A stretch of 64,000 bases of DNA, taken from assembly GCA_026027325.1 (NCBI GenBank), contig JAMSLZ010000006.1, positions 434,001 to 498,000 of the forward strand. Direction: 5' to 3'. Positions within the stretch are counted from its first letter, which is position 1; each line of letters opens with the position of its first letter. The notes under the pieces are model-generated. The model made no database searches and had not been told where the DNA came from. It saw only the letters and a list, made by a program, of their open reading frames with translations. Position numbers and translations under genes: made by a program. Below are positions 1 to 64,000 of the stretch, piece by piece. This stretch comes from Actinomucor elegans. Its lineage: Eukaryota > Mucoromycota > Mucoromycetes > Mucorales > Mucoraceae.

Positions 1-1735
1 GCATCTACAGTTGCTCAAGGTAACAAATCATACGAATCCTGCGTTCTTTGGAGGGTATTCAAAACCATTGGCATGTATAGGAGCTTAGATCTCGTCAAAT
101 GCTGCAACATCCGGTTATCAATTCGATAACTGACATATTTCGATCCTATGTAAGTTAGTCTACTTTACAAGATCTCGGTTTAATGTTTGAATATAGGCAG
201 CTCGGTTTGAAGTCTATTCTTCCTATTTCTCAAACTTTGAAAAGGCCAATAACATATTAGCAGAGAGTATTAAATCTCAAGATGAGTTTGGCGCCTTTAT
301 TGCTGTAAGCAAGAATGATTTAAAGGGCTTCTGGGAAAAAAAAAACTCATACTATTTCAAAATAGCGCCGATCGTTATGGAATGAATGCCGTAGTTTGCC
401 TCTCGCGGCTTATTTATTAACACCAATACAAAGAGTCATGAAATATCCATTATTTTTCAAGTCACTGTCAGAATGCCTTTCAGATGATGATGGAGACATG
501 GAAAACATTCAAAGCTTTCTGCTGGAGATGGACATTATATTGAGGTACTTTGAAAAGCAAAAAAAAGAATCCGAAGACTTTATCAAGCTAGAGGATCTAG
601 CAGCAAGGATCAAAGGCTTAGAAGGATCCACTATTCATATCGCCGAATACGGACGCAGATTGATATACGAAGGTTACCTTACCATTATACCAGGAACACA
701 ACAACAGATTGGAACACGCTTTGATGATTCATCCAGAGTTTCTTTCTCAAGTTCAACACCTACCCCAACACTGAGCAGAAGAAATAGCACATTCTCGCTT
801 TCTGCAAAGAGACAACAACGAACATATGTTTTCTTGTTTAATGATATGATTGTTTGTACAAGAGTAAGTCCAAATCAACATTTTGCAGAAAAAGCGGTTA
901 AACTTGAATTACACAACAGGAAAGAACCAAAAGAAGACCTAGTTTAGTAGACGCTAAAGCAATGGGCCCCCCTCCTCCCAAAGGCTCGTACTACGGCCCC
1001 TCACCCGACTCTTTATTTAAAATCACTCATACACCCGGAAAGCTGACATTGGTAGATAGGGCGGTGATGAGAGAGGTCGTATATAACAATGACAAATCGT
1101 CCAGACGCGGATCTGCTTTATTCCAATCCCTAAGACGCTATAGTTCACGTATCAACGATGATCAGGCACCAGAATCACCATCTATCGAGTTTCCTTCCTC
1201 TCCCTATAGCACGCCTTGCTACAACGACCAACAACGTCAAGTCACTTATGAGAAACATCCCTTGCAGTTTATTTGCTCTATTGCAACACGCAACCTCACT
1301 AACCTTCACTTCGAAACAGAAACACCAGAGGAAAAGGAAGCATGGTGCAATCATCTTGAAAGTGTATTGAACGAACATGTCCAAAGAGATACACAACAGC
1401 CACAAACCGATACCAGTTATTCTGTGCCCTGTCAGCGCTCAACATTAAGCCCCAGCCATTCCAATTATTCATTCGAAAGTGTTTCATCTTCAGAATCACT
1501 GGCGTTTTCCACTGCATGGACTGGGTATTGCGATGTTGAAAAAATGGATGTAGACGAGGAGCAGGAAAAGGACAAGTTGGTCGCTGGTCCTCCAGTCATT
1601 GTTGATAAAAACGAAGAGTTTTTGAACACGATCATGAATGAGTTTGATGATAGTATTTGGTCTATAGGTGCACCGCTAAGTATGTCGCCTTTTCAACTTC
1701 GAAAAACCTTTACAGATATCAGTTCTGATGTGTAA
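1..1735 (+). CDS. RhoGEF (DH-PH), 5'-truncated by window edge
   Basis: Exons read as 2-19, 81-149, 197-304, 366-863 and 920-1735 (stop); the gene begins before the window, leaving about 502 C-terminal residues. The DH (Dbl homology) domain spans the first four exons: NSITDIF, FGAFIA, CRSLPLAAYLL and then the hallmark TPIQRVMKYPL. A PH domain follows, with YVFLFNDMIVCTR at a phase-0 intron (864-919, 56 nt) and continuing as ERTKRRPSLVDAKAM; its last helix is EEKEAWCNHLESVL. The roughly 200-residue tail is Ser/Glu-rich and low-complexity. By family knowledge DH-PH proteins catalyse GDP/GTP exchange on Rho/Cdc42 GTPases at the membrane, driving polarity and actin. The particular GTPase cannot be told. 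All introns keep frame, so the gene looks intact. Confidence 0.9.
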
Positions 1736-2953
1736 CTGAATACCCACTAATATCGAAAAAAAGCAATACATAATAATAATAATAATAAAAAAATGCCTTT
1801 GATCGACATCGTTTTGGAAGCTTTCTTCTCGTTTAGCTTGTTGGCCAGTACTAAATAGCAAAGTCTATCGTATAAAGGTGTGCCTATTTTCATTAATCAG
1901 TGATGGTTACCATGGATATCTACCCAACAAAAATCTTCAGCAATGAAAGCGTCAACAGATTTGAATTTCGGGAAATATATAAAACACATTTCGTAACGGT
2001 ATATCAAATTTGAAAAGAGTTGGAAAACTCAAATAATATAACATTTTTACGCTCTGAAGCAAAACTCTAATATCACATTTCATTGCAAAATCTATATAAC
2101 TCAGAAGAAAATATAACGCTCGAGAGTTTAAAGCTTTAGACTAAAATTATATTTTTATCATCTCTGTCATCCAACAGAAGTCCAGCTACTCGACTTTATA
2201 ATAATAGTGGAAGAGCATAGCGATCTAATCAGAGCTAGAGATGATTGATCTTGATGAAATGTTGCACTTGATTAATAATTTGCACAGAGAATGAGCTATT
2301 GCACGTACCAAAATGGCTGAAACTAATCATATTAATTGTCCTGCTCACATGAGTTGATTTGTACCCTTCACTAGCCAAATAGCTGTTTTGTGTCAAAGGT
2401 AATATCAGAAAGATAGCATTTTTTTTCAGTTCACTTTTAGCATAATAAAAAAAAAAGCAATTCACGCAATCCACAATAAATACTACGCACAATAAATGAT
2501 ATAAAAAAATGTATAAAAACTAGTGTATATTAACAAGTAGAGAGAATCCTGAACTTATCGAATCTCCTCGTTTTATCGAAGCCTTGTATTTGTGTGCATA
2601 CAGTAACATTCGTGACAAAAATTACAACAAAACCTACGATAAATATATTACTAACACACAATGTTGGTAAATTACAATGAAAGAATTTATTGTAAAGTTG
2701 GATTTCAAAGTGACCAGAAGCATAAGATCCTCTTCGTCAGAAGGATAGAAGTTCCAAATTGTGCCGCACATTTTCATGCCAATATTAGGATTAATTGTAT
2801 TCCAATACTAATAAGGACCTATAATGAGCAGCAAGTCATTAGTTTACAAATTGTTTTCGTGTGATATTTAAACAAGTTGAAAGCACGCACATACATCTAC
2901 AATCAATTTCGACAGCTATTTCTCTGTCAATGATCTCTTCCAAAGACTTTCAT
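1736..2953. other. AT-rich intergenic stretch
   Basis: No gene is supported. It holds the 3' flank of the RhoGEF gene, a short (AAT)n run near 1770-1787 and one copy of the interspersed repeat described separately (2231-2303). The 67-codon ORF at 2661-2864 has no recognisable features. Confidence 0.5.
2231..2303 (-). repeat. Interspersed ~80-bp repeat, copy 1
   Basis: Reverse-strand copy. It shares TAGCTCATTCT, the central TCAAGTGCAACATTT and ATCAAGATC with the other copies; it is intergenic. Confidence 0.5.
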
Positions 2954-3430
2954 TCAACAATAAACCGAAGGATCAGACATGTTTCCAGGATATAAAGGGA
3001 AGTTCCTTTTGTTACAGGTATTCATGGTAATAACATCGTAGCCATTAGTTTTATCACCAATACCCATCAAGTTGCCGCTTTCGTCGGGACAAAGATTGGG
3101 CTGATACGTTGCGACTTTAATTGTTTCGCTCTGGATCTTGTTAAAATCTAAAAGACTCATGGTATCGATGTTTATGGGACAATTAAGAATTAATTAAATA
3201 ATGGCGTCATCATCATCGGGCAGGTATATTGCACCACACACTGAGGCGGAAGCAATGCTACCTACGACACCTGCTACAACACCATGATTATCAAAGTTGG
3301 GTTCTACATTTGAACAATCGCTGGTATTGCCCAGAGTGTTGATAATATTACAGCCACATAGTACATAATTATAAATAACCACTATTGGCCTGTCAATATT
3401 TAGGCCTTCATCCCAGTAAAAACTGCTGAA
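2954..3430 (-). pseudogene. Broken ORF remnant, unknown family
   Basis: Reading the minus strand from a possible acceptor (TTTCAG) near 3430, one frame runs SSFYWDEGLNIDRPIVV through a Cys-containing segment (LCGCNI, SDCSN, SVCGAI) to DDDDAII, where a TAA (3194-3196) interrupts it. The same frame continues at once as LILNCPINIDTMSLLDF and runs to NMSDPSVYC plus stop at 2954. Two protein-like pieces of 60-80 residues in one register, split by a single stop, suggest a nonsense-inactivated gene fragment. No GT-AG pair removes the stop in frame. Cys spacing hints at a secreted protein, but I do not recognise the family. It could also be two chance ORFs. Confidence 0.3.
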
Positions 3431-3896
3431 AGTAACAACATTGCATCAAAGGACTTTTTTTATTTTTATTTTTTAAGTTTTCACTCATATCTCGATCTGG
3501 CCCAGGCGAATACGATGAAAAATAAGATACCAAGTGTCCAATTGGACCTTGATTTATTTGTAAATAAAATAATGTTTAATCATATAGCACCCACACTCGT
3601 AGTGTAGGACAATATAAAACCAATCCATATTTTCTGCAATCAGGCTGACAGCGTATAAAAGGTTCAATTGGACAAGTCTAATCGTCGCGTTTCACCAAAA
3701 GATTTTGCTATTTATGGAATGAACGGGCGATAACAGTAGTGTTATCGTCCTGGGAAATACCCGAATATCATATGAAAAACAAGCTGTCATATCACTAAGG
3801 TGTATCTATCATGGGTAATATATGTGATGCTTTTTTTTATTATTATTCTTCTAGAGCAAATATAAATATGGGTAATATAATGATAGTTGTAGGCAT

Positions 3897-4879
3897 TTAC
3901 ATCTTGGATCTCTTTGCAACACCCAATTCAATCAATTTCAAGAAAGCAGCAGCGAAATCATCAAAGAATTGTTGTTGATCCTTGGCATAAAGTTCGACAT
4001 ATTGACGGAAAGGCTCTTCCAAGAGAGCAATATCAGTGGGAAGCATCATAATCTCATCATCCTCATCGACAAACTGCTTAGGACCATCCCATTTCTTTTC
4101 AACCCATGTGATATTCAACAAGAGTTTGTAACTAAATCAATATAAATCAATAATGGGCTTTTAGTAATATCAAATTACAGACTTACAATTGGTTGGAGAA
4201 ACGAGTAGGGTTATAGGTCCAAGGTCCATCAAAGCCTGATCTATCAGCGTGGCAGCGACCCACAGTATGAGCACCAATCAAAGCAACAGTTTCACGGACA
4301 GTGAATCCCATACGAGAAACAAAGACATCGAGAACATGGTCCTTACCCAAGGCAGCATCAGGAAGACGGCCTTGAGGAGGACAATCAGTTTCATTGCCCT
4401 TATCACGACGACCACCAGTCCATTCAATATGAGGACCACCCATTTGTTCAATAGCTACGCAGCCAGCAAGACTATTATACACATGTTATATATTTCAAAA
4501 TAAAACATACTACGCCATTACTTACGTCCATAAATCAGCGTAAGAGATCCAAGTATGCTTGGCCTTAATAGGCTCGAGAAAGTGTCTAGCATGTTCCAAG
4601 CCAGCATTGGCAGGATCCTCGGCTTCAGCCTTGTAACGCATAGTAGCACCATCACTACCACCATTTTTATGGTTCTTATCATAAGTACCACTTGCGTGCC
4701 ATGCTAAACGGAGGCTATATACATAAAAAAACATTAGATACAACTACTTTTAATAATCTATTGAAATCTTACACAACAGGAGCAAAGGATCCATCATCAT
4801 ATTCTTCGTTAGGAAAGGCTTTGGCAATATCTTGTCTAACTTGGGTATATTTATCGGCAGAAGCTTCAGTAGTAGACAT
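3897..4879 (-). CDS. CCP1: Cytochrome c peroxidase-like haem peroxidase
   Basis: Exons complement(3897-4131, 4187-4471, 4526-4714, 4773-4879), 271 aa, introns 54-58 nt, all frame-consistent. This is a class I plant-type haem peroxidase. The distal site [10 protein letters not shown] carries catalytic Arg, Trp and His; the proximal His lies in [16 protein letters not shown] keeps the Trp equivalent to yeast CCP Trp191, the radical site that distinguishes CCP from ascorbate peroxidases, and MMLPTD keeps the Asp partner of the proximal His. By family knowledge it reduces H2O2 using ferrocytochrome c. The protein starts [13 protein letters not shown] and lacks the mitochondrial presequence of the yeast enzyme (361 aa precursor), so the location is uncertain unless an unseen upstream exon exists. 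It is divergent from the PMP47-like gene. Confidence 0.92.
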
Positions 4880-5562
4880 TTTTTTTTAAAAAAAAATAAA
4901 GAGTGAGGGGTTACGATAATAATAATAAAAAAAAGAGAAACAAAAGAGAAATTACTTGTCGAAATGAAGCTTCTATATTAAATCAAATACTAGAACCAGT
5001 CACCCAAAAGCTGGCTGGCTGGCTTACGGCAGAAAAATTCTTTTCTTGCTTATGCAAACGAATTGATTTCACATGGAGCTACAAGTTTCGATACCCGATA
5101 CTGTGTTTTCGAAGCATTTTTAGTTGAAATCATATCTTGCATTCAAACGATATTAGGTTTGAGCACTTGTGCATTCGCTTATCAATTCCAATTTTTACTA
5201 AAGACACTCGCAAGCTTACATACCGAATCAAACCAAGAAACTGTGCGACCTCCACAGCGGAAGATCATTTATGCCATGTGAAGAGTTGCAAGTTTTATCT
5301 CTGTCAGCAACATTAAGAATCTCATTGTTACAATCTCTCCACACTATATTTTCATTGGCTAATTTCCACACTTCACATGCCAGCACCAGGATTATACCCT
5401 TTGGTTCCTCACAGGCCACAAACGAGTCACAACTTTCAGTTACTGGCATTATTTCCCCAGATTATACATGACACATCAAATATATATCATTACCTTTTAA
5501 ATATTTCTTTTTTTTTTCTTCTTCTTTTCTTTTGCTTTATCCCAATTTAATAAATAAAAAAG
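4880..5562. promoter_or_regulatory. Shared divergent promoter region
   Basis: This 683-bp spacer lies between two divergent genes, the CCP-like gene (minus) and the PMP47-like carrier (plus). A pyrimidine-rich tract (about 5507-5540) lies just upstream of the carrier ATG. No specific operator was recognised. Confidence 0.4.
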
Positions 5563-6845
5563 ATGTCTGATAACGTTGCTCATGCTCTCTCTGGTAATTG
5601 CTTATGTATAGCGTCGATATAACGCGTCTAACAACTGAATAGGTGCCGGTGGAGGTATTGTCTCTATGGCTTTGACCTATCCTCTTGTTTCCATCAGTTC
5701 TCGTCTCCAAGTTCAAAAGAACGATGCCAGCAAAGATGCTTACAAGGTATTACCAGCAGCCTCAGATTAGGATTATTTTACACTACCTATCTGACGGAAA
5801 CTTAATTTCAAGTTGTACCATGACAAATATTCACTTATTCCATTGCCCTTTTATAGAATACTTTGGATGCATTTGTCAAGATCCTCGCAAAGGAAGGACC
5901 CAAGGGTTTATACTCGTAAGACACCCTAAAAAAAGAACGCAATCTTTTTATGTGTATTTACATATTCAATTTTCACTAGTGGCTTGAGCTCCGGTATCTT
6001 TGGTATTGCCATCACTAATGGTTCGTACTTCCTTTTTTTTTTCTGCTGCATATAAAAAAGACAGATCAAAAATAAAATACTAACGAAATCCGTATAGGTG
6101 TATATTATTACTGTTATGAAGCCGTCAAGGCCATCTTTGAAAAGGCCAAGGGTAACGGTAAGCCCATGACTACTGGTGAATCCATGCTTTCCGGTGCCCT
6201 TGCCGGTTGTGCCGTTGTCTTGGCCACTCATCCTATCTGGACTGTCAATGTAAGTTTTCTTGAATTTTTCGTGTGGGAACAGTCGGTCATCTAATATTAG
6301 TCATCCTATAGACTCGTTTGACTGTCAAGAAGGGTGTTGAGGGTGAAGAAAAGGCTTCTCAAGCCACTGCTCTCTCTGTCGGTGCTCAAATTCTCAAGAC
6401 TGAGGGTATCGCCGGTCTTTATGCTGGTGTAAAGGCTGCTTTGGTGCTGGTCATCAACCCTATTATCCAATACACTGTTTTCGAACAAGTCAAGAACAAG
6501 GTCTCCAAGAACAAGACACCTGGTAACCTTGATTTCTTCCTTATGGGTGCTATTTCCAAGCTCTGTGCTACTGCCATCACCTACCCTTACATTGTCATCA
6601 AGTCACGTATGCAAGTCAGCCAACAAGGTGATGAAAAGTACAGCTCCATCTTGGACGGTTTCAAAAAGATCATTGCTACTGAAGGTGTTACTGGTCTCTA
6701 CAAGGGTATCTCCTCCAAGATTGTCCAATCTGTTCTCTCTGCTGCTTTCTTGTTCCTTGCCAAGGAAGTTTTGTTTGATTGGTCTGTCTGGGTCCTTGTC
6801 CTTCTCGGTGCTCGTAAGGCTCGTATTGCTGCCCCTAAGGCTTAA
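5563..6845 (+). CDS. PMP47: Peroxisomal adenine-nucleotide carrier (SLC25, PMP47 type)
   Basis: Exons 5563-5593, 5643-5746, 5857-5915, 5980-6020, 6098-6249 and 6312-6845, 306 aa. It shows the tripartite mitochondrial-carrier fold: the repeats carry the Px[D/S/H]xx[R/K] signatures as YPLVSISSRLQ, HPIWTVNTRLT and YPYIVIKSRMQ. The first (YPLVSIS) deviates from the canonical Asp in the manner of PMP47/Ant1 proteins, and the N-terminus HALSGAGGGIVSMALTYPL resembles fungal PMP47. By family knowledge it imports ATP into peroxisomes in exchange for AMP for fatty-acid activation. The fourth intron uses an atypical donor, GTTCGT, but gives the only frame-consistent join (ITNGVYYYCYEA). A mitochondrial carrier of other specificity is the main alternative. 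Confidence 0.9.
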
Positions 6846-7151
6846 ATCTTATTTATACTGTAATTTACTACTATTTTTTTCAATAAAAAAAATTTCATTA
6901 GATGGTTATTATCATACCCCAATACATAATATCGTATGTCGGCGTTATGTTCTTTGAGAGGTCTCTGTAAGCTCTCCTTTCAATAGCGATTCCACTGTTC
7001 TTAACCGGGTATCAGTATATTATTATTATTTTGCCAACAGCACTCCCTTTTGGTGTTAAATGTTGTAACTGAACCAGTGCAATTGACGTAACAAAATTAA
7101 TAGAATCAAATAAAGTGTCTATTAAACCCAGTAGCACGTCCTAAGTGTGAG

Positions 7152-7204
7152 TCAACTAATCAGAAACAACCTTTGATCGAGATCGGTCAAGAGATATACA
7201 GATC
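7152..7204 (+). repeat. Interspersed ~80-bp repeat, copy 2
   Basis: This copy keeps the 3' half of the unit: ACTAATCA, then TTTGATCGAGATCGGTC and AGAGATATA. Confidence 0.5.
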
Positions 7205-7308
7205 ATTAGACTTAGTCCATATGCAGTGTATGCAAATACGGCCAATCATTACTTACATAGTAGTAAGCAGTAGTATTTATTTCGTTGATTCAATGATGCA
7301 ATATACGT

Positions 7309-7309
7309 A

Positions 7310-7335
<26 letters not shown>
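7309..7335 (+). repeat. Poly-A tract (27 A)
   Basis: Uninterrupted run of A in an intergenic region, read directly. No target duplication or adjacent element body was recognised. Confidence 0.9.
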
Positions 7336-7340
<5 letters not shown>

Positions 7341-8130
7341 GATGAAATCACGCAAAAATACTAAGCCAGCTTCAATAGCTTGTTTCTGCAACAGATATTT
7401 TGCAATAAATGGAAGACTAAATATTGCTTAGAACGTCTGTTTTACGATTAATATCATTCAAAAGAATGGCTGATGATATATAGTTCTGATTAATCACTGA
7501 AGGCGTAAATCTATGATGTGAATTTTTAGACATTAAACAACAATATCTGTGCCCTTCAAATTATCGAGCAGATGCAAATCACACGCTGGGAATATACTAT
7601 AAAAAACATACCAAAGCATTGATTTTACTGTTCATAGCTAAATAGAGTCGATACAAAAAAGGAGGTCAACTGTAGTCGTGTGGAATCAAAAAGTACACCG
7701 AACAATATAACATTTAGTTTAATGAGCGATCATAAACAAAAAAGACTGATTTCAGGTCTTTCAAAAATACTAATAAAAATATAATCATTGCATTTCATCT
7801 TCCTGTATATTGAATCCGCATTATTACATAATATACTCTGACTCAATAATGCTGTATTCATGCTCCACAAAAAAAAAAGATCTTTTCAAAATTTGACCTA
7901 AAGTGTTGTATCCTTGTGTATTTTCAGAGAATACCTCATTTACAACTTTTTTTTTTTTTTTTCCTTTATTAACCGATTCCGATATAACGCCACATTTGAT
8001 TGTTAGTACATGTTCAAAATGAAGTAACGAGTTTGCTAAGATCTTCATTTTAATAAAACTACAATCAATATACCATGAATTAATGATGAGCAGTAATTTG
8101 CATACATTCTCGTTAAATTTACTTGATCTA

Positions 8131-8214
8131 ATGATCAATAAATCTAGCCAATCTCGATCAAATGTTGCATCTAATTAATCACTTATAATCAAGACGTGCT
8201 GCTGCTTCCGCTAA
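8131..8214 (-). repeat. Interspersed ~80-bp repeat, copy 3
   Basis: Reverse-strand copy with AGCAGCA, the core GATGCAACATTTGATCGAG and ATTGGCTAGA. It is one of the better-preserved 3' halves. Confidence 0.55.
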
Positions 8215-9987
8215 AATCTTTGTTTGAAAATTATCAGTATACTATATGCATTTCATATGCTCTACATTACTCCATTTTCGAGTGCAAGATCATCTTTGTC
8301 CCCGAGGTTGCATATGGTTGGTACTTTATACTCAGGGTGAATTGCTGCATCTGTATACTAGACTCTCAATAATACTTGTAAGAACCATGCTTACAGAATT
8401 AAATGTTCGCTTTTCTTGCTTGTATAAACGTATATCTCAAGTTTTTAAGAAAGAAAGATCTACAAAATAGCCAGTGCAAGTGCTTTGTATGATTCATCCG
8501 CAGAAAAAAGTTTCCCAATAAAGGGAAAGTATCCTAGTTCTGCAAGATATCAATCAATAATTGTGGCCTTACGAGCTTGTCTATTAAATTGAAAAAAAAT
8601 AACCGTTACGCTTCAGACTATTTACTGAGCAGCCATATATAGAAAGCGCCGCCGCCAAGCCCTGAGTATTAATTCGTAGTACGAGATATTTTGAGCGCAT
8701 ACAGTGGTCCAAGCCTTGTTCCTGAATAAAAATTAATTTAGTGCAATTATGCCCTTGTTTTAATCAAAATGTCTTTAACATACAAATACAAGAGAAAGTT
8801 TTCTGCTTACTGTAATATGATTTGACTGAAAGATACCAAGTAGTTTAGCACACATATTTTACATTCAAAGAAAACTTGTTGAGGGGTATATAATATAAGT
8901 TAGTCTAATATAAACCTGATAATGAAAGGAATCAGCCCAAAGAATCTTATTTAAATTGCAAATTGGCTTTGTTAGAAAGAGACGCTAGCGTTTCTCGGTT
9001 TTAATTTGTATAAATGTCTATTGATTTGTTAAGAAATTGCATCTTTTTATGTCAACTCAAACTGCATACTATAAAAGTACGTCTTTCTATGTCTACAGAT
9101 GCACGATGGTGCAATAACCTTTATGATTTGCTTGGAAAAAAAAGCAACCAAAAGCTGATCTGGTGCAACCAATTTAAAATGACCTTTCCTGTGCCGATTC
9201 AAAAAGACGGAACTATCTTACTTCGTCAGTGTACTCAAAAGAGGGTTTACTTAGCGTGTAGAGTAAAGAAACACACGTCGTTCTCTGACATTTTTGTAAA
9301 AAAGAAAGTGGCGTTTCCAGTTTCGTTTCGGGGAAATGGGGCTTTGAAGCTTATTTTTTTTTTAGCGTTACATTACCGTATGAATCGTTTGATCAAAGAA
9401 GTTCTTCCTTACTATTAGTGAAACAAACCTGGGGTTGCACAAAATCAGCATTAAACATTACAGTCTGCCTTATCTTCCAGTGATTGCTCTTCTTTATTGA
9501 AAATATAAGCCCAGTCGAAATTGCCATTCGCCAACACTTATTATAGTAATAATCTTTATATTAACTACATTATACAGAAGATATACATTAACCAACTGCG
9601 TACAAGGAAGTTATTGCTCACGTACAAAGAATGAGCACGATGGTACGTTCCTTGGTGCTTTTGTGGTACTTGATCAATGAACTTGCCTCAAGACCGTGGT
9701 TTCTGTTGACGCGTACTTTCTATGTTTGTTTGTTATGGTTCGAACACATGCTTATCTGTTATGATAGTTACGGAGCAGTAGCCAGACTTCAAAACTCATG
9801 GCTTGAGCGCTAGCGTACGTATATATACTTTTGCTTACTATCGGGTTTCCAACTAATTAAGAGCCAAGTCCACTTGATAGTGATTGACATGTCGCACAGT
9901 AAAAAAAAAACCTAAAAAATTGTTCTTTAAAGCTACGATTTCGTTTTTTACCTTTTGGTTTTCTCTTCCTTTTTCATATTCTTTTTT

Positions 9988-10091
9988 GTAAGCACTCCAA
10001 GAAAAAAGGTTAGTTTCACTACTAAAAAAGATTTACGCGTCTTTTTTTTGGTTTTTTTTTATTTGCTGATTCTCGTCATCTTGTTTTGTAG
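9988..10091 (+). other. Candidate 5'-UTR intron
   Basis: A donor-like GTAAGC at 9988 and an acceptor TTTTGTAG ending at 10091, the base before the methyltransferase ATG, delimit 104 nt of T-rich, intron-like sequence. This would place a leader intron directly in front of the start codon. It is an inference from splice signals only. Confidence 0.35.
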
Positions 10092-11625
10092 ATGTCAAAG
10101 CCATTTAAACAGTCCACTTGGGCTGCTATTAACAACCCTCCTCTTCCTGCAGAGGGTGCAGGTAACCAAACCTTTGACAACCGCGTCTTAATCGGTGCTG
10201 CTGTTGGTATTCCCGCTTTCATCAACTATACATTTGGTTTACCATTGTGGGTCTTCCCTATTCTTGCTTTGCTCTTGTTCCTTCCCATCTTGGCTGTGAC
10301 TATCTATCTCTTCTCGCGTTTTGCTCCTCGCTACAGAAACCATATCCCTCTTCCCGAAAAGCCTATTGAACATTATTTGACTTTCCACGATGCTGAACTC
10401 AAGGCCAAATATCACGGTCGCAACAAGATCCCTATGGAAACCTTCTTTGAAGCCTACTTTATTGGCAAGGTCGACTTTAACGGTGATGCTTTGGAAATTA
10501 TGGAACTTCGTCATGACTGGGCTGCTTTCGAATTCACTATGGGTCAGTTCAAGTTCTTCTTAACTCAATGGCTTCCCGAAACTTTCTGGCACTCTCGTGA
10601 ACAAGATGAAAACCAAGTCCGTGATCATTATGACCGTGGTAATGATTTCTACGAAGCTTTCTTGGGCCCTCTCATGGTTTACACATCTGGTATCATCTCT
10701 GACCCTACCAAGAAGGAGACTCTCGAAGAATTGCAAGAAAACAAAATGAAGCTTGTCTGTGAGAAGCTCCACATGAAGGAAGGTGATAGACATTTGGATA
10801 TTGGTTGTGGTTGGGGTACCTTGGTTGCCTATGCTTCCAAGAACTATAACACTCAATCTACTGGTGTCACTCTTGCTCGTAACCAAGTCGCCTTTGGTGA
10901 AAAGCGTATTGAAGAATGGGGTGTCAAGGGCAAGGCTAACCTTCTCTGCATGGACTACCGTGATATTCCCAAGTCTCAAAAGTATGACAAGATTACGGTA
11001 AGCTATTATTCCGTACTGCCATTTCTTCAACTGACTTTCATTTACTTATTTTTTTAGGCTGTTGAAATGGCTGAACATGTTGGTATTCGTCGTTTCCAAA
11101 CTTTCCTTACTGAAATTCGTGAACTCTTGGAAGATGATGGTCTTTTCTATATGCAAGTTGCTGGTTTAAGAGCTACCTGGCAATACGAGGACTTTATCTG
11201 GTATGTTTATTATATACTTTGGTAGGTAGGACAAGGTTTTAACCTTAGTGAATAGGGGCCTTTTCATGGCTAGATATATTTTCCCTGGTGCCGATGCTTC
11301 CACTCCCTTGTATTGGTATCTCAGACAGCTCGAAATGGCTGGTTTTGAAATTCATAACGTAGATACTGTCGGTGTTCATTATTCTGCTACTCTCAACAGA
11401 TGGTATGACAATTGGTTAAAGAACAAGGACTCCATGAAGGAAAAGTATGGCGAAAAGTTGGTTCGTATTTGGGAAATCTTCCTTTCATGGTCTGTCATCT
11501 CTTCTCGTCAAGGTAGTGCTACTTGTTTCCAAATTGTTGCCAACAAGAACCGCAACTCTTTTGATCGTGCTGCTTTAATCTGTAACCGTACAAACCCTTC
11601 TTCTTGGACTAAGAAGACTGGTTAA
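10092..11625 (+). CDS. Sphingolipid C9-methyltransferase
   Basis: Exons 10092-10997, 11058-11200 and 11256-11625, 472 aa. The N-terminus has two hydrophobic segments (about residues 32-48 and 51-75, the latter containing LPLWVFPILALLLFLPILAV). A cyclopropane-fatty-acyl-phospholipid-synthase-like methyltransferase domain follows: RDHYDRGNDFYEAFLG, the SAM-binding motif HLDIGCGWGTL (about residues 233-243), GVTLARNQV, and AVEMAEHVG across the first intron. Membrane-anchored fungal members of about 470-520 aa add the C9 methyl branch to the sphingoid base of glucosylceramide, at the ER, using SAM. The N-terminal membrane anchor separates this from soluble bacterial cyclopropane synthases. It is tail to tail with the WD40 gene, 101 bp away. 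Confidence 0.92.
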
Positions 11626-11726
11626 ACTGTAATGTATAGAAACAATCAAAAATTATGTACATACTATACAAAGTGTACCCAAAAAAAAAATAAAGTAATA
11701 TAGTAATCAAAAACATCTCATTTTTA

Positions 11727-13980
11727 TTATACACTGCATGTCCAGACAAACACTGTATTGTTATTGTCTACTGCTACAATTGTACTTGTATCACTTGAGC
11801 AAGTCACATCTCGGATGAGTTCAGAAGACATTGTATGCGCTAATATCTGTTTTATATGTAAGTATACAGCTAGAGTAAGCCTTTACACGCGCGTTACCTT
11901 TGACGGTTCAAATTGTTCTTTACTATTGTCTTCCAATGTTTTGCTCTTTTTGCTATTTCCAATATCATAAATGTAAATTTGACCTTCATATTCACCTGCA
12001 ATCAAAACCTTTTGACCTATATTTCAAAAGCGTTAGTATTATGGCAGTTTATATGTCAAAAAGCCATACAATGCTGTTCTACCACTTTGAATCGTAAGCC
12101 TGTGCAATCGCCAGAATCTGGCCAATCTAGTGATATGTCGATTTCTGCGTCCTTTACACTACTTTTGACAGGATCCCATAGTATAATCTCCATATCTTCA
12201 GATCCTCGAGAGACTATGCATCTTTAATCAGTATGGATATATTCCTTGTACGATTCAACTTTACCTATTTTATTATATAACGGACTTTCGGTATCTCCAT
12301 CTTGCCCCAGTATACATATATCATCAATGTACCCTTCATGCCATTCATCACCTTCAGGATACACCATCGTTGGCGCAATTGTCGCAACAGATCCCATCTT
12401 CCACTTGTCCCCAGTTTCGCTTTGATTTTGTCTAAATGTCTTGCATTTTTCTCGGAAACTTTGTAATCGTCGTTCGGTTAACTTGAATCGTATCATATTA
12501 CCGTTATCACAGCCAACCATAACCATAGAAAGATCAAACGAGACACTCACTGTGGAGGGTGCTCCTGATTTTGATGGCAAGTTAAACATGGCAAGACAAC
12601 TATGGTAAAAATATAAGCCAATCTGCACTTTGTGTGTGTGTGTTTTCGCTCCAACTTACACAGAATCATCAATTTTTGATATTGGAGATCCAATATCCCA
12701 TAAACGTACTGTATGATCCGCAGAAACACCTAATATTTCATAAGTATAACTAACAAGTAGCTTGCAATCAGACACTTACTGAATAACCATCGAGGTTCCG
12801 CTTTTGCAAAGGTCAATGCTAATACTGCTTTTCGATGACCAAACAGATATCGAAAACATTCTCCTTGCAAAGGATTCAATAGTTTGATAGATCCCAATCT
12901 CCCTGCTACAGCCAATACATTGCAACTCTCGTCTTCCTCACTCACATTGGTATTCAATAGCTGGTCTCCTTGCAAAGTAGTCCATGCCATACAGTAAAAT
13001 ATCTCTTGATTTTCTGAATGTGTGTACTTTTTGATATATCGGCCTTGTTGCGTATCCAATAGTAAAATAGTATAAGATCCACAAATAGCCACTACATCAC
13101 TTCCTCTTCCTTCAGTGCGTGGTTCAAACTCACAGCACCAAAGATCCTCACTGGACTCTGATTCGTCATGTGCTCTCACAGGTGGATTGATATCCGTATG
13201 GCCTTTTATAATATATTTCAAACTAAATGTATGATCTAAGAAAACACATGAGCGGCCGAGACATACATACACACAGAGATCTCTTACCTAGCACTGGCAA
13301 GCTTTTCGGTGTTCGTGGAGTTTTTGCTCGTCTCTTGTTGGATTCTTGTTCGCTTATCATCCTATTTCTTTTGAGAGCGCGCTTGATGAGTTTATCTGGT
13401 AAACTCAATGCCGAAGTCGTTTTTGGTCCGGGTTTGGTGGTTGGTTTTTTAGTTGGTATCTTCTTTTCAACGCTACTATTTGTTGATGACAATGATGGTG
13501 CTTTTGCAGTCGGTGCTTGTTTTTGATAGTGGGTTTCTTGGCTTTTTCTATAGACCCTGAAGCCGAGGGCGATGGTTGCTGAGCAACAGGTGATGTTTCT
13601 GCTGTTACTGCTTCTGTTGGTGGTGGAGGAGTTGGTCGTGACTTCAACTCGTCAAAGCTTGGTATCCTTTTCAAGTTGTTTCGCGCCATAAACGCTAGCA
13701 TTGCAGGATTAGGGGCTGGTTCAGCAATCGGATTCGGTATAGGATTAGAAACAGGTTGGCTAATTGGATTCGTTTCAGCTTGTGGAGTCGATCTAGCAAT
13801 ATCATGTTTTAATGGTGCATTTGGTATGCTTGCACTGGCTGTTCTATTAGGTGCCAGTAATTTCGCTTTTGGAGTAGTTGGTCTGGGTTTCGGCACGGAG
13901 GCAGGTGTCTTCTTTTTTGCAGGCTTTTTTGGAGGGGTGATGGGCTCGCCTCGAAGCGCTTTTGTATACGTCCAACCCAT
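11727..13980 (-). CDS. LRWD1/ORCA-like WD40 protein with 1-nt frameshift
   Basis: Exons complement(11727-11846, 11898-12016, 12070-12213, 12265-12599, 12660-12729, 12780-13235, 13288-13980). The C-terminal part is a WD40 propeller: LWCCEFEPR, VAICGSYTILLLD, FYCMAWTTLQG, NVLAVAGRLGSIKLL, GHRKAVLALTF, SVSADHTVRLWDIGSP. Repeat wording (CxFEP, VATCG-like, AWTT, LWDIG) resembles the WD40 half of LRWD1, the ORC-associated heterochromatin protein. The N-terminal 230 residues are Pro/Lys-rich (PITPPKKPAKKK) with no leucine-rich repeats. The coding sum is 1937 nt, one base short of a whole frame. The break lies at a T5 run (13520-13524 plus strand), where KKPTIK passes into KQAPTAKAPS; one extra base there would give 645 aa. 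Real frameshift or assembly error cannot be separated here. Confidence 0.82.
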
Positions 13981-14682
13981 AGAAAATTATTCAAAGTGAT
14001 ACTGTTGCAGAAGACGAGAAAGTGTGATTACTGAGGGGAACAGAGCGCGCATTTTTTCTTTGTGCAGTCACGCAGCGTGTGGAGCGGTTTAATTGGGGTG
14101 CTTTTATTGGATATCGGACAATAGGGAAGGGTAGAAAAGAAGACAGAAGCTCTTGTTAAAACTAATAATACATATCAATACATTTTATACATAATTCAAT
14201 TGAATATCAAGTGGTTCAAAGACTGTTCTGTATTTTATTCAGTCCAAGAACCTTTTTAATCATTAAAGGTTTTATTTTTCTTCTTTGAACCTTCTTAGAA
14301 ATTAGGTCAACATTCAATAGACGAAAGCCCGCATAATAATCAGATCCCTAGGCCGATCAGAGCCCAATTTTACAGCTGCTTAATAGTTTATCTTCGGTTT
14401 GAGCTACTCCATATTCTAGAATGTTGTTAAAATAAATTCTATTTTTAATATGAATTCAAAATAACATTTACATCTTTGCATGGTATTTATGTAGATACGC
14501 AAACACATCCTTGATATTTAATAAAATCATTCTACCATCCTGAAACATAGATCTGCAAGCCGAAGCCTACGTATTCAATACGAAGCTTTGTCAATATCAA
14601 AGGTAAGAAATACACCTAGTGCTTTAGATTCAAATGTAGTTTATTAGAATAACATCAAGCTTCTTTAAAGCACGGTATAACG
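13981..14682. other. Intergenic spacer
   Basis: Upstream region of the WD40 gene and downstream flank of the F-box gene, both on the minus strand. No gene or RNA was recognised. Confidence 0.5.
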
Positions 14683-16384
14683 TTAAGGGTCAAGTACAAT
14701 AGTTTCAATTATTGCCTCATTATCTGCTTCAATTGTAATATAAGAGCATCCCTCATTCAAACAATCGATCTCTTCCCGTATCTTTGGGGTAGATTGCTTA
14801 TAGTATTTCGTACTTCCATTAGTTATTATCTTGAAGAAAGCAGAGTATAGAGAGCGAATTCTAATCTTCTTTAAAGAACGATGGTTATTGAACCGAAACT
14901 TCAAGGTATTCTCCCGACCTACACATGTCTTGTAGATTGAGTTATAAATATTGACATTAGAATCAAATGACTCTAGATATGGACAGCATTGTAAGACGCT
15001 GTCAAAAGATGCGTTGATAATATCGCTGTCGACTTTAGAAAAGTCGAATTGGCAGTAGTCGATGTCCAAGTGGGTCAGTTGTGACGTCATGTCTGCTGGC
15101 AAAGGATCGTCCATCGGTGGCTCTTGAGTCAAATTAGGAATAACCATATGTTTGACATTGGGCGCATTATGCATTAAACGTATAATGAGGTTGGGGTCAC
15201 TCTGGTTAAATAATCCATCGCAAGTTATTTTTAACGTATCTAAATTAACCATTCGATTCATTAGCTCCGAAAACGGCCAAGCTGAATCCTGTACATGGCT
15301 GGAATACTCCCCTGAGATTTGTAAAGACCGTATGTTCTGTGCCTGAGTTGAAGATGCTAACCATTCGATTTGACCCCAAATAAGGTTGATATGCATTGTC
15401 ATGTCTTCTATTTCAATATGATTGTCTGCCATTACTTCTAAAATCTGCTCTGTAAGGGGAACAAATCCCATATTGTATTTCCTGAGTAGATTCCAATTAG
15501 AGAATGCGTCTATTAAAGAAGATTCAATAGCTACAGTATCGAGCAAAGGAGGCAGAGAATCCATAGGCAAAATCGTCAAAGAAGTGATGCTAGTGTATAT
15601 AGAAAGATAGTCTATCCACTGATCAATTTCATTCGCCATTATCGTGTCAAAAAACATGATGACCACGTTCTCGATATTATTTCTAGGCTGCGAGAAGTTC
15701 TCTTCTACTTCATCATTATCGTCGTCAAGATCAATATAAAGGTTGTGGAAAGCCAGTGATTTTAGCTGCGGCGTATTCTCCATCAGATAATCAAGGTTTT
15801 GTATGGACAGAGTAATACCATCTACTGTAAGTGACTCGAGTACTGGGGCATTGTGTATTACACGCAACAAGGCTTTTGATGTATCCCTTTTGAAGATGCT
15901 TAAACTAATTGATGTTAAACGGACGTTATTGGGAGAATGCAGCAAGGCTAGAGTTATAGGATGAAGCCTGTTGTTCATTTCAATAATCACTTCCAAATTT
16001 CTCCATTTCTGTATCTGTAGGTCAAGATCAGCTGTGGTCAACTCTGAGGTAAAAGTGTCTTCTAATTCATATATATGATCGTCCACCGTGAATCTAAACT
16101 GTTTTAAATTGGGAAACAGATCGGGAAGCTGGGAGAAACTATTTAGATCTAAATCGTAGCCATTAATCTCGAGATTTGAGACGTGATTTCTATAGTTGCG
16201 ATTATCAAAGTATTCAATTGCTTTTGTAAGTGTATTACAGCCGTTCGAGAAGCAGAGGGTTCTATAGACTACTGTCTCTAATCCAAACTAACCACTTTTG
16301 ACACACAAGGGCACAAGCAAGCTTTTCCTTGTACGTAAAGTCTTCAATAATCAGCAATACTATCTCTTTTGGTAATCGATCCAT
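14683..16384 (-). CDS. F-box/leucine-rich-repeat-like protein, frameshifted
   Basis: The start at 16384 gives an F-box N-terminus MDRLPKEIVLLIIEDFTY followed by EKLACALVCQKW. A long LRR-like frame of about 530 codons follows, with repeats such as LTSISLSIF, PVLESLTVDGI, PQLKSLAFHNLYI, QLTHLDIDYCQF and SLKKIRIRSLYS. The frame changes near 16279-16292: the first frame ends KWLVWIRDSSL-stop, and the other resumes LETVVYRTLCFSNGCNTL. The span is 1702 nt (one base too many), and no GT-AG intron fits (TG joined to A would give TGA). F-box proteins recruit substrates to SCF ubiquitin ligases through Skp1, and Mucorales have large families of them. This copy is either an indel-bearing pseudogene or carries a sequencing error. 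Confidence 0.78.
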
Positions 16385-16558
16385 TTCGTAACAAAAGGAA
16401 AAAAAAGAAAAAGAAAAAGAAAGACGTCTGTACAGTTCAGTTCCCGAGTAAACTCTTATATTTCGCTGTTTTACTATCAAATCATGTTTGCTTTACATCT
16501 TTTTTTTTATTATTATTATTATTTAGTTATTGTCGTCTTCCTTAACCTTCCCAATGTA

Positions 16559-17467
16559 CTAGTTTAAATAGACGTTAGTACCTATTGGAACCATCAGTTG
16601 TGCATCTTGCTTACCAGGCAATTCATTTCCAGGAACAAATAATCTCTCAACACCGTCCTTTGTAATGACAGCTAAACGGATAACACCACCCGAAGATCCG
16701 TCACGAGACATTGCTAATGCCAATGCTGTATATTGCAAAATATCGGTCAACTAAAGTGCAATACATCTTTTTAGCGTTTCTACTTACAATTCTTTACAAA
16801 CTCTTCGCACTCTTCGCGTGTCATATTGTCTCTATACTTTGCATCACAGTAACCGTAGATATATGTTGATCCAGAACCTAATAAAAAAAAAGTTAACACT
16901 TCATATTATACTGAGGCTACTTTATTACATACCACCGATAGCAAAAGGTGCTCTATGTAGGGAACCACCAAGAGGAATATTATATACAGCGGGGCCATCC
17001 TTTTTATCCCAACCAGCAACGATGATACCTGCAGACAAATTGTCCTTGTTTTGATAACACATTTCTTGAAACAAAGCTGCGGCTGTACGTACAGAAGGTG
17101 CTTCATTTTCGCTCATACTGAATGATTTGAGTCAATCACGTTCAAGATGTATGCATAATTAAGTTACTTACGTGTACATTTGAAGATAATAATGAACAAT
17201 ATCGGCAACTGCTTGTGTATCGGCAGCAGATCCAGATCGACAGCAGTAAATAGTATCGTGAACCTTGGTCAATTTATCTGTAACTCTGTTGGCGATGTAA
17301 GCGCCGGTGGTTGTACGCGAATCAGCACCGAGAATAACACCATCTTTATAGGCTACTGCCATAATGGATGTCTACACAGTCCTGTCATGTTAGTATAGTC
17401 TATTGAAAAGTTTGATTATAATATAACACTTTACACCAAGATTAACTTCGCCCTTTTTCAAACTCAT
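16559..17467 (-). CDS. PRE3: 20S proteasome subunit beta-1 (caspase-like)
   Basis: Exons complement(16559-16725, 16788-16877, 16933-17117, 17172-17371, 17435-17467), 224 aa. The propeptide [11 protein letters not shown] is exon 1. The phase-0 intron falls exactly before the catalytic Thr1 ([19 protein letters not shown]), so the mature protease starts at exon 2. Further beta-1 hallmarks are [35 protein letters not shown] and [14 protein letters not shown]. The last intron uses the acceptor at 16726-16727, giving [14 protein letters not shown]; the nearer TTTAG would break frame. By family knowledge it cleaves after acidic residues in the core particle. The mature start is TSI rather than the usual TTI. 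Confidence 0.96.
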
Positions 17468-19987
17468 TGTATATGTACGTGATTAAAAGAAATACGTCTT
17501 TTGACTTTTGAGTGAATACGCACTTTCCTGTCTGCAGAACTCGCCCACTTTCAGATTACGCGTTAGCTCAGGTCGATGTCATCATGAAATTGGAGAGCGG
17601 AATTTTGATTGGGTTAAATTTGAAAAGCAGATAGACGCGACCTGGAATTATCAGTGTTCCTGAAACGAATTTTGGCAAGCCTTGGCTGTCAAAAAACAGT
17701 TCATAGCAACCAGGAATAAAGCCCACACCAGCCCATAGCCGCCAAAGACACAGTATATAACAGCCAGAAATGCACCTGATAGTAAATATATACTTGATGT
17801 ATGGTACCTATATGGATAACTACCAATACGTTCCAGCGAATAACAGTATAAGTCACATAGAAACCAGTGAAATTGAGGGATTATTTGCTATTATTACCTT
17901 TTTCAAGTATACCAGCATCACTTCAACTTGCTTATTTGCGTATTACCTTTTTATTTGCTCACCAAATAAGGGCACTATCTTTGATTTGTGTGTCTCAACA
18001 ACCTTGTATACAGCTGCAAAGAATTCTATACAAACTCTATTGACTGTCTGATAAAAAAAAACCCCCCACTAGACTGATGTCCAGACAAAGCCTGGTCCCA
18101 TATGCCTCAATAAGTCAAATGACAGACGCAGGCTGATAAAAAAAAAAATGATGTTTCTATTTCAAGATGTCCTTACTCAATTAAAACTTAAAGTACAGCA
18201 CTTTTTTGTTTCGAAATGTGCAGACTGGAAGGGCCCAGATTCTCTAGTCATGGAACGTACGCGCTGAGCACCATTGAATCTAAATTTTTGGCTTCATTGG
18301 TTTACGGTAGTTGAATAGCGATAGTGGCTGAATCACGAAAATCGCACCTGGACTCGCAAAAAGCGGAATAAAACTAATATATCTCAGGTATGTTATGGAG
18401 AAATCCATCAGTAAACTCTTATGGTTATGAATTAACATGGAGACTGTTTCACGCGTACCTACATATGTTAAAGCGATGCGTAAAAATGCCATGTCTTTCA
18501 AATGTACAAAATCCCTTTTAAGTCAGCAATAAGTCTAGACACATCAATGATTTTTAGGCAAACTATAGAATATAACATGTTATAAAGATGACATAGCACA
18601 CTTAATTGTATATAGATATTGAAAAATGTTAGAGGTGGATATCCGCTCATAATCGGAGTATGAATATGTGATTAAAATGATAACGTTGTTGATAATTCAT
18701 TAGAATGTGTTTACATTGATAGTGAGTCGATATATCTATTGATAGTTTCCAAACAAAATTTAAGCGGTACTTCTTCGATTGATGGCTACTCAATATATAT
18801 ATATATAAGCAAGTACTAAAGATATCCAGCTGAACAAGTCCTTAAGGTAGTTAAGGCAGCTTGACCTGCTTACAATGAGGCTCCGATATTGGATACAAAG
18901 GGATGAGGGCCACATTCTCTTGTAGAGTCAACGCTTTGGATCGTGCCTAAAATAAAAGGACCAATCATACAAAGGTATACTTTAGTAGCGCTGTGTAATA
19001 AATTAACTTGAGATTGCCCACGAGTAAGTAGAAAAGACCCATTACTAGAAAGAGTAATAGGCCCTCTGCCTTTCAGCGTGAGACATCAGGTCTTTTATCA
19101 CTCGGGTCTCCTCTTGAATAATCAAAGTCTAAGCATAGAACGTGAAGGTGGCATTCACCCCAAATGTTTACGTAGTGTCACGTTGTTACTTATATTAAGC
19201 CCAGCAGTAAACATTTACTTTGACTGCCAAGCACTCTAGACAGCTGTGAGGTGTTACTGCCTGTCTGCTGTTTACGCGTGCAAACAGTTTTTACAAGAAA
19301 TTATGACATTCTAAGGTTGAATGGTAACAGAAGTATTAAGAAAGTCTATACTATATAAAGCGATTATAGTTGTTTTTGGTGTCTGTACTTTGATTTATCG
19401 GAGACATGCATCCCGAATTGACTTGTAATAGCATCATTATATGAATCGGTAGTTCATCCGATATCATTAGGAGTAACCAAGTTGATCTTGCAAAAGTAGA
19501 GTCAGCCAATCAGCTTGCTTGGAGATTAATTCATTGATGATCAATATCGAATATTCTGCTTTTATGATAGGTTCGCCCTATTTTTACTTTATTTAGATGG
19601 ACTACATACAACGTCAGTTATTCTTTGTAATATAATTAATATGGTCTTAGCTGTAATCGATTGATATTGACTGTAGAGATTCCCCTATATCAATTGTAAA
19701 AAAAGCTCATATACCTTGGAATGGTTTATCGCAAGAACCAACCAGAAAATATTATGACAATACCTCTTATCATTACGCAAAACACATGATCTAAATCACC
19801 CGAACTGAGAACGATAAGAAAAGACATTCTTGAAAGACAGTCGACGATCATGCGTAAAATGAACCATTGTACTTCCGAATCAGCTTTAAAAGGCAGCCGA
19901 CCCCCTTTTGACTGCAGATATATAAGATCTCATCATTTCGAGATTTCTCTTGCTTATTCTTTTCTTTACTTTTACATACAACAACAA
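17468..19987. other. AT-rich intergenic region
   Basis: 2.5 kb between the divergent PRE3 and permease genes. No ORF with recognisable motifs was seen, and no tRNA-like B box was noticed. A TATA-like element lies near the permease end. Confidence 0.5.
19918..19926 (+). promoter_or_regulatory. TATA-like box of permease gene
   Basis: ATATATAAG lies about 65-70 bp upstream of the ATG at 19988 and is followed by a pyrimidine-rich leader. It lies downstream of the in-frame ATG at 19850, which argues that translation starts at 19988. Confidence 0.45.
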
Positions 19988-21646
19988 ATGTCCATCAATT
20001 ACGGCTCAATACCTCCATTAAAAACTCACCATTTAACCAAAGCAGAACGCGATCTTCTACAATCTGACAGACCAGGCTATGGATCACGCACAAAGGTCGA
20101 AGTCGCTTTCAATCTAGTCAATGCAACAGTAGGTGCTGGTATCATTGGATTACCGTTCGCCATTGCCCGCGCTGGTTTTTTTACCGGTATCTTTGCTTCG
20201 ATTGTAGTGGCAGTCCTGGCTCAAGTCGGTCTTTATATGCTAATCGTTGCTGGCCAACGTGTTGGCATTTACAAGTTTGCCTTACTAGTCGAATACCTGT
20301 TAGGTAGACCAGGTTACCACTTTTTAAACTTTATGATCTGCGTACAAGCAGGTGGCGGTGCAGTCAGTTATTTTATATGTAAGATTGATTTGATTAAGTC
20401 AATATCAAGATATTAATCAGTATTGAATCTAGTGCTTGGTGATAGTCTTCCTGTGTTATTAGCCCGCTATCTTCCTCAATTTCCCATCTTGGGCGACCGT
20501 ACATTCATCTTGCTCTTTGTTGGTATCGTTTGTGTAAGTTACCATCTATATCCCACATGAAGATTTAGCTCACAGCCCATATTTTAGATTTTACCTTTGA
20601 ATATGTCAAGATCTATTGGTTCCTTGGCTCGTTGGTCCATCATCTCTGTGGCATGCCTGCCAGTCATTCTTCTCACTATTCTTATCAGGGCTCCTGCTTA
20701 TGCACCCAAAGAAAGCATTCCTCTTGAATGGGTTGGTAATGATGTCTTTGGTGCTCTTGGTATCATGGCCTTTGCTTTTACTTGTCACCAAGTGGCATTT
20801 AATAACTTTTTGACGCTGGAAGACCAATCGACTTCTGGCTGGAGACATACTACAATCATGTCTACCTGTTTAAGCTGGGTTATTTCAATGACATTTGCTA
20901 TTATTGGATACATGTGCTTTGGTTCCAACGTCCAATCCAATCTGTTCATGAACTTTGCCAGCGATGACCCAATTGTTAATATTGGTCGTTTTGCTCTTAG
21001 TATCAGTATGATTTTAACCATTCCGTAAGTTTGCAGTATATACTGTCTCTATTATTTGCTAACCCAAAACTATAGTATGGGTATTTTTCCTACGCGTGAA
21101 GCCATTCAAAAATCCTTAGGTTTTGAAACTGCTACCAAGCAACCTACGGATACCCAACACTATACAGTCACCGTTGTGTTATTTCTAGTCGTATTGGCGA
21201 TTTCAGTTGCAGTTAGATCCCTTGGTACTGTTTACTCTCTTGTCGGCGGATTTTCGGCTACAACCCTTGCCTACATTTTACCTGCATCTGCTTATCTTGT
21301 TACCCGTCGTGTTTATCTTAAAAACACCCAGTTGGGTAGTAGCACACCTAATAACATCATTGGTGTATTCCCGACTTTGACCGGTTCTACTACCCTCACA
21401 CCTGAAGAAAGCGACCTAAAAGCCCCTATTTCATGGGATGCCGAATCTACTTCCTCTTCCTCTCGACATTTGATGCTTGATGACGATGCCGCTACGGTCG
21501 ATGGCGATATCGAAGAAGTTGATTTATCAATGGATCGATCACTCAAGCCCAGCTGGTTCTTGGACATCGCAGCTTGGATGCTTATCATCTGGGGCTTTAC
21601 TGTCATGTTCTTCTCTATCTCGGCTACTTTGACAGGACAAGCATAG
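19988..21646 (+). CDS. Amino-acid permease (AAAP/SLC38, Avt-like)
   Basis: Exons 19988-20378, 20433-20533, 20588-21024 and 21076-21646, 499 aa. The start MSINYGSIPPLKTHHL was chosen because a TATA box separates it from the upstream in-frame ATG. The family signature follows: VEVAFNLVNATVGAGIIGLP, then about 11 hydrophobic segments, including TFAFTCHQ-like AFAFTCHQVAFN, and a hydrophilic loop rich in Ser/Asp before the last helix (ILDIAAWMLIIWG-like: WFLDIAAWMLIIWG). By family knowledge such proton-coupled carriers move neutral or acidic amino acids across vacuolar or plasma membranes; closest in style to Avt5/6/7. The first acceptor is ambiguous: 20420 would add four residues (NLVL), while 20432 gives the family-like YFILLGDSLP. 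Confidence 0.9.
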
Positions 21647-21945
21647 ACATTTATATATAGAACAAGAAGACTCTGGTCTAGCATTATCATATCCTTTTCT
21701 ACATGTATATTCTTTTACCATTTATTCATTATTCTTTGGCGATTGGCCATACTCTTATATATATCTATACCACACCTATCCAACATTAAACAATATCCCC
21801 TTTGCCCTTATGCATTCTTGATTACCCCCTGTTAAACTTCTAATAAACCCAATTACCATTTACATATTGTTTCTTTATTATTGATTGTTCATCATTTATT
21901 AATTGCGAGACATGTGCATTCGCTATCAAGAAAAAAAAAATTAGC

Positions 21946-23305
21946 TTAGGAACATTCGTCAGTAACTGTTAGACTTACTCTTCCTTTCTTACTGACAGAG
22001 ATGGCTTTATTGGAAGAAACACCACTGCCACCATTCACCAGATTAAATTTGTCTACAAGATCATTCACTGTATTTAATCCTTTGGTAATAGAAGCAAGAT
22101 ACGCAACTAAAAGTACATCATTGTATTCCTATACAAAAAAAAAAAAAAAAATTAATTATTTATGCGTGTTTATCAATCCATCGACTTACAGTAGAGAATT
22201 GTTCATCAAATGCTTTCTTTTCTAGTACAGGTGATCTTCTACAAAGGCTCGATATTTGGCGAATGATATCCTGATCAACTGGTATAACACCAGACTGAGT
22301 ATCTTGTAAATATTTCAAAAGAAATTGTATTCTAGAGTTCAACATGGCAATAGCATTTCTTTGCGTAGTCAAATGAACAATCACTTGATAGTAAAAAAGA
22401 TTAATATAGCTGTAAATCATCATACAAATGAACACTTACATGTATTACCAAGCCCATTTTCTGCACTGGATGATGAAGGCTTGGCCACATGATCCACTGC
22501 AATACGTTCGGCCTCACCCGTCTCGACCTTGTAGCTTGATTTGATAAACACAAGTCTAGTATGCTCATCGACAATATCGATAATAGATTCATAGATATCC
22601 ACAGGAAACTCTTTGGCTGCACCAGGTGTCAAGGCTGCAGGATCCATTTGCAAAAATAAGGCTGATTCGCTCACTTGAAGGAACTATGGCGACATGTCAG
22701 GCATTGCTGTGCAACTATATATCATCATTATCATCAGCTTACTTGCTCATGAAGCTTGAGATCGGCTTCGGTAGGTGTGGATCCGAGACTGTACCAACCC
22801 ATAAAATCCAAGTTGGGGAACACCTGCTTTACTATCAAAGAAAAGATGCATGAGTGTCATGCTATCGACGTTTTATAGGACGCTTACATTGCTCCAACTT
22901 GTATAATAGAAACGCTTTGTCTAGTACAAGTGTTCCGGTTGTTTCAGTAAATAAAGGAAGTTCAAATGAGTTGATAATATCAATATCACGACCAGACTGT
23001 GAAGCTAATAACGCGCCGTACATACGACCTATTGATACCAATTTAGATAATGGTCCATACCGCTTACTGTATTTTTCACGTTACCGTTCTCAATAACAGT
23101 AGGATTTTGTAGCTTTGTTCTCGTGTAATGATCAGATACATTTAAAAGAACTAAGGGATGACTAGAGAGGAAATTGAGTTACTGAAACAGGCATTTGGAT
23201 AAAATGACAAGCATACACTGATATCGAAAGACCTGAACTACTCTGAGCTGAGGAAACAATAGGCGCATTAGAAACAGAGTCCTCTGAAGTGTCCATGGCA
23301 CTCAT
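21946..23305 (-). CDS. CSN6: COP9 signalosome subunit 6
   Basis: Exons complement(21946-22128, 22190-22383, 22440-22683, 22743-22831, 22888-23028, 23085-23161, 23217-23305), 338 aa. MPN domain: HPLVLLNVSDHYTR, YGALLASQSGRDIDI, NSFELPL and LKQVFPNLDFMGWYS. It lacks the JAMM zinc ligands (no HxHPxxN), as expected for the non-catalytic CSN6 subunit. The C-terminal helical part VHLTTQRNAIAMLNSRI is typical of CSN6. By family knowledge it pairs with CSN5 in the complex that removes Nedd8 from cullins. The start is MSAMDTSEDSV. The last exon reads through a possible GTAAGT to SLTVTDECS-stop. Tail to tail with the permease, 299 bp apart. Confidence 0.93.
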
Positions 23306-24910
23306 TTTTGTTTGTATGTCGGAAGAAGTATCGAACTGGATATAATGCAGGAAGAGCGAGTACTGTAACAGGCCGTGACGCGTTTCGCTCTCAGAGATGT
23401 TTTAATGATTAAGGTATACCCTCTGGCTTTGATGCTTACAAAAGCTTGGCTAATTCTTTTGCTATGAACGTTTGAATTCCAAGAAATAATTTTTAGTACT
23501 AAATGTTCGTTATATTTAATAGTATATGTGCTTTTTTTTTTTTCGCATATGTAAAAGCAGCCTTTGAGCATAAAGCCTTGAGGCCAAAAAAAAAAAGAAT
23601 ATATATTACTTAATAGCACCTATATTTTGATATAAAGTGTTATATGATACTTAATCCATTCAAATCACCTGTTCATTTTGTACCAAGTGTATTAACAAAC
23701 TTGGTATCTATCCAGATACCTTCACTATTCATACATCGCATCAAAAGTAACAAAGAAAGGAATTCATGATTTGAGCCAAAAATGCGAATTATAATAATAA
23801 CCGTTAACTAATCATCTTTACATTTGCTTATTTTTCGCACCAATACAATATAGCTCTAAAAGAAATATTGATCACCACGAGCAACTTGAAGTAATTTAGT
23901 AAAAGGAACTGAAGCAAACCGATATATATAGTACAATAGTGGCTATTTGATAATGGGAAATAGCGTAGGGGTTAATATGTAATAATGAAAACAGGCCAGC
24001 ATATGATGCTTTGTATTCTCTTTATTCAATAACAATAACGAATTAACAGCAGGTTTTCGTTTATAAAGTACTAATCATATATAGTATGGAGAGTTGGTCT
24101 TGCAGGTGAAAGTAGTTCGGTATGTAAACCACTAGAAAATGAGATAATTTATATCCAACAAAAAAATGTGTACTACTGTTCGTATATAGTATAATTTGTC
24201 AATAAGATCAAGCTTATTATCTTGAAGCCCCTTTGTATCTCGAGCTATGTTCCATTATTCGAGTAGACCTTACTAGTTGGTTCTATGCATATCCATATGG
24301 CTTTGTTTTGTTGTAGAAATCTTGGTGTGAATTGGTGATAAAGCTAATGGCTACAATGTTATTACCATGAATACTCGCAATGAAGGAAACTGTCTTGTCC
24401 AGCAATCACTGTGTATTTATAATAAACACTCGAATTCGTAGTTTCAAAGTTCTAGATGAAAATGCGAGTTTTTTAATGATTGTAATGCAATAGATAATTG
24501 TAAGCCTGGATCATAGGCTGTTGCAACTATCGCCCAAGGGGCCACCATTGGCACTGATACTATAATCATCACTTCTATCTTAGTCCCCATAATGTTAACA
24601 GCCATTGAAGTCGATACTATTGCCACCACCACTATTTCTGTTATTATAATACCATAACTTAAACAAGATAAGCATCGGCAGCACGATGGCAGCTACCATA
24701 TGAAAAACAATGAAGGCAAAGATGGAACAAATGACGATTCATACAATGATAATTGTGAAGATGGCCAGCAAAGGCAAAAGAAACAAGAGTTATGGTAGAA
24801 TCTGCCTTTATGATAATCATTATGAAATAGATACAAATCTATGGTTAGAAGACGTATACTTGTAGTTCTTGTATCAATACTTTTGCTTAATTCTGCCAAA
24901 ACAAAAGTTG

Positions 24911-24943
<33 letters not shown>

Positions 24944-25530
24944 CTGATAGAATAATCAGTGGATCTTCGGTTTATAATAGTATGTATAACTGTTCAAACC
25001 AACCTAGATATTTGGATCGAGATCCACTTAATTCAGTTGTGAATACAATTAATAAAGCGATCTTGGGGATTCTAGAAATAAAGGTCTCGTATAGTATGTT
25101 TTCTGAATGCAAAGAATGGATTATTTAAACACATATATATACTATACGAGAATCTTAAAGATAACTCAATATAAATATACCCATATTTTACACTATTTGG
25201 TGCACAAATATATAATTAAAACGGTCTTTATTAATAGTAGATTTGCTTCTCTCTAGATATTCTGTATCAAAATATATTTTTTATTTTTAGCATAAACTCA
25301 AGAATTTACATTATTTAATTTCTCGCTTTCAATCAATAGTAGTCCATTGCCATTTTTCTATAAAGAAGGTTGTAGAGAAAAAACTCTTTACATTCTTTAT
25401 AGAAAACATACATACTTGACCAATGAACCTTCAAAATTGCTTAGACATTGGTTTATTTTATTTTATTTTATTTTGATAATGATAGCATGATGTTGGACGA
25501 AATTATGAAATAAATGCATCATTCAACCTA
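23306..25530. other. AT-rich intergenic region
   Basis: 2.2 kb with no gene I can support. It holds a 29-T tract and a short palindrome-like pair of TATACTATACGAGA/TCTCGTATAGTA words near 25084-25150. Small ORFs here lack any motif. Confidence 0.45.
24913..24941 (+). repeat. Poly-T tract (29 T)
   Basis: Uninterrupted run of T in an intergenic region, read directly. Confidence 0.9.
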
Positions 25531-26999
25531 TTAGTTTCGAAAGACGGCCATACTGGCGCGACGTTCACGCGCTTCAATACCAACCATAGAAGCAAACACA
25601 CGAATGACATCTGTCAAAGATACAACACCTATAGCCTTTTGATGCTCATCCACCACCCAAACACGATGCGCTTTCGTGGCCAAAAGTTTTGCAATAGTAA
25701 ACCCTAACAAGGTTTCTTTACGAACGTCAAATACAGGAAGACGATCCTATATAACACACATTCAATTTCATATACTATCAAGAACACGCTTGTTGTTTTT
25801 TTTTAATACCTGGCCATCAGCAATTCCTTGTTGAGAACGGATATGACTGACAAATTGAAAGCATGTCTTCCAAAGTAAACGATGGGTGTACCCCTTCATT
25901 ACATGCTATTACAAATGGTGTGAATGGATAATTTTTAGTGTATAAAGGGATACTTACTTTGACATCTGTCATACTGATATTTCCTAATACCTCTTTGCCT
26001 GCACCGAGCACAGCAACTGAAGATACGCCATGAGAGCCTATACAGCAATAACAACAAAATAAAACATGTTGCTTAGTATATGTATTTTTGATAAACACCA
26101 GATACTTACTCATCAAAGAAAGCGCATCTAGAACATTCGAGTTGGCGTCTATACCGATGACAGGGCTATCGCCCAAATTTACTTGCCGGATCTACCCCCA
26201 AAATCAACCATAAGTGAGCTATTACCATCGATTATGCTCATGATACTTACTGTTTTATTCATAGCTTCATCGATCTCGGGGAACTGTTTTCGATTATCAA
26301 ACAAGTACCTTACAACTGATGACTGTGATAAAATACCCCCAATATTACCATCTGGTTTCAATATACTGACTAATACGATACAAACAGTAAATAGTTTGTT
26401 TTACAATAGGAATAAAGTAGAAATACCTCTGTGAGTGCCGCAAGCAAATATTTCCACCGCTGAAAGCAGAGTCGCCTCTTGTAATATGGAATAGAACGGA
26501 TTTTTTCGAGACAAATCTATGAATTTCCTATCAATACCATTTCCTCATCTTTTTCTTGTATTCATGCCTTACCACTAGCCATGCCAACTGGGACCTTTTG
26601 ACCTTGCAATGCTCGATGTACAATATCCTTGATTTCAAATGACTCGGGATCAATCGAGTCTTGGTTACCTCTTTGTCCAGGCTTGCGATGAAGTACCAGT
26701 AGAATATATGTGATCACATCACCATAGTCAAACATGCCAATATAATGATGTCCTTTATCATCATTGATGTACACAGGAGCCGAAGAAATATTGTTTTCTA
26801 CGAGTACCTGACACGCTTCTTCCACGGATACATTTCCTTCGCTAGAATTGAATTCAATATTATTTTCGTTTTTTTTTTTTTTCGATTTTGTAGGTTAGAT
26901 AGGTTACATTTCAATGACTTGTTGGTCTTGTACAAGACTGGACGCTTGGATCATTGTCCAATCTTTTACACTTGTAGTAATACCTTCTCTATGTGCCAT
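25531..26999 (-). CDS. Four-CBS-domain protein (AMPK-gamma/Sds23-like)
   Basis: Exons complement(25531-25746, 25810-25905, 25958-26037, 26110-26191, 26251-26369, 26427-26516, 26573-26841, 26908-26999), 347 aa, all joins in frame. Four CBS motifs in tandem: EEACQVLVENNISSAPVYI with YIGMFDYGDVITYILLVL; the EATLLSAVEIFACGTHRVSI pair with GGILSQSSVVRYL; SNVLDALSLM with GVSSVAVL and LGNISMTDVK; and FTIAKLLATKAHRVWVVD with AIGVVSLTDVIRVFASMV. Paired CBS domains bind adenine nucleotides. Length and arrangement fit AMPK-gamma (Snf4) or Sds23/Moc1-type regulators; I cannot choose between them. It starts MAHREGITTSVKDWTM. Introns are 50-72 nt. Confidence 0.88.
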
Positions 27000-27666
27000 C
27001 TTTTTAGTTTTTTTTTTGTTAAATGAAAAAAAGAAAGAAAAAGAAGCGAGATGGAAAACACAGGGTTTGGATATACCCAGACTCGCATAATAAATTGATC
27101 CTATTGGCGGATTACATGAGCTCATTTTATTCTTAGTTCAATGACCGCACCGGTTCGATTTTCCATCGAGTGAAGAATTCTATTCTTTGCAAGTCTTCCA
27201 GTACTTGCTTTTCATACATATGAGACCCAGATTGATCAAAAGAAACATTGTATTTACATAACACATATTTTTGTCAAGTATGTTGATGAAAAACGCGCAT
27301 ACCAAAACAAAATATATTGCAAGACCCGACGACGGATCCAGTTCATTTGAATGATATCCTAGTATATGATATTTTGCCACTTATTCAGTCAAGATATATC
27401 CGTGTTCTAATAATGTGAATCCTATGGATCCTCCTTGGCAACTGTAGATGCAAGTTTGATTATATATCCGATAAAGGATATTAGGATTTAGTGTGGCCGA
27501 CCCAGTATCCATGGGCCTGGATAGCCGTAAAAAAAAACCCCTAGCTTGATACCAGTTTAATAATTCACGCCAGAAAAGGTTTCAAACGATCCATAATAGG
27601 AATTCATTTACGAATTATTGTATCTTCAGGTAGCACTACTTGTCTTCAGATGATGTTGCCTGATTA

Positions 27667-27670
<4 letters not shown>

Positions 27671-27702
<32 letters not shown>
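27671..27702 (+). repeat. Poly-A tract (32 A)
   Basis: Uninterrupted A run between intergenic sequence. No retroelement body was recognised upstream. Confidence 0.9.
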
Positions 27703-27705
<3 letters not shown>

Positions 27706-27829
27706 TAGCCTGCCCATGCATGCAGGATGGTTTATACACATCATTTGACGTGATCTAGACAATTCTAATCATCCTTATATTGACAAGTATAATATATTCT
27801 TTGTATTGCAGTTGAATAGCGGTTTTGAT

Positions 27830-27908
27830 AGATGTAGCAGCTCATTCTGAACATGATGAAATACTCATCATCAGACGGTATGTTTTGACCGTGATCGAAT
27901 AAGAGATC
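27830..27908 (+). repeat. Interspersed ~80-bp repeat, copy 4
   Basis: Well-preserved 5' half GATGTAGCAGCTCATTCTGA and ACATGATGA, followed by a more divergent 3' half ending GTGATCGAA and GAGATC. Confidence 0.55.
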
Positions 27909-27987
27909 AATACATTGCTAGATTTAAGCTATATAAAAAAATATACAAAAGATACGCTTTAGCTAAACAAAAGTTGCAACATGTAAA

Positions 27988-28060
27988 TGCATTAGCCCAT
28001 TTTGAGTATGGATCATTTAGCAAATGCGAGTTTTGGCCGCGATCAATCGACGAAACTATA
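27988..28060 (+). repeat. Interspersed ~80-bp repeat, copy 5
   Basis: Carries TTAGCCCATTTTGAGTATG, CAAATGCGAG and GCGATCAATCGA in the family order. It lies 80 bp after copy 4 in the same orientation. Confidence 0.5.
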
Positions 28061-28160
28061 AATCATCATGCAATTTACAGTATGTAACTAAAATCTAATA
28101 GAAGCGCTATATTTTTAATAAGCAATAATTATAATAGATCCATTACCTTATCCTGAATAT

Positions 28161-28210
28161 GTCCCATGCAGTCTTCAGATGTGACATTAAACTGGAATCA
28201 ATCGGAAAAT
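28161..28210 (+). repeat. Interspersed ~80-bp repeat, weak copy 6
   Basis: Only the 3' half is convincing: CAGATGTGACATTAAACTGG followed by AATCAATCGG. Confidence 0.35.
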
Positions 28211-28547
28211 ATAAAGGCGATGGAAATGGGAAGTATAGTCTATTAGCAATATACGCTCGAGATGTTGGATAGTAAGCAGGTATGTATTTTATGTGGTCTA
28301 TTTTTTAATACAATGCTCAAGGACTGAATTTTTAAAGATCTTGAAAGTTATTTCTTTTATTAGAGATAGCTTCATTAGCCGAAGAAAATATGAAATAACC
28401 TTTATATAATTTGATGCACCACTAAATAGTATATGATTTTTATTGTTCTTCATCTTGGGTTTTTTTCCAGCAGTCTGTCATTATAAATTGGGTTAATGTT
28501 CATCTCAAAAACTATTTCCACGTTTCAAGCAAACTTTAATACTAATA

Positions 28548-28551
28548 TAAC
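28548..28551. repeat. Target-site duplication, left (TAAC)
   Basis: TAAC immediately precedes the left terminal inverted repeat and is repeated exactly after the right one. Confidence 0.7.
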
Positions 28552-28565
28552 CACTATGGGAAAAA
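28552..28565 (+). repeat. Left terminal inverted repeat
   Basis: CACTATGGGAAAAA, perfectly inverted at 33777-33790. Beyond it both ends continue with different arrangements of a GTGAATTTC word. Confidence 0.85.
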
Positions 28566-28704
28566 TTCGAGTGAATTTCGAGTGAATTTCAAGTTAACTC
28601 GGTTTGCAGGAGAATCGTTGCCGTTTCGAGTGAATTCAAGTTAACTTGCAATTCACCTGCAATTCACTTGAAAATCAGGTTAACCCGAAATTCACCTTAA
28701 ATTA
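28566..28704. repeat. Left subterminal short repeats
   Basis: Multiple copies of CGAGTGAATTTC-like and AAGTTAACT/ AATTCAC-like words in both orientations follow the left inverted repeat. In CACTA elements such subterminal repeats are transposase-binding sites; here this is an inference. Confidence 0.6.
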
Positions 28705-28878
28705 ACTCGAAAAACATGTTAACTCGCAATTCACTTGCAATTCACTCGAAAAACATGTTAACTTGCAATTCACTTGCAATTCACTCGAAAAACATGTTAA
28801 CTTGCAATTCACTTGCAATTCACTCGAAAAACATGTTAACTTGCAATTCACTTGCAATTCACTCGAAAAGCATGTTAA
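28705..28878. repeat. 39-bp tandem repeat, 4.5 copies
   Basis: Units start at 28705, 28744, 28783, 28822 and 28861 (partial). Each starts ACTCGAAAAACATGTTAACT and ends TGCAATTCACTTGCAATTC; units differ by single bases. Each holds the palindrome GTTAAC and two CTTGCAATTCA words. The 65-codon ORF on the minus strand across it is a by-product of the repeat. Confidence 0.9.
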
Positions 28879-29038
28879 CCTTCCTATGATTTCAACCACT
28901 TATATTTCAACCTTTTTTGCATGTATTAACCATGTATAGATAATGAAACAACATATGTGTAATGATGACTCTTTATTCAATAAGATAAACGATACAAAAT
29001 GGGTATATAATATTAAGCTAATTATATTTACTGATATA

Positions 29039-29712
29039 TTACTGCAGTCCTTGATTTCTTGCATTTCTTAACTGCGCACCTTCCGCTTGAAGCCTACAAA
29101 TGGGTGTTCATTTTTCTCTCCTTTTGATTCAATATGCAATAGTTATAGAATGTACACTTACACTTTCTTCCTGTTATATTTGCTTCTGTTAGTCCATTTT
29201 TCTTGCACAAGAAACTCGCAAGGCCAAAATCTTACACACTTGTTGATGATAGCAAGCCGTTCATCTGATGCTATCGACTGTTGTAGTGCCGACTGTATCA
29301 TGGAGAGCTTATTAAGAGAAGAAAGCAGCCTCCAGCTTTTACATGCAGCTTCTGGGTTCTGCTGCGCAAAAGTTAGTACTGAAGAGAAAGCTTCTTGATC
29401 AAGTATTCCCATCAGGCTGCTGATATCTTCATCATTAGGCACTGGCTCCTTTAGGTGTTCTTTTAAAAAGCATTGGATATAGACTTTAGAATTTACTCTC
29501 CTTTGCTTCTTTGGCACTGGGATAGTTTTTGAGCTTCCTATGTTTAAAGAGGGTTGAAGCTTTTCATCGAAATAGTTTACGAGATCTTGTTTAAAATCTT
29601 CCATCCAAGGTGGAGGTAGATTTATTTGACTGTTAAGATCTCTGTCGTTTTCTCTGCTGCTGGATTGACTGGATTGGCTGGTCTGTCTAATTTGTCTTCT
29701 GTTAGCTGGCAT
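29039..29712 (-). CDS. Transposon accessory protein, 201 aa
   Basis: Exons complement(29039-29093, 29162-29712); the intron 29094-29161 joins KKV to LQAEGAQLRNARNQGLQ-stop. It starts MPANRRQIRQTSQSSQSSS and lies wholly inside the transposon, divergent from the transposase with a 613-bp gap. The N-terminal 45 residues are basic and Ser/Gln-rich. A middle segment has PPPWMEDFKQDLVNYFDEKL and a basic PVPKKQRRVNSK that could be a nuclear signal. The C-terminal half is helical (SWRLLSSLNKLSMIQSALQQ) and ends in a Trp/Cys-containing basic region. I do not recognise a domain. By position it may be the counterpart of the TnpA-like DNA-binding partner of CACTA elements, but that is a guess from layout. 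Confidence 0.7.
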
Positions 29713-30325
29713 GATTCTAATGATTTTATAAAATTTATGGAAAGAAATGAGTGCAAAAGAAATGCATGTAGTGGAACCATCTTTATATCATAAGCCCTGC
29801 AGTTAAAAATGGCTTTAACTTAATAGGTATAGCCTGTGTCGGGAGAATCTTACCAGGAAGTGCTAGGTATCATATACAAAAAATCAGAACCTATTAGAGC
29901 TAATGTAACGTAATTATGCGTAATAAACAAACCTTGCTCGAATATTGATATCTCTCTTGTGGTGAAACGCACATATGGCACTCTGCATATATATATTAAG
30001 GAATGGGTTTCATCTAACCATCCATCTAAAGAGGGAAGTTTGGATCACCGCTGAAAGGACAATTAATGCAGAGTGAACATATATTAAAAAAGACCTTTGA
30101 TTGTTACCAAGAGACTATTTTCTTTGAAATCTAAATACAAGACATACGTGCTAGATAGGATAGCTAAACTTACTTTAGATCAATAAAACCTCATAAAACG
30201 GTTTTAATTCATTTATTCGCTTTTTATTCAATTTTTACCGCATCTCTAAAACTGTGCATATAATACGTGCAGAGTCCCAACGCTTTTACCTTTATTTTAC
30301 TCTTTCGCCTATTTCAACAAGAATA

Positions 30326-33300
30326 ATGCCTGGTGAAAACTGCCCAGTGTGTCAACAGTACTTTACTAAAAAAGAAATAAGAAGGCATATTATCAATTGC
30401 AGAATGCGACGTGCTTTCAATATATATAGTCAAGTAAAGCAGAAACTTACACTATCTCAGCAAGGTCATTTCGCCAGTAACCCTTATGTATCAGATGATC
30501 TTTTAAACCATGAAACGCAACATCAATCAAGCACTGATATTGTAAATAACAATCCTGCTGATATTTTACGAACAAGCCACTGTGATTTCAGTAACTCTGT
30601 AGATATGAACAGCTTGGATGAATGCGACTCTATAGCGAATGAAGAAGAAAATTCAGAAAAAACTAAGGTAATACAAGAAGGTTGGCGAACAGTTGGCGCT
30701 ATAGAAGAAGACGCAATAAAAAAAACCACAGTGGAAGAAATATACTCTAGATTAAGCAAATTCAAAGATACTATTACCCATCCTATTCAGCTTAAAATCA
30801 AGGACGATGGTAAACAGTACATGGATATTTTAAGTCCTCCAGAGAGGAAAAGTCTAGAACTGAAGTATCTCTTAAAAGAAAACAATGTATCAAAAAGTAC
30901 GACCGAAAAAATATTCAACTTCTTCAATGAGTACTTAATTGAGATGAATAGTGGTATAGTTATTATTTCCATCTTGCTGCTTTACTACTACCAGTGTGCT
31001 CACTGCTATTCTTATTTTCTTTTATAGAACATCTAAAATTCATCAGCCCGTATAAATGCGAAAGCATTAATAATAATCATATAATCCAACTTCAAGCTGA
31101 TAAATATGACATGTGTCCTGAAGGGTGCTACATGTATTACCCTGGTGACAGTCAAACTGCTTGCCCTAGGTTAAGTTGCAAGAGACATCGTTATGAAGAG
31201 ACATCGTCCACATCAACTATCATGGAAGCTAAAGCCAAGCATTACCAACTATCACTTAGTAAGCAGTTGGCCTATTTTATGCTGTCTGAAAAGAATAGGA
31301 AGAAGTTGAAATATAAAGCTACGCGTAGCTCTGTGTATAGTTCAACCGATGAGCTTGATGGCTGCGAGAGAGATATATTGGATGGATTCGCTTTTAAAAG
31401 TAGAAATAGTGACGCCGAAGAAGACTATAACCTCTCGCTCTCGTTCCATTACGATGGATTCCATCCTTTTGACACAGGTGATAATAGTATGGCAATTATC
31501 ATGTTTACTATTAATGATATACCACCAGAACAAAGGTACAAAACAAAATAACTTGGCGCTGAAACTTTAATGGATAAATTAAATGCTCTATTATAGATTT
31601 GATCCAGAAAACAGACTGATCGTTGCCGTCATACCTGGTCCGAGAAAACCCTATGATATCTTTAGTTTCCTTTATCCTACCATCCAGGAGCTTCTCGTTT
31701 TGGAAACAGAAGGCATTATTGTCGAAACAGGAACCTCTTCCATCCGTATAAAGGCCCACTTATTAAACATAATTGGTGATATTCCTGGACTATCAGAGCT
31801 ATGTTTACATGCTGGCCATAATTCTTACCATGGATGCCGCATTTGCAAGATCAAAGGCATTTATTCCAAATCAAAAAGGACTATAGTTTTTCCTGGAACA
31901 AATGAAGCACAAGAGCCCATTGAATACCCATTAAGGACTTCTGAGGATTATCAAAACGGTGACTTGGTAAGAAGCTTAATAAATTAAACAATAGTAACTG
32001 TATCAGTGTCTAATGCAGTATGATTTGATTAACTATCTAGGCTACTTCACTCAAAGGGAAATTGCCATTTGCATTATTAAAAAGCTTTCATGGATGTTCA
32101 TTTTTTGGATTAGATGAGATGCACTTATGGGGAATGAATATAGCCAAGCACATATGGTCCATGATGAAGGATGACTCTCAGAGATTCGGATACTATAACC
32201 CTTTGTTCCTTCGGAACGCCTATAGAGAAGAAATTGGCAGAGCAATGGTTCAAATACAACGAATGCTTCCAAATGGAGCCATTGATGGTCAATTTATAGG
32301 TATTAGAGATTAACTCAAGAAACTTAATGCTAATTATTCCAATGAATTAATATCCTTGCTTTTTTCTTCACTTAGATATTTCTTCCAAATCAGGCCAATC
32401 TCGTAGCGTTGACTGGATTGATTTTTTAATGTACATAGTACCCACTTTGGTAGTGGAGGCGTTACGAAAACAACATGCTGATATTTACCAAACCGAAAGA
32501 AATAGAAAAAAGAAGAGAAAGGTAGCTTCTCCTGTACTGGAAGCTGTTGATGATGCGTGCAATGCTTTGAAATCAATATCCATGGTCTGCACTTTGACCC
32601 AAAAATTCAACATATATCCAAGTGATCTGTTACGGATTGATGAGTAAGTTTTTTTTTTGAGAGACTACTACGTGCAGCTATGCTAAGTTTTCGATAATTT
32701 ATATCGTCTTTTCATTCTAGATTAGTAAAAAGATGGCATGCGTTCTTACTGCAGAAGATGGGAAAAGATACATTTACCATTAACCAGCATTATCTAAAAC
32801 ATTTGTCCTATATTATTTTTCAGCTTGGTCCACTTAGATTGATAAGCGCCCGAACTCTTGAAAGAAGTATTCAAGATGTAAAAAGACATATCAAGTCTAA
32901 ACAAAATCCTCAAAAAAACTCTGTCACTGTTCTAATGGATCACTACACAAAAGCGTATAAAAACTGGCAGATTGGAATTGAAAGCCATAGTGTTGATGAA
33001 GATATGGTATTTAAACCTTCTTCTGCTGACTTAATCAACCAATTATTTCCAACGTGTGATATTAAGCATCTAATCCAGCAATATCTAGCCGATCATAATG
33101 GTTCCAGTTCAACAGAAGAGGAGTACTCTGTTTCTACTTCTAATACTTACGGTAAAACGAGGAATGGCCAAACCGTTGATATTTCTTCAAGAAAACAAAA
33201 CCAAAAGATAGTTGCATACATATCAGATGATACTATGTCCTTACAATATAATATAGGCCAAGTAAAGCAGTTTATTAGATGGAAAGATCAAATACTTGCC

Positions 33301-33480
33301 TTATTACAACATCAAACGACTTTAGTGTTTGATGGTCAAACATGCTGCTATTATACGCAACCCTATGAAGAAAGGCTCCTATGGAAAATAATCAAAGCCA
33401 AGGACATAATAGGATATGCTATACTTATACCTTCTTTATTAAATAAAGACAAAACATATGTTGCTTGGAGACCTTATTAA
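30326..33480 (+). CDS. Plavaka/CACTA-like transposase, 930 aa
   Basis: Exons 30326-30953, 31028-31535, 31597-31966, 32041-32299, 32376-32643 and 32721-33480; every join keeps frame and no stop interrupts. The N-terminus MPGENCPVCQQYFTKKEIRR continues to a zinc-finger-like C-x2-C...H-x3-C cluster. A central segment has SLSFHYDGFHPFDTGDNSMA, PPEQRFDPENRLIVAVIPGP, KPYDIFSFLYPTIQELL, HLLNIIGDIPGLSELCLHAG, HGCRICKIKGI and FFGLDEMHLWG, wording typical of the large Plavaka/TNP2-type transposases of fungi. The C-terminal 250 residues are less conserved-looking. By family knowledge it is a DDE transposase acting on the element ends; I did not assign catalytic residues. The start at 30326 is preferred over an in-frame ATG at 30254 because the zinc cluster follows directly. 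Confidence 0.88.
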
Positions 33481-33579
33481 ACCAAGTACATATATAAATT
33501 TATTCTATACTATCAATGCTGTCTTATATTCGTTGAAACCAGAGCTCTGCTTCACTGTTTAGTTTAACATACAATTTAC

Positions 33580-33776
33580 TCGAACTAGCTCCATATTCAC
33601 TCCAATTGGGAAACATGGAAATTCATGGAAAAATAATGGAAATAAAAGTTAAGGTGCATTAACCTGGTTTCCAAGTTGCCATGAAATTCACTTTATTTCA
33701 CTTTAAATTCAGGTGAAAGCACTAATTCACTTGAAATTCACTTGATTTTGCCATGAATTCACTTTATTTCACTTTT
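33580..33776. repeat. Right subterminal short repeats
   Basis: Many AATTCACTT/CTTTATTTCACTTT and CCATGAATTC words crowd the last 200 bp before the right inverted repeat, echoing but not mirroring the left end; for example ACTTGAAATTCACTTGA here against TGAATTTCAAGT there. Confidence 0.65.
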
Positions 33777-33790
33777 TTTTTCCCATAGTG
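33777..33790 (-). repeat. Right terminal inverted repeat
   Basis: TTTTTCCCATAGTG, the exact reverse complement of the left end. Confidence 0.85.
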
Positions 33791-33794
33791 TAAC
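33791..33794. repeat. Target-site duplication, right (TAAC)
   Basis: TAAC directly after the right inverted repeat, equal to 28548-28551. Confidence 0.7.
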
Positions 33795-35047
33795 ACTCGT
33801 GTTTAAAAACTGTTGACCAATGCAAATACAAATAAGTATAGTTTAATACACAATTTCTATGTCATCTTTTTAATGATATAATGACATTTTTGAGAGGTAG
33901 TTTTAATAAGTTATGTGTTTTTACTGTTCAGTGTATATTTCTATGTTTTTTTACATATAAAAATATTGATTTATCGTTGTAAAACAATGTAAAACATGTA
34001 CCAAAGATAAATAGCTCTAAAACTGTGTTTGTTGTATACATTCGGTTGATGAAATTAGCATCTAATTTTGACAGATCGCTAGCACTCCTCAGAAAATTGA
34101 TTGAACACCAATATGGTTTAGCCTGATTTCACTCGTTCTTATAGTATTGGTAATACACAGTTTTTTTCCCTAATAAATTGTTGATTGATCTGTATTCTTT
34201 TCTATCTCGTATCAGGAGATTGAACCAGGAATATGGGATGATCGCCAATTGAAAAACTCTAATGAATGATCCATACATAGGGATGATTTGTATACACGTG
34301 AATGGGCTCAAGATGGCCAAATCATTGAACTGAAAACATCAGGTTTAGAATGTAACACAGTGACTTGACTGGCTCAAATGTACAAACAAATGGATGGCAT
34401 TATTCAAGAAAAGATACTATATATAAAGAGCATAATCTATCAACTTTCTCCTGTTGATACTTCTTGCATGCTTCCGATTGTTATTGATTTGCTGAGGAAT
34501 TGAGATACTAAATGAATATTTAGATTTCATTGTTTGGCGGAACCTGAAATCACTGGTCCTTGATATTCCTCGACTAATACCATTAAAATTACAAACGTGT
34601 GAATAAATCAACAATTAACCAATGCAATCCCTCAAACATCAAGATAGATATATATATATATATATAGAATTGTTGTTTTAGATGGAGTGAACTTTTATAG
34701 ACATAGCAACCGATGGTATAGTTTTGATACTATTATCCAGAGCAAAATATATATATCATTCAAAAAAAAACATCGCATTTGCTATCAGCCGCATTAAATA
34801 CTCAAGTTGTAAACTTACACTAGCTGTCCTCTGCATTGCAATTCATTATATGTTTTGGTTACCTTGTTGTATGAAATAATTACAACAGTGATTGGTGATC
34901 AACTTGTAGGTAATTTAGAAAAATGTATATCAAATTTGCAGCTCGTACCTTCTCAAGTTTCACCTTAAATTCATTTTAAGTGGTTTCTGCCCAGTTCAAT
35001 AAGCGAATTCCAGCTTATCTGTGAAGTTTAAACTAGTGGTTTTGAGT

Positions 35048-35121
35048 CTCTCTGTACTCTCCCGATCTCGGTCAATTGTTGCATCTTGTAGTAATTACTT
35101 TATGCTTAGAATGAGTCATTC
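35048..35121 (-). repeat. Interspersed ~80-bp repeat, copy 7
   Basis: Reverse-strand copy with GACTCATTCTAAGCAT, the core GATGCAACAATTGACCGAG and ATCGGGAGAG. Confidence 0.55.
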
Positions 35122-36773
35122 AATCGAGCAAAGCATCAGATTTATGGAATCGTGTCAATTATTTAGTTTATACCTTTGATTTGTTAGTTAAATAGTTGTA
35201 TTTCCTTCTTGCTTCAGGATTTCTCTAATTCAGTACTCTGACGTTTTATCAGCAGTTACGTTAATGTTGTGTAGGGGAAAAAAAAAAGAGAATCACTAGA
35301 TTGAGGGTCAATTATACGTACATGGTGTGGGTAGCAATGATTAGTACTTTTCACGGGCTGGAAGGTGCTTCAATTGATAGCATGTATATTACAAGAAGCG
35401 AATAGTGAAGCGTAAAAACTGAGCAATGGATTCACAAAAATCACATTACTAGTTCCCGATATACCAGCAAAACGAGTTCTGTATTGCATTACAGTATCTT
35501 ATCAAACACAAATAGATGTTGACCTACCTGTACTAATAAGTCAATTAGTACAACCTATTTCAGGCAGCAGACTTGCCTAGATTTACAAACAGTATCAGAT
35601 TGTTTGGTAGCATCTACTATTAGATATACACCTGATGTCTTTAAAGTTATTTACAATTGGAACAAAAAACATTTCGTTGATATGCCCTGACCTTCTAAAC
35701 TATACTGAGATTTAACTATAAACCCTCGGATGGATACACGGGAATGATCCTATCATATAATATGCACTCGATGCTATATGCTGATTAGCTCAATAACATC
35801 ACATCATATCACCATTGGAAATTAAAATTGCGCGGCAAAAAAAAAAAAAAAAAGAATTTGTTGAAGCATGTATGGTTATTCCTTGTGTGATTGCTTTCAT
35901 TTTTGCCTCACAAAGTGCTCAATAAGGTGAACGTACATAGCTAAAAATAAGCATTATAGATGCATCATCAACTCTTAACAAACGGCACATTCTCTAGGCG
36001 ATCTCGCGTTTTTTTTTATGTATACGGCGACTATGCTCATGACCTAGCGTGTAAATCAAAATAGAGTTTTAGTTCTGCATCAAACCGGATCAAAATTTGA
36101 ACAAGTTACAGCTATTTTATTCAAGAGGGAAATGTAAATAATCCCGAGTAATCCTTTAGAGCAAGTCGCCTGAGCGATCACATATATATATATAAAATAG
36201 AATCGGCCGAGATAATCCTTGGTAAACAGAACTAAGTGAGTGGATAAATAACAAAATTGTACTGGCCAGATTGATATGGAGTGGTGTAAGACATGGTGAC
36301 AACGATGCCTATTTGGGCCAGTAGAAATGGATAGGCGAATGGAAAGGAAAAGGCATATGCTACCTGTGTAACACTGGTCCCAACGCCTGCAAGATGCAAA
36401 AAAGGACCTACAATGAAAACTTTGATCCGGTCTAAATAGATGGGCCGAGCGTTCTTCTTCTTTTTTTTTAAGTATCCGTCCTGACTAGATCAAATATTAT
36501 AAAACTGACTGACAGTTTATTGAAATAAAAAAAAAATATTACTTTATCGAGACTGTATTGTGACAGACAGGAACATGTTAAAATTGAACGAACCATAATC
36601 AAGTACGCGGTCATGCTCACTAAAATACTTGAGGATCAGAGACAAAAGATATGAGCACAAGCACTAACGGAACACAATCCTGATTTTCCATGCTTCAGCT
36701 TCGAATTGAGCGTGGATTGAAAGGTCCAGTTCTATTGGCTTACCTGCTTTTGGGATCATGCTGTAACCAGATC

Positions 36774-36781
36774 ATATAAAT
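36774..36781 (+). promoter_or_regulatory. TATA-like box of PHO89-type gene
   Basis: ATATAAAT lies about 60 bp upstream of the ATG at 36838. No perfect CACGTG Pho4 site was noticed nearby by eye. Confidence 0.4.
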
Positions 36782-36837
36782 ACTAACAAAAAAGTCGATT
36801 TGAAAAGACTTCTTCACTTCTTTACAATCTTCACAAG

Positions 36838-38442
36838 ATGATGAACCCATATGATTATACGTGGATGTTTGGCGTCACCATGGTCTTTGCATTCATGGAT
36901 GCCTACGGTATTGGTGCAAACGACGTAGCAAACTCTTTCGCCACCTCAGTCGCTTCTGGATCATTAACCCTTCCTCAAGCTTGTATTATCGCCTGTTTCA
37001 CCGAATTTTTGGGAGCTCTTTTGCTCGGTTCTCAAACTGCAGACACCATCAAGGGTGGTATTCTTTCCACAGCTAGATTCGCCGATGTACCTGAAGTGCT
37101 CATGTTGGCAATGACCTGTGCCATTTTAGGCTCTGCTACATGGGTTCTTTTCGCTACAAAGAACGGATGGCCTGTTTCAACTACTCACTCTATTGTTGGC
37201 GCCGTTGTTGGTGTTGGTATCGCTGCTTTCGGTGGTAACTCAATCGTTTGGGGTTGGAAAGGTATTGGTCAAATCATTACCTCTTGGTTCCTTTCTCCCG
37301 TTCTTGCTGGTATCATTGCTTCCATCATTTATCTCATCACCAAATATGCTATTCTTCGTCAAAAAGACAGCGTCAAGTGGGCTATTCGTATCATTCCTGT
37401 CTATTTCTTCTTCACTACCGCCATTGAAGCCTTCTATCTCATTTATAAGGGTGCTCCCGGTACTCAAGCCAGTAAACTTTCTGTTGGTATCATTGTTGGT
37501 ATTGCTTTCGGTATCGGTGCGTTCTTTGCTCTTTTTGCTGTCATCTTCTTCTGTCCTTGGCTCAAGAGACGTGTCGTTGGTCGCGAAGAACTCAAATGGT
37601 ATCATCTCTTTGTCATTCCTTTCTTGAGCCCTCGTCCCATCATCAAGGCTTTGCCAGAAACCAAAGATGCTCCTCACACCGAAACTATCAATTCTAGTGG
37701 ATCTTCTGATAACAAAGAATTCCCTGAAGAGGCTAAAGAACAAGGTGCTCGTGTTCAAACAGTTGAGCAAGGTGATGCTGGTTCTGTCAAGCCTATCGGA
37801 TTAAAAGATAAGATTCTTAATGTTGTGTTGCATGGTGTTAGAAAGGATGTTCGCAATTTGGATAACGCTAGAGTCAAGTCTGTCCATGATGCTGCTGAAA
37901 TTTATGATAGTGATGTTGAATATATGTTCTCTTTCCTCCAAGTTATCACCGCTTGTATGGCTTCTTTTGCTCATGGCTCGAATGATGTCTCTAATGCTGT
38001 CGGTCCTCTATCTGCTGTTTTTGAAATCTGGAAATCTGCTCAAGTTGATATTACTGGCAAAGTTCCTGTGCCTATCTGGATTCTCGCTTATGGTGGTGTT
38101 GCTATTGATATCGGTCTTGCCACATATGGTTATAAAATTATTCGTGTCTTGGGTAACAACATCACCTTGTTCACTCCCAGTCGTGGTTTCTCTGCTGAAT
38201 TAGGTGCTGCCTTGACTGTGTTGACTGCCTCCAAGCTTGGTCTTCCTGTCTCTACTACTCACTGTATCACTGGTGCCACAGCTGCTATTGGTTTATGTAA
38301 CGGAAAGTTGAGTGCTGTCAACTGGAAGATGCTTATGTGGTGTTTCTTTTCATGGGTTGCCACTTTGCCTGCTGCTGGTCTTGTAGCCGGTTTATTATTT
38401 TCTTTCGCTGCTTACGCTCCTACCATTGTTTCCTCTACTTAA
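36838..38442 (+). CDS. PHO89: Na+/phosphate symporter (PHO89/PHO-4, PiT family)
   Basis: A single intronless ORF of 534 aa, unusual among its intron-rich neighbours. Both inverted PiT repeats carry the family signature: GANDVANSFATSVASGSLTL with PVSTTHSIVGAVVG in the first half, and HGSNDVSNAVGPLSAVFEIW with GLPVSTTHCITGATAAIGL in the second. About ten to twelve hydrophobic segments flank a hydrophilic central loop (residues about 270-350, Ser/Glu/Lys-rich). By family knowledge it is a high-affinity plasma-membrane phosphate importer driven by Na+ or H+, usually induced by phosphate starvation. ATGATG at the start leaves a one-residue ambiguity. High use of C-ending codons suggests strong expression. 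Confidence 0.96.
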   Translation: MMNPYDYTWMFGVTMVFAFMDAYGIGANDVANSFATSVASGSLTLPQACIIACFTEFLGALLLGSQTADTIKGGILSTARFADVPEVLMLAMTCAILGSATWVLFATKNGWPVSTTHSIVGAVVGVGIAAFGGNSIVWGWKGIGQIITSWFLSPVLAGIIASIIYLITKYAILRQKDSVKWAIRIIPVYFFFTTAIEAFYLIYKGAPGTQASKLSVGIIVGIAFGIGAFFALFAVIFFCPWLKRRVVGREELKWYHLFVIPFLSPRPIIKALPETKDAPHTETINSSGSSDNKEFPEEAKEQGARVQTVEQGDAGSVKPIGLKDKILNVVLHGVRKDVRNLDNARVKSVHDAAEIYDSDVEYMFSFLQVITACMASFAHGSNDVSNAVGPLSAVFEIWKSAQVDITGKVPVPIWILAYGGVAIDIGLATYGYKIIRVLGNNITLFTPSRGFSAELGAALTVLTASKLGLPVSTTHCITGATAAIGLCNGKLSAVNWKMLMWCFFSWVATLPAAGLVAGLLFSFAAYAPTIVSST

Positions 38443-38708
38443 AATACTATACTTTTGCTTACTTTACTATAATCCTTAATGATATATATATATATGTATT
38501 ACCTTAATTATAACTTAATATTCACCAAAAAACAATAAATGAACAGTGGCTGGGTCTGCTATTACCTTCTTTTAATAAAATAATTTCATTGTTCACATCA
38601 AACATTACGTTCCGGTTCAAGCATAAGAATAACAGTGATAATGAACGTTATAAACTTACCATTTTATACAAGACATCCAAAAACGCTATGACTAAATTAA
38701 AGGTTTGA

Positions 38709-38780
38709 CATATGTAGCAGTTCATCCTGAGCATGATCTACTAACCAAATGCGGCACTGGGTCAAGATCGGCCGAGAAAT
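38709..38780 (+). repeat. Interspersed ~80-bp repeat, copy 8
   Basis: One of the clearest copies: ATGTAGCAGTTCATCCTGAG, CATGATCTACTAACCAAATG, then TCAAGATCGGCCGAGAAAT. Confidence 0.6.
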
Positions 38781-39061
38781 TGAAAAATGGTTAACGTGTA
38801 CTGTCGATTATCTTTATTGATAAGTCCTTTTATCAAAATTTAGAAATACCTTCATAACCTAAGCACTTGGTCTATAATAAAACCTCCCCCCAAAAAAAAA
38901 GGTGTTTTCATACTCGTTGATATGGAAAACCTGTGTTTATTAATCAGCTACGTCTCAAAAATGCACCTTTTCATGCTATACAAAAAGAACAAGTTTCGAA
39001 AATTTGGACCTAAAGAGGATATTTCCTGAAGCCATCATGTTTCCTCCTATCTCAACCTACC

Positions 39062-39105
39062 TCTATAAAATCTGATCCAATGCTGCATCTGAGGATTAGA
39101 ACTAT
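39062..39105 (-). repeat. Interspersed ~80-bp repeat, partial copy 9
   Basis: Reverse-strand 3' half: TAATCCTCAGATGCAGCATT followed by GGATCAGATT. Confidence 0.4.
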
Positions 39106-39196
39106 TATCTAATTAAAGTAGGGGGGAGGGGAAGAAACATTCTACGTTTAGCGTTTGGTTGCAAAATGTATGCTTTTCTATATAAACTCAATCCAT

Positions 39197-39245
39197 TGAT
39201 CTATAGATGTCTGCACTGATCCTCGGTCTAACATTGCATATTCAA
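39197..39245 (-). repeat. Interspersed ~80-bp repeat, partial copy 10
   Basis: Reverse-strand 3' half: ATATGCAATGTTAGACCGAG, GATCAGTGCAG and the terminal ATCTATAGATC. Confidence 0.45.
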
Positions 39246-39897
39246 AATTAGCTGCCGCATAGATTGGCACATTTATTCAATCTATATGTATAATGAATAT
39301 TGTATAGTTTCTGTTGTAATGTGCTTGCACTTCATATAAACTAAACCTATTGATTTATAAATCTCTCGACTTCAATTCACATCTGATTAATTTGTCTTTT
39401 ATTAAATGAATATGTTTTTGGTTTTTTAGTCTGGAGAAGAGAGATTTCTGTGCTAAAAAGCGCCAACATTCAAACATTTACATACGCAGCTAAGAATTTT
39501 CAGCTAAACTACACCTGTTGTGTTCAAAAATACAATGCATGTACAGGTTATTATTTGTTACCCAAAGGATACTTGAGCATCTGATACATGCGAGAAATAT
39601 TACTTTGCTTTATTTTTTGCTGTGTGAATTTCTGTTTGTCACATTAAGACCCCTTTAGAGGTGTACCATCTGATCAAGAACTGATTTTGTTCACTCAGAC
39701 TACTCATAAGGGAATAATGAATGAGCTAATTATTTATTGCATGATAAAAGTATTGTATAAATTGTAAATATGTGTAAATTATAATTATGTGTGATATGAA
39801 AATAATAGTAATAAGAAATGAAGGGAATGAGTGATTAGTGCATAGGAGGATATTTACAAGGAACATGACCAGCATGTCATATGTGAACGTAAAGACA

Positions 39898-42800
39898 TTA
39901 AATGACAGATCTAAAATCCTCTGTAGATGGCTTGCTACTCTTGTTGTTTGCATTGTATCTTGAGGCAAAGTAAGCAACTTCAAGCTCGCCATCACTGTAG
40001 CATGTTTCATCTTCATTGACGTATTCACTATCCAAAACAACTATAGAAACGATAAATATCATAAAAAACATACTTGTATGTATTTGAGAGCACTTACTGT
40101 TCAATTGCTTTTCTAGCGATATAATGTTCTTTGGCGTATTATCTTGATAAAGTATACTATTTCTACGCGAGCGGCCAATTTCACCATAGCTGTCTTGACG
40201 CATTGAATGGGCTAGTTCTGGGACAGTGTCTTGTTGGATGTAATTTTCTATCGTATCATCAATAGTGTTATCATCATCACCGCATCGGCCGGTCCAAAAG
40301 ATGTAATCAAAATCTAACAATAGCATGTTGAATATGCTCGAAGGGATGCCCAGGGTAGCAGAGAACACGATACTGATATTGCGAAGTGTCATCTTGTTTA
40401 CATCAGAGTTCTCAATGACTCGAATGAGGTGGGCGCAAAGAGATCTTAAAAGTGTGTAGTTTGCTATTGGCAAAGACGAAATCAGTCCTCCAACTTCACA
40501 TCGTTTGCTTTTCTGATCTTCAATGTCTATCGTACATATTAGACTACATTATCTACATGATTAAGATGCCAACTTACGGATGCTTTTCAAAAAATCGCCC
40601 AAGAGGAACTCTGTCAAGATGTTCTCCGGCAACTCACGAAGCCACATCTTCAAAAGGCCAGCAATAGCATGCACATCATGGATTTCTTGATCTTCTAATA
40701 GATGGACATCACCAACTACAAAAAAAAAAGAGGCGATATTAGGCTTGCATTTTATAGGATGCATGCAAAAAGAGCTTACTTGTATTGAATCTTTTTTTGA
40801 GGAGCTTGACTTGCGTAGCACTTCCACTTAACCGGTAAATGCCCTCTTCTGTCAAGGCATCTCTTGCTTCCATGTATTCAATACAGCGGTGAACGATAGC
40901 AGGTAAATCATAATGTTCACAGACACGAGATAGAGAAACAGCGCGCTCAAGAGAAACGCCAAACACTTGGCATGGACCGCGTGTTTCTTCATAGTCTAGC
41001 ATGGATTGCTTGTATCTGTAATCATAAGCAGAGCCGAATGCAGCAGTATGGGGTGATGGAGGTGCTATAGTATTATTTGAGCCACTGGCAAACATCTTTT
41101 TGGCCCAAAAACTTCTTCTGCTATGTTGGTTTTTAGACTTTTTGGCTAGTTCGTTGCTTTCTTCTGGTTCAGAAGTGTGGCTGTCAACAGAAGGAGGGGG
41201 CGTTGAAGGTGAAGCTTTTGGATTGGCAAAGGAGCTTGAAAGACTACGGCGGCCGCCATTCGCATTAGCAGCAGAAGGTTGAAAGTAATTATAAATAAAA
41301 TCAACACTAGGTCGTTTCTTGAAACCAGAAGGATATCCGTTGCTTGCAACTGTTCTTGCACTTTCTGTAGAAGAAGATGGTTCTACAACCAAATTATCAA
41401 TAGCCATGGTACCATCGTCTGCAAAAGACGAATTGATGATGTCTTCAGTAACGTGAGTTTGGTTCGTATAATTGCGAAGACATTCTACCCATAAGTCACG
41501 ATCTTGATCAGAGTCAGCGCAAAAGATATGCTTGCTTTGCGAGCCATTCATTTTGGGCTCCAAGATCAAGAAGGCATGTCTGTAAGAACCACCATTGCAA
41601 TGCCCTGAACCTAGCTGCATTTGAGAAGCAACCTGAGAGTTTGCTAGGCTGATTGTACCCAAAAAAGGGCCATGTTTCTAAGCAAAGAGTGAGATACTAT
41701 AATAAGTTTGATTTGCATCGGTGGACTTACGCTTTCATAGTACTTTAGCACGCCACTGGTGTCCAAAAGAAAGTATCGCGTCTTCCATCCTCCAAAGTTT
41801 TTACCCTTTTTGGTCAGATATCCTTGCTTGGTTCCCAGATCCTTTTTGTGTGTGTATGTGTACAGGTTAGTGGCCGGGAAATGCTTTCAATTTAGAAACA
41901 ATGGGATTGAATTGTAAGGACTTACATTGGTTAGCGTAATTGGTAGGCTTTGAATTCTATCGGAACTTAGAAATTCGCACAGGTTGCCAATATTGATAGA
42001 TCGTAATGTGATAGCATGCTGCAGGTATTCTTCAATCATACACTATTGTATTGGGAATCAACGATAGATTCATTAAATATATATTATCAAGTACCTTTCT
42101 TTCGTCTAATTTAGCAGGAGAATTCTTGGAGAGTAAAAGTTTATCGGGCAGTTTCTTTAAACTGGCAGTCATAATAGGACTGGAGTTCTTTAACTATAAA
42201 AAAATAAAAATAAAAAAAAAAAAAGTTGAGTTTATAATTCAAGTGTTGTAAAGTTGTACCGCACCTTTGCATCCAGAACCAGTAGATCTTGAAGGGTTTT
42301 TTGTATGCGCCATATTTCACTCGAATCGGATTTCTGTATAATACCAATTGTGTAAACATACGTGTCCTTGCCTTTCTCATCTATTTCTAGGCTGGAATGG
42401 AGAACTTTAACACTGATGCTGGATAGGTTACTTAAAATGGCAGTTTCAAGCATGCTTTTATCAGAACTGGACTGGGTCATAAGGGAATCATAGCGAGGCG
42501 TGCGAGGTTTGACAGGCGTAGAGGGTTCAGATTTACTCTTAATTGCAGTTACTGTATCCACAGCATGGCCAATGGTCTCACTTCTCGCAGGCGACGGAAT
42601 TGAGGCTTGGGCACTATATTTAGTGGAACTAGTTGAGCTATGATCAGAATCAAAAGAAGGCCGATCGTTTGTAGAACTTATTGAGCTATGGGGAGAAGAA
42701 GGATTCGAGGGGATTTGTTTGTTTGGTGAATTCAAATAGTCTTGGCTTACAATGTCGGCAGTATCTTTGGCTGAACGTGATTGAAGCAATGCATGATTGG

Positions 42801-43239
42801 ATACTGCCAATTTCAATACTGGAGGTCGCTTTGGCAAATCAACGACTGCTTGATTATTGTTTCTGCTGCAGTCAAGTGGATGAACGCTGGTCTGATTGAC
42901 GCGGTAAGGCGATCTCGGTGGAGGCACAGGTAAAGTACTCGCTGTCACCATGGCTACTGCTTCTTTTCTATAGCTAAGCTCTTTTTTCGCAGTAATTTCG
43001 GTTATTGTTTGGTGTGTTACATTGGTGCTGTCAAATCCTGGAAGACCGACAGGTTTGCTAGCTTCTAATTCTTTGTTCTTCTTTACTAAAGCTTCGTTCT
43101 CGTTTGATAATTGAGTAACTGATTGTTGCAAAGATTTGATAATTGCTCTTTGTTTCTCAATTATCTTCAAATACTGTTCATTCTGCTGCTTGTAATCTGT
43201 AATAGTTTGAATTTCCCAAGTTGGGTTTCTCGGTGTCAT
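39898..43239 (-). CDS. BEM3: Bem3-like RhoGAP with PX and PH domains
   Basis: Exons complement(39898-40040, 40098-40526, 40578-40715, 40780-41677, 41731-41841, 41926-42042, 42095-42193, 42265-43239), 969 aa. Domains in order: coiled coil (about residues 15-60, QQNEQYLKIIEKQRAIIKSL); Ser/Pro-rich linker; PX domain (about 270-395, SSEIWRIQKTLQDLLVLDAK to LCEFLSSD); PH domain (about 400-505, KQGYLTKKGKNFGGWKTRYF to DRDLWVECLRNY); linker; RhoGAP domain (about 670-840) with the arginine finger in EEGIYRLSG, LLKMWLRELPENILT and NKMTLRNISIVFSATLG. PX-PH-RhoGAP is the layout of Bem3, which stimulates GTP hydrolysis by Cdc42 at polarity sites. The first donor is the less usual GTGCGG. The tail is acidic. 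Confidence 0.93.
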
Positions 43240-44114
43240 TGTTTACTTGTAGCAGCTATAATGAATGGAGAAAATGAGAGTAATTGAACCGAGAAAAAAA
43301 AAAAGTAAAGCAAAGTGAAGAAAAGAGTGTGGGTAATCATCACCCAAGATGATGCTTAAAATAACGATAATAGGTGTTGGTAGGTTCCACAACTCGTATC
43401 TCCGAGTGTGTAGCACAGAAATGCGTTGATCTATACCACAGAAACAGACCCTGGTTCTTCTTGGTTTGGTATAGCTTGATTCATTGAATACACATTGAAC
43501 TAACTAAACGCTTATAGAATATACAGGCGTAGATATACCAATCCAAATTGCCTTGGGTTGTAGCTGGTATCCTTCTACACTACGTCCATATTACGTAGAA
43601 AAGACCTACCGCCGTGTAACAATGACACGTTGTCTGATGAAATCGCACACTTTTACTGAGTCTTTGTGTAATTTCGAAATCTCGGGCGTATCAAATCTTT
43701 TGTAAAGCAAGTTCGGTGTCTAATTACTATCAAAGCCTCATCTATCCTCAATCTGCATAAAAGAGTGCCTCGAAACTTGCAGTAGGTGATATACCATGTA
43801 AAGCTATCTGTCATTCCCGCCTAAACAATGGAGTTCTAATTCAATCCCGGATTTAATTAAAAAAATTTTCTGCGCGCAGCCCACGCGCGAGCACTAGTTC
43901 AACTTTTGGCGTTGAAAACGCTGCCAAGGGTCTGATTACTGATTACTTTTAATTTTAGCCTAAATATTTTGTCATATTTCTTTTGGTTGAGATTTACAAT
44001 CAGTTTCTTTTCGGTAATAATCTATACAGAAAAACATTATTTAGTGAAGATATCGAGTTAGTAATTATAAGGACATTCAATAAAACAAGCGTTTTCACAT
44101 AAATCTGAATTCTT

Positions 44115-44193
44115 GTCGCAAACAATAGTCCATTCGGAGCATGGAATACTAACCAGATGCAACATTAAATCGGGATCGGTTGAAGGATTTAAG
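44115..44193 (+). repeat. Interspersed ~80-bp repeat, copy 11
   Basis: CCATTCGGAGCATGGAATAC, TAACCAGATGCAACATTAAA and TCGGGATCGGTTGAAGGAT in family order. Confidence 0.6.
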
Positions 44194-44279
44194 TCTAAAT
44201 TTTATGAAATGTTTGAAAATTGCTTTCAAGTGGTATTAACTGTAATATATTGATTTTATATAGGTAAATAAAAGTTTTA

Positions 44280-44360
44280 ATAGATGCAGAAGCTCAATTC
44301 GAGCATGAATTTTAACTGGATACGAGATTAAACCGGGATCAGTTGAGAGATCTATAGATC
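44280..44360 (+). repeat. Interspersed ~80-bp repeat, copy 12
   Basis: ATAGATGCAGAAGCTCAATT, CGAGCATGA, then GATTAAACCGGGATCAGTTG and AGAGATCTATAGATC. Same orientation as copy 11, 86 bp downstream of its end. Confidence 0.6.
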
Positions 44361-45164
44361 TAGAAATGTAATGCATGTATTTACAGTCAGTCCCAAAAGC
44401 TCAATATGTTTACAGTATTTCAGTCGACCAATGGTTCTAATAAATACTAAAGTTTATCCTGAATAAATGCTAGATAACAAATTTGATATTAAATAAAGCT
44501 AGCTGGAAGAATATAGAAACGTTAGATACGGCCAATTTCGGGGGGGGGGGATTCGAAGGAGTACTCTAGCCCGTCACTAAACAACAACGTTCGAAAAAAT
44601 CTCATAATGGGAAACTTTTACGATATTTTTTATAGTATCTTATTGTTCCTAGTACAGCTATGTTTCTTGCGGTTCCAAATATATACTATCGCTTTCTTTG
44701 TTATATAAAAGCTTATATGTTTCGAAGTAGTAAGCTTGCACTTGACTGAGAAATAAGATGAAGTGCAGCACCGGTTGCCAGATAATTGGAAAGTTGTAGC
44801 AATGCTTTTTTTTTTGTACGCCCTTTTTCAATTGTATGGCTTCTAATTATTGGTAGCAGCCTGTCACACTGTCTTTTTGACCCTATAATCCAACTTGAAA
44901 CATTCGATATACAAAATACAGTATAAAGCTTCGTTAGCTGTATCCTACACACATGCAGACAGTGTTCTGTATTTGCATGGTGCATACAATAGTATGAATA
45001 AAGTATGATACAAAACGGCAGTAACTAGATCAAAGTCAGGGCTCAGTGAGTACTATATCCATATAGTGAAAATGGAAAATAATTTATTAATGAATTACAA
45101 TAGATAGTTTTATAACTAATGTACGTATGCAATGATAGAGTCTAGTGAGAGTGCTTGATATAGA

Positions 45165-45432
45165 TTAAAGAAGAGTGTAGGTAATAGTTACAGCCGAGGT
45201 TAAAGCAACCATTAATAGACTATTGTGATTTTGATTAGCGACACTCTTTGGAACAGAAGGATTGTCGACAGAAATACTAGCAGTGGCGGCAACTCCACCC
45301 ATACTATTAGGGACGGTACTAACAAACTATTAGTATAGATCAAACACACTATAGTAATACTCACCTGTTTGTAGGAGCAGCTATGGCAACGGTAGCTGTA
45401 AAGATGGCGATTGTAATAAGTGAAAGCTTCAT
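45165..45432 (-). CDS. Small secreted, possibly GPI-anchored protein
   Basis: Exons complement(45165-45318, 45365-45432), 73 aa, with a 46-nt intron (donor GTGAGT, acceptor TTGTTAG). The N-terminus MKLSLITIAIFTATVAIA is a textbook signal peptide with cleavage expected after A-x-A before APTN. The short mature part is Ser/Thr/Asn-rich (STVPNSMGGVAATASISV), followed by a hydrophobic C-terminal segment SLLMVALTSAVTITYTLL preceded by NQNHN. That arrangement fits GPI attachment and loss of the tail. A TATA-like box lies about 38 bp upstream of the ATG. No family is recognised; it could be a cell-wall or effector-type mini-protein. Confidence 0.7.
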
Positions 45433-48212
45433 ATTGATATGATAACTGTTTGTTAACGCAATCGATCTCTTTTTATACAGTACGTTTCTGCTTCTTCACA
45501 TGGTTTGTTCTAGGTTCAAACCTTTTCACATGCGTTCGTAGAATCAAACAAGAGTTACACATTTCATCATTCTGATTATACAAACGTAGAAATGCTCTCT
45601 TAATAGTCCTTATTTCCCTCTAAAAGACTTCCTATCCAATCAGTCTCAACTTTTACTTACCCGATACATGTTACAGTGTTTGATCCATGCCTAATCATAC
45701 GACTGGATGCTTGTTATAATCCAAATAAATGCCTCTTTTTCCTTGTGTAAAGGGTGTTCAAGGTAATAGCAACTAGCTATTTATTGTATTTCATAAAAAA
45801 AAACTGTATAGAGCGTCTTATACTTCAGGAAGTATACAAAAGAACACAAATAATGGTAATTATCGGACAACTATTGACTGTTATCAATGGACCACGAAGA
45901 TTATAAAGTTTCACGCTCATTGAATACAAACTTCAAATATGAAACAACATCACGGACCACGTTCATTTCTGCCATTGGTGATACACTCCCTTTTAGTCCC
46001 ACCAAAAAAGAGGTATTGCTTGCGAAATACACCCGGCACTTGGTCCTAGTTTTACATAACTAAGAGGATTGTAATGATCATTAAGAGAGGCAGGATGTAC
46101 TCTGTCATTATCAACTAAATGCTATCATATAAAGGTAGTTTCCATTGAATGGTGTAGTGTCTTAAAGTTCGATACTTACGGTGAAGTGATCTCATTTTGT
46201 ACTTGACCCTGTGGCAAATGACTTAAGCAATAATACAACGGCTATCTTCGAACACCTGATGCTAGTCTCTAATCCAACTGGTAATGTAATAATTGATGCG
46301 TTTAATGTATGAATCAAGCACTTGTATCTGCTATTCAATAATGCGTAAGAAGCAAACAGAAACTATAGTGACCCCAATCCTAGTCAGAGAAAAGGACAAC
46401 ATTTACGTATAATACTAGATTATTTTATTAATCCTTGACTATCAGTTGCTACACTGCACAAGAGAGTATCTTTTTCTTGTAAGCTTTTACTCATTCAATC
46501 ACGTACTATACCTTACTGAGCATTTAATTACGACGTCAATTAACCTACTATCTCGGTGTTTGATATAGTAATACTCTTCTTTGCAATGATCCAATACTGT
46601 AATATGTTCTGATTTATTGTTTTAGTAGCCGTTGTCATCATTAAGGTCACAGTTAAAAAAAATGTAGGACAGTGCTGGTGTATTCATATATATACATCCC
46701 ATAAACGCTATTGATAGTTTAAAAGAGAAAATGGATAAAAATCGACGTAAACCTACTATTTTAACAAGAATATTAAAAATGGCAACGTCTACAACGATAA
46801 AAATCCTAATAGGCTTTCTATCGGCATGATTATATAGTAAAAATGGAAAAGGTTACTGAAATGCTGCTTGGATTTAGCAGACCATGCCCAAAAAGATAAT
46901 GCTATCCATGCTGTAATGCATATTAAGGGTACTACTCGTTTATTTTGCTTAATCAACTTTTCTTCAAACAGAGTGGCCTATCTTCAATAGCGGTATAGAA
47001 TAATAGCAATGGGCATAATAAGCATGTGGAAGGGTTTCTATTTTTTTTTAGCAGTCTATATCATATATGATAAGCCCACCATATTATTAAGTATCAATAT
47101 GTTTATATAAATACATACCTTTACTGAATATATTTGGTCTCCAAACAATAATCTCGTGCTTTTGATGGCAATTCCGCCAACACTTCAAGCTGCGTAATCA
47201 TTAATATTTTTGATATTTCATATTACTAGAAAAATTGAATGATAACCTACTTTAAGCAATCAAATATAAGAGGAATTTAATTGAAGCCTTCAACTATGAT
47301 GTTTTGGTCTGGATCACTTTTAGGGACATAATATCGAAACATCCAAATAATAATACTAAAAAAAAGAGATTGGATTTTTCCCAAGTGCCTTTGGCACAAT
47401 TTTTCAATATTTGACTATTTCTTTCATCTATATTCATTATTTTAAGATATAGTTTACAACATCAAAGAACTATCTGTCCAAGTTGCTATATCTGCATATT
47501 TTTATATTTTTATATTTTTATATGAAAAGTTTGATTTTTGGACAGTAACAAAAAAAACAGGTGAAGATAGTACAAAATTTAACGACAGCTTTTAATTTTT
47601 AACAGGCAATATAATATATATTTTAAAATATTCAACATACAATCACAAACTATATAAGTTGTATTTATTGGCACTCTTATTATTTCATGTAATGATGTGT
47701 CAAAAGAAAATTTGAAAATTAACAGAATCCAATTGGGGTTTTGATCTTCAAATCTTCGTGCTCCAATAAAATCAAAGAAAAGAAAAACAAAAGGCACAAA
47801 TCACCATGATTTTGACAGCTTTTGTTAGATAACTATTCGTTAACATAGATCGCGATTTAGACTATTATGGATCCGTAGAGTATCCTTAGTCTAAAGACGT
47901 TTCTTCAGATGACTCCCATCAGTTTCCGTGAATCAAGGCATTTTATTAAACAGTTCTATATTGGAAATGCCTGGTTTTGATTGGTTACAATAAAACCGCT
48001 GAGTGACGTATAAGCCATTCCATCTCATTTTTTGCGCTGCATATTAACGTTTCTATTTCTTTCTTTTTTTCTTTCTTTCTTTCTTTCTGATTATACAGTT
48101 CAACTACCCCTTCTCCTTAATTGATCTACATTCTTGATTCCTTGCAGTTTTATAGACCTTTCTTTTCTAATTTATAAGAATTTCTTTAAATTAATTCATA
48201 AAAAAAAGTTGA
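45433..48212. other. AT-rich intergenic region
   Basis: 2.8 kb with no gene I can support. Apart from the TATA box of the small secreted gene it shows only low-complexity sequence: short TATATTTT repeats near 47490-47522 and a (TTTC)n tract about 48060-48088 ahead of SPT2. Confidence 0.5.
45470..45477 (-). promoter_or_regulatory. TATA-like box of small secreted gene
   Basis: On the minus strand TATAAAAA lies 38-45 bp upstream of the ATG at 45432. Confidence 0.45.
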
Positions 48213-49724
48213 ATGCGAATGTTAAAGGTTTGAAAGTTTGAATAGCTTGGCAAAATAGTTCTACTGACAAATTTCTTTTAATTTAGGGCGATTCAAATGC
48301 GTTAAACTTTGACCAATTAATGGCTCAAGCTACACAAGTAGCCAAGCAGCAAGATGCCTCGTTGATGGAACGAGCACGTCAAAAACGACGTGAAGACGAC
48401 GAACGTCGACGTAGAGAAGAAGCAGCTCGCCGAGAAAGAGAACAAACACAAGCAGAATTAAATAGAAAACGTGAATTACAAGATAAAAAGCAGAAATCGC
48501 TTCTCGATCAAAAGAAACAGCAACGCGATCTCGACAAAAGAAAACCCGAGAAACTCACAGTAAAGTCTCGAACACCTGCTGGTTCCAGAATCACCAGTTC
48601 TAAAAAAGCAATGTCTATTTCGAGCTTATTACCTGAAAAGAAGGTATGAATTCAAATAAGGTGATAGTATTGTTTATTAATACAATGATTAGAAACCTGT
48701 TCATATGTCATTTGATGATTTGATGAAGAAGGCAAAAGAACAATCTCTCAGTAAAGGCAACAAAACCGAACCAAAAGCACCGCAGCCACCTAAAAAATAT
48801 GCCTCTCACGATAGCAATAGTGATAATACCCCTACCTTATATCATCGATTGAAACGTCCAGAACCATCCAAATCAACTACTTCCAATCACGACGCCATGT
48901 CTGCTCGAGAACGAGCTAGACAACTGGTAGCAGAGCCACCCAAGAAACTCAATGTACAAAAGAGAGATCGCCGTACTATTGCAGATGTTCAAAGGGAGAT
49001 TCGTCACAAGAAAGGTATTTATTCAGATGAAGAAGAGGATTCAAGATCGATGGGTAGAAACAATCGAAGTAGGCCAGGATCTCATGGTAGATCCCAGAGA
49101 AGTCCTCCACCATCAGCGCCTGTAGACAGACGTAAACGACCTGTTTCTCCACCTATTGCTCGACCACTGACAAAACGACCTTTACCTCCAGTCGATAGAA
49201 GAGCGGCTCCACCTCCTGTACGTCGTATGCCATTTTCCGGTAGACCATTGGATGCCGCTGCGCGTAAAACAGTACCAAAACGACGCTATAGAGAAGAAGA
49301 AGAAGAGGAAATCGATGAAGAACTTGCTTCGTTTATTGTGGATGATGAGGAAGATGATGATGATCCAAGGTATTCCAGAGGACCTCGTCGAAATAGTTAC
49401 TCTGAAGAAATCAGCAAGATATTCAAATATGATCGAAGCAGGTAGGAAAAAAAAAAAGAACGCAAATTCTTGTACTTTCTAATGGTAGCTAATAATATTC
49501 CTTAGATACGCAAATGATCCAGTTTATTCAGATGATGATATGGAAGCCAATGCAAGTGATGTATTACGAGAAGAAAAGCGAAGGTATAATATATATAGTA
49601 TATTTACATATCGAATGAGATAGTAACATCTTTGTTTAGTGAGCGTCTTGCTCGACGTGAAGATTTGATTGAAGAACAAAAGGAGCTAGAGAGACTGAAA
49701 AGAAGAAAGAAGAGCAGCATGTAG
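48213..49724 (+). CDS. SPT2: SPT2 chromatin protein
   Basis: Exons 48213-48227 (tentative), 48287-48643, 48693-49441, 49506-49583 and 49640-49724; about 427 aa. The N-terminal half is a long highly charged helix (RARQKRREDDERRRREEAAR, QKSLLDQKKQQRDLDKRK), then a basic, Pro-rich middle (RRSPPPSAPVDRRKRP-like) and the conserved C-terminal SPT2 segment: an acidic stretch IDEELASFIVDDEEDDDD followed by NSYSEEISKIFKYDRSRYA. By family knowledge Spt2 binds DNA and histone H3-H4 and helps transcription elongation and nucleosome recycling. The first exon (MRMLK) is inferred from a weak donor GTTTGA; MAQATQV at 48320 is the alternative start. It converges on CDS1 with 93 bp between stops. Confidence 0.9.
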
Positions 49725-49817
49725 TTTAGATATCATTAAGGATGAAAGGGATGTAAATAGCACAAAACAAAAAGGACCTTTTCTTATTAAACAGCATTTT
49801 ATTGTACAAGAACTACA

Positions 49818-51384
49818 CTAATAAGCATTGCCAGCTAATAAATGCTGTGCTTTAGCCAAAACACTTTCTATTTGGCTATTCAAATGATCTTGATTGGTTA
49901 AATACGTTTGAAGTCTTTCCAGTAATTCAACTTGCTCTTTAAGTGATAAATTATTGATCACTAGGGCCAAGATAGTACCAACAGACATGTTATACGTCTA
50001 TTTACGCATAATTAATACTGTATCCCTTCGTTCTATAAGGTTGATCTTACCTTGATGAAACTCTGATAATACATATAAGCGAATAAACCCATTAAGAATT
50101 GACAATCCATCCTATCAGTTAATCCACCGTGACCAGGAATACTGTGTCCAAAATCTTTGATCTTGAATGCACGTTTAACTGCGCTAGCAAAGAATCCACC
50201 AAAAGGTGCAATCAAAGAAGCAAAGCAAGCCATTACAATAGCGTGCAATTGAACAGGTGCAATCCAAACTTCTGTAACATCAATCAAACACTATAGTAGA
50301 TATGCTCAGCATCTTTTTTTTTTTTTTTTTTTTTTTTTGCATGTATACATCTCGATCACTTACTGTATATTTGATAATATAACGGATCAAGGAAGGAAGA
50401 GCCCATGGAGAAGCTGTAAACACAGGATTCTTTGGGTTACAAGAAATATCTGACCAAGCAGTAGCGCCAAGATCATGCACAGGACAAGTCATGTAATCAA
50501 ACCGCATCAATATAGTGGTAACTAAGAAACCAAAGACAAGTGTAAAGATGAATCCACCAACAAAGCCTTCTACTGTCTTTTTAGGGCTTAATGTAAGCAA
50601 AGGCGTTTTTCCCCAAAAGAATCCACAGACATAGGCAAAGATATCATTGCAAACCACTAAGGAGACAGGTAAAACGAACCAAATCATGCCTTCTAGTATG
50701 TTGTCCACAATGAAATGGGCTTGGAACACGATTAGAAAGATGGCCATATGAGTCCAACCAAACTGCGACATTTGCTGCCTATATTGACCTTTTTTCAAGT
50801 TCATTACAAAGAAGACAAAGCCTAAATACTAAGGTAAGTACACTGCCTAGCTCCATTATGTCTAACTTACCAATCACGTAGAGCATAAAACTAATAAATC
50901 GATGGTGAGTAGCGAACGGTAATAAGAAAGCGTCCACCATCACAATTTCTTTAAAGTAGTAAATGATCGATTCACCATATAAAAAATATTCTGTAGCGAT
51001 TAAAAAATACCTGTTTTATCAACTGTTTAGGCTTAAATAGCATAATATTTTGCATAGTGCTGCTTACCAGCTCATTGTTTTGAACCAACTCAAGTTACCT
51101 TTTGCAGAATAATAAGCAATGGAAATAACTTCTTTATAAACCAACACGGTGATAATCAAAACCATAACAATAGACCAAACATAACCAGAAGCAAGGACTA
51201 GGAAAAAGGCTGCGATCATAATGAGTGTTGTAATGGTGCGGATCCACCAGTTTTGCCACTTTTTACTAGATGCTTCTGCAGCTAAAAGAACTGTGGGTGG
51301 TTCTTCTGCTGTACTGCTATCTTTGACAGTGGCTTTGTGGTGATCTCTCGCTTTTGTTGAAGTTGTTCTATGTTTAACTCGCAT
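49818..51384 (-). CDS. CDS1: Phosphatidate cytidylyltransferase (CDP-DAG synthase)
   Basis: Exons complement(49818-49997, 50051-50290, 50364-50821, 50871-51010, 51068-51384), 444 aa. The family signature is complete: [20 protein letters not shown] followed by GLTDRMD. Other conserved pieces are [18 protein letters not shown] and [12 protein letters not shown]. Six to eight hydrophobic segments make it an integral ER-membrane enzyme. By family knowledge it converts phosphatidic acid and CTP to CDP-diacylglycerol, the precursor of phosphatidylinositol and phosphatidylserine. The N-terminus [17 protein letters not shown] is basic and soluble; an in-frame ATG at 51444 would add 20 residues. Intron 50291-50363 contains 25 consecutive T. 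Confidence 0.95.
50314..50338 (+). repeat. Poly-T tract (25 T) inside a CDS1 intron
   Basis: Read directly; poly-A on the coding strand, within intron 50291-50363. Confidence 0.9.
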
Positions 51385-52774
51385 ATTATAGTATATGTCA
51401 AAGAAAGAAACACTTGGTGAATGAATGACGAAACACTGACCCAAGAAAATATGCCGACAATAAGTTAAATCCTTATACTTTTAAGATGACTTTGAATTTC
51501 AATAATACAAATCTGGGATAGTTCTTTGGTAATAATAAAGCTCCCATTTTTGAGGCTTGATTCTTGATACAAATAATGTAGTTCATTACATTTAAAGGTA
51601 CACTTGAGTATATATGTTAGCAGTTCCCTTTATTTAGTAAACTTGACTTGCGCTCTTATAGATTAACTAGCCGGATATCAATATTCGCTCAAAAATAATT
51701 CGATCTTTCAGATAAACCGGCATAATACTTTCCATTATTCAATGGCCACAGTAACCTTAAAGGAAATCTGTTAATAGAGTTTATGCTATTCTCTGAAATT
51801 TCACAATATAATAATCGAGATAAAGATTGAGTAGACATACTTGGCGTGATTTGACGAATCAAATGTTCGCAGTATCGTAAAATGTACATCTCATTATCCA
51901 ATGAAAAGATTTGCATAAGCAAAAACGCGAGTAGCGGAGCCTTTTTTCTGTTTTATCTCGTTGATTTGCCTGAAAGGTTGATTTAAGATCCGATACAAGC
52001 TATACGAATGTTTTTTTGGAGATATAAAAGTAGTTTTAAAGGAATAGGTGAATGACACAGGACTATTTTCACTATGATCAAACACATTTGTGTATTATTT
52101 TTTTTTGTATTTTTTCTTTAAGAAATTCAAGAGTTATTAATTAAATAAGACCATTTTGGGTACTAAAACTCAATTAAAGCATGACTCTATTTGTGAACAC
52201 ACAGTGATACTTTATTTAAATCAATCGAAGCGCAATAAATTTATGCATGGACTTTGTTAGTAGAAATTATTCATACAGGAGATTTTTCACTGTCTTAAAG
52301 TCAATAAATAAATAGATTCGCAATGAACCTTTGGGTATTTTTGAACATTATACTCCGATACCCAATAATAATAACACATTTTAGATGCCGACTTAAAAGC
52401 CTTAGGTATAATTGATTACCAAACAAGGACTCAATCACCAACAAATAAGCAAGTACAAATCCTGGACGCGTCAAATATCCGAGGCTTGTGCCGATAGCAG
52501 GTAATGCGGGTTATCGAGATCTAGTATTGTTTCACCAATAACCTGTTTCAGGTCTACAAAGATGGTAATTCATGAACAAAGATGTTGAAGGAACAATAAT
52601 ACTTTAAAGTTAGAGTTTTAATAGTAAAGTTTCATCAAACGAAAAAAATAAAGGCCCCGAAAGTGACTGCCACCTAGTGATTCGCCGCTTCGTTGGGCAG
52701 AAAGAGCGCGCTTTGGTGGCTTCATGTCAAATTTCCCTTTTCTCTTTTTCTATTCACTTTTCTTGTAGGTCGAA
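51385..52774. other. Divergent spacer CDS1 / DNA methyltransferase
   Basis: 1.4 kb between the two divergent starts. Small ORFs at 51689-52085 lack motifs. TTGTAG at 52763-52768, just before the methyltransferase ATG, could be the acceptor of a leader intron, but no donor was settled. Confidence 0.45.
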
Positions 52775-55700
52775 ATGGCGACCAAAGTTGAAATAAAACT
52801 CGAGTCTACACCTTGTTCGCCCATACCTAGTAATAAGAAGAGTCTCCTTACCAGTGAACAAGATGTTCAAGTGCAAGCCATAGTCCAAATTCTAGGAAAT
52901 ATACTGCTTACAGTTAAGAGAGATATAATTGACAAAAAAGGTGATTTGTTATTCCAATGGTACATACAGTTATTCATCTTTTTTTTTGTTTTTTTTTGTT
53001 TACATAGCTAGTTATGCACCTTCTGCGGCTGCTGTCACCTTTTTGCTCCGCAGGATGGACTCGTCAGCAGAAGAAACGTACAGTCTAATGACTGGTTTCA
53101 TGACAGTTTATCTATGCTTTATACAGGTTGTACTAAAACAAGACTTTGAGGAATACATGCTTCTGTTTCATTTTCGTGATTCATTATTGAATCAACCTTT
53201 TTATGCATTAAACCATTGCATATTGATCGAATTGCATAAACGCTTAGATACAATAGACTCTAGTTTTATACTAGCCAATATGGACGCTATTTTTTCTAAA
53301 TTCTATACATTGCATTTCTTGGAAACCTCAGCTCAAAAGCACCAAAAGGATCACGGCCAATTTTACACACCTCAATCAGTTATTCAGTTCATGTGGGATA
53401 AATGCGCTACTACCTTCAACCTAGTTCAACATCTTCAGCACCACACTGTCATGCCACGCGTCTTTGATCCTTGCTTAGGCATAGGTTCTTTTCTGTGTGA
53501 ATTTCTGACGCGTTTCACCAAAGCATGTCGATTCACTGTATGGAATGACGCGACTCAGTTGATTAATTTGCTTACATGTCATATACCGGATCATGTGTGG
53601 GGTGTAGAAATTGATCCTTTTGCTTATCAACTGTGCAAAATGAACATGATGATGCATATGTTTCCCCTCTATCAACGCCTGAAAGAGCTTGGTGTTTCAT
53701 TATCTCCAGGTTCTATTCATCGTCTTAGGCTATTCTGTAACGATTCACTCAAGTTACAGGTTCACACTAATCCCTTTTGGAAAGCCGATAGCGATGTGGA
53801 TCGGTTTGAACAGGATTGTTTAGCTTTATTGCGTGATGCATCACAATTAAAGTTTGATTTCATAGTCACGAACCCACCTTACATGATCAGGAAGACGGGA
53901 TTCATTACGCAGCCTGACCCAACCATATACGATGAAGCAAAACTAGGCGGGAGAGGTACACAAGCTTATCTCTATTTTATGTGGATCGCACTGCAAAGAT
54001 GCGATGATAACCAAGGTCAAGTTTGTCTGATTACGCCCAGTCAATGGACTGTGTTAGAGTTTGCACAGCATTTGAGGTATGTTTTTATAGACTTGATCTC
54101 TAGTGTACTTATTTTATTATAGAGAGTGGATCTGGGCAAATTGCAAACTATTAGATATGTACGAATTCGAGCCTTACAAAGTATGGCCCAAAGTACAAAC
54201 CGATTCACTCATTTTTCGCGTTTGTAAACGATCTACTACACTGCTCAACTCAAACCATACGCTCTACTTAAGGCATACTTCCAGACGCATCACCTTAACC
54301 GATCTGTTGCAAACTTACCAAGACTTTAAACCAGAAAAGCACAACCATGATCCTGAACTTAAATACAGAAAAACACCTCTTACAGATGCTAATCTTATCC
54401 TCACTTCAAAACACGCCTCTTTTTCTTTCATTTTACCAACATCTTCCTGTCTTGATCAGCTTAATGCAATTACGAGTCATCTTCCGCGACTTTGTGATGG
54501 TGAATTACATAAATCAAACACTGCTTCCGATAAAACACCTTTAGTATGGAATCGAGGGCCCAATACCAATCCTGTCTATTCGCTGGTCGTACGTACAAGA
54601 TGGGCGATAGAAACCTTTGGCCAGAAAACATGTGCTCGCTGGCTCAAGCCTTGCTTTTACTGGAATGGTAAAACCATGACATCTGCAACAGGTGGAGGAA
54701 AAGAGGGGGACTTTTGGAAATCAAGAGATCCTTTGAGACTGAGCAAAAAAGAAACGTCGGCTTCAGAAGCTTATTGGCCTTATTGCAATCTTGATATACA
54801 ACAACCTACTGTGCCATACTACTCCATGATCACTGTCAATCGCGAAGACGCAGAAGTATTGCAAAAAGAATACAATCAACAAGGTCCTGCTTCACCTATC
54901 GCTGCTCTTTACAATTACTTGCGCCAGGCGCGCGCTGCTTTACAGGCAGGCAAACAAGATACCACTGAAATAGCCTACTGCCAATACAATAAATGCGGTA
55001 CAGACGTACCTGTCAAGATTGTACATCCCATCAATTGCGGTTATTTCACTAGATCGCAGCCCCGCTGTCGGTTCTTTGTCGATACCACTGAAATGGCTGT
55101 TACAAATCAATGCATCTACTTTACAATCAAGCCTGAATGCGCTTGGCAAGATTCCAATTACTTTTGCGGCCTGCTCAATAGCGCACTATTGCAGTTCTTC
55201 ATCAAATCCCATTGCTGCTATGACCAACAAGGCCGTATGCGGTTTTTTGGTCGTTTGATGGCTGATATCCCATTTGCTCCTCCTCCTTCACAGGCATTCA
55301 TGTTTCAATTGGCTACTTTTGTACAAGGCATTACCGTGACTCGTACTTGGCTCTACACCTTTGTGCGCTATGCAGTGCAAGGCCAACGCTTGATGGAGCG
55401 CGTCAGGAATGGTGAATGGCATTTAACACCAAGCGAAAAGCAAATATTGCACCAATTCAAACCACCCGCCGATTGGATATTTCAACCAGATACAAGCCTA
55501 TCAACATGCCAAACCCCTCAACAACTACAGTGGATCCATGAATTTATAACACAGCACTATAATACACCCAGTGAAAATGTAGAGTATGTCTTTGTAGTAC
55601 TGCTCAAGATTGCATCTTTGTTTCAATTGGCCATTGATCAAATGGTATATCATGTCTATGGTATTCCTACGTCGCTTCAGCTGGAACTGGAGCAAGAACT

Positions 55701-55819
55701 GAATCTGAAAAGCTTGAGAAGTGAATGGGATTCGTATACTAATCTTCAAATTGAATCTAAAGCAGATACGATAGAATGGTATCAGCGTATTTTTAGCATT
55801 GCCATTTCATTTACTACTA

Positions 55820-55854
<35 letters not shown>

Positions 55855-55860
55855 ATCTAA
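52775..55860 (+). CDS. Bacterial type IIG/Eco57I-like N6-adenine DNA methyltransferase
   Basis: Exons 52775-52959, 53012-54076 and 54123-55860, 995 aa, introns 52 and 46 nt. After a helical N-terminal region of about 170 residues come the N6-adenine methyltransferase motifs in gamma-class order: motif X-like GQFYTPQSVIQFM, SAM motif I VFDPCLGIGSFLCEFL, acidic VWGVEIDPFAYQLCKMNM and catalytic motif IV FDFIVTNPPYM, then QVCLITPSQWTVLEFAQHLR. The C-terminal half resembles the target-recognition region of Eco57I/TaqI-type enzymes (NCGYFTRSQPRCRFFVD, FCGLLNSALLQFFIKS, GRLMADIPFAPPP). No PD-(D/E)xK nuclease is seen at the N-terminus, so it would modify but not cut DNA. Spliceosomal introns and fungal neighbours argue for nuclear residence. 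RNA or protein as substrate cannot be excluded. Confidence 0.87.
55813..55854 (+). repeat. Coding trinucleotide repeat (ACT)8(GCT)6
   Basis: It encodes Thr8-Ala6 at the extreme C-terminus of the methyltransferase, one codon before the stop. It is probably a slippage-prone, non-essential tail. Confidence 0.95.
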
Positions 55861-55962
55861 TGTATAATACCTATTACTTGCCATACATAGAATGCTATTT
55901 ATTAATGTTTATTATCTAATACTACTATTACTCTCTAATGATTAAATATTTTTGTCTGTACA

Positions 55963-57126
55963 TTATGAATAAGAAGGTGGTGGGGGCTGTACAGTACGGT
56001 CAACATAAGTTAAATTTTCACCTTGACCATCCGCGTTTTGTAAAGGCATTTCGGCATGGAACAACATATCGTCCGTATGTCCACCATAGGCAGGCGGAGG
56101 AGCTATTGATCCTTGTCGAAGCGCAAATGCCGCTTCTCTTTGATTTGCTATAAAGAAAGCTCATTAACATTCCCATACTCTTTCTTTTAATGAACACTAC
56201 CTGGTGAAAATAGAAAGTCTTCGTTTCCAAAATTGACAGAAACATGGCAAGGACCTATAGATCCAAGGATAGGATACAACGGGTACTTGAATCCAATTGA
56301 GGCTTTACCGAGATTTTGTCCATTACGTGTAAAGAACACCGTACCACTTTGACACAAGTAACCTACACCTATCACATCGCCTTCTTTAATACCAGGCCCG
56401 TAAGGTCTACCGCAGGTCGGGTCACTAGCAAACACAGAACCTGTATTTGAATGGTACGCAATGGAATGTCGATGCCAACCTAATTGCAATGTTAGATTAT
56501 ATTACTTTTTATTTTTTTGTATTCTAAATACACACCAGGCAATCTCCACCGAGGATAGGGACGAGTTGCTAATCCAATAGCTAATCTATCTTGATCGTTC
56601 AATTGCAATACCTTGACTTCCCAATAACTAAACTCTTGCACAGGTACTGGGAGATTTGTCATGATACTGCCCTGACCTTGACAAAAGACAATCGAAAAAG
56701 ACTCGTCCATGACGGCTGCATTGCTTTCTTCCTCTGCATCAGAAGTGGTAGGTGTTTCTATGAATCGCCAAGCCAGCACGCCTTTGGCTATCACTTCTGA
56801 GTTCTTTGTTACATCCATATATTGGTTGGTATTAGCTGGGTATTTAGTTTGCCATTCTATACTCATGATAAGTATGTATTTTACACAACTCATCAGTGAT
56901 AGTTACCCGCTACTGCTTGCAAGGTCTGATTATCTATAGTTTCTAATGGGGTGGCTATCGATCGAAGAGGCTGCCAATCGTGATTATTCGTTTGTGTAGA
57001 TGCTTCGTGATTCTTCTTCCTTAATTTCTTTATCACGCGTATACCAAAACAAGCAAACAGCGAAAATAAGACAATAAGACATATAATGATAACGGCATAG
57101 AAGCCTTCACCTCCAGCTGCTGGCAT
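55963..57126 (-). CDS. SPRY-domain Rsp5 adaptor (Ssh4/Ear1-like)
   Basis: Exons complement(55963-56147, 56201-56479, 56536-56856, 56907-57126), 334 aa. One N-terminal membrane segment (GFYAVIIICLIVLFSLFACF) is followed by a basic stop-transfer RVIKKLRKK. A SPRY domain follows (about residues 125-270: FSYWEVKVLQLNDQDRLAIG, WHRHSIAYHSNTGSVF, GDVIGVGYLCQSGTVFFTRN, YPILGSIGPCHVSVNFG). The C-terminal tail carries two PY motifs, PPAY (APPPAYGG) and PPSY (PPPPSYS at the end). This is exactly the layout of Ssh4/Ear1, endosomal/vacuolar adaptors whose PPxY motifs recruit the Nedd4-type ligase Rsp5 to ubiquitinate membrane cargo for vacuolar degradation. It converges on the methyltransferase gene, 102 bp between stops. 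Confidence 0.92.
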
Positions 57127-57615
57127 CTTGTTAAAACGTGATGAATAGAAAGAAACGGTAAACTCTTGTCTCTCCTCGAGTTACAGTCGATCACTTTAAA
57201 CTCCATCTGAATAATATGTCTTTGAATGGATAATTTAATCAAAAATGGGTCTTTCTTTATAATCAAGACGCAAATCATTGAGATAGAGCCCAATAAAAAG
57301 TTTATAACATATTAAATGCGAACTTTAATTCTATGTACCCTTATAGTATCTACAGAGTATTAGCTACTGAATAATAACAAAAAAAAATAAAAAATAAAAA
57401 CTGAATATACGTATAGCTCCTTTGAACTAGAGATATGCTTTTTTTTTGAATGTTCTGGCAAAAAGATCTACGTGCTCTAGTGACGAGTTTTGTGACTTAA
57501 TTTGTGACTAATTATCTCGGTTACGTGATACTTAAGCTTTTCTTATAGCACACTGTGTGCTACCCTCATGCATTTTACTATATAACTAAGATGAATTCAC
57601 GCTTTTATAGACTAG
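57127..57615. other. Intergenic spacer
   Basis: 489 bp between two minus-strand genes: promoter of the SPRY gene and 3' flank of the membrane-protein gene. No other feature was seen. Confidence 0.5.
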
Positions 57616-58717
57616 TTACACCAACGTTTTGGATTTCTTTATTTTATCACCAATTGGACCAAAGTTATGTTTAAAAGTAGTAGATGACGGCGAGGGAATG
57701 AATGGATGATTTTCGAGTAATTGAATACAAGTAGGTTTTTGTGGAGTATGAAAGGTTGAAATAAAATGATGATAGTTGTTGGGTATGATGGTGTTTTGAA
57801 TGTGATAAAGACATAAGGGATCTTTAATATAGGTAGATTTAGGTAGGATATCCAGATCAAGACCAGTAGAAAAGGGCGAATACCAGCTATTGGGTCCTTT
57901 TGGATCGCTTGAATGACTAACAGGTGGCGTAATACAGGAAAGTGCAGGTGAACTATCAGCAAATCCTTCATCTTTGTCTTCATCAGGTTGACGTTTCTTT
58001 TCTCCAACATCGATCCAATCTTTACTATTTAATACTTCGACAAGCACTTGTTTCTCTTGATTCTGGGGTTTTCTATTTACAATGGTATCTTCTGAAGAAC
58101 AAGAAGACATGGTCATGGATCGGGTTCTTTGTCGATTTGGTACGGTGGAGGTAGTGAGTTTTTTGGGCTTTTTGTTACGCTTGGAAGATTTCTTTTTTGA
58201 AATTGGTTTGGTAATAGTCTTTCCTAACAAATCTTCTTCTTTCTGCTGCTGTTGCCACCATTGCTGTTGTTGTTGTTGCAATTGCATTTGCTTCTGCTTT
58301 CTCTATAGTAATAGTTTAAGTTATTGGTTGATCCTCCGCTTCAAATAATAATTCCCCAGTAACCAAATTTACCCCCCAGTCACTTTATAGTTTAATGAAT
58401 TTTACCTTAAATACAAGATAGATTGCATATACAAATATAATAATAGTCCATATTATAGGCGACTGTCGCAGTCGTAAAAAGAATCGAGCTCGTTTGGCTA
58501 TAGTGTATTGCTTGTTTGTTCTTTGAGGAATACTGATATCAGTAGTTATATTTCTTATAAATAAAAGTTGCTGCTGTGTTGGAGTAGTTTGAAATAGCCA
58601 ACTAGTTAATTGTGAGTAAATGGAGAAAAACAGCATTGAGACAAGTGAAAGCATAATGAGCAAAACAGGTGACAAGACAACAATGGATGTTATCTGTAGT
58701 CCTCGAATTGTACGCAT
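57616..58717 (-). CDS. Uncharacterised two-TM protein with Q/W-rich segment
   Basis: Exons complement(57616-58302, 58406-58717) with a long 103-nt intron, 332 aa. It starts MRTIRGLQITSIVVLSPVLL, the first of two hydrophobic segments (about residues 9-33); the second is PIIWTIIIFVYAIYLVF (about 86-102). Then follow KQKQMQLQQQQQQWWQQQQK, a strongly basic stretch KPISKKKSSKRNKKPKKL, an acidic Asp/Glu patch (KKRQPDEDKDEGFADSS) and a Tyr/His/Pro-rich C-terminus. No family is recognised. Topology suggests a hairpin-type membrane protein with a long cytosolic or nuclear tail. Confidence 0.72.
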
Positions 58718-60090
58718 TTGTACGTTTATATATATATATATATAGTATATATATATATCAGTATATATACAACTAGTGCAATTTAGTTTGAAAGGAAAGT
58801 ATTATACAGAACAGAGCAAAAAAAGAAAGAGAAAAAAAAAGGGTACCAAGAAAAAACTTTTTTTCATAACAAAAATTCATTTAGCGCAAGGAAGCATTGA
58901 CGGTCTTACTACCACTGCGCACTATAGTTTATAATTCTATCGAAAACAAGCAATGTATACAATAGTTGTGATATCTAGTCTGCGATAGCAATCGTGTTAC
59001 TTATGAAGGAAATCTTGTACGCGTTCTTTTATGAAAACAAAGCATTGCTTGCGCGTACAAACTCAAATAACCCTGCATATCTCGATCATACCTCTCCATA
59101 TTGATAGCGCAATCGATTTCACTTTCACATCATTCAATTCACTCTTTCCCTTTACGTAGTCTTTGCTAACACATCGTATACCATGCGGTGCCTTTAACTA
59201 GAATACCATCGCATCAAACCGTCAATCATTATTACACCAAAATAAAACTCAGTTAAGCTTATATTTATTTTCCAGTGCCAATGGGAATTGTTTTCAAATC
59301 AACAATAAATTACAAATTAGGGATTTTTAAAACGCCGCGATCACTTGAAAAAAAAAAAACTTTTTTTTGGAACTGCATGTAGCATTTCAGAGCTATAAAG
59401 TGTAAATGTGCCTAAATTCTACTTTTAATTGATATATATCCACATTTATGTAATATTTTATTTAATACATAATCACTAATTGTGCACATAAAATTAGAGA
59501 TAAACCTACGTATTTCTTGTAACGATAACCCTAAATATTGGTAAAACGAAATAGTATGATACTTGCACCAATTCACAAATATTTCCATTTTCTACAAATT
59601 CTATTAATGTGGCTTACGATAATTTCGGTATTTGTACTAGACTCAAGTCGCAGTAAAATATTCATGAATCTGAAACGAGTCCTGGAATCATCATCATCAT
59701 TTGCAGATTCAATCTCATCACCCAATCAAAATCATCTGACATGCAAACACCGCATACAGATGCTCCCAAAAGTTTACATGCATATATATATCGCTCGATC
59801 AATTGCTTGATTATTGGTTACTACAGTCAATATGTATGGTTACATTGTGTATATAAAGAGCTTACTTTATTTATAATCAAAGGGGAAAAGGGTAAAATAC
59901 AGTTTTTTTGGTGTTTTTTTTTGTATAGAAATCAAGAAAAAAGAAGTTCATAATGTCATAGATGATTGTTTTTTTTTTCGAGTTTTTTTAAAAAGAGGTG
60001 TATGTATAAGTAAATGAAGTGTATGTGTCATGAAGTAGTAATAATAATAGTTGTAGTTGTAGTTGTGGTTTATATGCGTTCTTATAGTGT
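58718..60090. other. Intergenic region
   Basis: 1.4 kb holding (TA)n runs at about 58729-58758, the promoter of the membrane-protein gene and the 3' flank of the next gene. The 90-codon ORF at 59538-59810 has no supporting features. Confidence 0.5.
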
Positions 60091-60978
60091 TTACATGTCA
60101 TCAAAGTCTAATAGATCTGCTACACTATGAGTATACATAAAACAAAACCGTTTACTCTACATACCTGCAAGCTCTTGATCTGTAGCCATAGTAATAGGGC
60201 TCATGATACTATTATCATCATGTCCTCCACGTTGTAACCAAGAGTTGATTTGATCTTCAGTCACATCTTCGTGATCATTGTAAGGCGTTTTTTCTAATAC
60301 TGGCCAAGGGTGCTGCAAGAATAGATCCATATCCATCACTGAAGAAGGGTAATAGTTTGGGGTATATAAGGGCATCAATAGATCATCCTGTTCATCGTCT
60401 AGTGAGGAAGTTGTGGATGCACTGGAAGAAGAAGACGAGTAACCATCAGAAGAGACGACTGAAACTGAACCCGAAGCACTAGTCACTAGTTTAATTTGAC
60501 TGATGCTATCGCAATCATCCTCTTCTTCTGGTTGTCGTTTAATTAGGTCTTTATAAATTTGAATATCCTGAGGTTCGTTGGAATGCTTCAGACTGTCCAT
60601 CATTTTAGACTTTGCTCGGAAAAGGTTCTCTCGTAAGTTTCGACTAAGACGTAGGATATCATCATGTTGTGGGCTGAAACTGATCTGTCTGCTCAAGGCC
60701 TTAAGTTCTTGAAGATTCATCTTTTGTTTACCATTGCATGGCTTGCCAAGGATAATCTTTTTCATAACCTTCTTCTTGGGTTTCTTGGGTGAGGATAGTA
60801 GAGGACTCCTATTCTTCTGGTAATCCTTTGGTGAGACATAGGTTGGCTCAATAGAACTAGTTTTTGTATAAGTTTTACGTGTTTGAAAATGATATGGTTG
60901 TTACCTCGTAAAACTGTCATTATACATGAATGAATTGATATGAAAGCCTTGGTTGGGTTCTACGAGATGAGCTTGCAT
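60091..60978 (-). CDS. Uncharacterised nuclear-type acidic protein
   Basis: Exons complement(60091-60116, 60165-60856, 60905-60978), 263 aa. It starts MQAHLVEPNQGFHINSFMYN. A basic cluster SSPKKPKKKVMKK looks like a nuclear localisation signal, followed by a likely conserved helical block (MNLQELKALSRQISFSPQHD, ILRLSRNLRENLFRAKSKMM). Then come a Ser-rich stretch, an acidic region and QINSWLQRGGHDDNS. The last 26-nt micro-exon adds DLLDFDDM, an acidic-hydrophobic tail reminiscent of activation or interaction motifs. I do not recognise the family; a transcriptional cofactor role is conceivable only from composition. Confidence 0.75.
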
Positions 60979-62226
60979 GTTGAAGAAGAGATGAAGAAGC
61001 AGAAGAAAAAAGTTTTTTTTTGGAAAAATGGGACTTGTGAAAAAGCAAGGATAATGAATTTCAAAAAACGCAATGGTTCAAAAGACTTCTTTTTTATTTA
61101 TACTATAACAGTTTGTGTGCATTAAAATAGTGGTACATTAATCCTAGATTTAGATATATGACAGGAACTAATAACAATAATAGACTCACTGCGCTTTTTC
61201 TCGGTAATCTTGACCTTTTAAATTTGGTCCTTGTTGAATTCATCTCCTCTTGATCATTCTGTCAAAGCCTCCAGAAAAAAAATTATTGTATGGAAGCGGA
61301 GAAGTTGGGTAAAGAAGACTGCTTCCGATCAAAAAGGTCCCTGTATTATTTTAATGTCCGAAGCGTATCAATTTTTTGCCGGTTGCCATGGTAACTGTAC
61401 TACGTTTGATTACTACGGAAAGTGAAAATCCGCTCAAACTATTGGTAGCTTATTTCACGTTGTCCTCCAAATAAAAGACAAGAATAAACACGGAGTGCAT
61501 TACATTACATTTTTTAATAACTTTTGAACAAGCATTTCAGTAACAATTGAGCATTTAACATCTAAAACGATAGTATCTTTATTAAAAATGCGCTTCTTTT
61601 TATACGCAGCATGCCTATAATAGCAACAAATGGCGCATATGTGATCATTATTATTTTGTTCAATAATCAATTCTTTCTGTTAGTATTACTTGTAGGCCAC
61701 TATCATATTCAATAAAAAAAAATACCGCAGTTCCACATAGAATTACAGTTCAACCACTCATGAATACATCAGCTTAATTTGATTTCTTTATATACACCTT
61801 ATCAAGGTTATAGTTTAGCGTTGTTTAGGGGGGTGGCTAGCTACGGGCCCCTTTCAAACTACTTATGTAAATAGCTGTATATGCACGCACATACCAATAC
61901 AAATCTACATGGTCAGTCATTCCATTTCACTTCATTGTTAAATGATTTTCTCGGTAGGTCAGCCTTTCTTTGTCAATGCAATTGATATGGTGTAGTTTCA
62001 TTCAGGATTCACCAGGGATTATGATGTTTGTGTATATCGATGTTTGTGTACGTATGCAGGCAGTTTTAATTAATGTCACCTGTTTTTTATAATTATTTTA
62101 TTCTTTTGAGAATGTTCTTACGGTAGACTTTGATTAACGTTATTTGATTGAAATTCTTTGGCCGTTGGCGACTATAAATGCACAAGCTTTTTAATGGAAT
62201 ATGTATTTTTTTATATATATATATAT

Positions 62227-62303
62227 CAGATGTAGCAACTCAATCTGGGTATGAAGCACAAATCTGATGCAAGATTAGATTGAGATTGACCGAAAGATCT
62301 GAC
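62227..62303 (+). repeat. Interspersed ~80-bp repeat, copy 13
   Basis: AGATGTAGCAACTCAATCTG, GGTATGA, TGATGCAAGATTAGATTGAG and GACCGAAAGATCT. Confidence 0.6.
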
Positions 62304-62382
62304 AATGTATACAAAATCCGTTACTAATTATCGATTAATATAGCGTATTTACCATGCTTTAGCTAAATAAAAAGTTTTTCGA

Positions 62383-62464
62383 GTTTAGCTGTGCATTATG
62401 AACATGTAATAATAATCAAATGTGATATATATTAAACCGGTATCGGTAGAGAATTCTAAAGATC
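62383..62464 (+). repeat. Interspersed ~80-bp repeat, copy 14
   Basis: CATTATGAACATGT, AATCAAATGTGATAT, TTAAACCGGTATCGGTAGAG and AATTCTAAAGATC. Confidence 0.5.
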
Positions 62465-62558
62465 ATTACATCTAATCAAAGCTAAAGGCATCGTTTACAA
62501 ACAGTCGATAACGGCGTAATATACTCATAGTAGTTCCACCAAAGAGTAGTTTTAGCAA

Positions 62559-62630
62559 ATACAGCAGCTCATCATTATGAACATGTTCTAGTCATCAAAT
62601 GCGATATTAATAAGAATCGCTTGGTAGAAT
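62559..62630 (+). repeat. Interspersed ~80-bp repeat, copy 15
   Basis: ACAGCAGCTCATCATTATGA, ACATGTTCTAGTCATCAAAT, GCGATATTAATA and ATCGCTTGGTAGA. With copies 13 and 14 it forms a loose head-to-tail cluster. Confidence 0.5.
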
Positions 62631-63479
62631 ATAACGATGACGTTGAAAAATGATCTGATTTCAGAAAAGTCGCTATGTATACCTTTTGGTTCAAATTAGC
62701 TTCTTTTTTTCAGTGTGCAGAAAGCACTTCTGAGATCCAATCAATTGGCAGCTTATGTTTAGTACATTCAAAAATGTCCAAAAATATTATTTTCGTATTT
62801 TATTGCGTATTAAATATACGAGTTAGGATCGCACTTTTAAAACGTCGCAGAAACTACTTGATGGGCCATTGCTTCCCAATCAAGACGATGTAGCTTCATA
62901 GAGGTTTATCTTTGGATCCCTTCTTGATAATATTAAAGATATTTTAAAATTATAGTTCCTAACACTGTTCTTCTTCGTACTGTTAAAGTAACCAATGTAA
63001 TTGATTATGTTTATTTTGTATAATAAACTAGAACAACTATAATAAAGCAAGTAAAGTGTATACTAAACCTCCTACATAGGTTCAATCAACTTTTGTCTGC
63101 CTTTAAACTCTAAATTGTTACACTACACTATGTCTTGTATTTTGTGTTACCCTAAGGTAGCACTTCCATTATTGACAGTATCATAGATCAAAGTATGATA
63201 GTTTGAAGGCTTACTATAGCTAGAATTCAGTTTAACGATAGTCTACTTAACTATACTGTTGATTTAATAGCATTTTTTTTCTTTACGACGATAATCGGCC
63301 CAGTCCGAGAACTACTAATGATTAACGATATTGCGAGACAAATAAATGCTTCCGCCATATTACTAAATAAAGAAGGTGCAAAGCTTCTATCAAGTTGAAA
63401 TTATTTGGTTAATGAAGGCTGTATATTAACAAATGAATGTAGGATATATATACATCGTTAGAGCTGACTTGACATCTTA

Positions 63480-63545
63480 ATAGATGAATTAGCACATTTA
63501 GCGCGTAAACCACTAAGCAGATGTGACATTTGACCAGGATCCATG
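63480..63545 (+). repeat. Interspersed ~80-bp repeat, copy 16
   Basis: TTAGCACATTTAGCGCGTAA, ACCACTAAGCAGATGTGACA and TTTGACCAGGATCC. Confidence 0.5.
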
Positions 63546-63593
63546 ACAACCTCTCATGTTGAATAGGCGCATCATGTCTATTTTTTTTTTTCA

Positions 63594-63836
63594 GTCTTTG
63601 ATTTTTGGTATTTTGGGCTCAGAAACCAACTAAAAAATGGAACCGTCATAATAGAAGAGGTGGTAAAAGACGTGACTGGACTTTGTAGGTTTAATAATGT
63701 TACATTTTATAAAGATAAAATGGAAGGTCTTCCTGCAGGAATCAAAAAGACTGCATATTTGAAGACCATTACGTCCTTACTCAGGCTAGATGCAATTATG
63801 AAACTACATTCATTGAAAATATTTTGTTTAGTTTAA
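63594..63836 (+). other. Unassigned open frame, possible exon or remnant
   Basis: An 80-codon open frame with no ATG at its start follows a pyrimidine-rich TTTTTTTCAG, an acceptor-like signal. It reads VFDFWYFGLRNQLKNGTVII and on through LPAGIKKTAYLKTITSLLRL to a TAA. It looks somewhat protein-like, but no upstream exon and no family could be identified. Confidence 0.2.
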
Positions 63837-64000
63837 GTAACGCTTGGAAAGGAAAACTCTCTTGACTTCTTGGCAATTTCATAATTTGGAAGATGAACCA
63901 CCATCGGCCAATATATCCACCCATTCTTCTATCAATTAGTATTCAACAAATCTCTACATTATTCTTCAAGTGATCCCCGTCTAATGGTTGTATTTATATG

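Follow-up and report, generated by a model that had tools for sequence, protein, structure and literature searches.

An intron-bearing Actinomucor gene as a very probable orthologue of MetB, a bacterial-type DNA adenine methyltransferase of early-diverging fungi

Introduction

The gene at positions 52775 to 55860 of the window, the 64,000-nucleotide stretch of Actinomucor DNA analyzed here (G000:C24:434001-498000), encodes what looks like a bacterial adenine methyltransferase in a gene with introns, which raises the question of whether it is a resident fungal gene and, if so, what its product does. A precedent exists in Mucor, where Lax et al. 2024 (PMC11258239) gave the name MetB to a PF02384 protein. 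The sections of that paper drawn on here report, from deletion, HPLC/MS and PacBio data, that loss of MetB lowers 6mA by 70-75%, chiefly asymmetric 6mA, and abolishes the AAA6mACA motif, and that the metB mutant is more sensitive to hydroxyurea. The same sections describe a fungal clade separate from bacteria, propose an ancient transfer with subsequent loss in some lineages, plus another transfer in Glomeromycota, and favor endosymbionts as the source of the gene. Excerpts of a 2026 review (PMC13297926) restate the MetB findings and add that a one-strand mark at a non-palindromic site needs renewed deposition after replication, while the portion of PMC12695648 consulted deals with MT-A70 writers and adds nothing for the gene studied here.

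Results

The gene is complete on the forward strand, from an ATG at 52775 to a TAA stop ending at 55860. An earlier note, made from the sequence alone, had described three exons and a product of 995 residues; enumeration of splice sites regained this form, with introns at 52960-53011 and 54077-54122, among further open gene models. The three-exon organization is retained, while the limits of exon 1 and intron 1 are probably better placed elsewhere. Ten of 14 aligned homologues span the exon 1/2 joint; the extra residues of the 995-residue form are missing from nine, and the tenth (P0019) has a longer, dissimilar stretch there. From this alignment we prefer a model in which intron 1 lies at 52941-53007 (GTGATT...ACATAG, 67 nt), an alternative found by the same enumeration and checked by translation, which predicts a product of 990 residues. 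Exon 1 would then span 52775-52940, instead of ending at 52959 as in the earlier model. Exon 2 (53008-54076) encodes the N-terminal part together with the bulk of the methyltransferase domain, intron 2 (54077-54122; GTATGT...TTATAG, 46 nt) follows from the splice enumeration, and exon 3 (54123-55860) supplies the end of the methyltransferase domain, the target-recognition half, the C-terminal part and the stop codon. The extreme C terminus (55813-55854) is a run of threonines followed by a run of alanines, encoded by ACT and GCT-type triplet repeats.

The 990-residue form displays the motif order of the gamma-class adenine methyltransferases (a class described in the excerpted text of PMC8187626), as the earlier note had read it: motif X, GQFYTP, at residue 172 (53355-53372), the AdoMet-binding motif I, DPCLGIGSF, at residue 209 (53466-53492), VEIDPF at residue 255, and the catalytic motif IV, NPPY, at residue 344 (53871-53882). 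A target-recognition domain follows with approximate limits of 54409-55290, mapped from residues 521-800 of P0006, a Mucor circinelloides homologue with 62% identity to the window protein over 988 aligned positions. The earlier reading of the C-terminal half as specificity-like was upheld by a TaqI_C match below cut-off, by profile-profile comparison, in which the fungal family matches the recognition domains of its bacterial relatives, and by a fold match between the P0006 model and CamA, found on a second look at Foldseek's list for the PDB.

Placement in the Eco57I/TaqI/type IIG-like family was supported by profile search. In Pfam the 995-residue form matched Eco57I (PF07669, 1e-21) and N6_Mtase (PF02384, 2.2e-16; 60.5 bits against a cut-off of 20.4), the latter being the domain by which membership of MetB (clade 1 of Lax et al.) is recognized; TaqI_C (PF12950, 1.4e-4) and MmeI_Mtase (0.0067) fell below cut-off. 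The best NCBIfam match, to the Alw26I/Eco31I family, scored 51 bits, far under its cut-off of 353.5 bits. No nuclease family appeared among the four Pfam matches (E <= 1) or six NCBIfam matches of the window protein, a missing match being no proof of absence. MT-A70 (PF05063) was also not among the Pfam matches at E <= 1, and the catalytic motif is NPPY, not DPPW. For the homologues P0006 and P0046, PADLOC returned partial matches to Mad2, type I, II and IIG methyltransferases and PglX, the top one among the 25 listed of 37 being Mad2 (60.7 bits for P0006), and PHROGs returned phrog_2713 (78.3 bits for P0006). A simple pattern search, which served for nuclear and organellar signals alike, found no basic cluster in the window protein; such clusters occur close to the N terminus in several homologues, including a KR-x-R cluster in P0006, P0008, P0018, P0034 and others that could be a nuclear signal.

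These features bear on two alternatives to a functional DNA methyltransferase. The first, an orthologue whose activity was changed or lost in the Actinomucor lineage, draws on the fact that the activity of the window protein is a prediction from sequence, but we regard it as very improbable, since motifs X, I and IV are intact, the frame is open and both halves of the protein are under constraint across the family. Still less probable is an enzyme of the same fold with RNA or protein, not DNA, as its substrate: weak cross-matches to PrmC/HemK lie far under their cut-offs, whereas the recognition half is akin to DNA-specificity domains and, as excerpted from PMC11258239, the Mucor deletion altered 6mA in DNA.

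A single search of 5.8 billion proteins recovered, with fragments counted, 95 homologues at E <= 1e-3, which is homology far above chance. The closest named ones share 60-65% identity over 90-99% of the query, and every homologue with a species name is from an early-diverging fungus, the remainder being metagenome entries without one; the groups represented we take to be Mucorales, Umbelopsis, Jimgerdemannia, Calcarisporiella, Glomeromycotina, Mortierellomycota and Basidiobolus. A profile built from 26 fungal sequences detected 143 proteins; among the 120 listed, 109 score at least 357 bits and the other 11 no more than 85. A profile restricted to the catalytic part detected 55 (all listed), of which 44 score at least 85 bits, short pieces included, and 11 no more than 47. 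Counted by identifier and with fragments included, the family comprises 146 proteins (P0001-P0114 and P0126-P0157), in which NPPY occurs in 123, GQ[FY][YF]TP in 118, DPC[ML]GxG in 76 and DPC[ML]GxS in 48; 22 of the 23 members without NPPY are 751 residues or shorter. In the 48 DPC[ML]GxS members, P0057, P0059 and P0074 among them, a serine takes the place of the second glycine in the AdoMet loop, and the motif reads DPCLGVSTF in the three whose sequence was inspected; those with a name are Mortierellomycota, and many exceed 1300 residues. Gongronella butleri has four divergent MetB paralogues (P0056, P0072, P0075 and P0107), of which P0056, P0075 and P0107 come from contigs 933,292 bases long; in P0056 and P0075 NPPY is intact and the MIRKTG that follows it is altered.

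For the phylogeny, 71 rows were supplied and 70 kept (P0121 was too gappy), namely 46 fungal homologues, the window protein and 23 others; 18 rows cover less than half of the columns, and the 12 named ones among them are all non-fungal. The window protein falls in a set of seven rows (98/83) with Blakeslea, Mucor saturninus, Pilaira, Parasitella, Mucor circinelloides and Mucor velutinosus, itself nested in a set of ten (100/97), as expected if the gene belongs with early-diverging fungi. Glomeromycotina (nine rows, 100/100), Mortierellomycota (seven rows, 100/100) and Gongronella (four rows, 100/98) each form a single group. The branch between fungi and bacteria is weak (83/60), Calcarisporiella P0043 sits on the bacterial side, 36% of bootstrap trees keep all non-fungal rows to one side, and long branches meet. 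The tree supports the position of the window protein among Mucorales, but not formally a single fungal origin.

The gene lies in a 2.6-Mb contig of a 36.5-Mb genome in 27 contigs. Six adjacent minus-strand open reading frames were checked: two match CTP_transf_1 (50280-50828, and 51064-51480 below cut-off), one matches SPRY in Pfam (56187-56501), three have no Pfam match, and none of the six is a restriction endonuclease. A recent bacterial contaminant or insertion, in place of a resident fungal gene, would suit the bacterial type of the protein family but has next to no credibility in view of the two introns, the long contig, these CTP_transf_1 and SPRY neighbors, a local G+C inside the window's range (near its upper end), searches that found no close bacterial relative and, decisively, homologues in several fungal groups that mostly track taxonomy. 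The resident fungal gene is also the sole family member found in its genome: PF07669 and PF02384 each match one locus, and a genome search with P0006 recovered only the two main exons of this gene. MT-A70 matches occur at three separate loci, G000:C25:1708794-1709231 (L002), C5:516334-516702 (L003) and C21:3124861-3125067 (L004), which, judged by eye and with some uncertainty, resemble Mta1 (DPPW), METTL4 and Mta9.

The suggestion in the earlier note of an ancient transfer from bacteria was supported with a qualification. That the enzyme is of bacterial type, old and resident in early-diverging fungi agrees with what PMC11258239 reports for Mucor in the sections cited, but our searches found no donor. 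A scan of genome_contigs gave four loci that align with portions of the catalytic domain at 24-32% identity, the full profile gave 11 matches outside the fungal block at 52-85 bits (among the 120 listed of 143), and the catalytic-part profile gave 11 at 36-47 bits (all 55 listed); none is close. Most of these non-fungal matches are metagenome proteins without a species name and are taken to be prokaryotic. The best listed match outside the fungal block, P0115 (1035 residues), aligns over 276 catalytic-domain columns at 24% identity and has a sub-threshold HSDR_N_2 match. Such low-scoring, distant matches indicate that the fungal family lies far from its prokaryotic relatives, with no donor in sight, and on the endosymbiont source preferred by Lax et al. 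the present sequence data are neutral. Nor did viruses yield a relative when the fungal alignment was used in one scan of viral_contigs, which rested on two peptide patterns and found four stretches that matched a pattern, none of them confirmed.

We also asked how the recognition domain has changed relative to the catalytic domain. Fungal pairs were drawn from 56 of the 63 rows of A2 (three partial rows dropped, four Gongronella rows counted apart), with the window protein outside A2. The bacterial control is small and uneven, consisting of 22 of 32 loci (L012 and L013 included; the ten dropped had no open frame over 450 residues with PPY or PPF) and seven proteins, which yield 54 pairs in the four reported bins; sequence pairs in either set are not independent. 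Among fungal pairs without Gongronella, recognition minus catalytic identity was +4.9 (n=29), +2.8 (315), +2.0 (368), +1.0 (347) and -0.7 (288) points at 35-40, 40-45, 45-50, 50-55 and 55-65% catalytic identity. Bacterial type IIG-like pairs gave -10.4 at 35-40% (n=30, -21 to +5), -11.2 at 40-45% (n=15, -26 to +4), -11.3 at 45-50% (n=1) and -3.8 at 55-65% (n=8), with no pairs at 50-55%; some of them show no drop in recognition-domain identity. Pairs with a Gongronella paralogue gave -2.6 (n=44), -4.2 (136), -9.1 (52) and -10.8 (4). Against this small control, the conservation may be read as specificity held constant in the fungi and loosened in Gongronella.

Discussion

The gene is a real, intron-bearing fungal gene and very probably an orthologue of the already described MetB, an expected relative and no discovery. 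Gene, family, single copy found and the fold of the Mucor circinelloides homologue were obtained here; P0006 is probably MetB or a near-copy, judged by domain, phylum spread and single copy. The earlier proposal of a further 6mA writer, possibly one specific for a site of its own, agrees with MetB as reported in the cited sections of PMC11258239, so that inference was correct in its main lines and not new.

Taken as a whole, mechanism included, it is very probable that the gene encodes a MetB orthologue, a solitary gamma-class DNA adenine N6-methyltransferase of the Eco57I/TaqI/type IIG and CamA-like kind, in which no nuclease was detected and which has a long history in early-diverging fungi. 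By analogy with Mucor, we infer the same activity at the same or a similar site, a monomer, a nuclear location and no partner nuclease in this species. The enzyme would most likely work as a monomer in the nucleus, its catalytic domain binding AdoMet via motifs X and I while the target-recognition domain in the C-terminal half recognizes a short A-rich sequence that is not palindromic. The adenine to be modified would be flipped out and methylated by NPPY on one strand, such that after each replication one of the two daughter duplexes would be unmarked and would need new methylation.

More tentatively, and with less than even confidence, the recognition domain may have been nearly fixed since the early-diverging fungi split, with one ancestral site perhaps common to fungi from Mucor to Rhizophagus and Mortierella, and with the constraint lifted in Gongronella, where new sites could have arisen. 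If true, a defense-type enzyme with fast-changing specificity was turned into a constant epigenetic writer. A frozen recognition domain predicts one shared motif across fungal phyla, for which the Gongronella variants are natural test material. The analysis also illustrates that blind sequence reading can single out MetB, a bacterial-type asymmetric 6mA writer of early-diverging fungi.

Among known systems, Mucor MetB is the nearest: like the window gene it belongs to the N6_Mtase family and the early-diverging fungal clade, in a genome that also has MT-A70 genes, but it comes from another species, and activity and the AAA6mACA motif are those measured in Mucor. The MT-A70 writers (Mta1/AMT1, METTL4) are, like MetB, adenine methyltransferases in fungi, but they belong to another family, with matches at three other loci of the Actinomucor genome. 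By type, the protein is related to the type IIB/IIG/IIL/BREX adenine methyltransferases (BsaXI, DrdV, MmeI, BrxX/PglX), the type I M subunits, BseCI and TaqI; restriction enzymes among these bear a nuclease, and none was found in the window protein. CamA, the orphan adenine methyltransferase of Clostridioides difficile (as described in excerpts of PMC8187626), shares 18% identity with the P0006 model in a match that begins at model residue 157, which leaves the N-terminal helices with no CamA counterpart, and its site differs from AAA6mACA. As a well-studied enzyme of solved structure, CamA could serve as a template for modeling site recognition by MetB, which could matter a little.
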